A stretch of 64,000 bases of DNA from Pseudoxanthomonas sp. (GTDB lineage Bacteria; Pseudomonadota; Gammaproteobacteria; Xanthomonadales; Xanthomonadaceae): positions 1-64,000 of the forward strand of contig NZ_PKDG01000014.1 of NCBI RefSeq assembly GCF_002863005.1, given 5' to 3'. This document shows, one piece after another, positions 1 through 64,000 of the stretch. Each line of letters begins with the position of its first letter. The stretch's first letter is position 1. The notes beneath the pieces are model-generated. The model searched no databases and was not told the DNA's origin. It saw only the letters and a list, made by a program, of their open reading frames with translations. The translations under genes were made by a program, and so were the position numbers.

Positions 1-1
1 C

Positions 2-172
2 ACGGGCGCCGTGACCCTGCCGGAAGGCGTGGAAATGGTCATGCCGGGCGACAACATCAAGATGGTGGTGACCCTGATCAACCCGGTGGCGATGGACGAA
101 GGCCTGCGTTTCGCGATCCGCGAAGGCGGCCGTACGGTCGGCGCCGGCGTGGTGGCCAAGATCATCAAGTGA
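2..172 (+). CDS. tuf: Elongation factor Tu, C-terminal fragment
   Basis: Only the last 56 codons are inside the window; the reading frame is open at the left edge and stops with TGA at 170-172. The translation is the C-terminal beta-barrel domain III of EF-Tu, with [20 protein letters not shown] and the terminal [19 protein letters not shown]-Tu carries aminoacyl-tRNA to the ribosome A site as a GTP complex. Lying directly upstream of the S10 cluster, it is the last gene of the str-type cluster. A hairpin at 182-203 follows the stop. Confidence 0.97.
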
Positions 173-181
173 CGTCCTGAT

Positions 182-203
182 CCGGACGGGCCAGCCCGTC
201 CGG
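182..203 (+). terminator. Hairpin after tuf, possible terminator
   Basis: A perfect 9-bp inverted repeat (CCGGACGGG, 182-190, with CCCGTCCGG, 195-203) with a four-base loop starts ten bases after the tuf stop. The following bases are pyrimidine rich (cttcctc) but there is no clean T run, so termination may be partial or may need Rho. Confidence 0.5.
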
Positions 204-215
204 CTTCCTCGGGCC

Positions 216-242
216 GTCATCCCCGCGCAGGCGGGGATCCAG
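216..242. repeat. Short palindromic REP-like sequence
   Basis: CCCCGC-gcag-GCGGGG (221-236) flanked by gtcat and atccag. The consensus gtcatccccgcg...gcggggatccag is a common extragenic palindrome in proteobacterial genomes. This copy lies between tuf and rpsJ. Identification rests on memory of the consensus, not on a search. Confidence 0.5.
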
Positions 243-529
243 CGCCTGATGAAGCGACAAGGGCGGGCCGGAACCTCGGTCCGCCTCTTATTTGCAGAAA
301 TCCATTCGTTTCGCGCGATGGATGCTGCAAAACAGTAGGACCTGCGTTATGATGCGCGCCCCCTTGAAGGCCTCTTGGCCCGACAGGACTCGCATGATCC
401 GCCAGCGCCCCCTGGGAGGCCGCTGGTTCTACCGCGAAAAGAGGTGCAGGAAGCGCCTCGTGTTCGCCAGACACGGAGTGTCGCGTGCCTTCCTGCCGGC
501 CCTCGGGCCGAGGCGGGGTGCCCCGGTGG

Positions 530-558
530 TTGACGGGGTCTGTCACGCGTCCTATACT
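530..558 (+). promoter_or_regulatory. Sigma-70 promoter of the S10 operon
   Basis: TTGACG (530-535), a 17-bp spacer and TATACT (553-558) match the housekeeping consensus closely. The predicted start is near 565, giving a leader of about 175 nt before rpsJ at 740. Confidence 0.85.
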
Positions 559-568
559 TTCATGTCTG

Positions 569-600
569 GGCGGGCCGGTTTACCGGCCTGCCTAGTTTTT
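569..600 (+). terminator. Terminator-like hairpin at the 5' end of the S10 leader
   Basis: A 10-bp stem (569-578 with 583-592, one G-U pair, loop TTTA) is followed by TAG and five T residues (596-600). It has the form of an intrinsic terminator, but begins only a few bases after the predicted transcription start of the S10 operon. It could be an attenuator of this operon or the terminator of a transcript entering from upstream. A second hairpin (632-656) follows in the leader. Confidence 0.6.
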
Positions 601-739
601 CAGGAAGATCCCCAGCCGATTCCGGCGCTATCCGGCCGTGGAGTCCACGCGGCCGGCGGGGAACTGGAACAGCTTGGACTAACCGGGGCAAGGCATCCCA
701 GAGGCCGCGCCCGTCGCTCTTTAACGAAGGAACACCGTC

Positions 740-1051
740 ATGGCGGACCAAAAGATCCGAATCCGGCTCAAGGCGTACGATCATCGTCTGATCGACCGCT
801 CGGCCAGCGAGATCGTCGAGACAGCCAAGCGGACCGGCGCGCAAGTGCGCGGCCCGATCCCGCTGCCGACCAAGATCGAGCGCTACACCATCCTGGTTTC
901 CCCGCACGTCGACAAGGACGCGCGTGACCAGTACGAAACCCGCACGCACAAGCGCGTGCTCGACATCGTCGACCCGAACGACAAGACCGTGGACGCGCTG
1001 ATGAAGCTCGAACTCGCGGCTGGCGTCGACGTGCAGATCAAGTTGACCTGA
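740..1051 (+). CDS. rpsJ: 30S ribosomal protein S10
   Basis: The 103-residue product equals the usual S10 length and has the family's N-terminal [15 protein letters not shown] and the RTHKR segment near residue 72. S10 lies in the 30S head and, as NusE, also joins transcription antitermination complexes. GAAGG at 726-730 is a well-placed ribosome binding site. It is the first gene of the cluster, about 175 nt downstream of a strong promoter. Confidence 0.98.
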
Positions 1052-1062
1052 GGCCCACGACC

Positions 1063-1716
1063 ATGACCGCGAAGAAATATTCGTTGGGTCTCGTCGGCCG
1101 CAAGGCTGGCATGACCCGCGTGTTCACCGAAGATGGCAAGTCCATTCCGGTGACGCTGATCGAAGCAACCCCGAACCGCATCACCCAGATCAAGACCCCG
1201 GAAACCGACGGCTACAGCGCCGTGCAGGTTGCCGTCGGTACCCGCCGCGCCTCGCTCGTCACCAAGCCTGTTGCCGGTCACCTGGCCAAGGCCAAGGTCG
1301 AAGCCGGTCGCGGCCTCTGGGAACTGCGCGTGGAAGCCGACAAGCTGGGCGACTTCACCGTCGGCGGCGAGATCAAGGCCGACATCTTCGAAGTCGGCCA
1401 GATCGTCGACGTCCAGGGTGTCACCAAGGGCAAGGGCTTCCAGGGCACCATCAAGCGCTGGAACTTCCGCATGGGCGACGCCACCCACGGTAACTCGCTG
1501 TCGCATCGCGCGCCGGGTTCGCTGGGTCAGCGCCAGACGCCGGGCCGCGTGTTCCCGGGCAAGAAAATGTCCGGCCACATGGGTGCCGTGCAGCAGAGCA
1601 CGCAGAACCTGGAAGTCGTCCGCGTGGACGCCGAGCGCGGCCTGATCGCCGTTCGCGGCGCCGTGCCGGGTGCGCCGGGTGGTGACGTGATCGTGCGTCC
1701 GGCAAGCAAGGGTTGA
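1063..1716 (+). CDS. rplC: 50S ribosomal protein L3
   Basis: A 217-residue L3, slightly longer than the 209 residues of E. coli, with the N-terminal [13 protein letters not shown]. The [10 protein letters not shown] loop reaches the peptidyl transferase centre. Gln156 in that loop corresponds to the glutamine methylated by PrmB in E. coli. L3 initiates 50S assembly. It follows rpsJ by 11 bases. Confidence 0.98.
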
Positions 1717-1727
1717 GGAGAACGACC

Positions 1728-2333
1728 ATGGAACTAGCCATTACAGGTAGCGCCAACAAGCTGTCGGTCTCCGACGACGTGTTCGGCCGTGAATTCAGCG
1801 AGGATCTGGTCCACCAGGTCGTCGTTGCCTACCGCAACGCCGGTCGTGCCGGCACCAAGGCGCAGAAGACGCGCGCCGAAGTGAACGGCACCACCAAGAA
1901 GTCCAAGAAGCAGAAGGGCGGCGGTGCCCGTCACGGCGCCCTGACCGCGCCGATCTTCGTGGGCGGCGGCGTGACTTTCGCGGCCAAGCCGCGCAGCTTC
2001 GCGCAGAAGGTCAACCGCAAAATGTACCGTGCGGCCATCAGCTCGATCCTGTCCGAGCTCAACCGCCAGAACCGCCTGAAGGTCGTGGAAGCGTTCGACG
2101 TGGACGCCACCAAGACCAGCGCCCTGGTCGAGAAGCTGAAGGGCTTCGAGCTCGGCAAGCGTCCGCTGATCGTCACCGAAGATGCTTCCGAGCACCTTTA
2201 CCTGTCCGCCCGCAACCTTCCCTACGTGGAAGTGCGCGACGTGCAGGGCCTGGATCCGGCGGCGCTGGTCGGTGCCGACTCCGTGTTGATCACGGCCGAC
2301 GCCATCAAGAAGATCGAGGAGTGGCTGGCATGA
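1728..2333 (+). CDS. rplD: 50S ribosomal protein L4
   Basis: The start is the ATG at 1728, preceded by GAGGAG (1715-1720). An in-frame TTG at 1713 overlaps that binding site and is not used. The 201-residue product matches the E. coli length and has the [20 protein letters not shown] region that binds 23S rRNA at the exit tunnel. In enteric bacteria free L4 represses its own operon through the S10 leader. Whether that happens with this differently built leader cannot be told from sequence. Confidence 0.97.
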
Positions 2334-2629
2334 TCAGCAACGAAAAGATTTTTGCCGTGCTGCGTGCTCCGCGCGTCTCCGAAAAGACCGTGCGCCTGCA
2401 GGAACTCTCCAATCAATACGTCTTCGAAGTCTCGAACGATGCCACCAAGGCCGATGTGAAGGCCGCGGTCGAGCAGCTGTTCGACGTCAAGGTCGAGACG
2501 GTCAACGTGGTCAACGTCAAGGGCAAGAACAAGTCCTTCCGTAACCGCGCCGGCCGCCGCGGCGACTGGCGCAAGGCGTACGTGCGTCTGGCCGACGGCC
2601 AGGCCATCGACGTGTCGGCCAAGGCCTGA
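2330..2629 (+). CDS. rplW: 50S ribosomal protein L23
   Basis: The ATG at 2330 overlaps the rplD stop codon (ATGA) and is preceded by GAGGA at 2315-2319. A GTG nine bases upstream is a poorer choice. The 99-residue product begins [19 protein letters not shown], typical of L23. L23 sits at the polypeptide exit and docks trigger factor and signal recognition particle. The overlap implies translational coupling with rplD. Confidence 0.97.
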
Positions 2630-2640
2630 GGTAGATCCAC

Positions 2641-3468
2641 ATGCCATTGATGAAATTCAAACCCACCTCTCCCGGTCGCCGTTCGGCGGTCCGCGTGGTG
2701 ACGCCCGACCTGCACAAGGGTGCTCCGCATGCTGCGCTGCTCGAGAAGCAGAGCAAGTCCGGCGGTCGCAACCACCACGGTCGCATCACCACCCGTCATA
2801 TCGGTGGTGGCCACAAGCAGCACTATCGTCTCATCGACTTCAAGCGCGACAAGGAAGGCATCCCCGCGCGCGTGGAGCGGATCGAATACGATCCGAACCG
2901 CACCGCGCACATCGCGCTGCTGTGCTACGTCGATGGCGAGCGTCGCTACATCATCGCCCCGAAGGGCCTGAAGGCCGGTGACCAGGTCATCGCCGGTAGC
3001 GATGCGCCGATCAAGGCCGGCAACACGCTGCCGCTGCGCAACATCCCGGTTGGTACGACGATCCACGGCATCGAGCTTAAGCCGGGCAAGGGCGCGCAGA
3101 TCGCCCGCGCCGCCGGCGCCGCCGTGCAGCTGGTCGCTCGCGAGCAGGGGTTCGCCACGCTGCGCCTCCGCTCCGGCGAAATGCGCAAGGTGCAGGTCGA
3201 GTGCCGCGCCACGGTGGGCGAAGTCGGCAACGACGAGCACAGCCTGGAGAAGCTCGGCAAGGCCGGTGCCAAGCGCTGGCGCGGTGTCAAGCCGACCGTC
3301 CGCGGTGCGGCCATGAACCCCGTCGACCACCCGCACGGTGGTGGTGAGGCCAAGGCCGGCCAGGGCAACCCGCATCCGGTCACCCCGTGGGGTGTTCCGA
3401 CCAAGGGTTACAAGACGCGCAAGAACAAGCGCACGCAGCAATTCATCGTCCGCGATCGTAGGGGCTAA
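2641..3468 (+). CDS. rplB: 50S ribosomal protein L2
   Basis: A 275-residue L2 (273 in E. coli). The C-terminal [12 protein letters not shown] segment carries the conserved histidine near residue 230 that lies by the peptidyl transferase centre. L2 is needed for subunit association. It starts 11 bases after rplW. Confidence 0.98.
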
Positions 3469-3474
3469 TCGACC

Positions 3475-3750
3475 ATGGCACGTTCACTCAAGAAGGGCCC
3501 GTTCGTCGATCACCACCTCGTCAAGAAGGTGGAGGCCGCGGGCGGCAGCAAGAAGCCGATCAAGACCTGGTCGCGCCGTTCGATGATCCTACCGGAAATG
3601 GTGGGCTTCACGATCGCCATCCACAATGGCAAGAACCACGTTCCCGTGCTGGTCAACGAGAACATGGTCGGCCACAAGCTCGGCGAGTTTGCCGTCACCC
3701 GTACCTTCAAGGGTCACGGTGGCGACAAGAAAGCCGGCGGCAAGAAGTAA
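3475..3750 (+). CDS. rpsS: 30S ribosomal protein S19
   Basis: A 91-residue S19 with the hallmark N-terminus [15 protein letters not shown] and the [14 protein letters not shown] core. It binds 16S rRNA in the 30S head with S13. It starts six bases after rplB, so the two are almost certainly co-translated. Confidence 0.98.
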
Positions 3751-3762
3751 GGAGAGATGACC

Positions 3763-4098
3763 ATGGAAGCGAAAGCCATCCTGCGCACCGCGCGCATCTC
3801 CCCCCAGAAAGCCCGTCTGGTCGCTGACCAGGTGCGTGGCCTGCCGGCCGAGCGCGCTGTCAACCTGCTGAAGTTCTCGGACAAGAAGGCTGCCCACCTG
3901 ATCAAGAAGGTCGTGGAGTCCGCCATCGCCAACGCCGAGAACAACCAGGGCGCCGACGTCGACGAGCTGAAGGTCAAGACCATCATGGTCGACGAAGGTC
4001 CGATGCTGAAGCGTTTCATGGCCCGCGCCAAGGGCCGTGGCACCCGCATTCTGAAGCGCACCAGCCACATCACCGTGGTCGTGGGCGAGGGCAAATAA
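3763..4098 (+). CDS. rplV: 50S ribosomal protein L22
   Basis: Two in-frame ATGs lie at 3757 and 3763. GGAG at 3751-3754 is too close to the first, so 3763 ([16 protein letters not shown], 111 residues) is chosen; this matches the usual L22 length. L22 lines the exit tunnel, and its beta-hairpin with the [18 protein letters not shown] tip is present. Confidence 0.96.
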
Positions 4099-4100
4099 GT

Positions 4101-4820
4101 ATGGGTCACAAAGTTCATCCGACCGGTATCCGCCTGGGCATCGCCAAGGACTGGAATTCCAAGTGGTTCGCCAACAAGCGCGACTACGCCGACTACCTCG
4201 CCGCGGACCTCAAGGTGCGCGAGATGCTTCGCAAGAAGCTGGCGCAGGCGGGCATTTCCAAGATCCTGATCGAGCGTCCGGCCAAGACCGCCCGCGTGAC
4301 CATCCACACCGCCCGTCCGGGCGTCGTGATCGGCAAGCGCGGTGAGGACATCGAGAAGCTGCGCAAGGAAGTGAGCGACCTGATGGGCGTCCCGGCGCAC
4401 ATCAACGTCACCGAAGTGCGCAAGCCCGAGCTGGACGCCCAGCTGGTGGCCGAATCGATCGCGCAGCAGCTGGAACGCCGCATCATGTTCCGCCGCGCCA
4501 TGAAGCGTGCCGTGGGCAACGCGATGCGCCTGGGTGCCCTGGGCATCAAGGTCAACGTGGCCGGCCGCTTGAACGGTGCGGAAATCGCCCGTTCGGAGTG
4601 GTACCGCGAAGGTCGCGTGCCGCTGCACACGCTGCGTGCCGACATCGATTACGGTTTTGCCGAGGCGAAGACCACCTACGGCATCATCGGCATCAAGGTG
4701 TGGGTCTACAAGGGCGAGATCTTCGATTTCAGCCAGGTGGGTCAGGAGAAGCAGGACGACGCGCGCCCCGAGCGCAGCGAACGTCCGTCGCGCCCGGCTC
4801 GTGACCGCGACGCGAGGTAA
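4101..4820 (+). CDS. rpsC: 30S ribosomal protein S3
   Basis: A 239-residue S3 with an N-terminal KH domain ([15 protein letters not shown]) and a C-terminal domain containing [13 protein letters not shown]. The last 30 residues form a charged tail rich in Asp, Glu, Arg and Ser. S3 lines the mRNA entry channel. It starts two bases after the rplV stop. Confidence 0.98.
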
Positions 4821-4826
4821 TCAGTC

Positions 4827-5240
4827 ATGTTGCAACCCAAGCGAACCAAATACCGCAAGATGCACAAGGGCCGGAACGAAGGCCTGAGCTGGAGCGGCAA
4901 CCTCGTCAGTTTCGGCGAGTACGGCCTGAAGGCCACGGCGCACGGTCAGCTGACCGCGCGCCAGATCGAAGCAGCGCGTCGTTCCATCAGCCGTTATGTG
5001 AAGCGTGGCGGCAAGATGTGGATCCGTGTGTTCCCCGACAAGCCGATCACCAAGAAGCCCATCGAAGTCCGCATGGGTTCCGGTAAGGGCAACGTCGAAT
5101 ACTGGGTCGCCCAGATCCAGCCGGGCCGCATGATCTATGAAATCGAAGGCGTCAGCGAGGACATCGCGCGCGAGGCGTTCCGCCTGGCCGCGGCCAAGCT
5201 GTCGGTCACCACCACTTTCGTGACCCGGACGGTGCGCTAA
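4827..5240 (+). CDS. rplP: 50S ribosomal protein L16
   Basis: A 137-residue L16 starting [19 protein letters not shown], with the [15 protein letters not shown] segment. It contacts the A-site tRNA elbow on 23S rRNA. Its stop codon TAA shares its last A with the rpmC start codon. Confidence 0.98.
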
Positions 5241-5425
5241 TGGAACTCAAGCAACTCCGCGAGAAGTCGGCTGACGAACTGAAGGCCCACCTGACCGAAC
5301 TGCGCAAGGAGCAATTCTCCCTGCGCATGCAGAAGGTGACCGGCCAGCTGCCGAAGACGCATGAAACCCGCCGGGTCCGCCGCGAGATCGCTCGCGTCAA
5401 GACCCTGCTGGGCAGCCAGAAGTAA
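5240..5425 (+). CDS. rpmC: 50S ribosomal protein L29
   Basis: A 61-residue L29 (63 in E. coli), all helical, with the signature [13 protein letters not shown] and [17 protein letters not shown]. It starts in a TAATG overlap with rplP, which implies coupled translation. It sits near the exit tunnel beside L23. Confidence 0.97.
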
Positions 5426-5437
5426 GGAGCGACCAAG

Positions 5438-5704
5438 ATGAGCGATAACAAAGACAAAGCGCAACGCACCATCGAAGGCCGCGTCGTCAGCAACAAGATG
5501 GACAAGACGGTCACCATCCTGGTGGAGCGTCAGGTCAAGCACGCCCTGTACGGCAAGTACATCAAGCGTTCCACCAAGCTGCACGCGCACGACGCGGACA
5601 ACAGCTGCAAGGAAGGCGACGTGGTGCGCGTGACCGAGATCGCCCCGATGTCCAAGACCAAGAACTGGCGCGTGGTGGAAATCATCACCCGCGCGGCTGA
5701 ATAA
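5438..5704 (+). CDS. rpsQ: 30S ribosomal protein S17
   Basis: An 88-residue S17 with the OB-fold motif [22 protein letters not shown] and the KLHAHD loop. It is a primary 16S rRNA binder in the 30S body. AAGGAG (5424-5429) precedes the ATG. Confidence 0.98.
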
Positions 5705-5719
5705 AAGGAGATCTGAATC

Positions 5720-6088
5720 ATGATCCAGATGCAGAGCTACCTTGACGCGGCCGACAACTCCGGCGCCAAGGAACTGATGTGCATCAAGGTGCTGGGCGGC
5801 TCCAAGCGCCGTTACGCCGGCATCGGCGACATCATCAAGGTGACCGTCAAGGACGCCATCCCGCGCGGCAAGGTGAAGAAGGGCGAAGTCTACGACGCGG
5901 TCGTCGTGCGCACCCGCAAGGGCGTCCGTCGCCCCGACGGTTCGCTGATCCGCTTCGATGGCAACGCCGCCGTCCTGCTGAACAACAAGCAGGAGCCGAT
6001 CGGCACCCGTATCTTCGGGCCCGTGACCCGCGAGCTGCGTTCCGAGAAGTTCATGAAGATCGTTTCGCTCGCGCCTGAAGTGCTCTGA
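5720..6088 (+). CDS. rplN: 50S ribosomal protein L14
   Basis: A 122-residue L14 with the N-terminal [19 protein letters not shown] and the motif [20 protein letters not shown]. It forms an intersubunit bridge and is the docking site of the silencing factor RsfS. AAAAGGAG (5703-5710) gives a strong binding site. Confidence 0.98.
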
Positions 6089-6103
6089 GCGGAGGACAAA
6101 GAA

Positions 6104-6421
6104 ATGGCTAACCGTATCAAGAAGGGCGACCAGGTCGTCGTCACCGCCGGCAAGGACAAGGGCAAGAAGGGCGACGTGGTGCGTGTGGATGGCGACCGCG
6201 TGGTCGTGTCCAACGTCAACGTCGTCAAGCGCCACACCAAGCCGAACCCGCAGGCCGGTATCGCGGGTGGCGTGGTGGAGAGCGAGCGCTCGATCCACAT
6301 CTCCAATGTCGCGCTGTTCAACCCGGCAACGGGCAAGGGCGAGCGTATCGGTTTCAAGGTGCTGGAGGATGGACGCAAACTGCGTGTGTTCCGCTCCAGC
6401 GGTGAGGCGCTCGACGCCTGA
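6104..6421 (+). CDS. rplX: 50S ribosomal protein L24
   Basis: A 105-residue L24 with the KOW motif ([21 protein letters not shown]) at residues 7-27 and [13 protein letters not shown]. It is an early 50S assembly initiator that binds the 5' part of 23S rRNA. A GGAGG site precedes the ATG. Confidence 0.98.
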
Positions 6422-6429
6422 GGAATGAC

Positions 6430-6972
6430 ATGACCACTCGTCTCGAAAAAATCTACAAGGAAGAAGTGGCGCCGGCTCTGATGAAGAAGTTCGGCTACAC
6501 CAATCCGATGGAAGTGCCGAAGATCACCAAGATCACCATCAACATGGGTGTGGGTGAGGCGGCGACCAACAAGAAGATCCTGGAAAACGCCGTGGCCGAC
6601 CTGGCCAAGATCACCGGCCAGAAGCCGATCACGACCAAGTCCCGCGTGTCGGTGGCTTCGTTCAAGATCCGCGACGGCTGGCCGATCGGCTGCAAGGTCA
6701 CCCTGCGTCGCGCCAAGATGTACGAATTCCTGGATCGCCTGATCAGCATTTCGCTGCCGCGCGTCCGCGACTTCCGTGGCGTGTCCGGCCGTTCGTTCGA
6801 CGGTCGCGGCAACTACAACATGGGCGTGAAGGAACAGATCATCTTCCCGGAAATCGACTTCGACGCCGTCGACGCGATCCGCGGCATGGATATCGCCATC
6901 ACGACGACCGCCAAGAACGACGCCGAAGCTAAGGCGTTGCTCGAAGCGTTCAAGTTCCCGTTCCGCAACTGA
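6430..6972 (+). CDS. rplE: 50S ribosomal protein L5
   Basis: A 180-residue L5 with [16 protein letters not shown] and the C-terminal [18 protein letters not shown]. It binds 5S rRNA and contacts P-site tRNA. In E. coli the region around this start is the S8 repressor site for the spc operon. I do not see an obvious equivalent fold here without computation. Confidence 0.98.
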
Positions 6973-6992
6973 TTCGCTAGGAAAACGACATC

Positions 6993-7298
6993 ATGGCAAA
7001 GACCTCGATGGTCAACCGCGACATCAAGCGGGAAAAGCTGGCCAAGCAGTACGCCGCCAAGCGCGATGCGCTGAAGAAGATCATCTCCAGCCAAAACGCC
7101 TCGTACGAAGAAAAGGCCGATGCGGTCGTCAAGCTGCAGAAGCTGCCGCGCGACTCCTCGCCGAGCCGCCAGCGCAACCGCTGCGAGCTGTCCGGTCGTT
7201 CGCGTGGCGTGTACCGCAAGTTCGGCCTGGGCCGCAACATGCTGCGCAAGGCGACGATGAACGGCGACGTCCCGGGCCTGCGCAAGGCCAGCTGGTAA
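6993..7298 (+). CDS. rpsN: 30S ribosomal protein S14
   Basis: A 101-residue S14 of the zinc-free long form: only one Cys (RNRCELSGR) remains in place of the four zinc ligands of the short form. The C-terminal [17 protein letters not shown] is typical. It is followed by a 203-bp spacer with two hairpins, unusual inside an spc operon. Confidence 0.97.
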
Positions 7299-7305
7299 GG
7301 ACGCC

Positions 7306-7329
7306 GGGAGAGCCAGAACCGGCTCTCCC
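7306..7329 (+). terminator. Hairpin after rpsN
   Basis: A perfect 9-bp stem (GGGAGAGCC, 7306-7314, with GGCTCTCCC, 7321-7329) begins seven bases after the rpsN stop. No T run follows, so on its own it may be an mRNA-end stabiliser or a pause site rather than a terminator. Confidence 0.45.
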
Positions 7330-7341
7330 TCGGTTCCGAGG

Positions 7342-7378
7342 ACAAGTCCGGCACCTGCCGGACTTGTTGTTGTACAAT
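7342..7378 (+). promoter_or_regulatory. Hairpin with T-rich tail and TACAAT hexamer before rpsH
   Basis: A 10-bp stem (7342-7351 with 7358-7367) is followed by a T-rich stretch and then TACAAT at 7373-7378, which resembles a -10 box. No good -35 is seen at 16-18 bp. The arrangement suggests an internal terminator followed by a restart promoter, giving an rpsH leader of about 120 nt. This is inference. Confidence 0.4.
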
Positions 7379-7501
7379 GTTCGGCTCCCGCGGCCAGGCC
7401 GGGGGAGGGCCGGGGAACCGGCCGCCCGCCTGGGGGTTTCCAGGGACAACGCAAGATTTTCGCGAAAGCGGATATCGGTGCTACTCATAAGGCAGACTCT
7501 A

Positions 7502-7900
7502 ATGAGCATGACTGATCCCATCGCCGACATGCTGGTGCGCATTCGCAATGCCGCCGCTGTGGGCAAGCCGACGGTGAAGATGCCGTCCTCCAAGATCAAG
7601 ACCTCGATCGCCAACGTCCTCAAGGCGGAAGGCTATGTCGGCGACGTCCGCGTGACGAAGACCGAGAACAACAAGGCCGAGCTCGAGATCGTCCTGAAGT
7701 ATTTCGAAGGCAAGCCGGTCATCGAAAAGCTGAGCCGCGTGTCCCGTTCGGGCCTGCGCCAGTACCGTGGCAAGGCAGAATTGCCCAAGGTCCTCGGTGG
7801 CCTCGGCGTCGCCATCATCTCCACCTCGAAGGGCATCATGACCGATGCGCAGGCCCGTGCGGCCGGCGTTGGTGGTGAAGTGCTGTGCTTCGTGGCCTAA
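7502..7900 (+). CDS. rpsH: 30S ribosomal protein S8
   Basis: The ATG at 7502 gives a 132-residue product beginning [17 protein letters not shown], close to E. coli MSMQDPIADML. An in-frame extension to 7364 runs through spacer hairpins and is rejected. S8 binds helix 21 of 16S rRNA and in E. coli represses the spc operon. The C-terminal [26 protein letters not shown] is typical. Confidence 0.97.
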
Positions 7901-7916
7901 GCGAAGGAGCCCAGAC

Positions 7917-8444
7917 ATGTCCCGCGTAGCCAAGAAGCCGATCAATCTCCCCAAGGGCGTCGAACTGAATGCCCAGGGCGAGACCCTCAACGTCAAGGGC
8001 CCGAAGGGCACCCTGTCCATCGCCAAGCCTGCCGGTGTCGAACTGAACGTCGACAACGGCACGGTGAACCTGTCGCCGGTCACGCCGGCCGACGACGCCA
8101 TCACCGGCACCATCCGCGCGATCCTGGCCAACATGGTCAAGGGCGTGTCGGACGGTTTCGAGCGCAAGCTCGAACTGGTCGGCGTGGGTTACCGCGCTGC
8201 GATGCAGGGCAAGGACCTGAACCTGTCGCTGGGTTTCTCGCATCCGATCCTGTTCAAGACGCCGGAAGGCATCACCATCGCTACCCCGACCCAGACCGAA
8301 ATCCTGGTACAGGGTGCCGACAAGCAGCGCGTTGGCGAAGTTGCCGCCAAGATCCGCGGTTTCCGTCCGCCGGAGCCCTACAAGGGCAAGGGCGTGAAGT
8401 ACTCCGACGAAACCATCATCCGCAAGGAAGCGAAGAAGGCCTAA
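7917..8444 (+). CDS. rplF: 50S ribosomal protein L6
   Basis: The ATG at 7917 ([16 protein letters not shown], 175 residues) follows GAAGGAG at 7903-7909; a longer in-frame opening overlaps rpsH and is rejected. L6 lies near the GTPase-associated centre. The C-terminal [19 protein letters not shown] motif is present. Confidence 0.97.
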
Positions 8445-8473
8445 CCGGGCTTTCGGCTTCGAGGAACCAGATC

Positions 8474-8830
8474 ATGAGCATCAAGAACACCGCCCGCCTG
8501 CGCCGCGCCAAGTCCACCCGCGCGCACATCCGCGAACTCGGCGTCCCGCGCCTGTCGGTGCTGCGCACCGGCCAGCATATCTACGCCCAGCTGTTCACCG
8601 CCGATGGCTCCAAGGTCATCGCGTCGGCGAATACGCTGCAGGCCGATGTGAAGGATGGCTTGAAGAACGGCAAGAACAGCGATGCCGCCGCCCGCGTGGG
8701 CAAGGTGATCGCCGAGCGTGCCAAGGCCGAGGGCATCGAGAAGATCGCATTCGACCGTTCGGGCTACCGTTACCACGGCCGCATCAAGGCCCTGGCCGAC
8801 GCGGCCCGCGAAGGCGGCCTGCAGTTCTAA
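8474..8830 (+). CDS. rplR: 50S ribosomal protein L18
   Basis: A 118-residue L18 with an N-terminal basic segment and the C-terminal [27 protein letters not shown]. It binds 5S rRNA with L5. A 156-bp hairpin-containing gap separates it from rpsE. Confidence 0.97.
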
Positions 8831-8986
8831 GTATGAAGGGCATGGGGGCAGCCCCATGTCCTGACCTGCCGGCGCGGGCTGCGCCGGGCGCGGTCGATCT
8901 TCTGCATCGACCGTTGCGCCACCGCTTCACACCACAACCATAAGCGGCCACGCCGTACATACCTCATCAATCAAGGAATTCAAGCA
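8831..8986 (+). promoter_or_regulatory. Structured 156-bp gap between rplR and rpsE
   Basis: These genes are usually only a few bases apart. Here the gap carries two hairpins: CATGGGG (8841-8847) with CCCCATG (8852-8858), and CGGTCGAT (8891-8898) with ATCGACCG (8906-8913). Neither has a T run. A regulatory or RNA-processing role is inferred; no promoter hexamers stand out. Confidence 0.45.
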
Positions 8987-9529
8987 ATGGCAGAAGAACG
9001 TCAGCCGCGGGGCCGCGATCGCGACCGCAACCGCGAAGAGAAAGTCGACGACGGCATGATCGAGAAGCTGGTCGCGGTGAACCGCGTCAGCAAGACCGTC
9101 AAGGGCGGTCGTCAGTTCACCTTCACCGCGCTGACGGTCGTGGGCGACGGCAACGGCAAGATCGGTTTCGGTTACGGCAAGGCGCGCGAAGTGCCGGTCG
9201 CCATCCAGAAGTCGATGGAGTACGCCCGCAAGGGCATGCTGAATGTCGACCTGAACAACGGTACGTTGTGGCATCCGGTGAAGGCCGGCCACGGTGCGGC
9301 CCGCGTGTTCATGCAGCCGGCCTCGGAAGGTACGGGCGTGATCGCCGGCGGCGCCATGCGCGCTGTGCTGGAAGCGGTGGGCGTCAAGAACGTGCTGGCC
9401 AAGGCCGTCGGTTCGCGCAACCCGATCAACCTGGTCCGCGCCACGCTGAAGGGCCTGAGCGACATGCAGTCGCCGACCCGCATCGCGGCCAAGCGCGGCA
9501 AGAAGGTGGAGGAACTCCTCAATGGCTAA
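8987..9529 (+). CDS. rpsE: 30S ribosomal protein S5
   Basis: A 180-residue S5, 13 residues longer than in E. coli because of a charged N-terminal tail ([19 protein letters not shown]). The double-stranded RNA-binding fold ([16 protein letters not shown]) and [16 protein letters not shown] are present. S5 helps decoding accuracy. Its stop overlaps the rpmD start by eight bases. Confidence 0.97.
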
Positions 9530-9713
9530 CGAGTCCAACAAGACCGTCAAGGTGCGCCTGGTGCGCGGCCTGCGTGGTTCCCAGTCGCGCCACCGTCTGT
9601 CGGTGAAGGCGCTGGGCCTGAACAAGCTCAACGATGTGCGTGAACTGAAGGACAGCCCGCAGGTGCGCGGCCTGATCGCCAAGGTTCACTACCTCGTCAA
9701 GGTCGAGGAGTAA
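9522..9713 (+). CDS. rpmD: 50S ribosomal protein L30
   Basis: A 63-residue L30 with [20 protein letters not shown] and the C-terminal [15 protein letters not shown]. It begins inside the rpsE end in another frame, with GGAGGAACTC of rpsE serving as its binding site, so translation is coupled. Confidence 0.97.
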
Positions 9714-9718
9714 TCAAC

Positions 9719-10156
9719 ATGCGTCTCAACACACTGAAGCCCGCCGACGGCGCCCGTACCGAACGCACCCGCGTCGGTCGCGGTATCGGTTCCGGCCTGG
9801 GCAAGACCGCGGGTCGTGGTCACAAGGGTTCGTTCGCACGCGCGGGCAAGGGCAAGATCAAGGCGAAGTTCGAAGGCGGCCAGATGCCGCTGATCAAGCG
9901 TCTGCCGAAGGTCGGCTTCCGTTCCAAGCTGAAGCTGGATTGTGCCGAAGTGCTTTCGTACCAGCTGGAGAAGCTGGAAGCCGGCGAAATCGACTTCGCC
10001 GCGCTGCGTGCCGCCAAGCTGGTCCCCAGCACCGCCAAGCGCGCCAAGATCGTCAAGAAGGGCGAACTCACCAAGAAGTTCGTGCTGAAGGGCGTGGCCG
10101 CCACGGCCGGTGCCAAGGCCGCCATCGAGGCTGCCGGCGGCAGCGTGCAGGAGTAA
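9719..10156 (+). CDS. rplO: 50S ribosomal protein L15
   Basis: A 145-residue L15 with the Gly/Arg-rich N-terminus [20 protein letters not shown] and the [13 protein letters not shown] segment. It is a late 50S assembly protein. It starts five bases after rpmD and is followed by secY within eight bases. Confidence 0.97.
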
Positions 10157-10163
10157 CGGACGC

Positions 10164-11525
10164 ATGGCGCAGGGTAATGCCGCCGGTGCGCTGGCAGGCG
10201 CAGGCAAGTTCACCGAACTCCGCCAGCGCCTGCTGTTCGTGCTGGGTGCGCTGATCGTCTACCGGATCGGCTGTTTCATCCCGGTCCCGGGCGTCAATCC
10301 CGATGCCATGCTTGCGATGATGCAGGCGCAGGGCGGCGGCATCGTGGACATGTTCAACATGTTCTCGGGCGGCGCCCTGCACCGTTTCAGCATCTTCGCG
10401 CTCAACGTCATGCCCTACATCTCGGCGTCGATCGTGATGCAGCTGGGCGTGCACATCTTCCCGAGCCTGAAGGCGCTGCAGAAGGAAGGCGAATCCGGTC
10501 GCCGCAAGATCACCCAGTACTCGCGCATCGGCGCGGTGCTGCTGGCGGTCGTGCAGGGCGGCAGCATCGCCACCGCGTTGCAGAACCAGGTCGCGCCGGG
10601 CGGCATGCCGGTGGTGTACGCGCCCGGCATGGGTTTCGTTCTGACCGCGGTGGTCGCGTTGACCGCTGGCACCATCTTCCTGATGTGGCTGGGTGAGCAG
10701 GTAACGGAGCGTGGCATCGGCAACGGCGTCTCGCTGATCATCTTCGCGGGCATCGTGGCCGGCTTGCCGGGCGCAGTCATCCAGACCGTCGGCGCGTTCC
10801 GTGACGGCACGCTGAGCTTCATCTCGCTGCTGATCATCGCCGTGGTGGTGCTGGGCTTCACGTTCCTGGTGGTGTTCGTGGAGCGCGGCCAGCGGCGGAT
10901 CACGGTGAACTACGCGCGCCGCCAGGGCGGTCGCAATGCGTACATGAACCAGACGTCGTTCCTGCCGCTGAAGCTCAACATGGCCGGCGTGATTCCGCCG
11001 ATCTTTGCCTCCAGCATCCTGGCCTTCCCGGCGACGCTGGCTATGTGGTCCGGCCAGAACAGCGGCGCCACCACGTGGTTGCAGCGCATCTCCAATGCGC
11101 TGGCCCCGGGCGAGCCGCTACACATGATCGTGTTCGCGGCGATGATCATCGGCTTCGCGTTCTTCTACACGGCGCTGGTGTTCAACTCGCAGGAAACCGC
11201 GGAGAACCTGAAGAAGTCGGGCGCGCTGATTCCCGGCATCCGCCCGGGCAAGGCTACCGCCGACTATGTCGACGGCGTGCTGACGCGGCTGACGGCCATC
11301 GGTTCTATGTACCTGGTGGCGGTCTGCCTTCTGCCGGAAGTCATGCGCACCCAGCTGGGCACCTCGTTCTACTTCGGTGGCACCTCGCTGTTGATCGTGG
11401 TCGTGGTGGTGATGGACTTCATCGCGCAGATCCAGGCGCACCTGATGTCCCACCAGTACGAGAGCCTGCTGAAGAAGGCCAACTTGAAGGGCGGTTCGCG
11501 GGGCGGTCTTGCCCCCCGGGGCTGA
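10164..11525 (+). CDS. secY: Protein translocase subunit SecY
   Basis: The ATG at 10164 ([12 protein letters not shown], 453 residues) follows CAGGAG at 10148-10153 in the rplO end; an in-frame opening at 10110 overlaps rplO and is rejected. SecY is the ten-helix channel of the Sec machinery in the inner membrane. The plug region ([17 protein letters not shown]), the [16 protein letters not shown] loop and the cytoplasmic [12 protein letters not shown] loop are all visible. It is the last spc gene. rpmJ, often next, is missing here. Confidence 0.97.
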
Positions 11526-11866
11526 GGTATAATCGCGGGCTTCCCGCACCAGTCCGGCCCTCATGGCCGGCTGACTTAGATGGGCGGCCCCCGCAGCGAT
11601 CCGGTGCGGGGGTGCGAACCGGCCAGTCCCTGCGCCAGAGTAGCGCGGGCGGGTAGGGCAGGGGGAAACCCCCGCCCTGCACCAGGCAGGTTCCGGCGCC
11701 GGAGCATGGGCACACTCCCCATGCCGGTCCGAAGTCGGCGTTGCCGGCCCGGGCTTCCCGCAAACACCGGATCTTGTTAGAATTTCCAGTTCACTCCGCC
11801 TGTCTGCGCGAATCCCGCCCGGGATGACCGTACACGGGCCAATACTCACAGTTGGAGAACCGCGTC
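11526..11866 (+). other. 341-bp structured spacer between secY and rpsM
   Basis: No gene is visible, and rpmJ (L36), which often sits here, is not found. A perfect TATAAT (11528-11533) follows the secY stop by two bases but has only a weak -35. Hairpins follow: 11554-11559 with 11565-11570, 11588-11594 with 11606-11612, a GGGGG-aaa-CCCCC stem at 11661-11673, and 11704-11710 with 11718-11724. The rpsM promoter lies at 11775-11783. The spacer could encode a structured RNA or a processed 3' end. Confidence 0.45.
11775..11783 (+). promoter_or_regulatory. Extended -10 promoter of the alpha operon
   Basis: TGTTAGAAT at 11775-11783 is an extended -10 element (TG, one base, TAGAAT). No strong -35 is seen, as is common for this class. 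It would give a leader of about 75 nt before rpsM, where S4-mediated translational control acts in E. coli. Confidence 0.6.
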
Positions 11867-12223
11867 ATGGCGCGTATTGCAGGTGTCAACCTGCCTGCCC
11901 AGAAGCATGTCTGGGTCGGTTTGCAAAGCATCTACGGCATTGGCCGTACCCGTTCCAAGAAGGTCTGCGAAGCCGCCGGCGTCGTCTCGACCACCAAGAT
12001 CCGCGACCTGTCCGAGCCGGAAGTCGAGCGCCTGCGCGCCGAAGTCGGCAAATACGTGGTCGAGGGCGACCTGCGCCGTGAAGTCGGCATCGCGATCAAG
12101 CGCCTGATGGACCTGGGTTGCTATCGCGGTCTGCGCCACCGTCGCGGCCTGCCGCTGCGTGGCCAGCGCACCCGCACCAATGCCCGTACCCGCAAGGGTC
12201 CGCGCAAAGCCATCAAGAAGTAA
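11867..12223 (+). CDS. rpsM: 30S ribosomal protein S13
   Basis: The ATG at 11867 ([19 protein letters not shown]) gives 118 residues, the E. coli length, and has GGAGAA upstream. The C-terminal [21 protein letters not shown] tail that touches P-site tRNA is present. First gene of the alpha operon. Confidence 0.97.
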
Positions 12224-12235
12224 GGGGCGACCACC

Positions 12236-12628
12236 ATGGCCAAGCCAGCTGCTGCCAAAGTCAAGAAGAAGATCAAGCGCGTCATCACCGACGGCGTCGC
12301 CCACGTCCACGCTTCTTTCAACAACACCATCGTCACCATCACCGACCGCCAGGGCAATGCGCTTTCCTGGGCGACCTCGGGTGGTGCCGGTTTCCGCGGT
12401 TCCCGCAAGTCCACGCCGTTCGCGGCGCAGGTCGCTGCCGAGAAGGCAGGCCGTGCAGCTCTGGACTACGGCGTGAAGTCGCTGGAAGTCCGCATCAAGG
12501 GCCCGGGTCCGGGTCGCGAGTCGGCCGTGCGTTCGTTGAACAACGTGGGCTACAAGATCACCAACATCATCGACGTGACGCCGATCCCGCACAACGGGTG
12601 CCGTCCGCCGAAAAAGCGTCGCGTCTAA
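12236..12628 (+). CDS. rpsK: 30S ribosomal protein S11
   Basis: A 130-residue S11 with [19 protein letters not shown] and the C-terminal [18 protein letters not shown]. The Asn-Gly in that tail is the site that forms isoaspartate in E. coli S11. It lies on the 30S platform by the E-site mRNA. Confidence 0.98.
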
Positions 12629-12642
12629 GGGGGCGATAAGAA

Positions 12643-13272
12643 ATGGCTCGTTATATCGGTCCTACCTGTAAGCTCGCGCGCCGTGAAGGCGCCGACCTGT
12701 CGCTCAAGAGCCCGGCCCGTGCGCTGGACTCGAAGTGCAAGCTGGAGCAGAAGCCCGGCCAGCACGGCGCCACCGCCCGCAAGGGCAAGCTGTCCGACTA
12801 CGCCACCCAGCTGCGCGAGAAGCAGAAGGTCAAGCGTATCTACGGCCTGCTGGAGCGCCAGTTCCGCAACTACTACAAGAAGGCCTCGACCAAGAAGGGC
12901 AACACCGGCGAGAACCTGTTGCAGTTGCTGGAAACCCGCCTCGACAACGTCATCTACCGCATGGGCTTCGCCGTGACCCGTCCGGCCGCCCGCCAGCTGG
13001 TCTCGCACCGTGGCGTGCTGGTCAACGGCAAGCCGGTCAACCTGCCGTCCTACCAGGTCAAGGCTGGCGACGCGATCGCGCTGTCGGAGAAGGCCCAGAA
13101 GCAGCTCCGCGTGCAGGAGTCGTTGACGGTCGCCGAGCAGCTCGACCTGAACCCGTCGTGGGTTGAAGTCGATGCGAAGAAGTTCAGCGGCGTGTTCAAG
13201 GCGGTTCCGGCGCGTTCGGACCTGCCCGCCGACATCAACGAAGCGCTGATCGTCGAGTTGTACTCGAAGTAA
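12643..13272 (+). CDS. rpsD: 30S ribosomal protein S4
   Basis: A 209-residue S4 (206 in E. coli). It has the N-terminal [16 protein letters not shown] and the S4 RNA-binding fold around [32 protein letters not shown]. It nucleates 30S assembly and in E. coli represses the alpha operon. Confidence 0.98.
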
Positions 13273-13322
13273 TTCATTCACGCACCCCCGGGCGACCGGG
13301 GGACCGCAGGAGACAAAGCAAC

Positions 13323-14321
13323 ATGACGGGTATTACTCAGCAAGTGCTGCGCCCCCGCGGCCCGCAGATCGAGCGCCTGACCGGCAATCGCGCGAAAGTG
13401 GTCATCGAACCGCTGGAGCGTGGTTACGGCCATACGCTCGGCAATGCGTTGCGCCGCGTGCTGCTGTCGTCGATCCCCGGCTTCGCGATCACCGAAGTCG
13501 AGATCGATGGCGTGCTGCACGAATACAGCACCATCGAAGGCATGCAGGAAGACGTGCTGGAAGTGCTGTTGAACCTGAAGGATGTGGCCATCCGCATCCA
13601 TAGCGGCGACTCCTCCACGCTGAGCCTGGCCAAGCAGGGCCCGGGCGTGGTGACCGCCGGCGACATCAAGACCGACCACAACGTCGAGATCCTGAATCCG
13701 GAACTGGTCATCTGCAACCTGACCAAGGACACGGCGCTGAACATGCGCCTGAAGATCGAGCGTGGTTTCGGCTACCAGCCGGCCGCTGCCCGTCGTCGTC
13801 CGGATGAAGAAACCCGTGCGATCGGTCGCCTGGTGCTGGACGCCTCGTTCTCGCCGGTCCGTCGCGTCGCGTATGCGGTGGAAGCCGCGCGCGTCGAGCA
13901 GCGCACCGACCTGGACAAGCTGGTCCTGGACATCGAAACCAACGGCACGATCGATGCCGAGGAAGCCGTGCGCACCGCAGCCGACATCCTCAGCGACCAG
14001 CTGTCGGTGTTCGGTGACTTCACGCACCGCGACCGCGGCGCGCCGAAGCAGGCTGCCAGCGGCGTGGATCCGGTGCTGCTGCGCCCGATCGACGACCTGG
14101 AGCTGACCGTGCGTTCGGCCAACTGCCTGAAGGCCGAGAGCATCTACTACATCGGCGACCTGATCCAGAAGACGGAAGTCGAACTGCTCAAGACCCCGAA
14201 CCTCGGCAAGAAGTCGCTGACCGAGATCAAGGAAGTCCTGGCGCAGCGCGGCCTGTCCCTGGGCATGAAGCTGGAAAACTGGCCGCCGGCCGGTGTCGCC
14301 CAGCACGGCATGCTCGGTTGA
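13323..14321 (+). CDS. rpoA: DNA-directed RNA polymerase alpha subunit
   Basis: A 332-residue alpha subunit (329 in E. coli). The N-terminal dimerisation domain has the [19 protein letters not shown] motif. A linker leads to the C-terminal domain, where [15 protein letters not shown] holds the arginine that contacts UP elements and activators. The unusually tight 13-bp hairpin at 14332-14361 follows the stop and separates it from rplQ. Confidence 0.98.
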
Positions 14322-14331
14322 TGAAGCAACA

Positions 14332-14361
14332 CGAAGCTCCCGCGCTCGCGCGGGAGCTTCG
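14332..14361 (+). other. 13-bp perfect hairpin between rpoA and rplQ
   Basis: CGAAGCTCCCGCG (14332-14344) pairs perfectly with 14349-14361 around a four-base loop. It starts ten bases after the rpoA stop and has no T run. It may protect the rpoA 3' end, set an attenuation point or mark an RNase processing site before rplQ. Confidence 0.55.
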
Positions 14362-14505
14362 CTGCAACACCCACGTCGACGGACCTGAAGGCCCGCGGCG
14401 CTCCGGTCAAGGATGGCCGGTTAGGACCACCCGCAGTCCACAGTTGCAACGCCTGGATGGCGACAGCGAAGTCCAACGTCTCACTCTTCTTTAGGAATCC
14501 AACCC

Positions 14506-14880
14506 ATGCGCCACCAGAAAGCCGGCCGCAAGTTCAGCCGCACCAGCGCCCATCGCGAAGCGATGTTCCGCAACATGGCCGCCTCGCTCATCAAGCACGG
14601 CCTGATCAAGACCACCCTGCCGAAGGCCAAGGAACTGCGCCGTGTCGCAGAACCGCTGATCACCCTCGGCAAGATCGATGGCGTCGCCAATCGTCGTCTC
14701 GCCTTCTCGCGCCTGCGCGACAAGGAAGCCGTCGGTACGCTGTTCACCACGCTCGGCCCGCGCTACCAGTCGCGTCCGGGTGGCTACCTGCGCATCCTGA
14801 AGTGCGGCTTCCGCGCCGGCGACAACGCCCCGATGGCGTATGTCGAGCTGGTGGACCGTCCGGAAGCGGCGGCCGAGTAA
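14506..14880 (+). CDS. rplQ: 50S ribosomal protein L17
   Basis: A 124-residue L17 with the hallmark [20 protein letters not shown]. It is the last alpha-operon gene, 184 bp after rpoA, and is followed by a clear intrinsic terminator. Confidence 0.98.
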
Positions 14881-14904
14881 GCCTCGCCACCCTCGCGATA
14901 CCCG

Positions 14905-14935
14905 AAACCCCGGCCCCGGCCGGGGTTTTTGTTTT
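14905..14935 (+). terminator. Intrinsic terminator of the alpha operon
   Basis: The stem AAACCCCGG (14905-14913) pairs with CCGGGGTTT (14920-14928), followed by a T-rich tail (TTTTTGTTTT from 14926). Confidence 0.85.
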
Positions 14936-14979
14936 CCGGCGTGCGGAGGGGCTGTCCCGATGCGTCAGATCGCCGCGGG

Positions 14980-15009
14980 GTGACGTCACGGCCGATCGGC
15001 GTGGATAAT
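14980..15009 (+). promoter_or_regulatory. Candidate promoter of dsbB
   Basis: GTGACG (14980-14985), 18 bp, then GATAAT (15004-15009), located 29 bases before the dsbB start. Confidence 0.5.
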
Positions 15010-15037
15010 GCGGACAGACCTCACGTCCTGGGTGCCG

Positions 15038-15553
15038 ATGAATCCTCTCCGCTGGAGTTTCCGTGCGCAGTGCTTCCTGGGTTTCGCCATATGCGCGGGC
15101 CTGCTTGGCTATGCGCTGTACGTGCAGTTCGTGCACCAGTTGGAACCCTGTCCTTTCTGCATCTTCCAGCGGCTGGCGTTCGCCGCGACCGGCGTGTTGT
15201 TCCTGCTTGGCGCGTTGCAGGGGCCGCGCAAGCCCGGGGGCCGGCGCATGTACGGCGCGCTCGCCTTCCTGGGGGCCGCCGCGGGCATCGGCATCGCGGG
15301 GCGTCATGTCTGGGTCCAGCTATACCCGCCGCTGATGCCGAGTTGTGGCCCTGGCTGGGACTACATGATCGAGAACAATACCTGGCTGGGCGTCCTGCAG
15401 AAGGTGCTCGCCGCCAAGGGCGACTGCAGCACCATCGACTGGAGTTTCCTGGGCCTCACGATGCCGATGTGGAGCCTTGTGTGGTTCGTGGTGCTGGCCA
15501 TCTGGGCGCTCTGGATCGGCTTTCGCGCGCGCAGGACCTCGACCTTCCGCTGA
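15038..15553 (+). CDS. dsbB: Disulfide bond formation protein DsbB
   Basis: The start is taken at ATG 15038 (MNPLRWSFRAQ, 171 residues), which matches the N-terminus of related DsbB proteins; an in-frame ATG at 15008 would add ten residues. DsbB is an inner-membrane protein with four helices that reoxidises periplasmic DsbA and passes electrons to quinone. Both periplasmic cysteine pairs are visible: Cys38-Cys41 (CPFC) and Cys103 with Cys130. It stands alone between the alpha operon and aroG. Confidence 0.93.
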   Translation: MNPLRWSFRAQCFLGFAICAGLLGYALYVQFVHQLEPCPFCIFQRLAFAATGVLFLLGALQGPRKPGGRRMYGALAFLGAAAGIGIAGRHVWVQLYPPLMPSCGPGWDYMIENNTWLGVLQKVLAAKGDCSTIDWSFLGLTMPMWSLVWFVVLAIWALWIGFRARRTSTFR

Positions 15554-15604
15554 TTTGACGCGGCGCACCAATCTGGCACGATGGTGGGCCCCCAGGAGTC
15601 CGCC

Positions 15605-16999
15605 ATGAATCCGTCCGACCGCAACCTTCGCGCCGTCAGTCTCCCGCCCCACTGGGCGCCGGGCAGCTGGCGGGAAAGGACGGCGATGCAGATGCCGACC
15701 TATCCCGATGCCGCGGCGCTCGAGTCGGCGCTGGGCGAGTTGCGCCAACTGCCGCCGCTGGTGACGTCGTGGGAGATCTTCGCGCTCAAGAAGCAGCTTG
15801 CCGAGGCGCAGGAAGGCAAGCGCTTCCTGTTGCAGGGTGGCGACTGCGCGGAGAACTTCAGCGACTGCGAATCCGGGCTTATCTCGAACCGGCTCAAGGT
15901 GCTGCTGCAGATGAGCCTGGTGCTCGTGCATGGCCTGCGGCTGCCGGTGGTGCGGGTGGGCCGGTTTGCGGGACAGTATGCCAAGCCGCGGTCAGCGGAC
16001 ATGGAGACGCGCGATGGCGTGACGTTGCCCAGCTATCGCGGCGACGTGGTCAATGCGCCGGACTTCACGGCGGAAGCGCGCGTGCCGGACCCGCGTCGCA
16101 TGATCAAGGCGCACGCGCGCTCGGCGATGACGATGAACTTCGTGCGTGCACTGATCGATGGCGGCTTCGCCGACCTGCACCATCCGGAGTACTGGAACCT
16201 CAACTGGGTCGGCTATTCGCCACTGGCGGCCGAGTACCAGCAGATGGTCGCCTCGATCGGCGACGCGGTGAGGTTCATGGAGACCCTGTCCGGTTCCGAA
16301 GTGCACAACCTCAACCGGATCGACTTCTACACCTCGCACGAAGCACTGCTGCTGCCTTACGAAGAAGCGCTCACTCGCGAGGTGCCGCGCCAGTGGGGCT
16401 GGTTCAACCTCAGCACGCACTATCCGTGGATCGGCATGCGCACCGCAGCGGTCGATGGTGCGCACGTGGAATACCTGCGCGGCGTGCGCAATCCCATCGC
16501 GATCAAGGTGGGGCCGTCGGTGACACCGGACCAGTTGCTGCGCCTGATCGATGTTCTGAATCCCGAAGACGAAGCGGGTCGCCTGACGTTCATCCATCGC
16601 ATGGGTGCGGCGCAGATCGCCGACAAGCTGCCGCCGTTGCTGGACGCGGTACGCCGCGATGGCCGTCGCGTGCTGTGGGTCTGCGACCCGATGCACGGCA
16701 ATACGGAAAGCACGAGCAACGGGTTCAAGACGCGCCGCTTCGACAACGTGCGCAGCGAGGTCGAGCAGTCGTTCGACCTGCATGCGGCGGCCGGGACGCG
16801 GCTGGGTGGCGTGCACCTCGAGTTGACGGGTGAAGACGTCACCGAATGCACCGGCGGGGCGCGGGAGCTGACAGATGCGGACCTGGAGCGTGCCTACCGC
16901 TCGACGGTCGATCCGCGCCTCAACTACGAGCAGTCGCTCGAGATCGCGATGTGCATCGTGCGCAAGCAGAACCAGCTGGCAGCCCCGTCGGCGCGCTGA
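15605..16999 (+). CDS. aroG: 3-deoxy-D-arabino-heptulosonate 7-phosphate synthase, class II
   Basis: The enzyme condenses phosphoenolpyruvate and erythrose 4-phosphate, the first step of the shikimate pathway. The 464-residue length and motifs (FLLQGGDCAENF, GRFAGQYAKPRSAD, CDPMHGNTESTSNG, GGVHLELTGEDVTECTGG) identify the class II, plant/Mycobacterium type, unlike the class I AroFGH of enterics. AGGAG at 15594-15598 sets the start at ATG 15605 rather than the in-frame ATG at 15581. The symbol aroG is the common label for this family. It converges with the minus-strand c-di-GMP gene, 15 bp away. Confidence 0.94.
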   Translation: MNPSDRNLRAVSLPPHWAPGSWRERTAMQMPTYPDAAALESALGELRQLPPLVTSWEIFALKKQLAEAQEGKRFLLQGGDCAENFSDCESGLISNRLKVLLQMSLVLVHGLRLPVVRVGRFAGQYAKPRSADMETRDGVTLPSYRGDVVNAPDFTAEARVPDPRRMIKAHARSAMTMNFVRALIDGGFADLHHPEYWNLNWVGYSPLAAEYQQMVASIGDAVRFMETLSGSEVHNLNRIDFYTSHEALLLPYEEALTREVPRQWGWFNLSTHYPWIGMRTAAVDGAHVEYLRGVRNPIAIKVGPSVTPDQLLRLIDVLNPEDEAGRLTFIHRMGAAQIADKLPPLLDAVRRDGRRVLWVCDPMHGNTESTSNGFKTRRFDNVRSEVEQSFDLHAAAGTRLGGVHLELTGEDVTECTGGARELTDADLERAYRSTVDPRLNYEQSLEIAMCIVRKQNQLAAPSAR

Positions 17000-17014
17000 T
17001 CCCGGGCGGCGCCG

Positions 17015-20000
17015 TCAGGACCAGTGCGTATCGGCGCTGGGGGCGAGCTGGGGGATATGCCAGGTGGTGGCACGGGCATAGAGTTTCGCGAATTCGGCGG
17101 CCGGCAGCGGCTTGCTGAAGTAGTTGCCCTGTAGTTCGTCGCAGCCGTTGGCGGCCAGCCACGCGGCCTGCGCCGGCGTTTCCACGCCTTCGGCGATCGT
17201 GCGGCACTGCAGTTGCGCTGCCAGGCTGATGATGGCGCGGGTGATGGCAGCCTGGTTCGGTTCGGATACATCGCGTACGAACGACTGGTCGATCTTCAGT
17301 ACGTTGAATCCGTAATTACCCAGGTAGCTGAGGCTCGAGAAGCCGGTGCCGAAATCGTCGATGGCGATGCGCACGCCCAGGGCCTTCAGTGCGCGCAAGG
17401 TGCGATCGGTGCGTTGCACGTCGCGCATCAGCGTGGTTTCGGTGACTTCCAGTTCGAGGAACTCGGCAGCCAGTCCGCTGTCCTTCAGCGCCTCGACCAC
17501 CGTATCCACCAGGTCGTCGGTGTCGAAGTTGGCGGCGGCGATGTTGACCGACACGCGGATCGGCGGCAGGCCGGCCTGCTGCCAGATCCGGTTCTGCCGG
17601 CACGCGGCGCGGATCGCCCACTGGTCGATGTCGACGATCAGGTTGGTTTCCTCGGCGATCGGGAGGAACTCGCCCGGCATCATCAAGCGTTCGCCGCGCT
17701 GCCAGCGTGCGAGGCCCTCGACCCCGACGATGCGACCGCTGACGCGATCGACCTGCGGCTGGTAATGGAGGGAAAGATCGCCGTTGCGCAGGCTTCGCCG
17801 CAGGCTGTTCTCCAGTTCGATGCGGGCGTCCACGCTGGATGCCAGCTCGCGCGTGTAGAAACGCGTGGCGTTGCGGCCATTTCGCTTGGCCAGGTACATG
17901 GCCGCATCGGCACGCATCATGAGCGTCGCCGCGTCGTAGCCGTCTTCCGGGAACAGGCTGATGCCGATGCTGAACGCCTGGTGCAGTTCGTGCGAGGCCA
18001 CCGTGTAGGGTGTTCCGCTGAGGGCGAGAAGACGGTCGGCGATCTGCAGCACGCTGTCGCGCGTCACCACATTCGGCAGCAGCACGACGAACTCGTCGCC
18101 TCCCGTGCGGTACACGGTCCCGAGATTGCCGATGTTGCGCTGCAGGCGTCGCGCGACCTGCTGCAGCAGTTCATCGCCGGTGTGGTGGCCGAGGGCATCG
18201 TTGACGTGCTTGAAGAGGTCGAGGTCGAGGAACAGTACCGCGATGCCGTTGCCATGGTTGGTCGCGTGCGTGATCGCCTGGCCCAACCGCTCGTTGAGTT
18301 GCAGCCGGTTCGGCAGCCCGGTCAGGACATCGTGGTGGGCGAGGAAGGTCATGCGCGAGCTGAGTGCGCGGGATTCGGTGATGTCGCGCAACACCATCAC
18401 GGTGCCCACCATGCGCTCGTCGCGGTCATGGATGGCCGACAGCGAACGTTCGACCAGCATGCGGCTGCCGTCGCGTCGCAGCAACTGCAGGTCGCCCGGC
18501 TGCCCCATCGTGTGGGGTTCCTCGACATTCGGCTGCGTATCGATGCGGACCAGCGAAGCAACCTGGTCCAGGGGGTGCCCCAATGCCTGGTCCAGTCCCC
18601 AGCCGCACAGCGCTTCCGCGGCGGGGTTCATGTAGGTGACGCGGCTTTCGATATCGACGGTGATCACCGCTTCGCTGATCGACGTCAGCGTCACCTCGGC
18701 CAGTTCGTTGGCGTCGTGCAGCGCGTGTTCCAGGCGGGCCTTCTCCGTGATGTCGATGGACATGACGAAGAAGCCGCAGACCTTGCCGGTGTCGTCGACA
18801 TCGGGCGTATAGAAGCTGTGCATGCTCCGGGTGCCGTCGGCAGTGGCGAAGCTGCTTTCGAACTCGCCATCGCGCCCGGACAGTGCGGCATCGATCTGCG
18901 GCATGCGGCGCAGGTAGGCGTCCTCGCCGAAGAGATCGCGCATGTGGGTGCCGATCCTGGGGGGGCTGCGCCACTGGACCTGGTCGGCGAACGCGCGGTT
19001 GTGGAAAACCAGACGGTGCGCTGCATCGAATTGGGCGATCAGTGCGGGCAGGCGATCGGTGACGCGCTTGAGGTGGTCGCGCGCCATCGCCAACTCGCGG
19101 TGCGCGCGCCGCTGTTCACCGACGTCGTTCCCCATCAGGTACCAGCCGGCGATCCTGCGGCCGGGCTCCACGTCGGGGACCAGATAGAGATGAACCGGTC
19201 GTGCCGGCCGGCCCAACTCGCCTTCCCAGGTCGTCCAGTGGTCCGGCGTGCAGTCCTGCATGGCGCGCCTGAGCGAGCCGAGGAAGTCGGGAGCGTCCGC
19301 ATGGACGTCGTCCACGTGCCTGTCGCTCCAATCCGTCGGCGTGCCGGACCATGCGCGGCATGCGCGATTGGCGAAGCCGTAGTGGCCATCCCCATCGATA
19401 TACGCGATCAGCGCGGGCAGGTGGTCCGCAACCGCATCCAGCAGGGCGCGGCTGCGCCGCTCCGTCCGCGCCAGGTTCTGCAACAGCAGGAACAGCAGCA
19501 GCCCCAGGCCGATCCCGCACGCGGTCAGCAGCACGATGGACGCCAGGCCGGGCAATGCGTCGCGCAACGGTGGCGACTGCAGTACCAGGCGCCACTCGCT
19601 GCCCAGCAGCCGCAGTTCGCGCTGAGCGGTGAAGGCCGGCTGCCAGTCGCCCCGGTAGCGGTCTTGCAGCGCCCGTGTCTGGTAGATCGGCTCGCCACCG
19701 TGATCGCGGGCGAGCAACTGCAGGTCGAACTCGTCGCCGCCGGAGCGACCGACGGCATCTTCCACGACCCGTTGCCAACCGAAGCCGGCGGTGGCGAAGC
19801 CACGCAGCAGGCGCCGTCGTGCCTCCACGCTGGCGCGTGCGGCGACGGGGTCGGCGTACACCGGCGCGTACAGCAGGAAGCCTGCCAGGCCAGTACTGCC
19901 CTTGGTGGCATCCCCCAGCGCGACCAGCGGCGCGGCGGCCAGCTCGCCACTGTCGCGCGCCGACGCGATGGCCTGCGCGCGCACGGCTTCGGCCATCACG

Positions 20001-20533
20001 TCGCGACCGAGCAGGGGACGCATGCCCGGTACATCGGGATAGAGTACGTCGATCACCACGTATTCGCTGCGATCGCCCGCAGGGTGGATGGCGAACGCAT
20101 CGCCGTACCGAGCGCGCTGGGTCGTGACGTATGCATCGCGTTCGGCGTGCGTCACGCGACGCGCGAAACCGAGTCCATGCACGGCCGCCTGGCGCGTCGG
20201 CATCTGCAGTTTTTCAACGAACACGTAGAAGCTGTCGCGCTCGATGTCCTGCCGGCCTTCCAGCACGGCGGCGGCGGCACGCACGGTGTCTTCGTACGCA
20301 TTCATGTTGGCCGAGATCGCGGTGGCGATCGCATCGGCGCGCGCCTCGAACTGCGCGCGGGCGTGTTCCTGCGCCTGCCGCCACTGGGTGGCACCGGACC
20401 ACAGCGACAGCAGGCATGCGATGACCAGGATGCCCCATGCCAGCGAATCGAGGTTGCGCTGCCGCAGCCGGGCAGCGGCGCCCGACCCGCTGAACGCCCG
20501 CAGTTCCGATGCCCGGTCCGCGCCAGATTCCAC
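17015..20533 (-). CDS. CHASE-PAS-GGDEF-EAL cyclic di-GMP signalling protein
   Basis: This 1172-residue inner-membrane protein has a helix near 31-49, a periplasmic CHASE-like sensor region (about 70-320), a second helix near 328-353, three PAS-like segments (about 360-480, 485-600, 610-720), a GGDEF domain and an EAL domain. The cyclase signature GGDEF is intact at 811-815, but no RxxD inhibitory site precedes it. The EAL domain reads EGL at 939-941 yet keeps DDFGTGFSSLSYL at 1059-1071 and EGVET at 1115-1119, so phosphodiesterase activity is likely. Direction of net activity cannot be told from sequence. The string GGDEF also occurs by chance at 265-269 in the sensor. Confidence 0.9.
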   Translation of the reverse strand: MESGADRASELRAFSGSGAAARLRQRNLDSLAWGILVIACLLSLWSGATQWRQAQEHARAQFEARADAIATAISANMNAYEDTVRAAAAVLEGRQDIERDSFYVFVEKLQMPTRQAAVHGLGFARRVTHAERDAYVTTQRARYGDAFAIHPAGDRSEYVVIDVLYPDVPGMRPLLGRDVMAEAVRAQAIASARDSGELAAAPLVALGDATKGSTGLAGFLLYAPVYADPVAARASVEARRRLLRGFATAGFGWQRVVEDAVGRSGGDEFDLQLLARDHGGEPIYQTRALQDRYRGDWQPAFTAQRELRLLGSEWRLVLQSPPLRDALPGLASIVLLTACGIGLGLLLFLLLQNLARTERRSRALLDAVADHLPALIAYIDGDGHYGFANRACRAWSGTPTDWSDRHVDDVHADAPDFLGSLRRAMQDCTPDHWTTWEGELGRPARPVHLYLVPDVEPGRRIAGWYLMGNDVGEQRRAHRELAMARDHLKRVTDRLPALIAQFDAAHRLVFHNRAFADQVQWRSPPRIGTHMRDLFGEDAYLRRMPQIDAALSGRDGEFESSFATADGTRSMHSFYTPDVDDTGKVCGFFVMSIDITEKARLEHALHDANELAEVTLTSISEAVITVDIESRVTYMNPAAEALCGWGLDQALGHPLDQVASLVRIDTQPNVEEPHTMGQPGDLQLLRRDGSRMLVERSLSAIHDRDERMVGTVMVLRDITESRALSSRMTFLAHHDVLTGLPNRLQLNERLGQAITHATNHGNGIAVLFLDLDLFKHVNDALGHHTGDELLQQVARRLQRNIGNLGTVYRTGGDEFVVLLPNVVTRDSVLQIADRLLALSGTPYTVASHELHQAFSIGISLFPEDGYDAATLMMRADAAMYLAKRNGRNATRFYTRELASSVDARIELENSLRRSLRNGDLSLHYQPQVDRVSGRIVGVEGLARWQRGERLMMPGEFLPIAEETNLIVDIDQWAIRAACRQNRIWQQAGLPPIRVSVNIAAANFDTDDLVDTVVEALKDSGLAAEFLELEVTETTLMRDVQRTDRTLRALKALGVRIAIDDFGTGFSSLSYLGNYGFNVLKIDQSFVRDVSEPNQAAITRAIISLAAQLQCRTIAEGVETPAQAAWLAANGCDELQGNYFSKPLPAAEFAKLYARATTWHIPQLAPSADTHWS

Positions 20534-20632
20534 GCGATAGACCCCCCGCTGCTGCCGTGGGGCTATGACGCCACGATCCCGCTACCGCTGCAAGCATCTC
20601 CGCACCGCAAACGGCTCACACTTTCGCGGCGC

Positions 20633-22237
20633 TCAGCGCAGCGGCATGCGCGCCGACAGCGTCGGCCAGTACTCGGGGGGCTTGCGTGCGCGGGTGCGCT
20701 GTTCGTAGTCGTAGCCCAGTGCGATCAGCCGCGCTTCGCTCCAGGCGGTTCCCATGAACACCAGTCCCAGGGGCAGGCCATCGCTGTGGCCCATCGGGAC
20801 GGTGAGGCTGGGATACCCCGCCACGGCCGCTGCGCTGTAACCGGCGCCGGGAAAATGGTCGCCGGTCTTGTGGTCGGTCAGCCAGGCGGGGCCCGTCGTC
20901 GGCGCGATCAGTGCGTCGAGTTGCTGCGCCTTGAGCGCGGCATCGATGCCCTCCGGTCCGGCCAGCCGGCGCGCCCGGCTGCGCGCGGTGATATAGGCGG
21001 CTTCGCCGAGTCCGCCCTTGGCATTCGCCTGCTCGAACAGTTCCTGGCCGAAGTACTGCATTTCGGAGACGCGATAACGCTCGTTGTAGCCGATCAACTG
21101 GGTCAGCGTGGTCAGCGGGGCTTGGCGCTCGGTGAGATAACGCTCCACGCCGTGCTTGAACTCGTACAGCAGCAGCTCGAGTTCGTCGGCATTCCATTGG
21201 CCGTCGGTGGGAATCTCCGCATCGACGACAGTCGCACCTGCCTCCCGCATCACCTGGATGGCGATGTCCAGCGCGGCGGCGGCGTCGGGATGGATGGCCG
21301 CCTTGCTGCGCAGCACGCCGATGCGCGCACCTTTCAGTGCGCCGGGTTTGAGTCGCGCACTGAAGTCGAGGGTCGTGTTCCAGGCGGCCTGGGTGGTCGC
21401 CGCATCCGCGGTGTCCCGACCGGCCAGGGCGGCCAGCAGCAAGGCCGCATCCGACACATTGCGTGCGATGGGGCCGGCGGTGTCCTGGCTGTGCGAGATG
21501 GGCAGGATGCCCTGCCGGCTGACCAGGCCGACGGTCGGCTTCAGTCCCACCACACCGTTGATCGCGGCAGGGCAGACGATGCTGCCGTCGGTCTCGGTGC
21601 CCACGCTGACCGCGACGAGGTTGGCCGACACCGCGACCGCGCTGCCCGAACTCGATCCGCACGGATTGCGGTCCAGTGCATAGGGATTGCGCGTCTGCCC
21701 GCCACGGCCGCTCCAGCCCGAGGTGGAGTGCGATGAACGGAAGTTCGCCCACTCGCTGAGGTTGGCCTTGCCGAGGATGACGGCACCCGCTTCGCGAAGG
21801 CGCCGGACCAGGAAGGCATCCCTGGCCGGCCGGAAATCCTTGAGCGCCAGGGAACCGGCCGACGTCGCCATCGGCACCGCATCGATGTTGTCCTTCAACA
21901 GGACCGGGATGCCGTGCAGCGGGCCGCGAACGGCATTGGCGCGGCGTTCCACGTCGCGCAGCGCGGCCTCTTTCAGCGCATCTGGGTTCAGTTCGATGAC
22001 CGCATTCAGCTGAGGCCCCGCTTTGTCGACGGCGGCGATCCGGTCCAGGTACGCCTGCGTCAGGCGACGGCTGTCGAGCTCACCGGACTGCATGCGGGAC
22101 TGCAGGTCGGCGATGTCGAGCTCGGCATAAAGGAAATCGGTCGGTGCGGCGGGCGCCGTCGCATCGGGCGTCGTCGCCGGCTGGCAGGCAGCCAGGGCGA
22201 GCACCATCAGGCCGAGCGGCAGCAGGAATCGACGCAT
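20633..22237 (-). CDS. Amidase-signature family lipoprotein
   Basis: A 534-residue amidase with a lipoprotein signal peptide (lipobox LAAC, Cys18), so it is probably anchored in the periplasm. The Ser-cisSer-Lys machinery of amidase-signature enzymes is present: Lys115 (LLKDNID), a Ser in the CGSSSGSA loop (195-197) and nucleophile Ser219 in TETDGSIVCPA. The family hydrolyses carboxamides; the substrate is unknown. It lies 99 bp upstream of the c-di-GMP gene on the same strand. Confidence 0.88.
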   Translation of the reverse strand: MRRFLLPLGLMVLALAACQPATTPDATAPAAPTDFLYAELDIADLQSRMQSGELDSRRLTQAYLDRIAAVDKAGPQLNAVIELNPDALKEAALRDVERRANAVRGPLHGIPVLLKDNIDAVPMATSAGSLALKDFRPARDAFLVRRLREAGAVILGKANLSEWANFRSSHSTSGWSGRGGQTRNPYALDRNPCGSSSGSAVAVSANLVAVSVGTETDGSIVCPAAINGVVGLKPTVGLVSRQGILPISHSQDTAGPIARNVSDAALLLAALAGRDTADAATTQAAWNTTLDFSARLKPGALKGARIGVLRSKAAIHPDAAAALDIAIQVMREAGATVVDAEIPTDGQWNADELELLLYEFKHGVERYLTERQAPLTTLTQLIGYNERYRVSEMQYFGQELFEQANAKGGLGEAAYITARSRARRLAGPEGIDAALKAQQLDALIAPTTGPAWLTDHKTGDHFPGAGYSAAAVAGYPSLTVPMGHSDGLPLGLVFMGTAWSEARLIALGYDYEQRTRARKPPEYWPTLSARMPLR

Positions 22238-22290
22238 GCGGGCATCTTGGCAGGGTTGCCGCGCAGGCTACGCAGCGGCCGCCCCGCCCG

Positions 22291-22776
22291 TCAAATCACC
22301 TTGCGGCGACGGATGTCCCGCCACAGCACCCACACGATCACCAGGTTCACGATCAGGAGCGCCCAGGTGTGCCAGCCCGGATGGTGGTACAGCGCATAGA
22401 CGTCCAGCGGCAGGTAGGCGGCGGACCCGATGCAGCCCAGCCACGACGCCCAGGCGCGGGCACGCCACAGGCCCCAGCCTTCCAGCAGGCGCATGCCGGC
22501 GTAGAGCGCGATGATCAGCACGGTGACGTGGATGGATTCCGGATTGATCCGCGCCATCCATTCGCTCACCACGCCGGGACCGGCCTCGGGGATGATGCGG
22601 GTGACGATCGCCTGCACGCTCTCGCGCAGGCGATCCGGGCCCAGCGCCAGCAGGCCGCCGGCGAAGGCGAGGGCGAGCACGCCCTTGGCGCCCTCGAACA
22701 GGGCGATGGCGTGCAGGCCAGGGTGCGCCTTGGGGTCCGGGTTGTAGGCGGTGTCGTCCAAGGCGCGGCGCGGCAA
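22291..22776 (-). CDS. DUF2127-like integral membrane protein
   Basis: A 161-residue protein with four likely membrane segments (about 27-46, 85-100, 110-128, 137-153), resembling the DUF2127 family of unknown function (GLHAIALFEGAKGVLALAFAGG). There is no ATG or GTG near the N-terminus. The first usable start is a TTG at 22776, immediately after the typA stop (TGATTG), with another TTG at 22761. It is probably translationally coupled to typA, so the start is uncertain. Confidence 0.7.
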   Translation of the reverse strand: MPRRALDDTAYNPDPKAHPGLHAIALFEGAKGVLALAFAGGLLALGPDRLRESVQAIVTRIIPEAGPGVVSEWMARINPESIHVTVLIIALYAGMRLLEGWGLWRARAWASWLGCIGSAAYLPLDVYALYHHPGWHTWALLIVNLVIVWVLWRDIRRRKVI

Positions 22777-24606
22777 TCAGGCCGCGCGGGAGGCGCGCTT
22801 GCGGTCGCTCTCGGTCAGGAACTTCTTGCGCAGGCGGATTTCCTTCGGCGTGATTTCCACCAGCTCGTCGTCGTCGATGAAGTCCAGCGCCTGCTCCAGC
22901 GAGAACTTGATCGCCGGGGTCAGCTGGATGGCATCGTCCTTGCCCGAAGCGCGCATGTTGGTCAGCGGCTTGGTCTTGATCGCGTTGACGGTGAGGTCGT
23001 TGTCCTTGGAGTGGATGCCGATCAGCTGGCCTTCGTACACGTTGTCGCCCTCGGCGGCGAACAGCTTGCCGCGCTCCTGCAGCGGGCCGAGCGAGTAGGC
23101 CGGCGTGGCGCCCGGCGCATTGGCGATCATCACGCCGTTGAGGCGCTTGGCGATGGCGCCCTGTTCCTTCGGGCCGTAATGGTCGAACACGTGGAACAGC
23201 AGGCCCGAGCCCTGGGTCAGCGTCTTGAATTCGTTCTGGAAGCCGATCAGGCCACGCGCCGGGATCTGGTAGTCCAGGCGCACGCGGCCCTTGCCGTCCG
23301 GCTCCATGTTCTTCAGCTGGCCCTTGCGGACGCCGAGCTTCTCCATCACGCCGCCCTGGTGGGTTTCCTCCACGTCGACGACGAGCTGCTCGATCGGCTC
23401 CATCAGCTGGCCGTCGATTTCCTTGATGATCACTTCCGGACGCGACACGGCCAGTTCATAGCCCTCGCGACGCATGTTCTCGATCAGCACCGACAGGTGC
23501 AGTTCGCCACGGCCGGAGACCAGGAACTTGTCCGCGTCTTCCAGCTGCTCGACCTTCAGCGCGACGTTGTGCACGGTCTCGCGTTCCAGACGCTCCTTCA
23601 GCTGGCGGCTGGTCAGGAACTTGCCGCCCGACAGGTCCTTGTGGCCGGCGAACGGCGAATTGTTGACCTGGAAGGTCATCGAGATCGTCGGCTCATCGAC
23701 CGTCAGCGCCGGCAGCGCTTCCGGGGTGTCCAGCGCGCAGACGGTGTCGGAGATCGTCAGGTCCTGGATGCCGGAGATGGCGACGATGTCGCCGGCTTCG
23801 GCGCTGTCCTGCTCGATGCGCTCCAGGCCCAGGAAGCCCAGCACCTGCAGCACCTTGCCCTGGCGCTTCTTGCCTTCACGGTCGATCACGGCGACCGGCA
23901 TGTTCTTCTTCAGCGTGCCGCGCTGGATGCGGCCGATGCCGATCACGCCGACGAAGTTGTTGTAGTCCAGCTGGCTGATGCGCATCTGGAAGGCGCCTTC
24001 CGGATCGACTTCCGGCTTCGGCGCGTGCTTCATGATCGCTTCGTACAGCGGGGTCATGTCGCCGCCGCGCACTGTGTCCTCGAGGCCGGCATAGCCGTTC
24101 AGGGCCGACGCGTAGACGATCGGGAAATCCATCTGCTCGGGCGTGGCACCCAGGCGGTCGAACAGGTCCCACACCTGCTCCACGACCCACTCCGGACGCG
24201 AGCCGGGGCGGTCGACCTTGTTGATCACCACGATCGGCTTGAAGCCCATCGCGAACGCCTTCTGGGTGACGAAGCGCGTCTGCGGCATGGGGCCGTCCAT
24301 CGCGTCGACCAGGATCAGGACGGTGTCGACCATCGACAGCACGCGCTCGACTTCACCGCCGAAGTCGGCGTGGCCGGGGGTGTCGACGATGTTGATGCGG
24401 TTGCCGTTCCAGGTGATGGCGGTGTTCTTCGCCAGGATCGTGATGCCACGTTCCTTCTCCTGGTCGTTGCTGTCCATCACGCGCTCGGCCAGCACGGTGC
24501 GCTCGGAGAGGGTGCCGGACTGCTTCAGCAGCTGGTCGACGAGGGTGGTCTTGCCATGGTCGACGTGCGCGACGATCGCGATATTGCGGAGGTTTTCGAT
24601 GGACAT
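22777..24606 (-). CDS. typA: Translational GTPase TypA/BipA
   Basis: A 609-residue GTPase of the EF-G-like family that binds 70S ribosomes and helps 50S assembly and stress or cold growth. The P-loop AHVDHGKTT (13-21), [12 protein letters not shown] and [10 protein letters not shown] are intact, followed by beta-barrel and C-terminal domains ([35 protein letters not shown]). A perfect TATAAT -10 lies about 80 bases upstream on the minus strand. The downstream DUF2127 gene abuts its stop. Confidence 0.97.
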
Positions 24607-24965
24607 GGATTCTGGGATCGGAAAAGCGCACCCGGATACCCCTTCGACGGGGCAGGCGCGAGGACGTGGGCGGAAAGAAGCGGCGTATTATAGCGGGCTA
24701 TGGTGCGCTAAGCACCTGATTTATCGAAAAACGCCTGAATGGATGCCGCCGCGCGGGGCCCGCCCTTGAAATCCCCTGACGGCGCCGTGATCTGGCAACG
24801 GGGCAGGGCCTGCGTGACGGGTCCGGCTTGCGCATCGCAGTCCCGGCCATCAGTGGCCGGGTGGCGGGACGGATGCTTTCCTTCTCGCCCCGCCGCCAGG
24901 GCGGGGCAGGGGAGAGAGCCGCCGATGTCTCGCCGTTCCCTCTTTTACCCCTGGAGAACCGTTCC
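24607..24965. other. 359-bp divergent spacer between typA and ppiB
   Basis: It holds the typA -10 box and two hairpins: CCCGGCCA (24842-24849) with TGGCCGGG (24854-24861), and GCCCCGCC (24887-24894) with GGCGGGGC (24900-24907). No gene is evident; short open frames look like noise. The ppiB promoter was not identified. Confidence 0.5.
24687..24692 (-). promoter_or_regulatory. TATAAT -10 box upstream of typA
   Basis: Read on the minus strand, 24692 to 24687 is a perfect TATAAT, 81 bases before the typA start. No convincing -35 is seen at 16-18 bp. Confidence 0.5.
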
Positions 24966-25463
24966 ATGAGTCAGCTGACTGCCACCTTCGACACCTCGCG
25001 CGGCCCGATCACGATCGAGCTGTACCCCGACAAGGCCCCGCTGACGGTGGCCAACTTCGTCAACCTGGCCAAGCGCGGCTTCTACGACGGATTGAACTTC
25101 CACCGCGTGATCCCCGATTTCATGATCCAGGGCGGCTGTCCGGAAGGCTCGGGCCGGGGCGGCCCGGGTTACCGCTTCGAGGACGAAACCACCAACGGCG
25201 TGCGCCATGAGCGTGGCGTGCTGTCCATGGCCAATGCCGGCCCCAGCACCAACGGCAGCCAGTTCTTCATCACCCACGTGCCCACGCCGTGGCTGGACGG
25301 CAAGCACACCGTGTTCGGCAAGGTCACCGAAGGCCTGGACGTGGTCGACGCGGTGAAGCAGGGCGACCTGATCACCAAGGTGACCATCAGCGGAGACGCC
25401 GACGCGGCGCTGGCCGCCAAGGCCGACCGCGTGGCGGAGTGGAACCGCATCCTGTCGGCGTGA
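24966..25463 (+). CDS. ppiB: Cytoplasmic peptidyl-prolyl cis-trans isomerase B (cyclophilin)
   Basis: A 165-residue single-domain cyclophilin without a signal peptide; it speeds prolyl bond isomerisation in the cytoplasm. The active-site [19 protein letters not shown] and [21 protein letters not shown] are intact. The ATG at 24966 follows TGGAG; an upstream in-frame opening at 24828 crosses hairpins and is rejected. A strong terminator follows. Confidence 0.95.
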
Positions 25464-25470
25464 TCGAATG

Positions 25471-25506
25471 GAAGGGCCGGTCATCGTACCGGCCCTTTCT
25501 TTTTTT
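25471..25506 (+). terminator. Intrinsic terminator after ppiB
   Basis: AAGGGCCGG (25472-25480) pairs with CCGGCCCTT (25489-25497), followed by TTCTTTTTTT. Confidence 0.9.
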
Positions 25507-25517
25507 GGAGCACCACC

Positions 25518-26294
25518 ATGAAGGACCATTGCCGGCGCGCGTTGCGCGCGGCCCTGTTACTGGCCGCGGCCCTGGCGCTTGGCGCGTGCAACAAGGGCGC
25601 GAACACCCCACCGGATCCCGTCGCAGCGACCGCCGTGGAGGCGTCGGCGGAGCACTTCCAGCAGAGCCTGGAAGGCCTGTGGAGCACGAATCACAGCGAA
25701 GGCGACGACGCCGAGACCCTCTACGCCATTGCCTGGCGGCCCGACGCGGGTCTGCAGGTCGTGCGTGACGGCGCCTGGCTGGATGGCAAGGTGGAGGACG
25801 TCGACCTCGACAACGGCACGCTGGCCCTGCACCTGGCCTCCGATACCGGGCCCAGCGAGACGGTGACCCTGCGCAAACTGCAGGACCAGAGCGGAAACGG
25901 CTTCACCCTGCGCATCACCTGGGGTGCCGGCCAGACCGACGACCTGGGCTTCGTGCGCCGGCTGACCGAACGCGACCGCAGCGAGCTTGCCGCTGCCGTG
26001 GCCGCGGCCCGGGCGCCGGATCCCGCGACGGTATGCGAAACCGATGCCCCGGCGGGCAGCGTCCGCGCCACCCTGGTCTGTGGGCATGAGGAGTTCGGCG
26101 CGCTGGATGCCGGGATGCGAAAGCAGTTCAAGGAACTGGCGGATCGCTATCCCGACGGCGACCGCACGGTCCAGGCCGCCACCCGCCAGTTGGACGTCTG
26201 CGATACCCCCGCCTGCCTGCGCGCGGCGTATGCGCAGTGGCAGGCGTATTTCGACGAGAACTACGACCTCGGCGACGTGTTGGATTACCAGTAA
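25518..26294 (+). CDS. Lipoprotein with LprI-like C-terminal region
   Basis: A 258-residue protein with a clear lipoprotein signal (lipobox LGAC, Cys24). The middle part is a beta-rich unknown region with alternating charged and hydrophobic residues. The last 70 residues (from CGHEEFGALDAGMRKQFKEL to CLRAAYAQW) have the spacing of LprI/DUF1311 domains: paired cysteines, LD...M, Tyr, then CL..AY..W. Some members of that group inhibit lysozyme; this function is not shown here. It lies between the ppiB terminator and the aminotransferase gene. Confidence 0.65.
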   Translation: MKDHCRRALRAALLLAAALALGACNKGANTPPDPVAATAVEASAEHFQQSLEGLWSTNHSEGDDAETLYAIAWRPDAGLQVVRDGAWLDGKVEDVDLDNGTLALHLASDTGPSETVTLRKLQDQSGNGFTLRITWGAGQTDDLGFVRRLTERDRSELAAAVAAARAPDPATVCETDAPAGSVRATLVCGHEEFGALDAGMRKQFKELADRYPDGDRTVQAATRQLDVCDTPACLRAAYAQWQAYFDENYDLGDVLDYQ

Positions 26295-26423
26295 CCGCGC
26301 CCTGCCGCGCGGGCCGGGGTAGACCATGGGCTAGTCGGTCGCGGCGGGGTGGCGTGATACCATTTTGCGCCGCAAAAAAAGACGGCGACGACGCTCCCTG
26401 ACCTTTCCACGCGAGGTTGTGCA

Positions 26424-27626
26424 ATGCCCCTGCTTGCCCGGCGCATCGGTCGCGCCAAGCCAAGTGCGATCATGGCGGTGGCCGAAAAGGCCAAGAAGCT
26501 GAAGGCCGAAGGCCGCGACATCATCAGCTTTTCGATCGGCGTTCCCAATTTCCTGCCCGGCGACCACGTCTACCAAGCTGCGCGCGACGCGCTGGCGAAG
26601 GACTCCGGCCAGTACGGCAGCAACCGCGGCACCGACGCGCTGCTCGATGCGTTCCTGCGGCACATCGAAGCGCTGGGCCTGACCGGCTACACGCGCGCCA
26701 ACGTGTCCACCGGCATCGGCGCCAAGCACATCCTCTACAACCTGGCCGAGTCGCTGCTGGACGAGGGCGACACCATCGTCTATCCGTCGCCGTACTGGAC
26801 GACCTACGCCGACATCGCCGACATCGTCAACGCGAAGGCGGTGCCGCTGCCGTGCCCGGCCAGCCAGGACTACAAGCTGACACCCGCGCAGCTTGACGAA
26901 GCGCTGACGATCCACACGCCCAAGGTGTTCCTGTTCAACAACCCGTCCAATCCGACGGGCATGGTCTACACGCGCGAGGAAGTCGCTGCGCTGGCCGACG
27001 TGCTGGTGAAGCATCCGGAGACCTGGATCGTCACCGACGACATCTACAACCGCATGCTGTTCGACGGCCTGGCCTACATGAACTTCGTGCAGGCGCGGCC
27101 GGAGATGCGCGATCGCACGGTCTTCGTCGATTCGCTGTCCAAGACTTATGGCATGCCGGGCTGGCGCGTGGGCTTCATGGCCGGTCCCGAGGTGGTCGCC
27201 AAGGCGCTGACCACGATGAATTCCAACCACATCACCAACGTGCCGGAAGTCGTCACCGCCGCGGCCATCGCCGCGCTGACCGGCCCGCAGGACGTGCCCG
27301 TGGCGAAGAACGCCGAATTCCAGGCCAAGCGCGACCAGGTGCTGGCCGCGATGGAAGCCATCCCGGGCGTGGTGTGTCCGCGTCCGCAGGGTGCGTTCTA
27401 CGTATTCCCCGACATCAGCTGCGCCTTCGGCAAGTCGCATGACGGCGTGAAGATCGAGGACGACGTCGACTTCTGCAATGCGCTGCTCGAAGCGAAGGGC
27501 GTGGCCTGCGTGCCGGGCTCGGCGTTCGGCGAGCCGCGCGCGCTGCGCATCAGCTACACCTGCCCGACGCCGCAACTCGCGCCGGGCCTGCAGCGCTTCC
27601 AGGAATTCTTTGCCGAACTGAAGTAA
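26424..27626 (+). CDS. Class I pyridoxal-phosphate aminotransferase, aspartate aminotransferase-like
   Basis: A 400-residue fold type I aminotransferase of the class I beta type. Asn176 in NNPSNPTG and Lys240 in [15 protein letters not shown] (the Schiff-base lysine) are in place, as is the C-terminal RISYTCP arginine that binds the substrate carboxylate. The likely reaction is amino transfer between aspartate or an aromatic amino acid and 2-oxoglutarate. Substrate choice is not settled by sequence. A dyad TTTTGCG-C-CGCAAAA lies at 26363-26377, about 50 bases upstream. Confidence 0.88.
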
Positions 27627-27633
27627 CCGTTGC

Positions 27634-27655
27634 GTGGGCGCAGGCCCACTCTTTC
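27634..27655 (+). terminator. Weak terminator after the aminotransferase gene
   Basis: GTGGGC (27634-27639) pairs with GCCCAC (27644-27649) around GCAG, followed by TCTTTCC. Confidence 0.45.
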
Positions 27656-27662
27656 CCCACGC

Positions 27663-27684
27663 GGTGGGCCGACGCCCACCCTAC
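27663..27684 (-). repeat. GTAG-footed REP hairpin
   Basis: On the minus strand this reads GTAG, then GGTGGGC-GTCG-GCCCACC, a perfect 7-bp stem. The GTAG foot is the mark of the REP class known in Stenotrophomonas (SMAG) and relatives. It lies between the aminotransferase and mdh. Confidence 0.6.
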
Positions 27685-27705
27685 GAAACCCCGAGGAACC
27701 GCACC

Positions 27706-28689
27706 ATGAAAACCCCCGTCCGTGTTGCCGTCACCGGCGCTGCTGGCCAGATCGGCTACGCGCTGCTGTTCCGCATCGCTTCCGGCGAAATGCTGGGCAA
27801 GGACCAGCCGGTCATCCTGCAGCTGCTGGAGCTGCCGCTGGAGAAGGCCCAGGCCGCGCTGAAGGGCGTGATCATGGAGCTCGAAGACTGCGCGTTCCCG
27901 TTGCTGGCCGGCGTCGTCGGCACCGACGATCCGGAAGTCGCGTTCAAGGACGTCGACGTGGCCCTGCTGGTCGGCGCGCGTCCGCGCGGCCCGGGCATGG
28001 AGCGCAAGGACCTGCTGCTGGAGAACGCCAAGATCTTCACCGCCCAGGGCGCCGCGCTGAACAAGGTCGCCAGCCGCAACGTCAAGGTGCTGGTGGTCGG
28101 CAACCCGGCCAACACCAACGCCTACATCGCGATGAAGTCCGCGCCGGACCTGCCGTCGAAGAACTTCACCGCCATGCTGCGCCTGGACCACAACCGCGCG
28201 CTGTCGCAGCTCGCCAACAAGGCCGGCGTGGCTGTGGGCGACATCGACAAGCTGGTCGTGTGGGGCAACCACAGCCCGACCATGTACCCCGACTACCGCT
28301 TCGCCACGGTCAACGGCCAGTCGCTGAAGGACAAGATCAACGACGCCGACTGGAACGCGAACACCTTCATCCCGCAGGTTGGCAAGCGCGGCGCCGCGAT
28401 CATCGAAGCGCGCGGCCTGTCGTCGGCCGCTTCGGCCGCCAACGCCGCCATCGACCACGTGCGCGACTGGGTGCTGGGCAGCAACGGCAAGTGGGTGACG
28501 ATGGGCATTCCGTCCGACGGCAGCTACGGCATCCCGGAAGGCGTGATGTTCGGCTTCGCCGTCACCACCGAGAACGGCGAGTACACGATGATCAAGGACC
28601 TGCCGGTCGACGATTACAGCCAGAAGGCCATCGACAAGACGCTGGCCGAGCTGGAAGAAGAGCGCAGCGGCGTGGCACACCTGCTCTGA
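27706..28689 (+). CDS. mdh: Malate dehydrogenase
   Basis: A 327-residue NAD-dependent malate dehydrogenase of the LDH-like subgroup, converting malate to oxaloacetate in the citric acid cycle. The Rossmann glycine motif ([13 protein letters not shown]), the [13 protein letters not shown] arginine loop, MLRLDHNRA and the catalytic histidine in [14 protein letters not shown] are present. The ATG at 27706 follows GAGGAA. An in-frame extension to 27634 crosses the REP and is rejected. Confidence 0.96.
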
Positions 28690-28715
28690 TAGCGGGCATG
28701 TCGCACGCGATGGAG

Positions 28716-28747
28716 AAAAGGGGTGGCGCGAGCCGCCCCTTTTTTTG
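28716..28747 (+). terminator. Intrinsic terminator after mdh
   Basis: AAAAGGGGTGGC (28716-28727) pairs with 28732-28743 around GCGA, and the T run continues to 28746. Confidence 0.9.
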
Positions 28748-28785
28748 TCGTGTTACTTTCTGGTTTTCCTCAAAGGGGGTGGGTG

Positions 28786-31257
28786 ATGCGGAAAGGAAGG
28801 ATATTGCTGGCGGTGGGATTGGCCCTGGCGATGCCGTCATTGGCGGTGGCGCAGGAGGCGCGCTACCTGCAGCCGCCGGAACCGCTCCTGCAGGTGTTTC
28901 GCGCCCCGCTCAATCCATCGCCGTCGCTGGACCCCACGGGTACGCGCGCGATCCTGATCCGGCAGTCGCAGTATCCGCCGATTGCCCGTGTCGCCGAACC
29001 CTATCTCAAGCTCGCCGGCGTCCGCGTGGAGCCGCGCAACCACAGCCGCCACGATCGTTCCAATGGCTACGGCATCCGGACCTGCCTGGAGAGCTTCAGC
29101 GTGCTGGAGCTGGCCAGTGGCAAGGAAACTGCCGTCGCGCTGCCTGCGGGCGCCTGCCCGGGCAACCCGTCGTGGTCGCCGGATGGCACCCGGTTCTCCT
29201 TCGACAACACCACCGACACAGGCGTGGAGTTGTGGGTCGGCCGCGCTGCTGACGGCCAGGTGCGTCGCGTGGAGGGCGTGAAGCTCAACACGATCCTGGG
29301 TGGTGCGGTGCAATGGCTGGGCGACAAGCCCTCGATGCTCGTGAAGCGGGTGCCCACCGACATCGGCGCCGCGCCGGTGCGTTCCGCGGTCCCTCCTGGG
29401 CCGGAGATCAAGGAAGCGATTGCCGGCAAGGGCGAGAGCAGTACTTACGAAGCGCGCGATACCTTGTCCGGTCCCGAGGACGAGACCCTGTTCGACTACT
29501 ACGCCACGTCGCAGCTGGCGGTGGTCGATGCCGACAGCGGCACAGTGACGCCTGTGGGTGCCAAGGCTGTGTACGGCGCCGTCGATGCGGCGCCGGATGG
29601 GCGCCACGTGCTGGTGGAAGTGCTGGCGCGTCCGTACTCCTACGTCACCACCTGGCAGCGCTTTGCCAAGGACCTGGGTGTTCTCGATTTGAATAATGGT
29701 CGCGTGACGCCGCTGGCGATGCTACCGGTCGCCGACCGTGTCCCCGTGCGCGGTGTTCCCACCGGTCCACGCAGCCACGCCTGGCGCGCCAATCAACCGG
29801 CGACGCTGGTATGGGCCGAAGCGCTCGACGGCGGCGACTGGAAGAACGACGTGCCGGCCCGTGATCGCCTGTTGATGCTGGCCGCGCCTTTCACCGGCAA
29901 GCCGAAGGAGATCGGACGACTGAAGCAGCGTTACGCCGGTCTGGCGTGGTTCCGCGAAGGCGGTCGTGCGCTGACCTACGAGTACGATGCGAACCGGAGC
30001 TGGCAGACGACGACGCTGGTGGACGTGGACAAGCGCGTGCCGGCACGCGTGCTGTGGGATCTGTCCAGCGACGAGTTGTATGCCGACCCCGGCAACCCGG
30101 AGTTGCAGCGACTCGCGAACGGCGCCTGGGTGCTGCGTGAAGAGGACGGCGCTCTGTTCCTCAGTGGCATGGGCGCGACGCCGCAGGGCAACCGGCCGTT
30201 CCTCGATCGCTACACGATCGAGGACGGCAGCACGCGGCGCCTGTTCCGCAGCGATGCGACCGCGTACGAGGTCTTCGTCGGCTTCGAGGGCGACGACACC
30301 CGTCGCCTGCTCACCTGGCACCAGTCGCCGAAGGATCCGCCGAACCTGCAGCGCCGCATCCTCGCGGACGCCATCGAAGGCGCGGCACCGGCGGAAGCCG
30401 CCGTACGCTCCGAGCCGATGCCGCTGACCCGATTCCCGGACCCCACACCGCAGGTGCGGGACATCAAGAAGCGGCTGGTGACGTACAAGCGCAAGGACGG
30501 CGTGGACTTGTCCTTCACCCTTTACACGCCGCCGGGGTACCAGGAAGGCACGCGCGTGCCGGCGATCCTGTATGCCTATCCGATGGACTATGCGGACCCG
30601 TCGAAGGCCGGTCAGGTAAGCGGTTCGGAGCAGACCTTCACGCGCCTGTCGAATTACCGCCTGTTGCTGCTCGCCGGCTACGCGATCATCGACAACGCGT
30701 CGTTCCCGATCGTCGGCGACCCGAAGACGGCCTACGACACCTACCTGGAGCAGCTGGTCGCGAACGCGGAAGCTGCGGTCGACAAGGCGGTCGAGCTCGG
30801 CGTGGTCGACCGCGGCCGCATCGGCGTCACCGGACACAGTCACGGCGCGTTGATGGCGGCCAACCTGCTGGCGCACTCGGACATGTTCCGTGCCGGCGTG
30901 GCCTCCAGCGGCGGCTACAACAAGACGCTGACCCCGTTCGGCTTCCAGAACGAACGCCGCTCGTTCTGGGCGGCACCGAAGGTGTACGACCAGGCCTCGA
31001 CGTTCTTCCACGCCGACAAGGTCAACGAACCGCTGCTGATCGTGCATGGCAGCGACGACGCCAACCCGGGCACCGAGTCGCTGCAGTCGCCACGGTTGTT
31101 CCAGGCCATCCGCGGCACGGGCGGCACGACACGGCTGGTGATGCTGCCGTTCGAGCCTCACTGGTACACGGCGCAGGAATCGAACGAGCATTTCATCGCC
31201 GAGATGCTGGCCTGGTTCGACCGTTACGTGAGGCCTGAGCCCGCGACGCGGAAGTAA
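28786..31257 (+). CDS. Secreted S9 family (glutamyl endopeptidase-like) serine peptidase
   Basis: An 823-residue protein with a signal peptide (about 1-22, AVAQEA), a beta-propeller region (WSPDGTRFSF and similar repeats) and a C-terminal alpha/beta-hydrolase domain. The catalytic triad is read as Ser685 (GHSHG), Asp757 or Asp758 (HGSDDANPGT) and His792 (EPHWYTAQES). The segment TPFGFQNERRSFWAAPKVY resembles the S9D glutamyl endopeptidase branch related to plant chloroplast CGEP. It probably degrades peptides in the periplasm. A terminator lies on either side, so it is a single-gene unit. Confidence 0.88.
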   Translation: MRKGRILLAVGLALAMPSLAVAQEARYLQPPEPLLQVFRAPLNPSPSLDPTGTRAILIRQSQYPPIARVAEPYLKLAGVRVEPRNHSRHDRSNGYGIRTCLESFSVLELASGKETAVALPAGACPGNPSWSPDGTRFSFDNTTDTGVELWVGRAADGQVRRVEGVKLNTILGGAVQWLGDKPSMLVKRVPTDIGAAPVRSAVPPGPEIKEAIAGKGESSTYEARDTLSGPEDETLFDYYATSQLAVVDADSGTVTPVGAKAVYGAVDAAPDGRHVLVEVLARPYSYVTTWQRFAKDLGVLDLNNGRVTPLAMLPVADRVPVRGVPTGPRSHAWRANQPATLVWAEALDGGDWKNDVPARDRLLMLAAPFTGKPKEIGRLKQRYAGLAWFREGGRALTYEYDANRSWQTTTLVDVDKRVPARVLWDLSSDELYADPGNPELQRLANGAWVLREEDGALFLSGMGATPQGNRPFLDRYTIEDGSTRRLFRSDATAYEVFVGFEGDDTRRLLTWHQSPKDPPNLQRRILADAIEGAAPAEAAVRSEPMPLTRFPDPTPQVRDIKKRLVTYKRKDGVDLSFTLYTPPGYQEGTRVPAILYAYPMDYADPSKAGQVSGSEQTFTRLSNYRLLLLAGYAIIDNASFPIVGDPKTAYDTYLEQLVANAEAAVDKAVELGVVDRGRIGVTGHSHGALMAANLLAHSDMFRAGVASSGGYNKTLTPFGFQNERRSFWAAPKVYDQASTFFHADKVNEPLLIVHGSDDANPGTESLQSPRLFQAIRGTGGTTRLVMLPFEPHWYTAQESNEHFIAEMLAWFDRYVRPEPATRK

Positions 31258-31280
31258 TACCCCATCGCTGTGGCTTCAGG

Positions 31281-31314
31281 AAAACGCCGGGCCCATGCCC
31301 GGCGTTTTTCTTTT
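31281..31314 (+). terminator. Intrinsic terminator after the S9 peptidase gene
   Basis: A 12-bp stem (31281-31292 with 31297-31308, loop CCAT) followed by TTTTTCTTTT. Confidence 0.92.
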
Positions 31315-31408
31315 GGGTGCGACGGAGTGTCCCATGCGACCAAGGTAGGAAGGTGGCGGCGGCGGGGCGGGTCTATGCTGGTCCCGGTGTCGGATCTGGG
31401 AGGTTCGC

Positions 31409-33310
31409 ATGGCATACGAAGACGTCTATCGGCGCTCGATCGAGCAGCCCGAGGCCTTCTGGGGTGACGAGGCGAAGGCCATCCATTGGCACGTGCCGCC
31501 GCGGCAGGTGCTGGAGTACTCGCAGCCGCCGTTCCGTCGCTGGTTCGTCGGCGGCCAGACCAACCTCTGCTACAACGCGGTGGATCGCCATGTTGCCGAG
31601 CGCGGCGACCAACTGGCGCTGGTGGCGGTGTCCACCGAAACCGATGTGACCCGCGAAATCAGCTACCGAGAGCTGTACCGCGAAGTGAACGCCTTCGCCG
31701 CCGTGCTCAAGCGGCTCGATGTCGGCCGTGGCGATCGCGTGGTCATCTACATGCCGAACATGGCCGAAGCCGTGTTCGCGATGCTGGCCTGCGCGCGCAT
31801 AGGCGCCGTGCATTCGGTGGTGTTCGGCGGCTTCGCGGCGCACAACCTGGCCCTGCGCATCGACGATGCGCAACCGAAGCTGTTGATCGCCGCCGATGCG
31901 GGCAGCCGCGGCGGCAAGGTCATTCCCTACAAGCCGCTGGTCGACGAGGCGTGCGCGAAGGCGAACACGCCTCCGGCCAAGGTGCTGATCGTGTCGCGCG
32001 GCCTGGATGCGGCAGAGCCGAAGATCGCCGGCCGCGATGAGGACTACGCCACGTTGCGCGCCGCCGTCGGCGATGCCGAGGTGCCGGTCGAATGGCTGGA
32101 GTCGAACGAGCCCAGCTACCTGCTCTACACCTCCGGCACCACCGGCAAGCCGAAGGGCGTGCAACGCGATGTCGGCGGGTATGCGGTCGCCCTCGCGCTG
32201 TCCATGCGCACGGTGTTCGACGTGGGGCCGGGGCAGGTGATGTTCTCCACATCCGATGTCGGTTGGGCGGTGGGGCATTCCTACAACGTGTATGGCCCGC
32301 TGATCGTGGGCGCGACTTCGGTGCTCTACGAAGGGCTGCCGATCACGCCCGACGCCGGCATCTGGTGGGCGCTGTGCGAGCAATACGGCGTGCGCACGAT
32401 GTTCTCCTCGCCGACCGCGGTGCGGGTGCTGAAGAAGCACGACATCGATTTCATCAAGCGCCACGACCTGTCCGAGCTGAAGTACCTGTTCCTCGCGGGC
32501 GAGCCGCTCGACGAGCCGACGGCGCACTGGATCACCGATGCGATCGGCAAGCCGGTGATCGACAACTACTGGCAGACCGAGACCGGGTGGCCCGCGCTGA
32601 CGCTGCTGCCGGGTCTGGACATGAAGCCCGTGCGGTTCGGTTCGCCCGGGTTCCCGAACCTCGGTTACAGGATGAAGGTGATCGACGAAAGCACTGGCGA
32701 GGAAGTCGGGCCTTGCAAGAAGGGTGTGCTGGTCATGCAGCCGCCGTTGCCGCCCGGGTGCATGACGACGATCTGGAACGACGACGCGCGCTTTCTCTCC
32801 AGCTACTTCAGCCACTTCAAGGAACTGCTGTACAGCTCGCTGGACTGGGCGATCCGCGACGAGGACGGCTATACCTTCATCCTCGGCCGCACCGACGACG
32901 TCATCAACGTCGCCGGCCATCGCCTGGGCACGCGCGAGATCGAGGAATCCGTGTCCGGCTTCCCTGCCGTGGCGGAGGCTGCCGTGATCGGGGTGGCCGA
33001 CGAACTGAAGGGGCAGGTGCCGGTGGTGTTCGCGACGCTACGCCAGGCCACCGACGAGCCGCATGAACGCGTGCAGGCCGCCGATGGCATGCGGCGCACG
33101 GTAGAGCAGAGCCTGGGCGCGGTCGCGCGGCCGGCGCGCGTCTACATCGTCAACGCATTGCCGAAGACGCGTTCGGGAAAGCTGCTGCGGCGCTCGCTGC
33201 AGGCGCTGGCGCAGGGTGCGGATCCCGGCGATCTCTCCACGCTGGACGATCCCAATGCGCTGGAGGAAGTGAGGCGCGCGCTGCAGCGCGGGCCCGAGGT
33301 CGGCAGCTGA
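31409..33310 (+). CDS. prpE: Propionate-CoA ligase
   Basis: A 633-residue acyl-CoA synthetase of the ANL superfamily that activates propionate (or acetate) to its CoA ester through an acyl-AMP. The AMP-binding loop YTSGTTGKPKGV, DNYWQTETGWPA and catalytic Lys591 in KTRSGKLLRRSL are intact. Length and the DNYWQTETGW signature fit PrpE as well as Acs; the nearby prpB and prpC favour PrpE. Propionyl-CoA would feed the methylcitrate synthase at 37215. It stops three bases before the convergent M14 gene. Confidence 0.85.
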   Translation: MAYEDVYRRSIEQPEAFWGDEAKAIHWHVPPRQVLEYSQPPFRRWFVGGQTNLCYNAVDRHVAERGDQLALVAVSTETDVTREISYRELYREVNAFAAVLKRLDVGRGDRVVIYMPNMAEAVFAMLACARIGAVHSVVFGGFAAHNLALRIDDAQPKLLIAADAGSRGGKVIPYKPLVDEACAKANTPPAKVLIVSRGLDAAEPKIAGRDEDYATLRAAVGDAEVPVEWLESNEPSYLLYTSGTTGKPKGVQRDVGGYAVALALSMRTVFDVGPGQVMFSTSDVGWAVGHSYNVYGPLIVGATSVLYEGLPITPDAGIWWALCEQYGVRTMFSSPTAVRVLKKHDIDFIKRHDLSELKYLFLAGEPLDEPTAHWITDAIGKPVIDNYWQTETGWPALTLLPGLDMKPVRFGSPGFPNLGYRMKVIDESTGEEVGPCKKGVLVMQPPLPPGCMTTIWNDDARFLSSYFSHFKELLYSSLDWAIRDEDGYTFILGRTDDVINVAGHRLGTREIEESVSGFPAVAEAAVIGVADELKGQVPVVFATLRQATDEPHERVQAADGMRRTVEQSLGAVARPARVYIVNALPKTRSGKLLRRSLQALAQGADPGDLSTLDDPNALEEVRRALQRGPEVGS

Positions 33311-33313
33311 CGG

Positions 33314-34768
33314 TCAGCGCGCCGGTGGCGCGGGTGTCGCCGGGTCCACACTTCCGTCGAGCGTCCACACTACGTCGCGGCCCAGCGGATCGCGGCTCAG
33401 CACGAAGCGCGCGCTGGCGCCCGGCGTGAGCGGCAGGGGCGAGCGCGGTTCGTCGTTGTCGCCGTCGTCGTTCGCTTCGATCACCGTGCGTTCGCCCTCA
33501 TGTCCCGGGATCGGCACGATGAACAGGTCGCGTGCGTCCAGGGTGCGGCGTGCCTTTTTGGTGCCGAGGTCGCCGATATCGGCGATGGCGCCGTCGGTTT
33601 CCATCAGCGGATTGCGGAAATTGACCAGCAGGTCGGCCTTTGTCGGCGGACGACCCGGCACCGACAGCGTGCCGCCACGCACCAGCAGATCGGGCCATAC
33701 ATCGCCGTTTTCCGGCAGCTCGCGGTATAGCGCAGGCGCTACGCCCACGTGGCTGCCGGTCGCGATGCTGTCCAGCGCGGCCACCAGGCCGAGGAAGTAG
33801 AGCTTGCGCAGGCGCTGCTTCTGCACGTCGCCCTCGATGCCGCCCGCTTCGATCAACACCGTGCTGGCGCCCCACTGCGTGGTGAGGTCGCCGAACGCGC
33901 GCGGGTCGAAGGTTTCGTCCCAGCGTGCGATATGGCCGGCCAGGTAGGGTTCCAACGCCGTGCGGATCACGCCGGCCACTTCGATGGCGCGCGTGCGCAC
34001 ATCGTTGACGTCGGCGGCGTGGTTGTAGGGCGGCGATAGCAACGCGATGGCGGTGCCGCGATCGGAATCGCCGGCGCGATAGCCGACGCGCTGGTCGTGC
34101 AGGTTGAAGCCGTACATCGGTTTCACCCGGTCGTACAACGCCTTCAGCGTGCGCGCTTCCGGCGTCGCCAGCATGCGCGCATCGCGGTTGAGGTCGATCC
34201 CCTGCACGTTGCGTCGCTGGAAGCGCGCAGCGCCGTCGGGATTGACGATGGGGAAGACATGCAGCGTGGTGTTCGCGCGCAGCTGCCTCACCAGCGGATG
34301 GTCGGGATGGTCGCCGAGAAAGCGGAACAGGTCCGCCAGCGCCATCGACGCCGTACTCTCGTCGCCATGCATCTGCGACCACAGCAGCACGGGGATCCTG
34401 CCTTCGCCCCAGCGCACATGGCGCAAGGGGCGGTCCTCGACGCTGCGGCCGATCTCTTCCACGTGGAAGCCGTGCGTACGCGCCAGCAACGGCGTGGCGA
34501 CCGACCACCAGTGTTCCGCGTTGAACGTGCGGTCCTCCAGGCCGGCGACGCGCAGTTCCGCGTCGTAGAGCGCATCGAGCCCCGATAGCCACGCCGGGGG
34601 TGGGGGTATCGCGGTCGGGGCCTGCGTCGACGCATCCGCACGTGGCATGTCGGTGTTCCGGGCGATGGTGGTGGGGATCATCATCGTCAGCAGCAGGCAC
34701 AGGGCTAGGGTGGGGCGCATCACGGCAGCAGCAGGAGCGGTCGCTTGCAGGGTCGGTGCATGCGTCAT
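33314..34768 (-). CDS. Exported M14 family zinc carboxypeptidase
   Basis: A 484-residue protein from ATG 34768; ATG 34720 (MRPTLALCLLLTMM) gives a tighter signal peptide, and neither has a good binding site. The zinc site is visible as His134 and Glu137 (QMHGDES) with His224 (NLHDQR), plus substrate-binding NPDG and GIDLNRD and a C-terminal IEAGG glutamate. It likely trims peptides or peptidoglycan stems in the periplasm. It starts 34 bp after the citrate synthase-fusion gene on the same strand, so the two may share a transcript. Confidence 0.82.
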   Translation of the reverse strand: MTHAPTLQATAPAAAVMRPTLALCLLLTMMIPTTIARNTDMPRADASTQAPTAIPPPPAWLSGLDALYDAELRVAGLEDRTFNAEHWWSVATPLLARTHGFHVEEIGRSVEDRPLRHVRWGEGRIPVLLWSQMHGDESTASMALADLFRFLGDHPDHPLVRQLRANTTLHVFPIVNPDGAARFQRRNVQGIDLNRDARMLATPEARTLKALYDRVKPMYGFNLHDQRVGYRAGDSDRGTAIALLSPPYNHAADVNDVRTRAIEVAGVIRTALEPYLAGHIARWDETFDPRAFGDLTTQWGASTVLIEAGGIEGDVQKQRLRKLYFLGLVAALDSIATGSHVGVAPALYRELPENGDVWPDLLVRGGTLSVPGRPPTKADLLVNFRNPLMETDGAIADIGDLGTKKARRTLDARDLFIVPIPGHEGERTVIEANDDGDNDEPRSPLPLTPGASARFVLSRDPLGRDVVWTLDGSVDPATPAPPAR

Positions 34769-34802
34769 CGATGTCAAATCCGTGCGGGGCAGCGCCACCG
34801 CG

Positions 34803-36029
34803 TCATGCCGACGGTGCCGATGGCGTGATGCCGGTGTAGCGCGCACGTGGACGGATCAGGCCGCCCATCGCCTGTTGTTCCAGCGCGTGCGCCAGCCAGC
34901 CGGCGAGGCGGCCCGCGGCGAACATCACCAGCGCGGGCGTCGCCGGCAGGCGGTTCAGGTGACAGATCGCCGCCAGCATGAAGTCGATGTTCGGGCGCAG
35001 GCCGCTGATGTCTTCGGTAGCGGCGATCAGCGTTTCCAGTGCGGCCATTTCGCGCTCGCCTGCGTGGCGTTCGCGAGCGCGCGCCAGCAGCTCGGCACCG
35101 CGCGGATCGCCCTGCGGATACAGCGCATGGCCGAAGCCCGGAAGATCATCGCCGCGCTGCCAGCGCTCGCTGATGAAGCGGCGCGCGTGGCCGGCGTCAC
35201 GGGCATCGGCGATGAGTGCGTACGCACGCGCCGTCGCGCCGCCATGGCGGGGCCCGGACAGCGCGGCGAGGCCGCTGCAGACGGTGGCGTGCAGATGCGC
35301 GCCGGTGGAGGCGACCACGCGCGCCGCGAAGGCCGAGACGTTCAATTCGTGGTCCGCGCAAACGATCAGCGCGGCACGCACGAGGTCGGCGAACCCGTCG
35401 TCGCCCGGATGCCAGGCCTGCGCGAGCACGCGATGCACCGGTGCGCCGGAAGGCGGCTGTGCGACCAGCAGGGCCGCGTTGTGGCGCAGCAGTCCGGCGG
35501 CGATCTCGTGGCGCACGCGGGGCGCCGAATTGAAGGAGTGGCGCACGTCCAGCGCCAGCAGCGGGATCGCCGCCATCGCGCGCTCCAGCGGCGGCAGCGC
35601 GACATCGGAGGCGAGCGGCGCGACCACCGCCGGCCACGGGGTCGACGAAGGCGCGGTGAACGGGTCCTCCTCGCCGCAGGCCCAGAGTTGCCGCGCGACG
35701 TCTTCCAGCGTGGCGCCGTCGTGGACCATGCCGATCGCCGACCGGCCCCGGTAGTAAGGGCCGTCCGGACGGATCAGGGAGATCTGCGTTTCCAGCACCG
35801 GCAGGCCCCGGTCCAGGCTTTGCGCGGCACCGCGCGCCGCGCCGCGCCCCACCTGCTTGCGCTGGGCCAGGCGCTCCACGTCCTGACGCAGGTAGAGGCG
35901 GCTGCGGTGGTCCTTGCCCGGTCGGGATTCCAGCAGGCCGCGGCTGACGTAGGCGTACAGCGTGGCCTGGCTGATGCCCAGCAGGCGGCAGGTGTCGCGG
36001 GCGGACAGAAGGTCGGTCGCGGAGGCCAT
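34803..36029 (-). CDS. Helix-turn-helix/citrate synthase fusion, probable prp regulator
   Basis: Residues 9-57 form an excisionase/MerR-like DNA-binding domain (ARDTCRLLGISQATLYAYV). Residues about 75-400 are a full citrate synthase domain. The three catalytic residues of the family appear intact: His227 (ADHELN), His301 (GFGHALY) and Asp349 (NIDF), with Arg393 of RPRARYTG. The ATG at 36029 gives 408 residues; an in-frame extension to 36170 would read through the operator region. It diverges from prpB across 146 bp. I infer that the citrate synthase fold senses propionyl-CoA, oxaloacetate or methylcitrate and controls prpBC. Residual enzyme activity is possible. Confidence 0.8.
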   Translation of the reverse strand: MASATDLLSARDTCRLLGISQATLYAYVSRGLLESRPGKDHRSRLYLRQDVERLAQRKQVGRGAARGAAQSLDRGLPVLETQISLIRPDGPYYRGRSAIGMVHDGATLEDVARQLWACGEEDPFTAPSSTPWPAVVAPLASDVALPPLERAMAAIPLLALDVRHSFNSAPRVRHEIAAGLLRHNAALLVAQPPSGAPVHRVLAQAWHPGDDGFADLVRAALIVCADHELNVSAFAARVVASTGAHLHATVCSGLAALSGPRHGGATARAYALIADARDAGHARRFISERWQRGDDLPGFGHALYPQGDPRGAELLARARERHAGEREMAALETLIAATEDISGLRPNIDFMLAAICHLNRLPATPALVMFAAGRLAGWLAHALEQQAMGGLIRPRARYTGITPSAPSA

Positions 36030-36038
36030 CGAGAAATA

Positions 36039-36065
36039 TTGATTCGTTCGATCAAGATTGATCAA
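36039..36065. promoter_or_regulatory. Tandem TTGAT/ATCAA palindromes, probable prp operator
   Basis: TTGAT (36039-36043), seven bases, ATCAA (36051-36055), then the perfect palindrome TTGATCAA (36058-36065). The last two also make GATCAA-ga-TTGATC (36050-36063). The sites start ten bases upstream of the fusion gene and 111-137 bases before prpB. They are the best candidates for the binding sites of the fusion regulator. Confidence 0.6.
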
Positions 36066-36175
36066 CCCTGAGGATGGTGCCAGATTTGCGTCCCGAAGAG
36101 GGGCGTACCCTTCACGCACCTCCGGCACCGGCCCCAGGCCGAGGCCGCTCGCTGACCGATGAGGAGTCACGTCGC

Positions 36176-37060
36176 ATGAGCACCCCGTCCGCAGGCGCGC
36201 AGTTCCGCGCCGCGCTCGCCGCCGAATCGCCGCTGCAGGTGATCGGCGCGATCAACGCCAACCACGCGCTGCTGGCCAAGCGCGCCGGCTACAAGGCGAT
36301 CTACCTGTCCGGCGGCGGCGTCGCCGCAGGGTCGCTGGGCCTGCCCGACCTGGGCATCAACTCGCTGGAAGACGTGCTGATCGACGTGCGCCGCATCACC
36401 GATGTCTGCGACTTGCCGCTGATGGTCGACATCGATACCGGCTTCGGCCCCAGCGCGTTCAACATCGAGCGCACGGTGAAGTCGCTGATCAAGGCCGGCG
36501 CCGCCGCATGCCACATCGAGGACCAGGTGGGCGCCAAGCGTTGCGGCCATCGCCCGGGCAAGGAAATCGTGTCGGCCGGCGAGATGGTCGATCGCGTGAA
36601 GGCGGCGGCCGATGCGAAGACCGATCCGGACTTCTTCCTGATCGCGCGCACCGACGCCATCCAGGTCGAAGGCGTGGACGCCGCCATCGAGCGCGCCATC
36701 GCCTGCGTCGAGGCCGGCGCCGACGGCATCTTCGCCGAGGCCGCCTACGACCTGCCCACCTACCAGCGCTTCGTCGATGCCGTGAAAGTGCCGGTGCTGG
36801 CCAACATCACCGAGTTCGGCAAGACGCCGCTGTTCACCCGCGACGAACTGGCCTCGGTCGGCGTGGCGATCCAGCTGTATCCGCTGTCGGCGTTCCGCGC
36901 GATGAACAAGGCGGCGGAGAACGTGTACGAAGCGATCCGCCGCGACGGCCACCAGAAGAACGTGGTCGACAGCATGCAGACGCGCGAGGAGCTGTACGAC
37001 CGCATCGGTTACCACGCTTTCGAGCAGAAGCTCGACACCCTGTTTTCCGCAAAGAAGTAA
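36176..37060 (+). CDS. prpB: 2-methylisocitrate lyase
   Basis: A 294-residue member of the isocitrate lyase/PEP mutase family (296 in E. coli PrpB), cleaving 2-methylisocitrate to pyruvate and succinate in the cytoplasm. [16 protein letters not shown], the metal-binding DIDTGFG (85-91) and catalytic Cys123 in [10 protein letters not shown] are present. GAGGAG (36161-36166) supports ATG 36176. prpC follows after a repeat-filled gap. Confidence 0.96.
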
Positions 37061-37065
37061 GGATA

Positions 37066-37196
37066 TTCCTTCTCCCTTCGGGAGAAGGTGCCCTAAGGGC
37101 GGATGAGGGTACGGCGAAGCCAGCGATGTTCGAGCTGCACGGATTTCGCCGAACCCTCACCCCAACCCCTCTCCCATCGGGAGAGGGGCTCCAAAA
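37066..37196. repeat. Intergenic repeat with three paired arms, between prpB and prpC
   Basis: Three nested palindromes: CTTCTCCC-ttc-GGGAGAAG near 37070, GAGGGTACGGCGAA with TTCGCCGAACCCTC (about 37105-37163), and CCCCTCTCCC-atc-GGGAGAGGGG near 37167-37189. Together they can fold as a three-armed structure. Sequences of this kind (ttctcccttcgggagaaggtg...ccctcaccccaacccctctccc) recur between genes in xanthomonads. A related fragment lies at about 39771-39815. Confidence 0.6.
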
Positions 37197-37214
37197 CAAG
37201 ATGAGGAATTGAAC

Positions 37215-38360
37215 ATGTCAGAGAGCGTCCCCTTCAAGCCGAAGAAATCCGTCGCCCTGTCCGGCACCGCCGCCGGCAACACCGCGCTGTGCACCGTCGG
37301 CCGCAGCGGCAACGATCTGCATTACCGCGGTTACGACATCCTCGATATCGCGACGACCAGCGAGTTCGAGGAAGTCGCCTACCTGCTGGTGCACGGTAAG
37401 CTGCCCAACCGCGCCGAGCTGGCCGCCTACAAGGCGAAGCTGAAGTCGCTGCGCGGCATCCCGGCCGCGGTGAAGGCCGCGCTGGAAGAGCTGCCGCCGT
37501 CCGCGCACCCGATGGACGTGATGCGCACTGGCGTGTCGATCCTCGGCTGCGTATCGCCGGAGAAGGACGACCATAACCATCCCGGCGCGCGCGACATCGC
37601 CGACAAGCTGATGGCCTCGCTGGGCTCGATGCTGCTGTACTGGTACCACTGGAGCCACAACGGCCGCGCGATCGACGTGGAGACCGACGACGACTCCATC
37701 GGTGGCCATTTCCTGCACCTGCTGCACGGCGAGAAGCCGCGCGAGTCCTGGGTGCGCGCGATGCACACCTCGCTGATCCTGTACGCCGAGCACGAGTTCA
37801 ATGCCTCCACCTTCACCTGCCGCGTCATCGCCGGCACCGGCAGCGACATGCATTCCTGCATCGCGGGTGGCATCGGTGCGCTGCGCGGCCCGAAGCATGG
37901 CGGAGCGAACGAAGTGGCCTTCGAAGTGCAGAAACGCTACGAATCGCCCGACGAAGCGGAAGCCGACATCAAGGCGCGCGTCGAGCGCAAGGAAGTCGTG
38001 ATCGGCTTCGGCCATCCGGTGTACACCACCGGCGATCCGCGCAACGACGTCATCAAGCAGGTGGCGAAGGATCTGTCCGCCGAGCAGTCGAGCATGAAGA
38101 TGTACGACATCGCCGAGCGTCTGGAATCGGTGATGTGGGACATCAAGAAGATGTTTCCGAACCTCGATTGGTTCAGCGCGGTCAGCTACCACATGATGGG
38201 CGTGCCGACGGCGATGTTCACCCCGCTGTTCGTGATCGCCCGCACCAGCGGCTGGAGCGCGCACGTGATCGAGCAGCGCATCGACGGCAAGATCATCCGC
38301 CCGAGCGCCAATTACACGGGGCCTGAGGATCTGGCCTTCGTGCCGATCGACCAGCGCTGA
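37215..38360 (+). CDS. prpC: 2-methylcitrate synthase
   Basis: A 381-residue citrate synthase-family enzyme that condenses propionyl-CoA with oxaloacetate. The catalytic residues are in [22 protein letters not shown] and NLDWFSA; the C-terminal [11 protein letters not shown] arginine is present. [20 protein letters not shown] is typical of PrpC rather than GltA. GAGGA at 37203-37207 fixes ATG 37215. No methylcitrate dehydratase (prpD or acnD/prpF) follows within the window. Confidence 0.95.
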
Positions 38361-38373
38361 GGCCAGCGCCGCT

Positions 38374-38420
38374 GACACGCGGGGCCGTTTCGACGAAGGT
38401 CGGGCGGCCCCGTGTCGTTT
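38374..38420 (+). terminator. Imperfect terminator after prpC
   Basis: GACAC (38374-38378) pairs with GTGTC (38412-38416) and GGGGCCG (38381-38387) with CGGCCCC (38405-38411), with a two-base bulge and an internal TTCG hairpin; GTTT follows. Confidence 0.55.
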
Positions 38421-38528
38421 GTGTGACCCGCGTGGCAGCCGGGAAGGGCCGGGCCGGGGTACTACTGGCGGACAGGGGAACGTCGTAGCCGCGGGAGGGG
38501 CCCGCCGCGCGTCGTTTGGGGGGATGCC

Positions 38529-39026
38529 ATGCAGACCAGATGGTGCAAGACCGAGGCCGGACGCAACGAGATCCAGCAGCGCACGCGCAAGCTGCCGGCG
38601 GGGCTGCGTTCGATCCTGCTGCTGGTCGATGGCCAGCGCAGCGACGACGAACTGCAGGCGATGATGAGCGGCCTGCATGCGCCCGACGATGCGCTCGGCC
38701 AACTGGCGACGGACGGACTGATCGAACGCCGCTCCGGTGCCGCCTCGATGCTGGCGGCCGTGGCCGCCACCAAATCGAACGACGGTGCGCCCCCGGTCAT
38801 CATGACCTCCGCCGAACGCTACAACCTGCTGTATGCGCGCATTACCGACGACATCCGTTCGCACATCGGCCTGAAGGGCTACTTCCTGCAGCTCAAGGTC
38901 GAGCGTTGCGCGAACGCCGATGATCTGGAAGCGCTGCTTCCCGATGTCGCCACCGCGATGACGAGGGCGCGCGACCACACCTTCGCCACGCGTTGGCTGG
39001 AAGACGTGCGCGCGTCGTTGGGCTGA
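38529..39026 (+). CDS. Conserved protein of unknown function
   Basis: A 165-residue soluble protein with no signal peptide. The first 65 residues (KTEAGRNEIQQRTRKLPAGLRSILLLVDGQRSDDELQAMM...LATDGLIERR) look like a small winged-helix module of a type seen in unannotated proteobacterial proteins. The C-terminal half is alpha-helical with conserved-looking KGYFLQLKVERC and a Trp-Leu-Glu near the end. No catalytic motif is recognised. It lies alone between the prpC terminator and the convergent GST gene. Confidence 0.65.
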   Translation: MQTRWCKTEAGRNEIQQRTRKLPAGLRSILLLVDGQRSDDELQAMMSGLHAPDDALGQLATDGLIERRSGAASMLAAVAATKSNDGAPPVIMTSAERYNLLYARITDDIRSHIGLKGYFLQLKVERCANADDLEALLPDVATAMTRARDHTFATRWLEDVRASLG

Positions 39027-39042
39027 CGCGCGCCGCGCAGGA

Positions 39043-39654
39043 TCAGGCCAGGCCTTCGGCCTTCAGCGCGGCCTGCACGCCGGCATCGGCCTCCATGCGC
39101 TGCTTGAACGCAGCGATGTTCTGCAGGCCCGACAGGTCGACGCCCATCCGGTCTGCCCAGCGCAGCGTGATGTAGAAATACGGATCGGCGAAGCTGCGGA
39201 AGCCGGCCAGCCAGTCGCGGCCTTCCAGTTGACTGTCTGCCTGCTCGAACAAGCCGCGCACGCGCTTGCGCGCTGCGTCCTTCACCGCCTCGAACTGCGT
39301 CTCGTCGCTGATGAAGCGGGCCGCTCCGAACAGCGGATGGAACGCCGGGTGCAGGTCGGAATTGACGAAGGACAGCCACTTCGCGGCCTGCGCGCGCTGC
39401 TGCGGCGAACCGTCTCCGGCCAGGTGCGCCTGCGGATACGTGTCGGCGATGTAGCCCATGATCGCGGCATTCTGGGTCAGCACGAAATCGCCATCGACGA
39501 TCGCCGGCACCGCGCCGGTGGGATTGATCGCCAGGTACGCCGGCGCCTTCATCTCGGCGGCCGTCATCACCTGCACGTCGAACGGCTGGCCCGTCCACTG
39601 CAGTGCGATGTGGTCGGCGGTCGAGCACGCGCCGGGCTTGGTGTACAGCTTCAT
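39043..39654 (-). CDS. Glutathione S-transferase, beta class-like
   Basis: A 203-residue GST with the bacterial beta-class N-terminus MKLYTKPGACSTADHIAL; Cys10 is the usual glutathione-contacting cysteine. The thioredoxin-fold NPTGAVPAIVDGDFVLTQNAAIMGYIAD and a C-terminal helical domain follow. It conjugates or exchanges thiols on electrophiles in the cytoplasm. ATG 39654 has AGGGGA upstream. An intrinsic terminator-like hairpin with its T run sits only about 14 bases before the start codon. Confidence 0.9.
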   Translation of the reverse strand: MKLYTKPGACSTADHIALQWTGQPFDVQVMTAAEMKAPAYLAINPTGAVPAIVDGDFVLTQNAAIMGYIADTYPQAHLAGDGSPQQRAQAAKWLSFVNSDLHPAFHPLFGAARFISDETQFEAVKDAARKRVRGLFEQADSQLEGRDWLAGFRSFADPYFYITLRWADRMGVDLSGLQNIAAFKQRMEADAGVQAALKAEGLA

Positions 39655-39667
39655 GGTGTCCCCTGGG

Positions 39668-39698
39668 AAAAAGAAAGGCCCGCGATTATCGCGGGCCT
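39668..39698 (-). terminator. Minus-strand terminator in the GST leader
   Basis: Read on the minus strand, AGGCCCGCG and CGCGGGCCT form a 9-bp stem around ATAAT-type loop bases, followed by TTCTTTTT. It ends about 14 bases before the GST start. A -10-like GATAAT (39690 to 39685) with TTGGAA 15 bp upstream (39711 to 39706) overlaps the same hairpin. Confidence 0.6.
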
Positions 39699-39877
39699 CG
39701 GATGTTTCCAATGTGATGCGCGGTGCAACGGATCGTGTCGCGTACTAACCGCAGGCATCGCGGGTGTTTGCCCTCACCCCCTGCCTTCTCACGCGGGGAG
39801 AGGGGGAGCAGGGGCCATGCGGGTCCGGCTGCGGCGAACGGATCAGCGCGTGCGCGTGGCTTCGAAAGCGCTCGGTC

Positions 39878-40333
39878 TCAGGAGCGGGGCTTGAGCTTCT
39901 GCACGCGAAGGAACGTGTGGTCGCCGATGGTGGCCACGTGGTACGCGTTGCGCCAGCTCGGGCTGGCGATCTGGTGCGCCATGAAGTGGCTGGCGCCGGG
40001 TACGATTTCCTTGCGCTGGCCAGGCGGCAGTGCCCAGTTGCGTTCGGCGTTCAGGGCGACGGTGACCGACTGGGCCCAGGCCTCCGGGTTCTTCAGGCGG
40101 GTATTCGGCCCGACGATGGTCGGTGCGAACTGCTTGCGGGCGGTGACCACGGAGCAGACGGAATCACCCCACAGGCCGCTGTCGCGGCGGCGCAGGGCGA
40201 CCTCGGCGACGGCCTGCTGGCCGCGGAGGGTCTGGTCGCGGGCTTCCAGGTAAACGGTGGTGCTGAGGCAAAGCGAATCGGCGGCCGGCTGCGGCAACAT
40301 CTGCGACAGCCATAGGATCCAGGCCAGTTTCAT
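39878..40333 (-). CDS. Cell wall hydrolase, SleB type
   Basis: A 151-residue protein with an N-terminal hydrophobic signal (MKLAWILWLSQMLPQPAADS) and a Hydrolase_2/SleB-like domain. Glu30 in VYLEARDQTLRGQQAVAEV is the expected catalytic glutamate; the downstream ASHFMA and AYHVATIGDHTFLR segments fit the family. It likely acts as a peptidoglycan lytic enzyme in the periplasm. AAGGAG before ATG 40333 fixes the start. Confidence 0.82.
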   Translation of the reverse strand: MKLAWILWLSQMLPQPAADSLCLSTTVYLEARDQTLRGQQAVAEVALRRRDSGLWGDSVCSVVTARKQFAPTIVGPNTRLKNPEAWAQSVTVALNAERNWALPPGQRKEIVPGASHFMAHQIASPSWRNAYHVATIGDHTFLRVQKLKPRS

Positions 40334-40726
40334 GGGAACTCCTTGCTCCGTCTTTCCCGCACCCCTGCCTCTCCCGTCACGCGGGGAGCGGCAAACCTGG
40401 GACATGCGGCAGGGCGTCATGGGGAGGCAGCCTTCACACGGGCTGCCCGGGGACCGGCAAGGCCGGATCAGAGGGATCCGAGCGCCGGGCTCAGCCCGCC
40501 TGAACTGGGCGGCGGGCCGGAAAGTGGGCGCAAGGTAGGGGGGGGCGTCCCAACTCGGCCTGAACGGGCCGGCTTGACGACGGGGGTGCTGTTCTGGCTG
40601 GAAATTGTGAAGCCTGTCGCAGGAAGCGGCGCCGTAGAGCGGAGCTTGCTCCGCTGCTCTTGCCCAGGATTTCCCGGAATCCAGCCGTTCCGGAGTCGAG
40701 CAAGCTCGACTCTACGGAGGGCATGC
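40334..40726. other. 393-bp spacer with REP doublet
   Basis: No gene is seen between the hydrolase start and the fadH stop. The left part has CCCG/CGGG-rich short palindromes; the right part carries two facing GTAG-type REPs (40634-40655 and 40694-40715). Promoter signals for the hydrolase gene were not identified. Confidence 0.55.
40634..40715. repeat. Facing pair of GTAG-type REP elements
   Basis: The first unit (40634-40655) is GTAG followed by AGCGGAGC-TT-GCTCCGCT. The second (40694-40715) is the reverse complement form, AGTCGAGC-AA-GCTCGACT followed by CTAC. The stems differ in sequence but share the GTAG foot and AGC/GCT core, as in SMAG-type REP doublets. No REP-associated transposase is in the window. 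Confidence 0.75.
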
Positions 40727-44077
<3,351 letters not shown>

Positions 44078-44081
<4 letters not shown>

Positions 44082-47000
44082 GCCGGCGCCTGCTGCCTTT
44101 CGATGCGGGCGGTTTCCTCGGCCAGCAGCTCCGGATGCAGGTCGAACTGGTCGGACAGCAGGAGTGCGCGCGCGGCGGCCTGCACCTCGATGCGCTCGGC
44201 CTGCAGCAGGTCGCCATCGCGGAACAGTTCGATGTAGCTGTCGAGCACGCCGCTCAGCGTGCCCTGCGCCGTGTCGGGTGCGGCCAGCACCAGCTGCAAC
44301 CCCAGCGAGCGCAGGTAGTTGGTGGTGGCGCGTGCATTCTGCGCGTCGATCTTGTCGCCGAACTCGTCCAGCAGGATCAACCCGAGGCCGCCCGGATGCG
44401 CCTCGCTCTTGCCGTAGGCCGCCGCCAGCGCAGCACCGGCGATCACGTACAGCGGCGCGCGGTGCTCGCCGCCGGAACCGGACCGCATGCGCTCGCTGAG
44501 CGTGCCGATCACGGCGTCGTCCTGGCGGATCTGCACTTCGAAGCGGAAGAAGCGGCGGTAGTCGTCCAGCGGGGAGGTGGCAGTCCGTGCGGCAGCGCCG
44601 TCCTCGATCAGCTCCCGGAACGCCGCCGGCACCTCACCGGCCGTGCCGAACAGGGTGTCTTCACCGCCGATCTCCACGGCGCGCTTGATGAAGCGCTCCA
44701 GTTCGCGGAACTCCGGCACCACCTCGTAGTGGAACTGGTAGCGCTCGTTGTTGGAAAACGGCGGGCTGCTGCGCAACGTCCGGTTGAGTGTGGCGATCTG
44801 CTGGCGCAGGCGGATGAAGTTGTCGTTCAGCGCCGCCGCTACGCCGGCGCGGAAGGTGTCTACGGCGGTGTCATAGGCCTGGCGCGCCTCGCCTTCGTAG
44901 CGCACCAGGTCGGTGTCGCGCAGCTGGGCCAGTTCGCGCTGGAGCAACGCCAGCGCCGGTCGCCACGCACTGGCGTCGAAATCGACGTCCAGCTGGTGGT
45001 CGCGCGCGTACTGTGCCAGCGCGCTCCAGGCCTCCGGCAGCAGCTTGGCGAGCTGTCGGTCGCTCTCGTCGGCACGCCGCTCGCAGGTGGCGCTGCGTTC
45101 TTCCAGCGTCTCGACCTTGGCATCCAGTTCGTCGCGGTGCCGCTCGATCAGGTTGGGATCGACGTCGGGATCCCCGAAGGCATCGACGGCGCGACGCGCG
45201 ACTCGTTCCTCCTGTTCGCGCAGACCGGCGAGCAGGCGGCGACTGCGGTCCAGATCGGCCACGGCGACCGCTTCCTGCCCGACCAGGGCATCGGTACGCG
45301 CCTCGCACTCGCCGAGTTGCGTGGCGAGTGCGCGCACGGCATCGGACAGGCGGAGCAGGTTGGGATCCAGCGCGGCGAGGCGGCTTTCCTGCGCAGCGCG
45401 ATAGCGCCCCGCGACCTGGCGATGTTCAACCGCGCGCTCGTGCAGCGCCTGTGCGACCGCATCGGCGTCGGCCAGCCGCGCCAGGCTGCGCTGGCATTCA
45501 TCGGCGCGGCGCAGGTGCGGCTCGATCTCGCGGACCTCGCGTTCGGCTTTCTCGATTTCTTCGTGCAGCACGCGCAAACGGGCGCGGTTGTCGGACGCGC
45601 CGATGCGGAGCTCGCCGGCGGCAGGCAGGCGCAACCGCTCGATACTGCCGCCGCGCGCCAGCAGGCCGTCGCGGGTCAGGCCCTGGCGGCTTCGCACCAG
45701 CTCGGCTTCGGTGTCCACGCAGCGCAGTTCGCCCAGCTGCCGGCGCAGGAACGCCAGGGCATCGTCGTTGACGCCTTCCAGCAGCGCGGCGACGCTGCCG
45801 ACCGCAGCGTCCCGCCCGCGCAACTCGCGCGCCTGGCTGGACAGCGCCAGTTTCACGCCGTAGACCGAACGCCCGCCGGACAGGCCGCGATACAGCTTGA
45901 CCGCGCGTTCTTCGTCGGCGGCGGGAATCAGCAGCGCCTCCACGTTGCTGCGCAGATAGGCTTCGATGGCGGGCTGCCATGCGGGATCCGCGACGCGCAC
46001 CAGGTCGCAGACGGGGCGCGCATCGATGCCCGCCTCGCGCAGGTAGCTCATCAGCCGCACGGTGTCGGCATGCAGTTCCGCCTGTCCGGCAGCCAGGCGC
46101 TTCTGGTTCTGCCGCGCGGCCAGCAGCGCGTCGCGCGCCTTGTCGTACGCGGCGTGCAGGTGGCGTGCGTGCTGGTCGACCTGCTCGCGCAGGGGCGCGG
46201 ACCTGCTCAGCGCCTGGCGTGCGTGCGCGAACAGGTCCTCCGGCGTCCAGGGCAGCGCATCCCCGTCTGCCAGCGACGCCAGCGCGGCATGCCATGTGTC
46301 CCACTCCGCGCGCGCCGCGTCCACGGCACCGGCCTCGATGCCGTCGAGCGCGAGCGCATCGAGTTGGCGGAAGGTATCGCAGACGAAACCGATATCGCGC
46401 TGCAGCTCGCGGATCACCTGTGCCAGGCGCTCGCGATCGCGCTCGGCCAGTTCGTCGAGTTGCGCCTGTTCCCCATACCCGCTGCTCCCCTGCAGGCGGG
46501 CGGTGGCACGTGCTTGTTCATCGCGCAGCGTGTCGCGTTCGGCGCGCGTGTCGATCAGGTGGCGGCGGGTATCGGCGAGGCCGTTTTCCGCACGGGTCAC
46601 GGCGCCTTCGGCCTGATCCAGCTGTTCGCGGTACAGCTCCCGCGCGTATTCGGCGGCCAAAGCGCGGTAGGACGCGGCCCGCACGGCCTGGGTGGCGATG
46701 CGGTCGTACTGCCGCTCGACGCCTTCGGCCGCTTCGATGCGCTGGCGCACCTGTGCGATGCGGTCGCGGATCTGGCGGAAGCTCTCCAGCAAGGCACGGA
46801 AGCGGGCGATGTCGGTGGGCCTGTCCTCGGCTACCAGCGTGCGCACGAACAGGTCCACGTCCTCCACACGCTGCAGGTTGAGGGCGTTGAGGAACGCCTT
46901 GCGATAGGCGTTGATGTCGGGGTTCGCGGTGGGCGAGGCGCGCAGGCGCAGCAGCAGGTCCTTCACGAAGCGCTCGGCCACGGTGTGCAGTTCGGGCGCA

Positions 47001-47506
47001 CCGCCGGCCGCCTTGCAGCGGCGCACGGCCATCTCGCGGAAGGTCGGCCAGGCCAGCGGCAGTTCCTTGCCCTTGACCTGTTCTACATGGTCGGCGAGCT
47101 CGAGCGCCACGCCCGGCAGCAGGTACAGCCCGTGCAGCCGATGGTCGGGCTCGTCGACCGATGCGCCGAGTGCGATGCCGGCGGTCAGCAGGTCGCCGGT
47201 GTCGGTATCGCGGAACACCAGCGAGATGTAGGTGGTGGCGGTGCGCCGCTTGCGTCCGTCGTCGCCGCTGCGGAACACGCCCAGGCAGTAGTCGCGGATG
47301 GTGCGCGCACGATGGCTGCCGCCGGCCTGCGCGTTGAACCGGATGCGGCTGCGGTCGCCGCCCAGCAGCACGATCTGCAGCGCATCGAGCAAGGCGCTCT
47401 TGCCGGCGCCATTGGGCGCGATGATGGCGGTGGTGGCGTCCAGTTCGAGGGTCTGTGCCTCGAACAGGAAGAACTGCACCAGGTGCACGCGCTCAAGCTG
47501 CTGCAT
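44078..47506 (-). CDS. jetC: Wadjet SMC-like ATPase JetC
   Basis: A 1142-residue MukB/SMC-type motor. The Walker A loop is APNGAGKS with Lys36; long charged heptad-rich coiled coils fill about 200-950 with a hinge-like globular region near 480-620. The ABC signature SGGEHRAPL is at 1011-1019 and Walker B LILLDEFGDKID has Asp1047 and Glu1048. JetC extrudes DNA loops to measure small circular DNA. Its start overlaps jetB by 14 bases and its stop overlaps jetD by four. Confidence 0.92.
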
Positions 47507-48134
47507 CGCCGTCCTCCGTGACGTCGTCGTTGTCCGCGCCGCCGGCGTCGTCGTCGCGGTTGTGCTGGTCCAGCCGTTGCAGCCACTGTTCGCCGACGAT
47601 CTCCACGATGGCGGGGCGCACGTGCAGGTGGAATGGCTGGGGATCGTCCGGTTCCGACTCGACCAGCCGGCAAGTGCCCCAGCGTCTCAGGGTGCGGGCG
47701 AGTTCGCGCAGGGTGCCGACATCGGGCATCGGCCGCCCGGCCAGTGCCTGGTAGGCCTCCTGCAGTTCCGGCAGCTCGACGGTGACGACGCCTTCGTCCT
47801 CCACCATGCCTTGCCGCATCGCCTCGTCGTAGCGTTGCCGCAGGACCAGCAGCAAGAGCGTTTCGCCCAGCGTCACCGGCACGCCCTCGGCATGCGCGGG
47901 CAACGCCACCACGTAGCGATAGTGGGCATTGCGCTCCAGGCGGATGCCGAGCGGGGCGAGCGCGGCGATGAAGTCGTCGAAGTGATCCTCCACCAGGTGG
48001 TACGCCAGGCGCGTATTGCGGTCGCTCGCGTACAGCACCTGCTCCACCACCAGGCGGTAGGCGGCGCGTTCGAAGTCCTGCACGGCGTAGACGCCGTTGG
48101 AGAGTTGGCTGAGCGTATTCCAGCTGCGTTTCAT
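47493..48134 (-). CDS. jetB: Wadjet KITE-type subunit JetB
   Basis: A 213-residue DUF4194-like protein, the MukE/KITE counterpart of the Wadjet complex. Recognisable parts are the N-terminal FERAAYRLVVEQVLYASDRNTR and the winged-helix-like VTLGETLLLLVLRQRYDEAM. The tail is very acidic (DDDAGGADNDDVTEDGDAA). The ATG at 48134 overlaps the jetA stop (ATGA), so an in-frame extension far into jetA is rejected. Confidence 0.88.
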   Translation of the reverse strand: MKRSWNTLSQLSNGVYAVQDFERAAYRLVVEQVLYASDRNTRLAYHLVEDHFDDFIAALAPLGIRLERNAHYRYVVALPAHAEGVPVTLGETLLLLVLRQRYDEAMRQGMVEDEGVVTVELPELQEAYQALAGRPMPDVGTLRELARTLRRWGTCRLVESEPDDPQPFHLHVRPAIVEIVGEQWLQRLDQHNRDDDAGGADNDDVTEDGDAAA

Positions 48135-49576
48135 GCGGTTTTCCGTGAGGGCGTACCGATGCGGCGCACGACGAAGCGTGGCGCGCGCAGATAGCCGTTG
48201 TCGTCGTGGCCGCCGGCATCGAGCAGTTCGACGCGATACCCGCGCAGCAGTCGGCCCAGTGGATCCTCGCGTCGCAGGCCGCCGGCGCGATGACTGCGCA
48301 ACGCGAGCGTGAGCAGGGTCTGGTAGGCGCGCAGGTCTTCGATGCTGGCGATGGAGAACGCGCCGGAGTCGACGGCATCCGTCGTCTCCAGGTGCGGGCC
48401 GACATAGCGCGCCATGTCCTCGGCGGTGACCAGGCGCGCGCGCTTCATCCGGCGCAGCAGGTTGAGCCGCGCGAGTTGCTCGGGTGTCGGCGGCTGCGTG
48501 GCGTTGGCGCTGCGTGGGATGGGCTGCGGCTTCTGCCGCGGCGGGCGCAGGCGGCTCGCGTCCATCAGCGCGCCTGGCGCCACCGGCAGTCGCAGTGCGC
48601 TTTCCGGCGCATGCTGCACGCCACGACAGGCACGGCGCAGCAGGATGTCCAGCTTGTCGGGTGCGCGCAGGCGATAGTCGAGGAAGGCGAGTGCACGCCG
48701 GTTCGCCTGGCGGATGTCGTCGTCCAGCCGTCCGAGGTATTCGTCGATGCGATCCAGTTCGCGCAGGCGCCGCAGGCTGCGCGCGAACCGCTGGCCGCCG
48801 CGCTCGCCGTCGCCGCCGCCCACGTGCTCGCGGTACCACGCGAGCAGCGCCGCGCGGCGCTCGCCGGTCTCGATCTGCTGCGCCATGGACAGGATCGCGC
48901 TGCGCCGCGCCAGCGGATGGTCGCCCTTGTGCAGTTCGGCGTAGTCGCCGATGAAGAACTCGCTCACATAGCGCTCGAACCACTGGCGCGCGAACTGCGC
49001 AGTGGATTCGGCCTTGCTGAGCTCCGGCATCAGGTCGCGCACCTGCAGGCTCATCGACGACAGCGACACCAGCAGTCGCCGCGCCTGGTCTGCGGCTTCG
49101 TCCAGGGCATCGCCCGATGCCTTGCCGTCCGTCACCAACTGGAGCTGGTGTTCGATCGAGCGCATCTTCGCCGACACGAAGGTCGGTCCGTGTTCCGCGA
49201 ATTCGACCAGCAGCGAAAGGAACTGGTGCACGACCGGTGGCATGGTGACCATCTCCCGTGCACCGATGCGGTCCTGGCGCAGCCAGCCCGCGCTACGGAA
49301 GCGGTCGTAGATGTGGTTGACCCGCACCGGCAAAGGGGTGTCGGGCGAGTCGCCGTCCTCGTCTTCCCAGGGATCGTCCGCCAGCAGGTAGCGCTCGAGT
49401 GCGGCGGTGATCTCCCGGCGCTGGAAGCCCATGCTCGGCGGCACGGGCGCGTCCGGACCGAAGAATTCGTCGAACAAGCGGCACAGCAGCAGCCAGTAAT
49501 GCTCCCGGTTTGCCGATGCCAGCGGACCGAACAGGCCGCTTGGCAGCAACGGGAACAGGGCGGGCGGTTGCGTCAT
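48131..49576 (-). CDS. jetA: Wadjet kleisin-type subunit JetA
   Basis: A 481-residue protein whose N-terminus (LFPLLPSGLFGPLASANREHYWLLLCRLFDEFFG) and helical makeup fit JetA, the MukF-like kleisin that bridges the JetC heads. A proline/arginine-rich linker near 350-375 joins a helical N-terminal part to a smaller C-terminal part. It is the first gene of jetABCD. Which Wadjet type (DUF3375 or a relative) it belongs to needs a profile search. No promoter was identified in the 195 bp upstream. Confidence 0.85.
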   Translation of the reverse strand: MTQPPALFPLLPSGLFGPLASANREHYWLLLCRLFDEFFGPDAPVPPSMGFQRREITAALERYLLADDPWEDEDGDSPDTPLPVRVNHIYDRFRSAGWLRQDRIGAREMVTMPPVVHQFLSLLVEFAEHGPTFVSAKMRSIEHQLQLVTDGKASGDALDEAADQARRLLVSLSSMSLQVRDLMPELSKAESTAQFARQWFERYVSEFFIGDYAELHKGDHPLARRSAILSMAQQIETGERRAALLAWYREHVGGGDGERGGQRFARSLRRLRELDRIDEYLGRLDDDIRQANRRALAFLDYRLRAPDKLDILLRRACRGVQHAPESALRLPVAPGALMDASRLRPPRQKPQPIPRSANATQPPTPEQLARLNLLRRMKRARLVTAEDMARYVGPHLETTDAVDSGAFSIASIEDLRAYQTLLTLALRSHRAGGLRREDPLGRLLRGYRVELLDAGGHDDNGYLRAPRFVVRRIGTPSRKTA

Positions 49577-49771
49577 GGCCGCGCGGCCCGCCGCGTCAAG
49601 CCGGCAGTGTGATGTGGCAGGCGCGGCGGCGCCGGGAAAAGGGGCATGGCGGAATCGTACGGGCGGGCGGATCGCGCAGCAGCGCGCGGCGGCCAGCCAC
49701 GATAGCGCAAGTCCCCGGCGCGTCGGTACCCAGCGCCGGCGGACTGCCGGCCGGCGCGTCGCTCCTCCGGC

Positions 49772-50788
49772 CTACCAGCCCGCGAGCACCAGCTTGCCGA
49801 TGGTCGTGCCGGATTCCAGCCGGCGATGCGCCTCGCGCAGGTTCGCTGCGTTGATCGGCGACAGCGTATCGGTCAGCGTGCCGCGCAACTGGCCGGCATC
49901 GATCAGGTCGGCGACGCGGTCCAGCAGGGCGCCCTGTTCGCCCATGTCGGCGGTGCGGAAGCGCGGGCGGGCGAACATCATCTCCCAGTGGATGCCGATG
50001 CTCTTGGCCTTGTAGGGGTCGCCGATGCGCAGTTCGCCCTTGGGTTCGACGATCAGTCCGACATGGCCGAGCGGTGCGAGCAGTTCGCCCAGCTCGGTCC
50101 AGTAGCGGTCGGTGTCGGCCAGGTTCAGCGCCGCATCGATCGTGTCGAAGCCCAACGCCTTCAGCTGCGGTCCCAGCGCTTCGCGATGATTGACCACGTG
50201 GTCGGCGCCCAGCGCCTTGCACCAGTCGATGGTGTCCTGGCGCGATGCCGTCGCGATGACGGTGAAGCCGGCGCGCTTCGCCAACTGGGTCGCGATCGAT
50301 CCAACGCCGCCGGCACCGGCGATGACCAGCAGCGACTTGCCTTCACCGCCACCGTCGATGGCGTACGGCATGCGGTCGAACAGCAGTTCCCACGCAGTGA
50401 TCGTGGTGAGCGGCAATGCGGCGGCTTGCGCGAAGTCGAGCGATGCGGGTTTGCGTCCGACGATGCGTTCGTCGACGAGTTGGAATTGCGCGTTGCTGCC
50501 GGGGCGGGTGATGTCGCCGGCGTAGTAGACCGCGTCGCCGGGCTTGAAGCGGGTCACGGCTTCGCCAACCGCTTCGACCACGCCCGCGGCGTCGTAGCCC
50601 AGCACCTTGGGTTGCGCTTCGACCTGCGGCTTGGGCGAGCGCACCTTGGTGTCGACCGGGTTCACCGACACGGCCTGCACGCGCACGAGGATGTCGTGGC
50701 CGGTGGCGGTGGGCGTATCGAGTTCGACGTCCAGCAGCGATTGCGGATCATCGATGGGCAGGTAACGGGTGAGTGCGATGGCTTTCAT
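49772..50788 (-). CDS. Zinc-type alcohol dehydrogenase-like/quinone oxidoreductase family protein
   Basis: A 338-residue medium-chain dehydrogenase/reductase. The GroES-like N-terminal part (VQAVSVNPVDTKVRSP, LGYDAAGVVEAVGEAV) lacks the structural zinc cysteines. The Rossmann motif AGAGGVGSIATQLAKRAG binds NADPH. The likely role is quinone or enone reduction; the substrate is unknown. ATG 50788 has AGGA upstream. It lies 81 bp downstream of the MFS gene on the same strand and may be co-transcribed. Confidence 0.87.
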   Translation of the reverse strand: MKAIALTRYLPIDDPQSLLDVELDTPTATGHDILVRVQAVSVNPVDTKVRSPKPQVEAQPKVLGYDAAGVVEAVGEAVTRFKPGDAVYYAGDITRPGSNAQFQLVDERIVGRKPASLDFAQAAALPLTTITAWELLFDRMPYAIDGGGEGKSLLVIAGAGGVGSIATQLAKRAGFTVIATASRQDTIDWCKALGADHVVNHREALGPQLKALGFDTIDAALNLADTDRYWTELGELLAPLGHVGLIVEPKGELRIGDPYKAKSIGIHWEMMFARPRFRTADMGEQGALLDRVADLIDAGQLRGTLTDTLSPINAANLREAHRRLESGTTIGKLVLAGW

Positions 50789-50869
50789 GGCGGTTCCTGG
50801 TGGGGAGTCGGGACACGTGCCGCGATGATGCGGCGCGCGGAACAAAGAGGCGATGCGACGAAGGGAGGA

Positions 50870-52072
50870 TCAGGCGCAATCGGCGGCGAGCGCGAAGCGC
50901 TGGCGGCGCTCCAGCGCAAGCGCCCACAACGCGACCGCGAATGCGGAGGCCGGCACCAGTGCTGCGACCCACGGCAATGCGGAAAGGCCGAGCCCTTGCG
51001 AAATCACCACACCGCCCAACCACGCGCCGAGCGCGTTGCCGAGGTTGAAGGCGCCGATGTTGAGGCTGGACGCCAGACTCTGCGCATCGCTGGCCTTCTG
51101 CAGCACCCACAGCTGCAGCGGCGACACCGTTGCGAATGCCGCGGCACCCAGCAGGCCGGTGAAGACGATCATCGCCCAGCGGCTGTGCAGGGCGAAGCTC
51201 ATCACACCCATCACCAACGCGAGCGCCCCGAGCGTGCCGAGCAGGGCGGTGGCGAGACGGCGATCGGCGAAGCGCCCGCCCAGCAGGTTGCCGATGATCA
51301 TGCCGACGCCGAACACGAGCAGGATCGGCGACACGGCCGCATCGGCGAAGCCGGTCACCTGCGTCAGCAGCGGCTGGATGTAGGTGTAGACGGTGAACAT
51401 GCCGCCGAAGCCCAGTACCGTCATCAACAGGCCCAGCAGCACCTGCGGGCGGCCGACGACGCGCAGTTCATCGCGGAACGACAGCGGCGCGGGCGCGCTG
51501 CGGTCGGCCGGCACCAGCGTGGCGATGATGACGGTGGCGAACACGCCGATGGCGGTCACGGCCCAGAACGTCGCGCGCCAGCCGTATTCCAGGCCCAGCC
51601 AGGCGCCGGCCGGCACGCCGAGCAACGTAGCCACGGTGAGGCCGGTGAACATGATGGAAATCGCCGAAGCCTTGCGGTCTTCACTGACCAGGCCGGTGGC
51701 GACCACCGCGCCGACACCGAAGAAGGTGCCGTGCGCCAGCGAGGTTACCACGCGCGCGGCCATCAGCAGTTCGTAGTTCGGCGCGAGTGCGCACGCCAGG
51801 TTGCCCAGCGTGAAGACGATCATCAGCGCGACCAGCACCGCCTTGCGCGGCATGCGGTTGGTGGCGGCCGTCAGCAGGGGCGCGCCGACGAACACGCCCA
51901 GCGCGTAGCCGGAGATCAGCAGGCCCGCCGCAGCGATGGAGACCTGCAGGTCGGCGGCGACCTGCATTAGCAGGCCCATGATGACGAATTCAGTGGTGCC
52001 GATGCCGAAGGCGCCGGCGGTGAGCGCATACAGGCCCAGCGGAAGCCGGGAGGATGTGGGAGCGGAAGGCAT
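50870..52072 (-). CDS. MFS transporter, AraJ/arabinose efflux-like
   Basis: A 400-residue inner-membrane protein with 12 predicted helices (first near residues 10-30). FGIGTTEFVIMGLLMQVAADL and GVFVGAPLLTAATNRMPRK are typical of the drug/sugar exporter (DHA1) group including AraJ. It is probably a proton-driven efflux carrier; the substrate is unknown. It diverges from the lysR gene, with an inverted repeat in the 97-bp gap, suggesting regulation by that LysR protein. Confidence 0.87.
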   Translation of the reverse strand: MPSAPTSSRLPLGLYALTAGAFGIGTTEFVIMGLLMQVAADLQVSIAAAGLLISGYALGVFVGAPLLTAATNRMPRKAVLVALMIVFTLGNLACALAPNYELLMAARVVTSLAHGTFFGVGAVVATGLVSEDRKASAISIMFTGLTVATLLGVPAGAWLGLEYGWRATFWAVTAIGVFATVIIATLVPADRSAPAPLSFRDELRVVGRPQVLLGLLMTVLGFGGMFTVYTYIQPLLTQVTGFADAAVSPILLVFGVGMIIGNLLGGRFADRRLATALLGTLGALALVMGVMSFALHSRWAMIVFTGLLGAAAFATVSPLQLWVLQKASDAQSLASSLNIGAFNLGNALGAWLGGVVISQGLGLSALPWVAALVPASAFAVALWALALERRQRFALAADCA

Positions 52073-52150
52073 GGTGGGAGCCCGGAAGGAACAAGGCGCG
52101 CAGCTTGCGCCTTCCTTTCCTGATGGGAAACGGTGAATATGCCGAATCAC

Positions 52151-52169
52151 TATCAACAGAATATTGATA
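52151..52169. promoter_or_regulatory. Inverted repeat TATCAA-N7-TTGATA, LysR-type site
   Basis: TATCAA (52151-52156) and TTGATA (52164-52169) flank seven bases and contain the T-N11-A core of LysR sites. The repeat abuts the lysR start codon at 52170 and lies 79-97 bases upstream of the MFS start, consistent with autoregulation and control of the exporter. Confidence 0.55.
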
Positions 52170-53084
52170 ATGGATCGTGTCGGTGACCTGGCCCTGTTCC
52201 TCCGCGTGCTCGATCTCGGGTCGATCACCGCGGCCGCTCACAGCCTGGACCTGTCCGTGGCGGTGGCCAGCCAGAGACTGAAGCGGCTGGAGAAGGAATT
52301 GGGGGTGCGGCTACTGCACCGGACAACCCGACGCCTGCACCCTACGCCCGAGGGTGCCGCGCTGGCCGAGCAGGGGCGGGTGCTGGTGGAGGAGCTCGAG
52401 ACGCTGGGCACGGGGCTGCGCGAAGCTGCACGCGAAGTCGCCGGCACGCTGCGGGTCACGACCTCCGCCTCGTTCGGGCGCCAGTACGTCTCGCCGCTGC
52501 TGCCGGCGTTCCTCGCACGGCACCCGAAGCTGCGGCTCAGCATCCATCTGAGCGACAACGTGGTCGATTTGGTCAGCGAGGGCTTCGACCTTGCGATCCG
52601 CATCGGCGCGCTCGACGATTCGCGCCTGGTCGCCCGGCGCATCGCCCCGAACCGGCGCGTGCTGTGCGCCTCGCCCGACTATCTGCGCCGACGCGGGCGA
52701 CCGCGCACGCCTGAAGACTTGGCCCGGCATGATTGTCTGCTGCTGTTCGGCAGCGGTGGCCGCCAGGACGTGTGGCGGCTGGGCACGCCGGCGGGCGGCG
52801 AGGTCGCCGTACGCGTGCAGGGACGCTTCGAAAGCAATTTCGGCGAGGTACTGCGCGATGCCTCGCTGGCGGGCGAGGGCGTCGTGATCCATTCGCTGTG
52901 GCACGTCGCCGACGACCTGCGCGCCGGCCGGCTGGAAGTGGTGTTGCCGGATTACCCGTTGGCTACGACTGCGATCAGTGCCGTGATGCCGCAACGTCGC
53001 CTCGTACCGCCGCGCGTGCGGGCCTTCACCGACTTCCTGATCGAGCAGTTCGGCGATCACCCGCCATGGGAGCGCGGTCTTTAG
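52170..53084 (+). CDS. LysR family transcriptional regulator
   Basis: A 304-residue regulator with an N-terminal winged helix-turn-helix (about 5-62, SITAAAHSLDLSVAVASQRLKRLE) and a periplasmic-binding-like effector domain (about 90-295). The ATG at 52170 is preferred over a TTG six bases upstream; no clear ribosome binding site precedes it, so translation may begin on a nearly leaderless mRNA. It diverges from the MFS exporter and converges with the dioxygenase gene. Confidence 0.9.
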   Translation: MDRVGDLALFLRVLDLGSITAAAHSLDLSVAVASQRLKRLEKELGVRLLHRTTRRLHPTPEGAALAEQGRVLVEELETLGTGLREAAREVAGTLRVTTSASFGRQYVSPLLPAFLARHPKLRLSIHLSDNVVDLVSEGFDLAIRIGALDDSRLVARRIAPNRRVLCASPDYLRRRGRPRTPEDLARHDCLLLFGSGGRQDVWRLGTPAGGEVAVRVQGRFESNFGEVLRDASLAGEGVVIHSLWHVADDLRAGRLEVVLPDYPLATTAISAVMPQRRLVPPRVRAFTDFLIEQFGDHPPWERGL

Positions 53085-53090
53085 GGCGGG

Positions 53091-53894
53091 TCAGGCGGTG
53101 TCGAAGGCGAACGCGTCCAGCGCCAGGCCACCCATTTCCACGTCGCGATGAAGCAACCGCCCCTTGGCGCCAACGCCGCCGGCGCCTAGCGCTACATACA
53201 GCGGGAAGAGGTGTTCGGTCGTCGGATGGTTGCGATGTGCTTCGGGCAATGCGGTCCAGTCGAGCGCACCCGCGACGTCTCCCGCCAGCAACCGGTCGCG
53301 CAACGCGTCGGTGAAGTCGGCGACCCAATCGTAGGGCGCTGCGTGCGCGTGTTGCCAATCGAGGGCACGAAGGTTGTGCGAGAACCCGCCGGACCCTACC
53401 ACCAGCACGCCCTGCGCGCGAAACGGCGCGAGCGCCAGCCCGATGCGGTAATGCCAGTCGGCGGTCTGCGCCGGATTGACGGAGAGCGCGACGATGGGGA
53501 TCTCGGCATCGGGATACATCCGCCGCAGCGGGACCCACACGCCGTGGTCCAGGCCGTGGTGGTGGTCCACCTGCGCGGCGAAACCCGCGTCGCGCAGGTG
53601 GTTCGCGATCTGGTCCGCGAGCGCCGGTGCGCCTGCGGCCGGGTACTGGATGCGATACAGCGCGTCCGGAAAACCGCCGAAATCATGGATCGTGTCCGGC
53701 GTCGGAGCGGCCGTGAGCGTAGGTTGCGCGTGGACGAAATGCGCAGATGCCACGAGGATCGCGCGTGGCCGCGGCAAGCGCGTGCCGAGATGGTCCAGGA
53801 ACCGCCCCGTCGGCGAATCCTCGACCGCGAGCATCGGCGAGCCATGCGACAGGAAGAGGCTGGGAAGGGGGGCGAGCGGGGAGGCGGCATTCAT
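53091..53894 (-). CDS. Extradiol dioxygenase of the DODA (4,5-DOPA dioxygenase) family
   Basis: A 267-residue class III extradiol dioxygenase-like protein related to YgiD and plant DODA. Metal-binding histidines are visible as His17 (LFLSHGSPML), His52 (VASAHFVH) and a later His in GSGGFSHNL. DFGGFPDALY and HHHGLDHGVWVPLRRMYPDA are family hallmarks. It cleaves catechol-type rings; the natural substrate is unknown. ATG 53894 (MNAASPLAPLPSLFLSHG) is chosen over an upstream in-frame opening. Confidence 0.9.
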   Translation of the reverse strand: MNAASPLAPLPSLFLSHGSPMLAVEDSPTGRFLDHLGTRLPRPRAILVASAHFVHAQPTLTAAPTPDTIHDFGGFPDALYRIQYPAAGAPALADQIANHLRDAGFAAQVDHHHGLDHGVWVPLRRMYPDAEIPIVALSVNPAQTADWHYRIGLALAPFRAQGVLVVGSGGFSHNLRALDWQHAHAAPYDWVADFTDALRDRLLAGDVAGALDWTALPEAHRNHPTTEHLFPLYVALGAGGVGAKGRLLHRDVEMGGLALDAFAFDTA

Positions 53895-54205
53895 GGCGCG
53901 AAGGATCGTGACCTTCCGGGGCCATACCAAGGGTCTGCGCTGCACCAGTGCGTTGCGAACCCGGGACACCACTGGGAAAGGCTCCCCTTTGACAGGCCAA
54001 GCGTGAAGATCTGCGCCACTTCGCTTGAAGAGTGTTAACCTTGCCCGACTTGTTATGGTACCGTTAACACAGTCTTCACGTACCCCCGCATAATCTGTTC
54101 AGCAAGGCGACGGGTGTCTGTCGCCTCGGATAACAACTAGAACCGCTGTTGGCAAAGCACTTCGGTTTTTCTAACACTGAACTTTTACATGGAAAGGAGC
54201 TGCAA
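53895..54205. other. 311-bp divergent spacer before ompA
   Basis: It contains the start region of the dioxygenase gene on the left and the ompA promoter, GTTAAC box pair and a roughly 105-nt leader on the right. An in-frame extension of ompA to 54149 lacks a binding site and is rejected. No further gene is seen. Confidence 0.55.
54032..54094 (+). promoter_or_regulatory. ompA promoter with paired GTTAAC boxes
   Basis: CATAAT (54089-54094) with TTAACA (54064-54069) 19 bp upstream is the best promoter before ompA. The -35 lies inside GTTAACAC (54063-54070), which is an exact inverted copy of GTGTTAAC (54032-54039), 31 bp centre to centre or about three helical turns. The pair looks like an operator for a dimeric regulator. 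A leader hairpin (54105-54111 with 54120-54126) follows. Confidence 0.55.
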
Positions 54206-55306
54206 ATGAACAAGAAGATTCTCTGCGCCGCGCTGCTCGGCGGCCTGAGCCTCGCGAACACTGCGATGGCGCAGGAATTCGACGACCGTTGGTACCTGAC
54301 CGGTTCGGTGGGTCAGAACATGCAGGATTCGGATCGTCGTACCGACGATACCCAGTTCGGCACCTTGGGCCTGGGTAAGTTCATCAGCCCCAACTGGTCG
54401 ATCGACGGCGAGCTGAACTACCAGAACCCGGGTTTCGAGTTCAATGAAGACCTGAACTGGAGCCAGTACGGTATCTCGCTCGATCTGCGTCGCCACTTCA
54501 TCCAGGAAGGCCGCGGCTGGAACCCGTACATCGTGACGGGCCTGGGCATGCAGCGTTCGGAAGAAGAGTACGTGATCAACAGCCCGGCCTCGCCGGCGCA
54601 GCGTCGCGACAACAACCTGGCTGCCAAGCTGGGTATCGGTCTGCAGGGCACCTTCGACAAGCGCGTCGCCGTGCGTGCCGAAGTGGCCTACCGTGCCGAC
54701 TTCGACGACCAGAGCTACACCGCTGAAGGTGGCATCCACCAGCAGGAAGAGAGCTGGTTCGGCGACGTGCTGGCTTCGGTCGGCGTCGTGATCCCGCTGG
54801 GCCCGAAGGCCGAAGCCGCTGCTCCGCCGCCGCCGCCGGCCGCGCCGAGCTGCGCCGACCTGGACGATGACGGTGACGGCGTCAACAACTGCGACGACAA
54901 GTGCCCCGGTTCGCAGGCTGGCCAGACCATTGGTCCGGACGGCTGCCCGGTGCAGGTCTCGATCGACCTGAAGGGCGTGAACTTCGACTTCGACAAGTCG
55001 ACCCTGCGTCCTGACGCGATCGCGATCCTGAGCGAAGCCGCCGAGATCCTGAAGCGCTACCCCGACCTGCGCGTCGAAGTGGCCGGCCACACCGACCTGT
55101 GCGGTGCGGACGCCTACAACCAGTCGCTGTCGCAGCGTCGTTCGCAGACCGTGTACGACTACCTGACCAGCAACGGCGTCAGCGCCTCGCGTCTGGTGGG
55201 TCCGATCGGTTACGGCGAGAGCCGTCCGCTCGAGCCGACCGCGCAGACCCTGCCGGGCTGCAAGAGCGAGCGTAACCGTCGTACGGAACTGAACGTCCAG
55301 AACTGA
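54206..55306 (+). CDS. ompA: OmpA family outer membrane protein
   Basis: A 366-residue protein with signal peptide (about 1-22, AMAQ), an eight-strand beta-barrel (WYLTGSVGQNM to VGVVIPLGPKA), a Pro-rich hinge (APPPPPAAP), one thrombospondin type 3-like calcium-binding segment (DLDDDGDGVNNCDDKCPG) and an OmpA C-terminal peptidoglycan-binding domain (VNFDFDKSTLRPDAI, HTDLCGADAYNQSLSQRR). AAGGAG supports ATG 54206. It is likely abundant and structural. A strong terminator follows. Confidence 0.93.
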   Translation: MNKKILCAALLGGLSLANTAMAQEFDDRWYLTGSVGQNMQDSDRRTDDTQFGTLGLGKFISPNWSIDGELNYQNPGFEFNEDLNWSQYGISLDLRRHFIQEGRGWNPYIVTGLGMQRSEEEYVINSPASPAQRRDNNLAAKLGIGLQGTFDKRVAVRAEVAYRADFDDQSYTAEGGIHQQEESWFGDVLASVGVVIPLGPKAEAAAPPPPPAAPSCADLDDDGDGVNNCDDKCPGSQAGQTIGPDGCPVQVSIDLKGVNFDFDKSTLRPDAIAILSEAAEILKRYPDLRVEVAGHTDLCGADAYNQSLSQRRSQTVYDYLTSNGVSASRLVGPIGYGESRPLEPTAQTLPGCKSERNRRTELNVQN

Positions 55307-55329
55307 TCGGACGCTCTTCCAGCACCATC

Positions 55330-55362
55330 CGAAGCCCGGCCTTGTGCCGGGCTTCGTTTTTT
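55330..55362 (+). terminator. Intrinsic terminator after ompA
   Basis: An 11-bp stem (55330-55340 with 55346-55356, loop CTTGT) followed by TTTTTT. Confidence 0.93.
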
Positions 55363-55436
55363 CGGGGTGATGCGCGCGAATTGCGTGATCGCGCTTCGTC
55401 TTTCCGCATCGGATGCGCTGCACGCCCGTTAATTTC

Positions 55437-55465
55437 TTGCCTTGCCATGAGGCGCTGCCTAAACT
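55437..55465 (+). promoter_or_regulatory. Promoter of the small exported protein gene
   Basis: TTGCCT (55437-55442), 17 bp, TAAACT (55460-55465), 40 bases before the start at 55506. Confidence 0.6.
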
Positions 55466-55505
55466 CCGGGCACGTCCCGCAAGAAAATGTCACGGAGCTT
55501 CGCCG

Positions 55506-56015
55506 ATGCATCGCCACGTCCTTGCCAGTCTGTTGTGCATCGCCGTCACGCCCGTCGCATATGCCGCGCCGGACTGCGCCGGAAGTCTGGTACCGCCGCC
55601 GCTGAAGACACCCGCGACGGTGATCGCGCCGGTGGCACCGGAGTTCACCGCGGCCGCCACGCAGTTGGGTGCGCCCTCCGGCGTGCTGGCGTCGCATGCG
55701 TTCGACGAGTCGCAGTCGGTTGACCGTGTGCTGATGCGCCTGCGTATCGAAGGCTGCCGCAACGTCGCCAAGGCGATGCCCGCCGTTACGGCGCCTTCTG
55801 CGTCGGCCGCCACCGCCAGCCCGGCGGCCTACCAGCCCAAGACGGCGCACGACAACACGCCCTGGCGGTTCGACATGAGCCAGAACGGCAAGCGGATGAC
55901 CGCAGACGAGTTCGATGCCTGGATGAAGTCGCGCGGCGTGCGCGTGGTCAAGGCTCCCGGTGCTCCGGCTGCCGCGCCTGCGCCTGCACCCGCCGAGCCC
56001 GCCAAGAAGAACTGA
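55506..56015 (+). CDS. Small exported protein with FDMxQNG motif
   Basis: A 169-residue protein with a signal peptide (about 1-20, VAYA) and two cysteines (24 and 84). A middle alanine/proline-rich linker leads to residues 121-149, RFDMSQNGKRMTADEFDAWM plus KSRGVRVVK, then an Ala/Pro tail. The same block recurs in the lipoprotein at 56930 with 22 of 29 positions identical. Function is unknown; periplasmic location is inferred. An in-frame extension to 55413 crosses the promoter and is rejected. Confidence 0.75.
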   Translation: MHRHVLASLLCIAVTPVAYAAPDCAGSLVPPPLKTPATVIAPVAPEFTAAATQLGAPSGVLASHAFDESQSVDRVLMRLRIEGCRNVAKAMPAVTAPSASAATASPAAYQPKTAHDNTPWRFDMSQNGKRMTADEFDAWMKSRGVRVVKAPGAPAAAPAPAPAEPAKKN

Positions 56016-56057
56016 TGCGCGAACGGCCGGTTTTCCGGCCGTTCTGCTGTCGGGACC

Positions 56058-56855
56058 ATGACGACGCGCAGGCCTCCTTTCTGCGACACCGCGCGTGGCG
56101 GGGTGCGTGCGCGCGTCAATGATGCGAAGGGCGCGCGTCACGGACTCGCCCGCGTATTGTCGAAGCAAGGTGTGTGTTCGCGCAGCGAGGCCGCCCGCTG
56201 GATCGTCGAGGGCCGGGTGTCGGTCGATGGCCGCATCGTGCGGGATCCGGAGTTCCCCGTGGTCGCGGGTCGTGCCGCGATCCATGTGGATGGACAGGCC
56301 GGTACCGCACCCGAGCGACTTTACCTGATGCTCAACAAGCCCCGCGGCCTGGTGACCACGGCGCGCGACGAACAGGGACGGGACACGGTTTACCGGTGCC
56401 TGGAAGGCGCGCACCTCCCATGGATCGCGCCCGTGGGCAGGCTGGACAAGGCCAGCGAGGGCCTGCTGCTTTTCACCAATGATCCCGAATGGGCGGCGCG
56501 CATCACCGATCCGGCACACGGCCCCGACAAGACGTACCACGTGCAGATCGATCGTTTGCCGGATGCCGCGTTGCTGCAAGGCCTGACGGACGGCGTGAGC
56601 GTCGACGGCGAAACCCTGTCCGCCCATGGCGTTCGCATCCTGCGAAGCGGAGCGCGCAATGCGTGGCTGGAGATCGTCCTGGACGAGGGACGCAACCGGC
56701 AGATCCGCCGCCTGCTGGCCGCGTTCGATGTCGGGGTATTGCGCCTGGTGCGTGTCGCGATCGGACCGGTGGTGCTGGGCGAACTGGGCAAGGGCGCATG
56801 GCGTGCGCTCGAGGCGCATGAGCGGGATGCACTCGCCCCGACAACCGGGCGCTGA
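56058..56855 (+). CDS. rRNA pseudouridine synthase, RsuA/RluB/RluE group
   Basis: A 265-residue enzyme with an S4 RNA-binding domain (about 29-78, GLARVLSKQGVCSRSEAARWI) and a pseudouridine synthase domain with catalytic Asp130 in GRLDKASEGLLLFTND. LDEGRNRQIRRLLAAF is the C-terminal family signature. It isomerises a uridine in rRNA; which site cannot be told from sequence. It lies between two genes that share the FDMxQNG motif. Confidence 0.9.
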   Translation: MTTRRPPFCDTARGGVRARVNDAKGARHGLARVLSKQGVCSRSEAARWIVEGRVSVDGRIVRDPEFPVVAGRAAIHVDGQAGTAPERLYLMLNKPRGLVTTARDEQGRDTVYRCLEGAHLPWIAPVGRLDKASEGLLLFTNDPEWAARITDPAHGPDKTYHVQIDRLPDAALLQGLTDGVSVDGETLSAHGVRILRSGARNAWLEIVLDEGRNRQIRRLLAAFDVGVLRLVRVAIGPVVLGELGKGAWRALEAHERDALAPTTGR

Positions 56856-56929
56856 TTGCGCGACGGCGGTCCGGGTTCGGCGCAGTCCGCCTGTCTACAC
56901 TCGCTCACGCTGATCCTGGGGAACCCACC

Positions 56930-57220
56930 ATGTACCGTTCGAACCTGCGCCTGCCACTGTGCGGCGCCATGATGCTCGCCGTCGGCCTGTCGACGGGCTG
57001 CGCGTCGACATCCTCGTCCTCCGCGATCAGGAAGGATGCGCCTGAAGACGTGGTCACCGTGAAGGCCGGCCCGCACGGCCACCGGTTCGACATGCAGCAG
57101 AACGGGCGCAGCATGACGGCGGAAGAATTCGACGCGTGGATGAAGGCACGCGGCATCCGCGTCGCGAAGGGCGCGCCGGCCAAGCCAGGGACCGCCACTA
57201 CGGCGAAGCGCGCCCGCTGA
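56930..57220 (+). CDS. Small lipoprotein with FDMxQNG motif
   Basis: A 96-residue protein with a lipobox STGC (Cys24). After a Ser-rich linker, residues 52-80 (RFDMQQNGRSMTAEEFDAWM plus KARGIRVAK) match the block in the protein at 55506. The remainder is basic and Ala/Pro rich. TACACT at 56896-56901 may be a -10 box. Function is unknown. Confidence 0.75.
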   Translation: MYRSNLRLPLCGAMMLAVGLSTGCASTSSSSAIRKDAPEDVVTVKAGPHGHRFDMQQNGRSMTAEEFDAWMKARGIRVAKGAPAKPGTATTAKRAR

Positions 57221-57246
57221 ACCGGCAAGGCGCGCCGTTCCCTGCA

Positions 57247-58446
57247 TCAGGCGTTCAGCACGTCCAGGTCGCGGCCGATGCGGATGAACGCGTCGATCGC
57301 GCGGTCCAGGTGTTCACGCGTGTGCGCGGCGCTGATCTGCGTGCGGATGCGCGCCTGACCCTTCGGCACCACGGGAAAGAAGAAGCCGATCGCATAGATG
57401 CCTTCCTGCAGGAGGCGCTCGGCGAAACGCTGCGCCAGCGGCGCGTCGTACAGCATGACCGGACTGATCGGGTGCACTCCAGGTTTGATGTCGAAACCGG
57501 CGGCCGTCATCTTCTCGCGGAAGTAGCGCGTGTTTTCCTGCAACCGCTCGCGAAGGTGGCCAGCCGCGGACAGCATTTCGAACGCCTTGATGCCGGCGGC
57601 CACCACGTGCGGTGGCAGCGAGTTGGAGAACAGATACGGGCGTGAGCGCTGGCGCAGCAGCTCGATCACTTCCTTGCGTGCGGTGGTGAAGCCGCCCAGC
57701 GCGCCGCCCATCGCCTTGCCCAGCGTGCCGGTGATGATGTCGATGCGATCCAGCACCCCCTTCACTTCGGCCGAACCGCGACCGGTGGCGCCGAGGAAGC
57801 CGGTGGCGTGGCATTCGTCGATGTGCACCAGCGCGTTGTACTTCTCCGCCAGCGCGGTGATCTCGTCCAGTGGGGCGATGAAGCCGTCCATCGAGAACAC
57901 GCCGTCGGTGGTGATGAGCTTGGTCTTGCAGCCGGCCGCATCGGCCGCCTGCAGTTGCGCTTCCAGGTCCGTCATGTCGCAGTTCGCATAGCGGAAGCGC
58001 TTGGCCTTGCACAGGCGCACGCCGTCGATGATCGAGGCATGGTTCAGCGCGTCGGAGATGATGGCGTCGTCCTCGCCCAGCAACGGCTCGAACAGGCCGC
58101 CGTTGGCATCGAAGCAGGCGGCATAGAGGATGGTGTCCTCGGTGCCGAAGAAGTCGGCGATCGTCTTCTCCAGCTGCTTGTGCAGGTCCTGCGTGCCGCA
58201 GATGAAGCGCACCGAGGCCATGCCGAAGCCGTGCGTGTCCAGCGCGTCCTTGGCCGCGGCAATGATGTCCGGGTGATCGGCCAGGCCCAGGTAATTGTTC
58301 GCGCAGAAGTTCAGCACCGTGCTGCCGTCGGCGAGGGTGATTTCGGCGGACTGCGGGCTGGTGATGATCCGCTCCGACTTGAACAAACCCTGGGCGCGGA
58401 TGTCATCGAGGGTGGCGGCGTAATGGGCAGTGAGTGAGTTGGCCAT
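57247..58446 (-). CDS. kbl: Glycine C-acetyltransferase (2-amino-3-ketobutyrate CoA ligase)
   Basis: A 399-residue PLP enzyme of the alpha-oxoamine synthase family that makes glycine and acetyl-CoA from 2-amino-3-ketobutyrate in threonine breakdown. Lys244 in [16 protein letters not shown] binds [16 protein letters not shown] and [12 protein letters not shown] are typical. The usual partner tdh is not adjacent in this window. Confidence 0.95.
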
Positions 58447-58619
58447 GGCACGGGGCTGAGAAGGGAAGGCGCCATTCTACCCGCGGCCACAAAACGCCCT
58501 GTTGCGTCATGCGCGTACGGCATAAGCGAGCCCCGTTTCGTCATTTCCCTGTCCGCATGTGCGCACGCAGCATCGCCTCTCCGGCCCCGGACGGGGCCTT
58601 CACACGGGGAACAGCGGTC

Positions 58620-60086
58620 ATGCGGACACACTCGGGCCCACGCAAGCGCAAAGACAGTGGCGTCGCCATCCTGGGCGCTCTGGCCTGTTCGCTCGCGCTC
58701 CCCGTAGCCGCACAGAACCAGCCCACAGTGCAAGAACTGCTGCAACGCCTGGAAGCGCTGGAGCGCCGCGTCGGCGATGCGCCGACGGCGGCAGCGGCCG
58801 AAGGCGAATCCGGACCGGCGACGCTGGGCGACCTGGATCAGCGCCTGCGCATCCTGGAGCGGCGCCTCGAACTGCAGCAGGAAGAAACGGCGGCCAAGGC
58901 CAAGGACGCTCCCGTGGTCGCGGTGAACGACAAGGGCGCCTCGCTGAAGTCGGCCAATGGCGACTACGAGTTCAAGCTGCGCGCCCTGGTGCAGGGCGAC
59001 GCGCGCTTCTTCCTCGACGACGACGCGGTGCCGCAGAACGACACCTTCCTGTTCCGCCGCATCCGCCCGACCATCGAAGGGTCGCTCGGCAAGCTGGTGT
59101 CGTTCCGGCTGACGCCCGAGTTCGCCGGCGACAGCGCGACGATCGTCGACGCGTACGTCGACGTGAAGCTGGATCCGGCATTCACGCTGCGCGCCGGCAA
59201 GGTCAAGGGCCCCGTTGGACTGGAGCGGTTGCAGTCCGGCGGCGCCATCGCCCTGATCGAGCGCAGTTTCCCCACCGAACTGGCGCCCAATCGCGACCTT
59301 GGCATCCAGGCGCAGGGCGAACTCGCGGAGGGACGCGTCAGCTACGTGGCGGGCGTGTACAACGGTGCACCCGACGGCCGCGATGCCGCGACCACCAATC
59401 CGGACAACGAATTCGAATATGCCGGTCGGGTGTTCTTCGAGCCCTTCAAGAACACCAGCAGTTCCTGGTCCGGCCTGGGCTTCGGCATCGCCGGCAGCAT
59501 CGGCGACAAGCAGGGCACGGGCAACAACTTCCTGCCGCGCTATCGCACCCAGGGGCAGACGCAGTTCTTCAATTACCGCGGCGCGGTGGCGGCGGACGGC
59601 GAGCACAGTCGCTTCTCGCCGCAAGGCTATCTGTACCGCGGGCGTTTCGGCCTACTGGCCGAATACATCGCATCCAAGCAGGAACTGCTGGTCACCAGCG
59701 GCGCTTCCGCCGGCACGCGTGGGGATCTGGAGACGACGGCCTGGCAGGCGACGGCAAGCTGGGTACTGACGGGGGAGGACGCCAGCTACCGCGGCGTGGT
59801 GAAGCCTGCGAAGCCCTTCAGTCCGGGCGGTGGCTGGGGTGCATGGGAACTGGTGGGACGATACGGGGAACTGGAGGTCGACGACGGGGCGTTTCCCGTA
59901 TTCGCCGATCCTGCCGTATCGGCACGTCGCGCCAAGGCCTGGACGCTGGGCGTGAACTGGTACCTCACCAGCAACCTGAAACTGGTCGTCAATTACCTCG
60001 ATACCCAGTTCGAGGGCGGAGCTGCCGCGGGCGCTGACCGCGAAGACGAAAAGGCCGTGTTCTCGCGACTGCAGGTCGCCTTCTGA
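58620..60086 (+). CDS. OprO/OprP-like outer membrane porin
   Basis: A 488-residue porin from ATG 58620. It has a signal peptide with a long basic start ([12 protein letters not shown], cleavage near VAAQ), a short N-terminal coiled coil ([16 protein letters not shown] and [14 protein letters not shown]) and a 16-strand-type barrel ([25 protein letters not shown]) ending in Phe. The family includes phosphate-selective OprP/OprO. Here it leads the sulfate ABC operon with a 16-bp gap, suggesting an anion such as sulfate as substrate. Confidence 0.85.
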
Positions 60087-60102
60087 TTCCCGGAGACCCT
60101 CC

Positions 60103-61119
60103 ATGAAGACTTCCATCCGCCACCATGTCCGCACTGCGCTGCTGGCCTTCGGCCTGACGCTGGCCGCCGCCTCAGGCGCCAAGGACATCAACCTGCTCAA
60201 CGTGTCGTACGACCCGACTCGCGAGTTCTACCGCGAGTTCAACGCCGCCTTCGCCGCCGACTGGCGGAAGACCAAGGGGCAGAAGGTCAGTATCGAGACC
60301 TCGCACGGCGGTTCCGGCAAGCAGGCGCGCTCTGTCATCGACGGCCTGGAAGCCGACGTGGTGACGCTGGCGCTGGCCTATGACGTCGACTCCATCGCAC
60401 AGCGCGCCAAGCTGTTCCCGGCCAACTGGCAGTCGCGGCTGCCGGAGAACAGCGCGCCGTACACGTCGACCATCGTGTTCCTGGTGCGCAAGGGCAATCC
60501 GAAGAAGATCCGCGACTGGCACGACCTGGTGAAGCCCGGCATCTCGGTGATCACGCCGAATCCGAAGACCTCCGGCGGCGCGCGCTGGAACTACCTGGCG
60601 GCGTGGGCGTACGGGCTGAAGATCTTCAAGGGCGATGAGGCGAAGACGCGCAACTTCGTGCGCGCGCTGTTCCGCAACGTGCCGGTGCTCGACACGGGTG
60701 CGCGCGGTTCCACCACGACGTTCGTCCAGCGCGGCATCGGTGACGTGCTGCTGGCGTGGGAGAACGAGGCGTTCCTGTCGATCGAGGAACTGGGACCGGA
60801 CAAGTTCGACATCGTGGTGCCCTCGCTGTCGATCCTCGCCGAGCCGCCGGTGGCGCTGGTGGACCGCAACGTGGACAAGCACGGCACGCGCGAGGCGGCC
60901 CAGGCCTACCTGAAGTACCTGTATTCGCCGACCGGCCAGCGCCTGGCCGCCAAGCACTACTACCGTCCGCGCTACCCCCAGTACGCGGCGCCGGAAGACA
61001 TCGCACGCTTCCCCAAACTGGAGCTGGTGACGATCAACGGCGTCTTCGGCTCATGGGCGAAGGCCCAGTCCACCCATTTCGCCGACGGCGGCGTGTTCGA
61101 CCAGATCCAGGCGAAGTAA
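60103..61119 (+). CDS. sbp: Sulfate-binding periplasmic protein
   Basis: A 338-residue solute-binding protein with signal peptide (about 1-26). [47 protein letters not shown] and [16 protein letters not shown] are signatures of Sbp/CysP. It binds sulfate (or thiosulfate) and delivers it to CysTWA. It follows the porin by 16 bp and precedes cysT by one base. Confidence 0.94.
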
Positions 61120-61120
61120 C

Positions 61121-61981
61121 GTGGCGGCAGTGCATCCGTGGTCCGGAAAGGCGCGCCCGCGGCGCGTCATTCCCGGTTTCGGCCTCAGCCTGGGCTACAC
61201 GCTCGCGTGGCTGGGGCTGATCGTGCTTATTCCGCTGGCAGGTGTTTTCGCCAAGGCGAGCGGGTTGGGCCTGGCCGGCCTCTGGGCGGTCTGGACGGAA
61301 CCGCGCGTGCTGGCGGCGCTGCGGATCAGTTTCGGCACGGCGCTCGTGGCGGCCGCCTTCAATGCCGTGATGGGCACGCTGGTCGCGTGGGTGTTCGTGC
61401 GCTACCGCTTCCCGGGCAAGCGGGTGTTCGACGCGATGATCGATCTGCCGTTCGCCTTGCCCACCGCCGTGGCCGGCATCGCATTGACGGCGCTGTACGG
61501 GCCGACCGGCTGGCTCGGGCAATGGCTGGAAGCGGCCGGCATCAAGGTCGCATACACGCCGCTCGGCATCACCGTGGCTCTGGTGTTCATCAGCCTGCCG
61601 TTCGTGGTGCGCGTGGTGCAGCCGGTGCTGGCGGAGATCGAGACCGAACTGGAAGAAGCGGCGGCCACGCTCGGCGCAAGCCGCTGGCAGGCGGTGCGCC
61701 ATGTGGTGCTGCCGACGCTGTGGCCGGCCGTGCTGGCCGGCTTCGCGCTGGCGTTCGCGCGCGGCGTGGGCGAATACGGTTCGGTGATCTTCATCGCCGG
61801 CAACCTGCCGGGCGTGTCGGAGATCGCGCCGCTGCTGATCACGATCAAGCTGGAAGAGTTCGACTACGAGGGCGCCACCGCGATCGCCGCCGCGATGTTG
61901 TTGCTGTCGTTCGCGCTGCTGCTGGTGATCAATACCCTGCAGGCGCGGCTGCAGCGGACCGGCAAACGGGCGGGCGGGTAG
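61121..61981 (+). CDS. cysT: Sulfate ABC transporter permease CysT
   Basis: A 286-residue inner-membrane permease with six helices; the ABC-contact EAA loop is [23 protein letters not shown]. It begins with GTG at 61121, one base after the sbp stop. CysT pairs with CysW. Confidence 0.93.
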
Positions 61982-61982
61982 C

Positions 61983-62942
61983 ATGGGCGACGCCCTCTCC
62001 GCCGTCATCGCCGTTCCGCCGGAGTCGTCTGTCGTGGATGCACCTGCACGTCCCGTCCGCCGCCATGCCGCTACCACCGAGCCCGCCTGGGTGCAGGTGC
62101 TGCTGGTACTGGGGGCGCTCGCTTTCCTGCTCTCGTTCCTGCTGCTGCCGCTGGCATTGGTGTTCGTGGAAGCGCTGCGCGGCGGCTGGACGGCCTTTGC
62201 CGCCGCCATCACCGAAACCGATGCGCTGGCCGCGGTACGACTGACGCTGCTGGTGACGGCGATCGTGGTGCCTCTCAACCTGGCCTTCGGCGTCGCGGCC
62301 GCGTGGGCGGTCAGCAAGCACGAGTTCCGCGGCAAGCGGTGGCTGGTGACGCTGATCGATCTTCCATTCGCGGTATCGCCGGTGGTCGCCGGGTTGATCT
62401 ACGTGTTGATCTTCGGTGCGCAGGGCTGGGCCTACGCGTTGATCGATGAAGGCTGGCGCCTCTCGCTGCCGCTGCTCGGCGAGCTGCACGTGCAACTGCC
62501 GAAGATCATCTTCGCGCTGCCGGGCATCGTGCTGGCCACGATCTTCGTGACGTTCCCGTTCATCGCGCGCGAACTGATGCCGCTGATGGAGCAGCAGGGT
62601 ACGGACGAAGAGCTGGCTGCGCTCAGCCTCGGCGCCAGCGGCTGGCAGACGTTCTGGCGCGTCACGCTGCCCAACATCCGCTGGGCGCTGCTGTACGGCG
62701 TGCTGTTGTGCAGTGCGCGCGCTCTGGGTGAGTTCGGCGCGGTCTCGGTTGTGTCCGGCCACATCCGCGGCCGCACCAACACGCTGCCGCTGCATGTGGA
62801 AATCCTCTACAACGAGTACGCATACAGCGCTGCGTTTGCGGCGGCCTCGCTGCTGGCGCTCACCGCGCTGGCGACGCTGGTGCTGAAGACCTGGCTGGAA
62901 TGGCGCCACGGCGAAGCCCTGGCCGCCAACCACCGTCATTGA
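61983..62942 (+). CDS. cysW: Sulfate ABC transporter permease CysW
   Basis: A 319-residue permease with a roughly 30-residue cytoplasmic N-tail, six helices and an EAA loop ([23 protein letters not shown]). It starts one base after cysT stops. Confidence 0.93.
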
Positions 62943-62954
62943 GAAGGCGACATC

Positions 62955-64000
62955 ATGGGCATCAAGATCGAACACCTGGGCAAGCAGTTCGGCGACTTCG
63001 CTGCGCTGGATGACGTGTCGCTGGACATCCGCCAGGGCGAGCTGCTGGCGCTGCTCGGACCCTCGGGCTCCGGCAAGACCACGTTGCTGCGCGTCATCGC
63101 CGGACTCGAGCATGCCGATCGCGGGCGCGTGCTGTTCGACGGCGAAGAGGCGACGCGTCTCAGCGTGCAGGCGCGGCGGGCGGGCTTCGTGTTCCAGCAC
63201 TACGCGCTGTTCCGCCACCTGACGGTGGAGGAGAACATCGCCTTCGGCCTGCGCGTGCGCAAAGGCCGCCATCGCGTGCCCGATGCGACCATTCGTGCGC
63301 GGGTCGCGGAACTGCTTTCGCTCGTCCAGCTCGACGGCTTCGGCGCGCGCTACCCGGCGCAGCTCTCAGGCGGTCAGCGGCAACGCGTGGCCCTGGCGCG
63401 GGCGCTCGCCATCGAGCCACGCGTGCTGCTGCTCGACGAACCGTTCGGTGCGCTCGATGCGCAGGTGCGTCGCGACCTGCGGCGCTGGTTGCGCGAGCTG
63501 CACGACCGGACCGGGCTGACGACCATCTTCGTCACCCACGACCAGGAGGAGGCGCTGGAGCTGGCAGACCGCGTCGCGATCCTCAACCGGGGCCGCATCG
63601 AGCAGGTGGGCAGTCCAGCCGATGCCTATGACGTGCCGGCATCGCCGTTCGTGTATTCGTTCGTCGGTGCGGTCAACCGGCTGCCCGCGCGCTGGGAGGA
63701 CGGCACACTGCGTGTCGCCGGCTTGCCGTTGCAGTCGCACGGCCAGGTGGGGCAGGAGGGGGATGCGGAGGTTTACGTGAGGCCGGAGGATCTCCATCTC
63801 GTCGATGCCGCCGGCGCGTCGTCCTGGCCCGCGACCATCGTCGACGCGCAGCGGACCGGGCCGCGCCTGCGCCTGCGCACGCGTCTGGTCGACAGCGGCG
63901 TGGAGCTCGACGTGGAATTGCCCGCCGACCGTGAAGGCCCGACGACGCGGCCCGGGCAGTCCGTCCATTTGGCACCAAAACGGTTCGGATGGTTTCCCCG
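62955..64000 (+). CDS. cysA: Sulfate ABC transporter ATP-binding protein CysA (partial)
   Basis: At least 348 residues; the gene runs off the window end. Walker [10 protein letters not shown] (35-43), signature [15 protein letters not shown], Walker [13 protein letters not shown] and the switch His in VTHDQEEAL are intact, followed by a C-terminal TOBE-like domain. It energises CysTW import of sulfate. Confidence 0.94.

Follow-up and report, generated by a model that had tools for sequence, protein, structure and literature searches.

In regulators of the MocR/GabR type an aminotransferase fold is joined to a winged helix, and no regulator that uses citrate synthase in this way is known to us. 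A search of the open literature, which took in few subscription papers, found no description of a DNA-binding citrate synthase regulator, and a citrate synthase-like protein of Streptomyces is mentioned, not as a regulator, in the accessible parts of two papers (PMC9739823, PMC7324645). As far as the available portions of the sources go, the Fis-type PrpR is an activator in Salmonella (PMC12153269, PMC9765439), the PrpR of Xanthomonas citri represses prpB (PMC12153269), and the GntR-type PrpR of Pseudomonas aeruginosa represses the methylcitrate operon through a palindromic site (PMC9765439). A Fis-family PrpR is stated to occur in all Xanthomonadales analysed in a 2012 comparative study (J Bacteriol 194:3234, as summarised in the part of PMC9765439 available).

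The locus considered here lies in a window of 64,000 nucleotides from Pseudoxanthomonas sp. (assembly GCF_002863005.1, contig NZ_PKDG01000014.1, positions 1 to 64,000), in which a gene encoding a helix-turn-helix (HTH)-citrate synthase fusion faces the propionate genes (Table 1). Like the Fis/sigma-54 PrpR (TIGR02329), which was divergent from prpB in the loci read, the fusion would be a local regulator adjoining prpB; the two are unrelated proteins, however, and the PrpR genes are accompanied by a sigma-54-like element in five loci read, not by the fusion's operator. The PrpR of P. aeruginosa resembles the proposed role of the fusion in repressing the methylcitrate genes from a palindromic site, but it is a GntR/FCD protein with the site ATTGTCGACAAT according to the accessible text (PMC9765439).

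Table 1. Features of the fusion locus in the window
Feature	Position	Strand	Basis
HTH-citrate synthase fusion gene	34803..36029	-	ORF and translation, 408 aa plus stop
HTH_17 DNA-binding domain, residues 7-58	35856..36011	-	Pfam, 34.6 bits vs cut-off 27
Citrate_synt domain, residues 74-395	34845..35810	-	Pfam, 201.8 bits vs cut-off 27
His262 (GPRHGG)	35244-35246	-	Pfam domain and alignment
His301	35127-35129	-	Pfam domain and alignment
Asp349	34983-34985	-	Pfam domain and alignment
Arg393	34851-34853	-	Pfam domain and alignment
Proposed operator TTGAT-N7-ATCAAGATTGATCAA	36039..36065	+	Conservation, co-occurrence with the fusion
Presumed -35 of prpB, TTGATC, within the operator	36058..36063	+	Deduced from fixed spacing
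Presumed extended -10 of prpB, TGC-CAGATT	36081..36086	+	17 nt past the -35; deduced from fixed distance
prpB, methylisocitrate lyase, proposed target	36176-37060	+	TIGR02317 and PRK11320 above cut-off; start placed by aligning relatives
prpC, 2-methylcitrate synthase, proposed target, same direction as prpB	about 37215-38360	+	PRK12351, 723.8 bits vs 550
prpE	31409-33310		Beyond an M14 peptidase gene (- strand) as seen from the fusion

Results

Domains of the fusion protein

The fusion carries a DNA-binding and an effector domain within one chain, and the Pfam matches to HTH_17 and Citrate_synt bear out what had been read from the sequence alone, namely an HTH joined to a full citrate synthase domain. 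For the N-terminal HTH, the Pfam score for MerR_1 was barely above the cut-off (22.1 vs 21.6) and that for MerR below it (18.9 vs 28.2). Residues L17, T23, Y25, A26, S29, R30 and Y46 of the HTH are invariant in 135 aligned fusions, recognition-helix residues among them. The citrate synthase half reaches none of the enzyme cut-offs of the 22 NCBIfam models listed, the best score being that of PRK12350 (159.4 bits vs 332), with TIGR01800 at 141.5 vs 421.3 and PRK12351 at 127.4 vs 550; because it lies above the Pfam domain cut-off and below every one of these enzyme cut-offs, we regard it as diverged. Its nearest solved chains by sequence include 8glb and 6wgy (citrate synthase 2; E 1e-35, residues 210-407), which we take to be the citrate synthase 2 of the Mycobacterium tuberculosis type; they have 379-380 residues and no aligned HTH, whereas the fusion carries one, and their aligned segment has Glu at the position of Asp349. 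A chance join of the two domains is excluded by the 65 prp-linked fusion loci and by the presence of the fusion in 51 of 398 evenly drawn genomes of the phylum, both described below. The Rfam scan of the window returned no family at gathering score.

Linkage to the propionate genes

That the fusion gene is divergent from prpB and prpC, as the sequence-only reading had it, was confirmed, both genes scoring above curated cut-offs. In a first search among relatives, a full-length fusion was found in 25 of 41 genomes, and within the family of the host it is present in 44 of 198 genomes, with one copy (G414) split over two contig ends. A total of 65 loci from 65 genomes, with fusions 67-100% identical to that of the window, were examined; they comprise the window and 64 relatives (67-97%), include all 44 family genomes, and one of the relative loci ends at a contig edge. 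In 64 of the 65 loci prpB is divergent from the fusion gene, with 81-173 bp from start to start and 301 bp in a single case, while the fusion gene of the remaining one (L027, from another family) is divergent from acnD, which belongs to the same pathway (844 bits to TIGR02333, partial gene). The co-occurrence with prp genes that had been proposed as a check is therefore found in the relatives, although it holds within the clade of the host and not outside it, where relatives of the fusion adjoin other genes, so that the fusion design is not prp-specific. The 52 prp-linked fusion proteins placed in a tree group together on a single branch (SH-aLRT support 100, quick method), and the prp-linked counts come from related genomes of one clade and do not represent independent events.

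In five loci (L016, L017, L041, L047, L048) prpB is only about 65% identical to that of the window and the fusion is 76-77% identical; regulator and site thus stayed while the type of prpB differs, and the sequences indicate an exchange of the prpB type beside a retained regulator. A class-level protein search found the fusion in 3 of 274 genomes at E 1e-50, a limit stricter than the later profile that may undercount. The host assembly (G000) holds two citrate synthase family matches only, the fusion and prpC, and most close relatives have a third, GltA-like gene; a 5.3-kb stretch around that gene in one relative (G022) found no match in G000, and the third gene is absent either through an assembly gap or through true loss.

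A candidate operator at the prpB promoter

The intergenic region contains the motif TTGAT-N7-ATCAAGATTGATCAA, which was invariant in all 51 of the prpB-linked intergenic regions first fetched, the N7 bases varying. In the same 51 loci, T27, G28, A31, A33 and T35 of a TGnCAGATT-like block stand at a fixed distance from it. All 13 further family loci have TTGAT-N7-ATCAAGATTGATC followed by TGnCA(G/C)ATT at the fixed distance; in seven of them the operator ends in ATTGATCCG or ATTGATCGG (CG or GG replacing AA), and these are the seven genomes with two mismatches in the family operator search reported below. With up to three mismatches allowed, the operator is unique in the 3.96-Mb host assembly, and this single site excludes its occurrence by chance. 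The window holds four overlapping or weak matches to it, as against a mean of 0.23 in shuffled sequences, none of 100 shuffles having as many. In one relative (L059, genome G397), with the 301 bp between starts, two operator copies lie 218 bp apart. The half-sites TTGAT, ATCAA and ATTGA, to which most members of the prp clade add a fourth, suggest that more than one HTH pair may sit on the DNA.

A strict sigma-70 promoter scan of 35900-36250 reported no promoter, because CAGATT matches TATAAT in three of six positions. When a uniform -10 test was applied to the distant loci described below at spacers of 16-19, it was passed by 1 of 51 loci of the CitB-linked group and by 14 of 15 of the dehydrogenase group, 13 of them at spacer 18, and its strict rule excluded CAGATT in all 51 prp loci. 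Regulators of the MerR type have their operator between -35 and -10 elements that are 19-20 nt apart. For the fusion such action is rejected, because in all 51 loci the presumed spacer is 17 nt and the presumed -35 is covered by the operator.

Operator, fusion and PrpR across the host family

The family operator search (up to two mismatches) returned the same 44 of 198 genomes as the fusion and none of the other 154, and the reversed-pattern control was absent from all 198. Fisher's test gives p 4e-45 for this coincidence, a value that overstates the evidence because the genomes are related; a better argument is that the fusion is scattered within genera, G024 and G498, for instance, lacking both fusion and operator. 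That the operator might be a mark of any prpB promoter is excluded by its absence from every one of the 154 family genomes that lack the fusion.

A sigma-54 PrpR (TIGR02329 above cut-off) occurs in 22 of the 198 family genomes, none of which is among the 44 with the fusion, a mutual exclusion that rests on this one family sample; the host genome has no TIGR02329 match at E 1e-100. By subtraction, 132 genomes have neither. Both states occur in one genus, where G205 carries the fusion and the remaining seven species sampled carry PrpR. Fourteen prpB upstream regions from loci without the fusion were read: five from PrpR genomes, five with a prpE-like gene upstream and four with other genes (L096, L099, L101, L108). 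By eye, the PrpR genomes (L097, L098, L102, L103, L105) show a sigma-54-like TGGCA(C/T)G-N4-TTGC near prpB, and the prpE-like gene precedes prpB, co-oriented with it, at 74-165 bp (L094, L095, L104, L106) or about 520 bp (L107). In the window (31409-34846), unlike in these last five loci, the fusion gene and the M14 peptidase gene separate prpE from prpB.

A wider family with one operator and varying neighbours

Beyond this clade the fusion is widespread. When plasmids were searched with the protein, 262 records matched, 86 of which reached a coverage of 80% or more, and among the matches listed 27 of 40 plasmid records are called 'citrate synthase family protein'. Species genomes, when scanned, yielded at least 569 candidate fusion loci. 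The best 80 of these and four plasmid loci formed a distant set of 84, of which 83 were usable. The distant relatives are 36-48% identical to the fusion, belong to alpha-, beta- and gammaproteobacteria, and retain the operator beside other targets. In 69 of the 83 loci a recognised gene is divergent within 200 bp, namely a CitB-type gene (51), a 2-hydroxyacid dehydrogenase (15) or a CoA-transferase (3); in the other 14 the neighbour is of another kind or was not assigned, and these include MFS transporters (L141), contigs that are too short (L113, L184) and loci where the first ORF upstream is co-oriented with the fusion (L126, L127, L181). In all 51 loci with the divergent CitB-type enzyme (L033, L034 and 49 of loci L130-L190), Glu replaces the catalytic Asp, in contrast with the CitB of Caulobacter, reported in the accessible part of the source as a working citrate synthase (PMC7083601).

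The pattern TTGATN7ATCAAKATTGA (up to two mismatches) lies near the fusion start in 77 of the 83 loci, and its reverse was not found in the 756 kb of the distant loci. The misses are L149, where the site is at -73 (start-codon choice), four Burkholderia loci, and L181, with none. In these Burkholderia loci (L127-L129, L169) the fusion gene has sites 2.7-2.9 kb upstream as well as in the flank, and L126 from Klebsiella spallanzanii has additional operator sites in the flank; the extra sites suggest small regulons that may extend beyond one divergent gene. In six distant whole genomes, eight of nine sites with at most one mismatch fall within the fusion locus by their coordinates.

An even draw of 398 genomes from the phylum contained the fusion in 51 (52 matches), the exact operator in 43 (44 sites) and both in 39, and 39 of the 44 exact sites lie no further than 150 bp from a fusion start; the reversed-pattern control occurred in one genome. 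The 12 fusion genomes without an exact site comprise five with one mismatch in the expected place, one with a weak four-mismatch site and six with none. Four exact sites without a detected fusion (G540:C9:18423, G737:C309:1701, G804:C1:113102, G867:C67:15323) may be chance occurrences or remnants. Among the 30 site-bearing loci of this sample whose neighbours were looked up, 28 adjoin a CitB-type citrate synthase and two a CoA-transferase.

The family probably includes a gene of a model organism. In the part of PMC7083601 that was available, CitB of Caulobacter crescentus complements an Escherichia coli gltA mutant and CitC (CCNA_03758) fails to do so; identities of 33 and 32 are given for CitC and of 30 and 30 for CitB, CitC is regarded as a paralogue that does not act as a citrate synthase in E. 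coli, citC was deleted jointly with citB in the published strain, and the term helix-turn-helix has no occurrence. The genome of C. vibrioides OR37 contains three genes of the citrate synthase family and no more. Its fusion, 32-33% identical to GltA and to a CitA-like protein (28-29% for the CitB-like neighbour), adjoins the CitB-like gene, and the intergenic region contains the operator. Since gene count, gene order and identities in OR37 are close to those published, we take CitC to be a fusion protein of this kind, and CitC of C. crescentus is thus probably a member of the family, linked to citB where the fusion of the window is linked to prp.

Conservation of the active site

Of the citrate synthase half, the sequence-only reading had listed His227, His301, Asp349 and Arg393 as catalytic positions, and all four are in place in the translation; the list left out His262 (GPRHGG), the third catalytic residue. 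We take the catalytic trio to be His262, His301 and Asp349, and His227 and Arg393 to be oxaloacetate binders. His262, His301, Asp349, Arg310, Arg374 and Arg393 are invariant in the first set of 135 aligned fusions, and His227 is retained in 130 of them.

In the phylum sample, the catalytic trio is retained in 43 of 44 fusions that have a site with at most one mismatch, counting one fusion per genome (30 newly aligned, 29 intact; nine more, all intact; and five from the first 135). The one exception, L218, has an exact operator, yet Asn replaces His301; in L214, His replaces Arg374. Conversely, none of the seven fusions without a good site, which represent about three lineages, has an intact trio: five from one genus are without all three catalytic residues, in G644 His301 is replaced by Gln, and in G147 His262 is replaced by Ile and Asp349 by Glu. 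The HTH is retained in all seven. L181, with an intact active site and no operator, is an exception in the direction opposite to L218. Operator and active site therefore tend to be retained or lost jointly, which argues that the enzyme pocket matters to regulation. In the genus of those five (g372; L243, L244, L246-L248) the HTH is retained and the three catalytic residues and the operator are gone, and at least in L243, L246 and L247 an undecaprenyl-diphosphatase-like gene, recognised by eye, comes after the fusion.

Discussion

The domain layout, the prp linkage, the site and its co-occurrence with the fusion, its position relative to promoter-like elements, the conserved active site and the exclusion of PrpR in one family sample were all established by computation, and the regulatory reading of the fusion is strongly supported at the level of sequence. 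With good confidence, we propose that the fusion is a one-component transcription factor with a citrate synthase effector domain, which would bind the lone operator and likely represses prpBC and itself until relieved by a ligand. The earlier suggestion that the enzyme fold itself is the sensor of a prp regulator gains support from the divergence of prpB or acnD, from an operator that in the host family is found only with the fusion, and from the exclusion of PrpR in its 198 genomes.

We infer that the fusion binds TTGAT-N7-ATCAAGATTGATCAA between its own gene and prpB. The last TTGATC is the presumed -35 and the fusion's own promoter must cross the site, and repression of prpBC and of the fusion gene itself is for that reason the likeliest sign of control. 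The citrate synthase domain, which is probably dimeric as in related proteins, would take up its ligand in the conserved active site, with oxaloacetate, an acyl-CoA such as propionyl-CoA, or the product 2-methylcitrate as candidates; the ligand-bound domain would change shape, so that the operator is released or its use altered, and the methylcitrate cycle would be made when propionyl-CoA is present. Relief of repression by ligands of the enzyme pocket is our own inference.

The overlap of the operator with the -35 also fits some activators, and a liganded fusion placed there could recruit polymerase to a weak -10, leaving prpBC off without the fusion. The presumed -10, CAGATT, is indeed poor, the -35 lies inside the operator, and the fusion stands in the place of a Fis-type PrpR, the activator of Salmonella in the available portions of the reports (PMC12153269, PMC9765439). 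However, the promoter of the fusion's own gene must overlap the operator, as in autorepressors, the same portions report repression by the PrpR of X. citri and by the GntR-type protein of Pseudomonas (PMC12153269, PMC9765439), and the extended TGn with a 17-nt spacer makes a MerR-like distortion needless, which counts against activation. We consider activation a secondary possibility, on the unlikely side.

The fusion may still condense acyl-CoA and oxaloacetate, as the sequence-only reading allowed. It could also be a working citrate or methylcitrate synthase that makes and senses 2-methylcitrate, its turnover or bound product setting DNA binding. Such a trigger enzyme would be in keeping with the catalytic trio and three arginines, which all 135 aligned fusions retain, and with the retention of Asp as catalytic base although the CitB-type neighbour has Glu in 51 of 51 loci. 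The failure of CitC, a probable member of the family, to complement E. coli gltA, which CitB does in the accessible part of that study (PMC7083601), speaks against it, and we hold continued catalysis as the basis of control to be unlikely.

Mixed oligomers with PrpC or CitB, which would tune enzyme activity and make DNA binding minor, are suggested by the commonest neighbour being of the citrate synthase family (CitB-type in 51 of 83 distant and 28 of 30 phylum loci, PrpC in the prp clade); other loci, however, adjoin a dehydrogenase, a CoA-transferase or a transporter with the operator mostly still present, and this explanation appears very improbable. It is scarcely credible that the operator serves some unlinked regulator and that the fusion is no more than an enzyme whose HTH is vestigial: although no fusion was detected in four of the 43 phylum genomes that have the site, site and fusion coincide in 44 of 44 vs 0 of 154 family genomes, the operator goes with the fusion to unrelated neighbours, and the HTH residues are invariant.

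Returning to the ligand-relieved repressor that we prefer, its extension to the whole family is more tentative. We would put at a little short of even the chance that HTH-citrate synthase fusions form a widespread class, arisen by the joining of a citrate synthase to an HTH, with one operator in alpha-, beta- and gammaproteobacteria and with varying targets, most frequently the neighbouring CitB or PrpC, in which the reaction itself is read out, binding of acyl-CoA and oxaloacetate in the intact active site, or the product made there, switching DNA binding, and in which active site and operator are lost jointly. The fusion is in any case common, with 51 of 398 phylum genomes and probably citC of Caulobacter. 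If the reading is true, many genes would receive a corrected annotation (candidate loci number at least 569), the way in which a lineage without sigma-54 PrpR may control propionate use would be explained, and parts for biosensors of acyl-CoA or tricarboxylate pools would become available. The prediction is clear and cheap to pursue, as it concerns one DNA site, one protein and a short list of ligands.

Among known systems, MocR/GabR regulators resemble the fusion in that a whole metabolic enzyme fold is the effector domain of a one-component regulator, and they differ from it in the enzyme fold, the HTH family and the operators. Enzyme-derived sensor domains are therefore known as such; to our knowledge, the citrate synthase fold in this role, a single operator shared across the phylum and the exchange of targets beside it are new.
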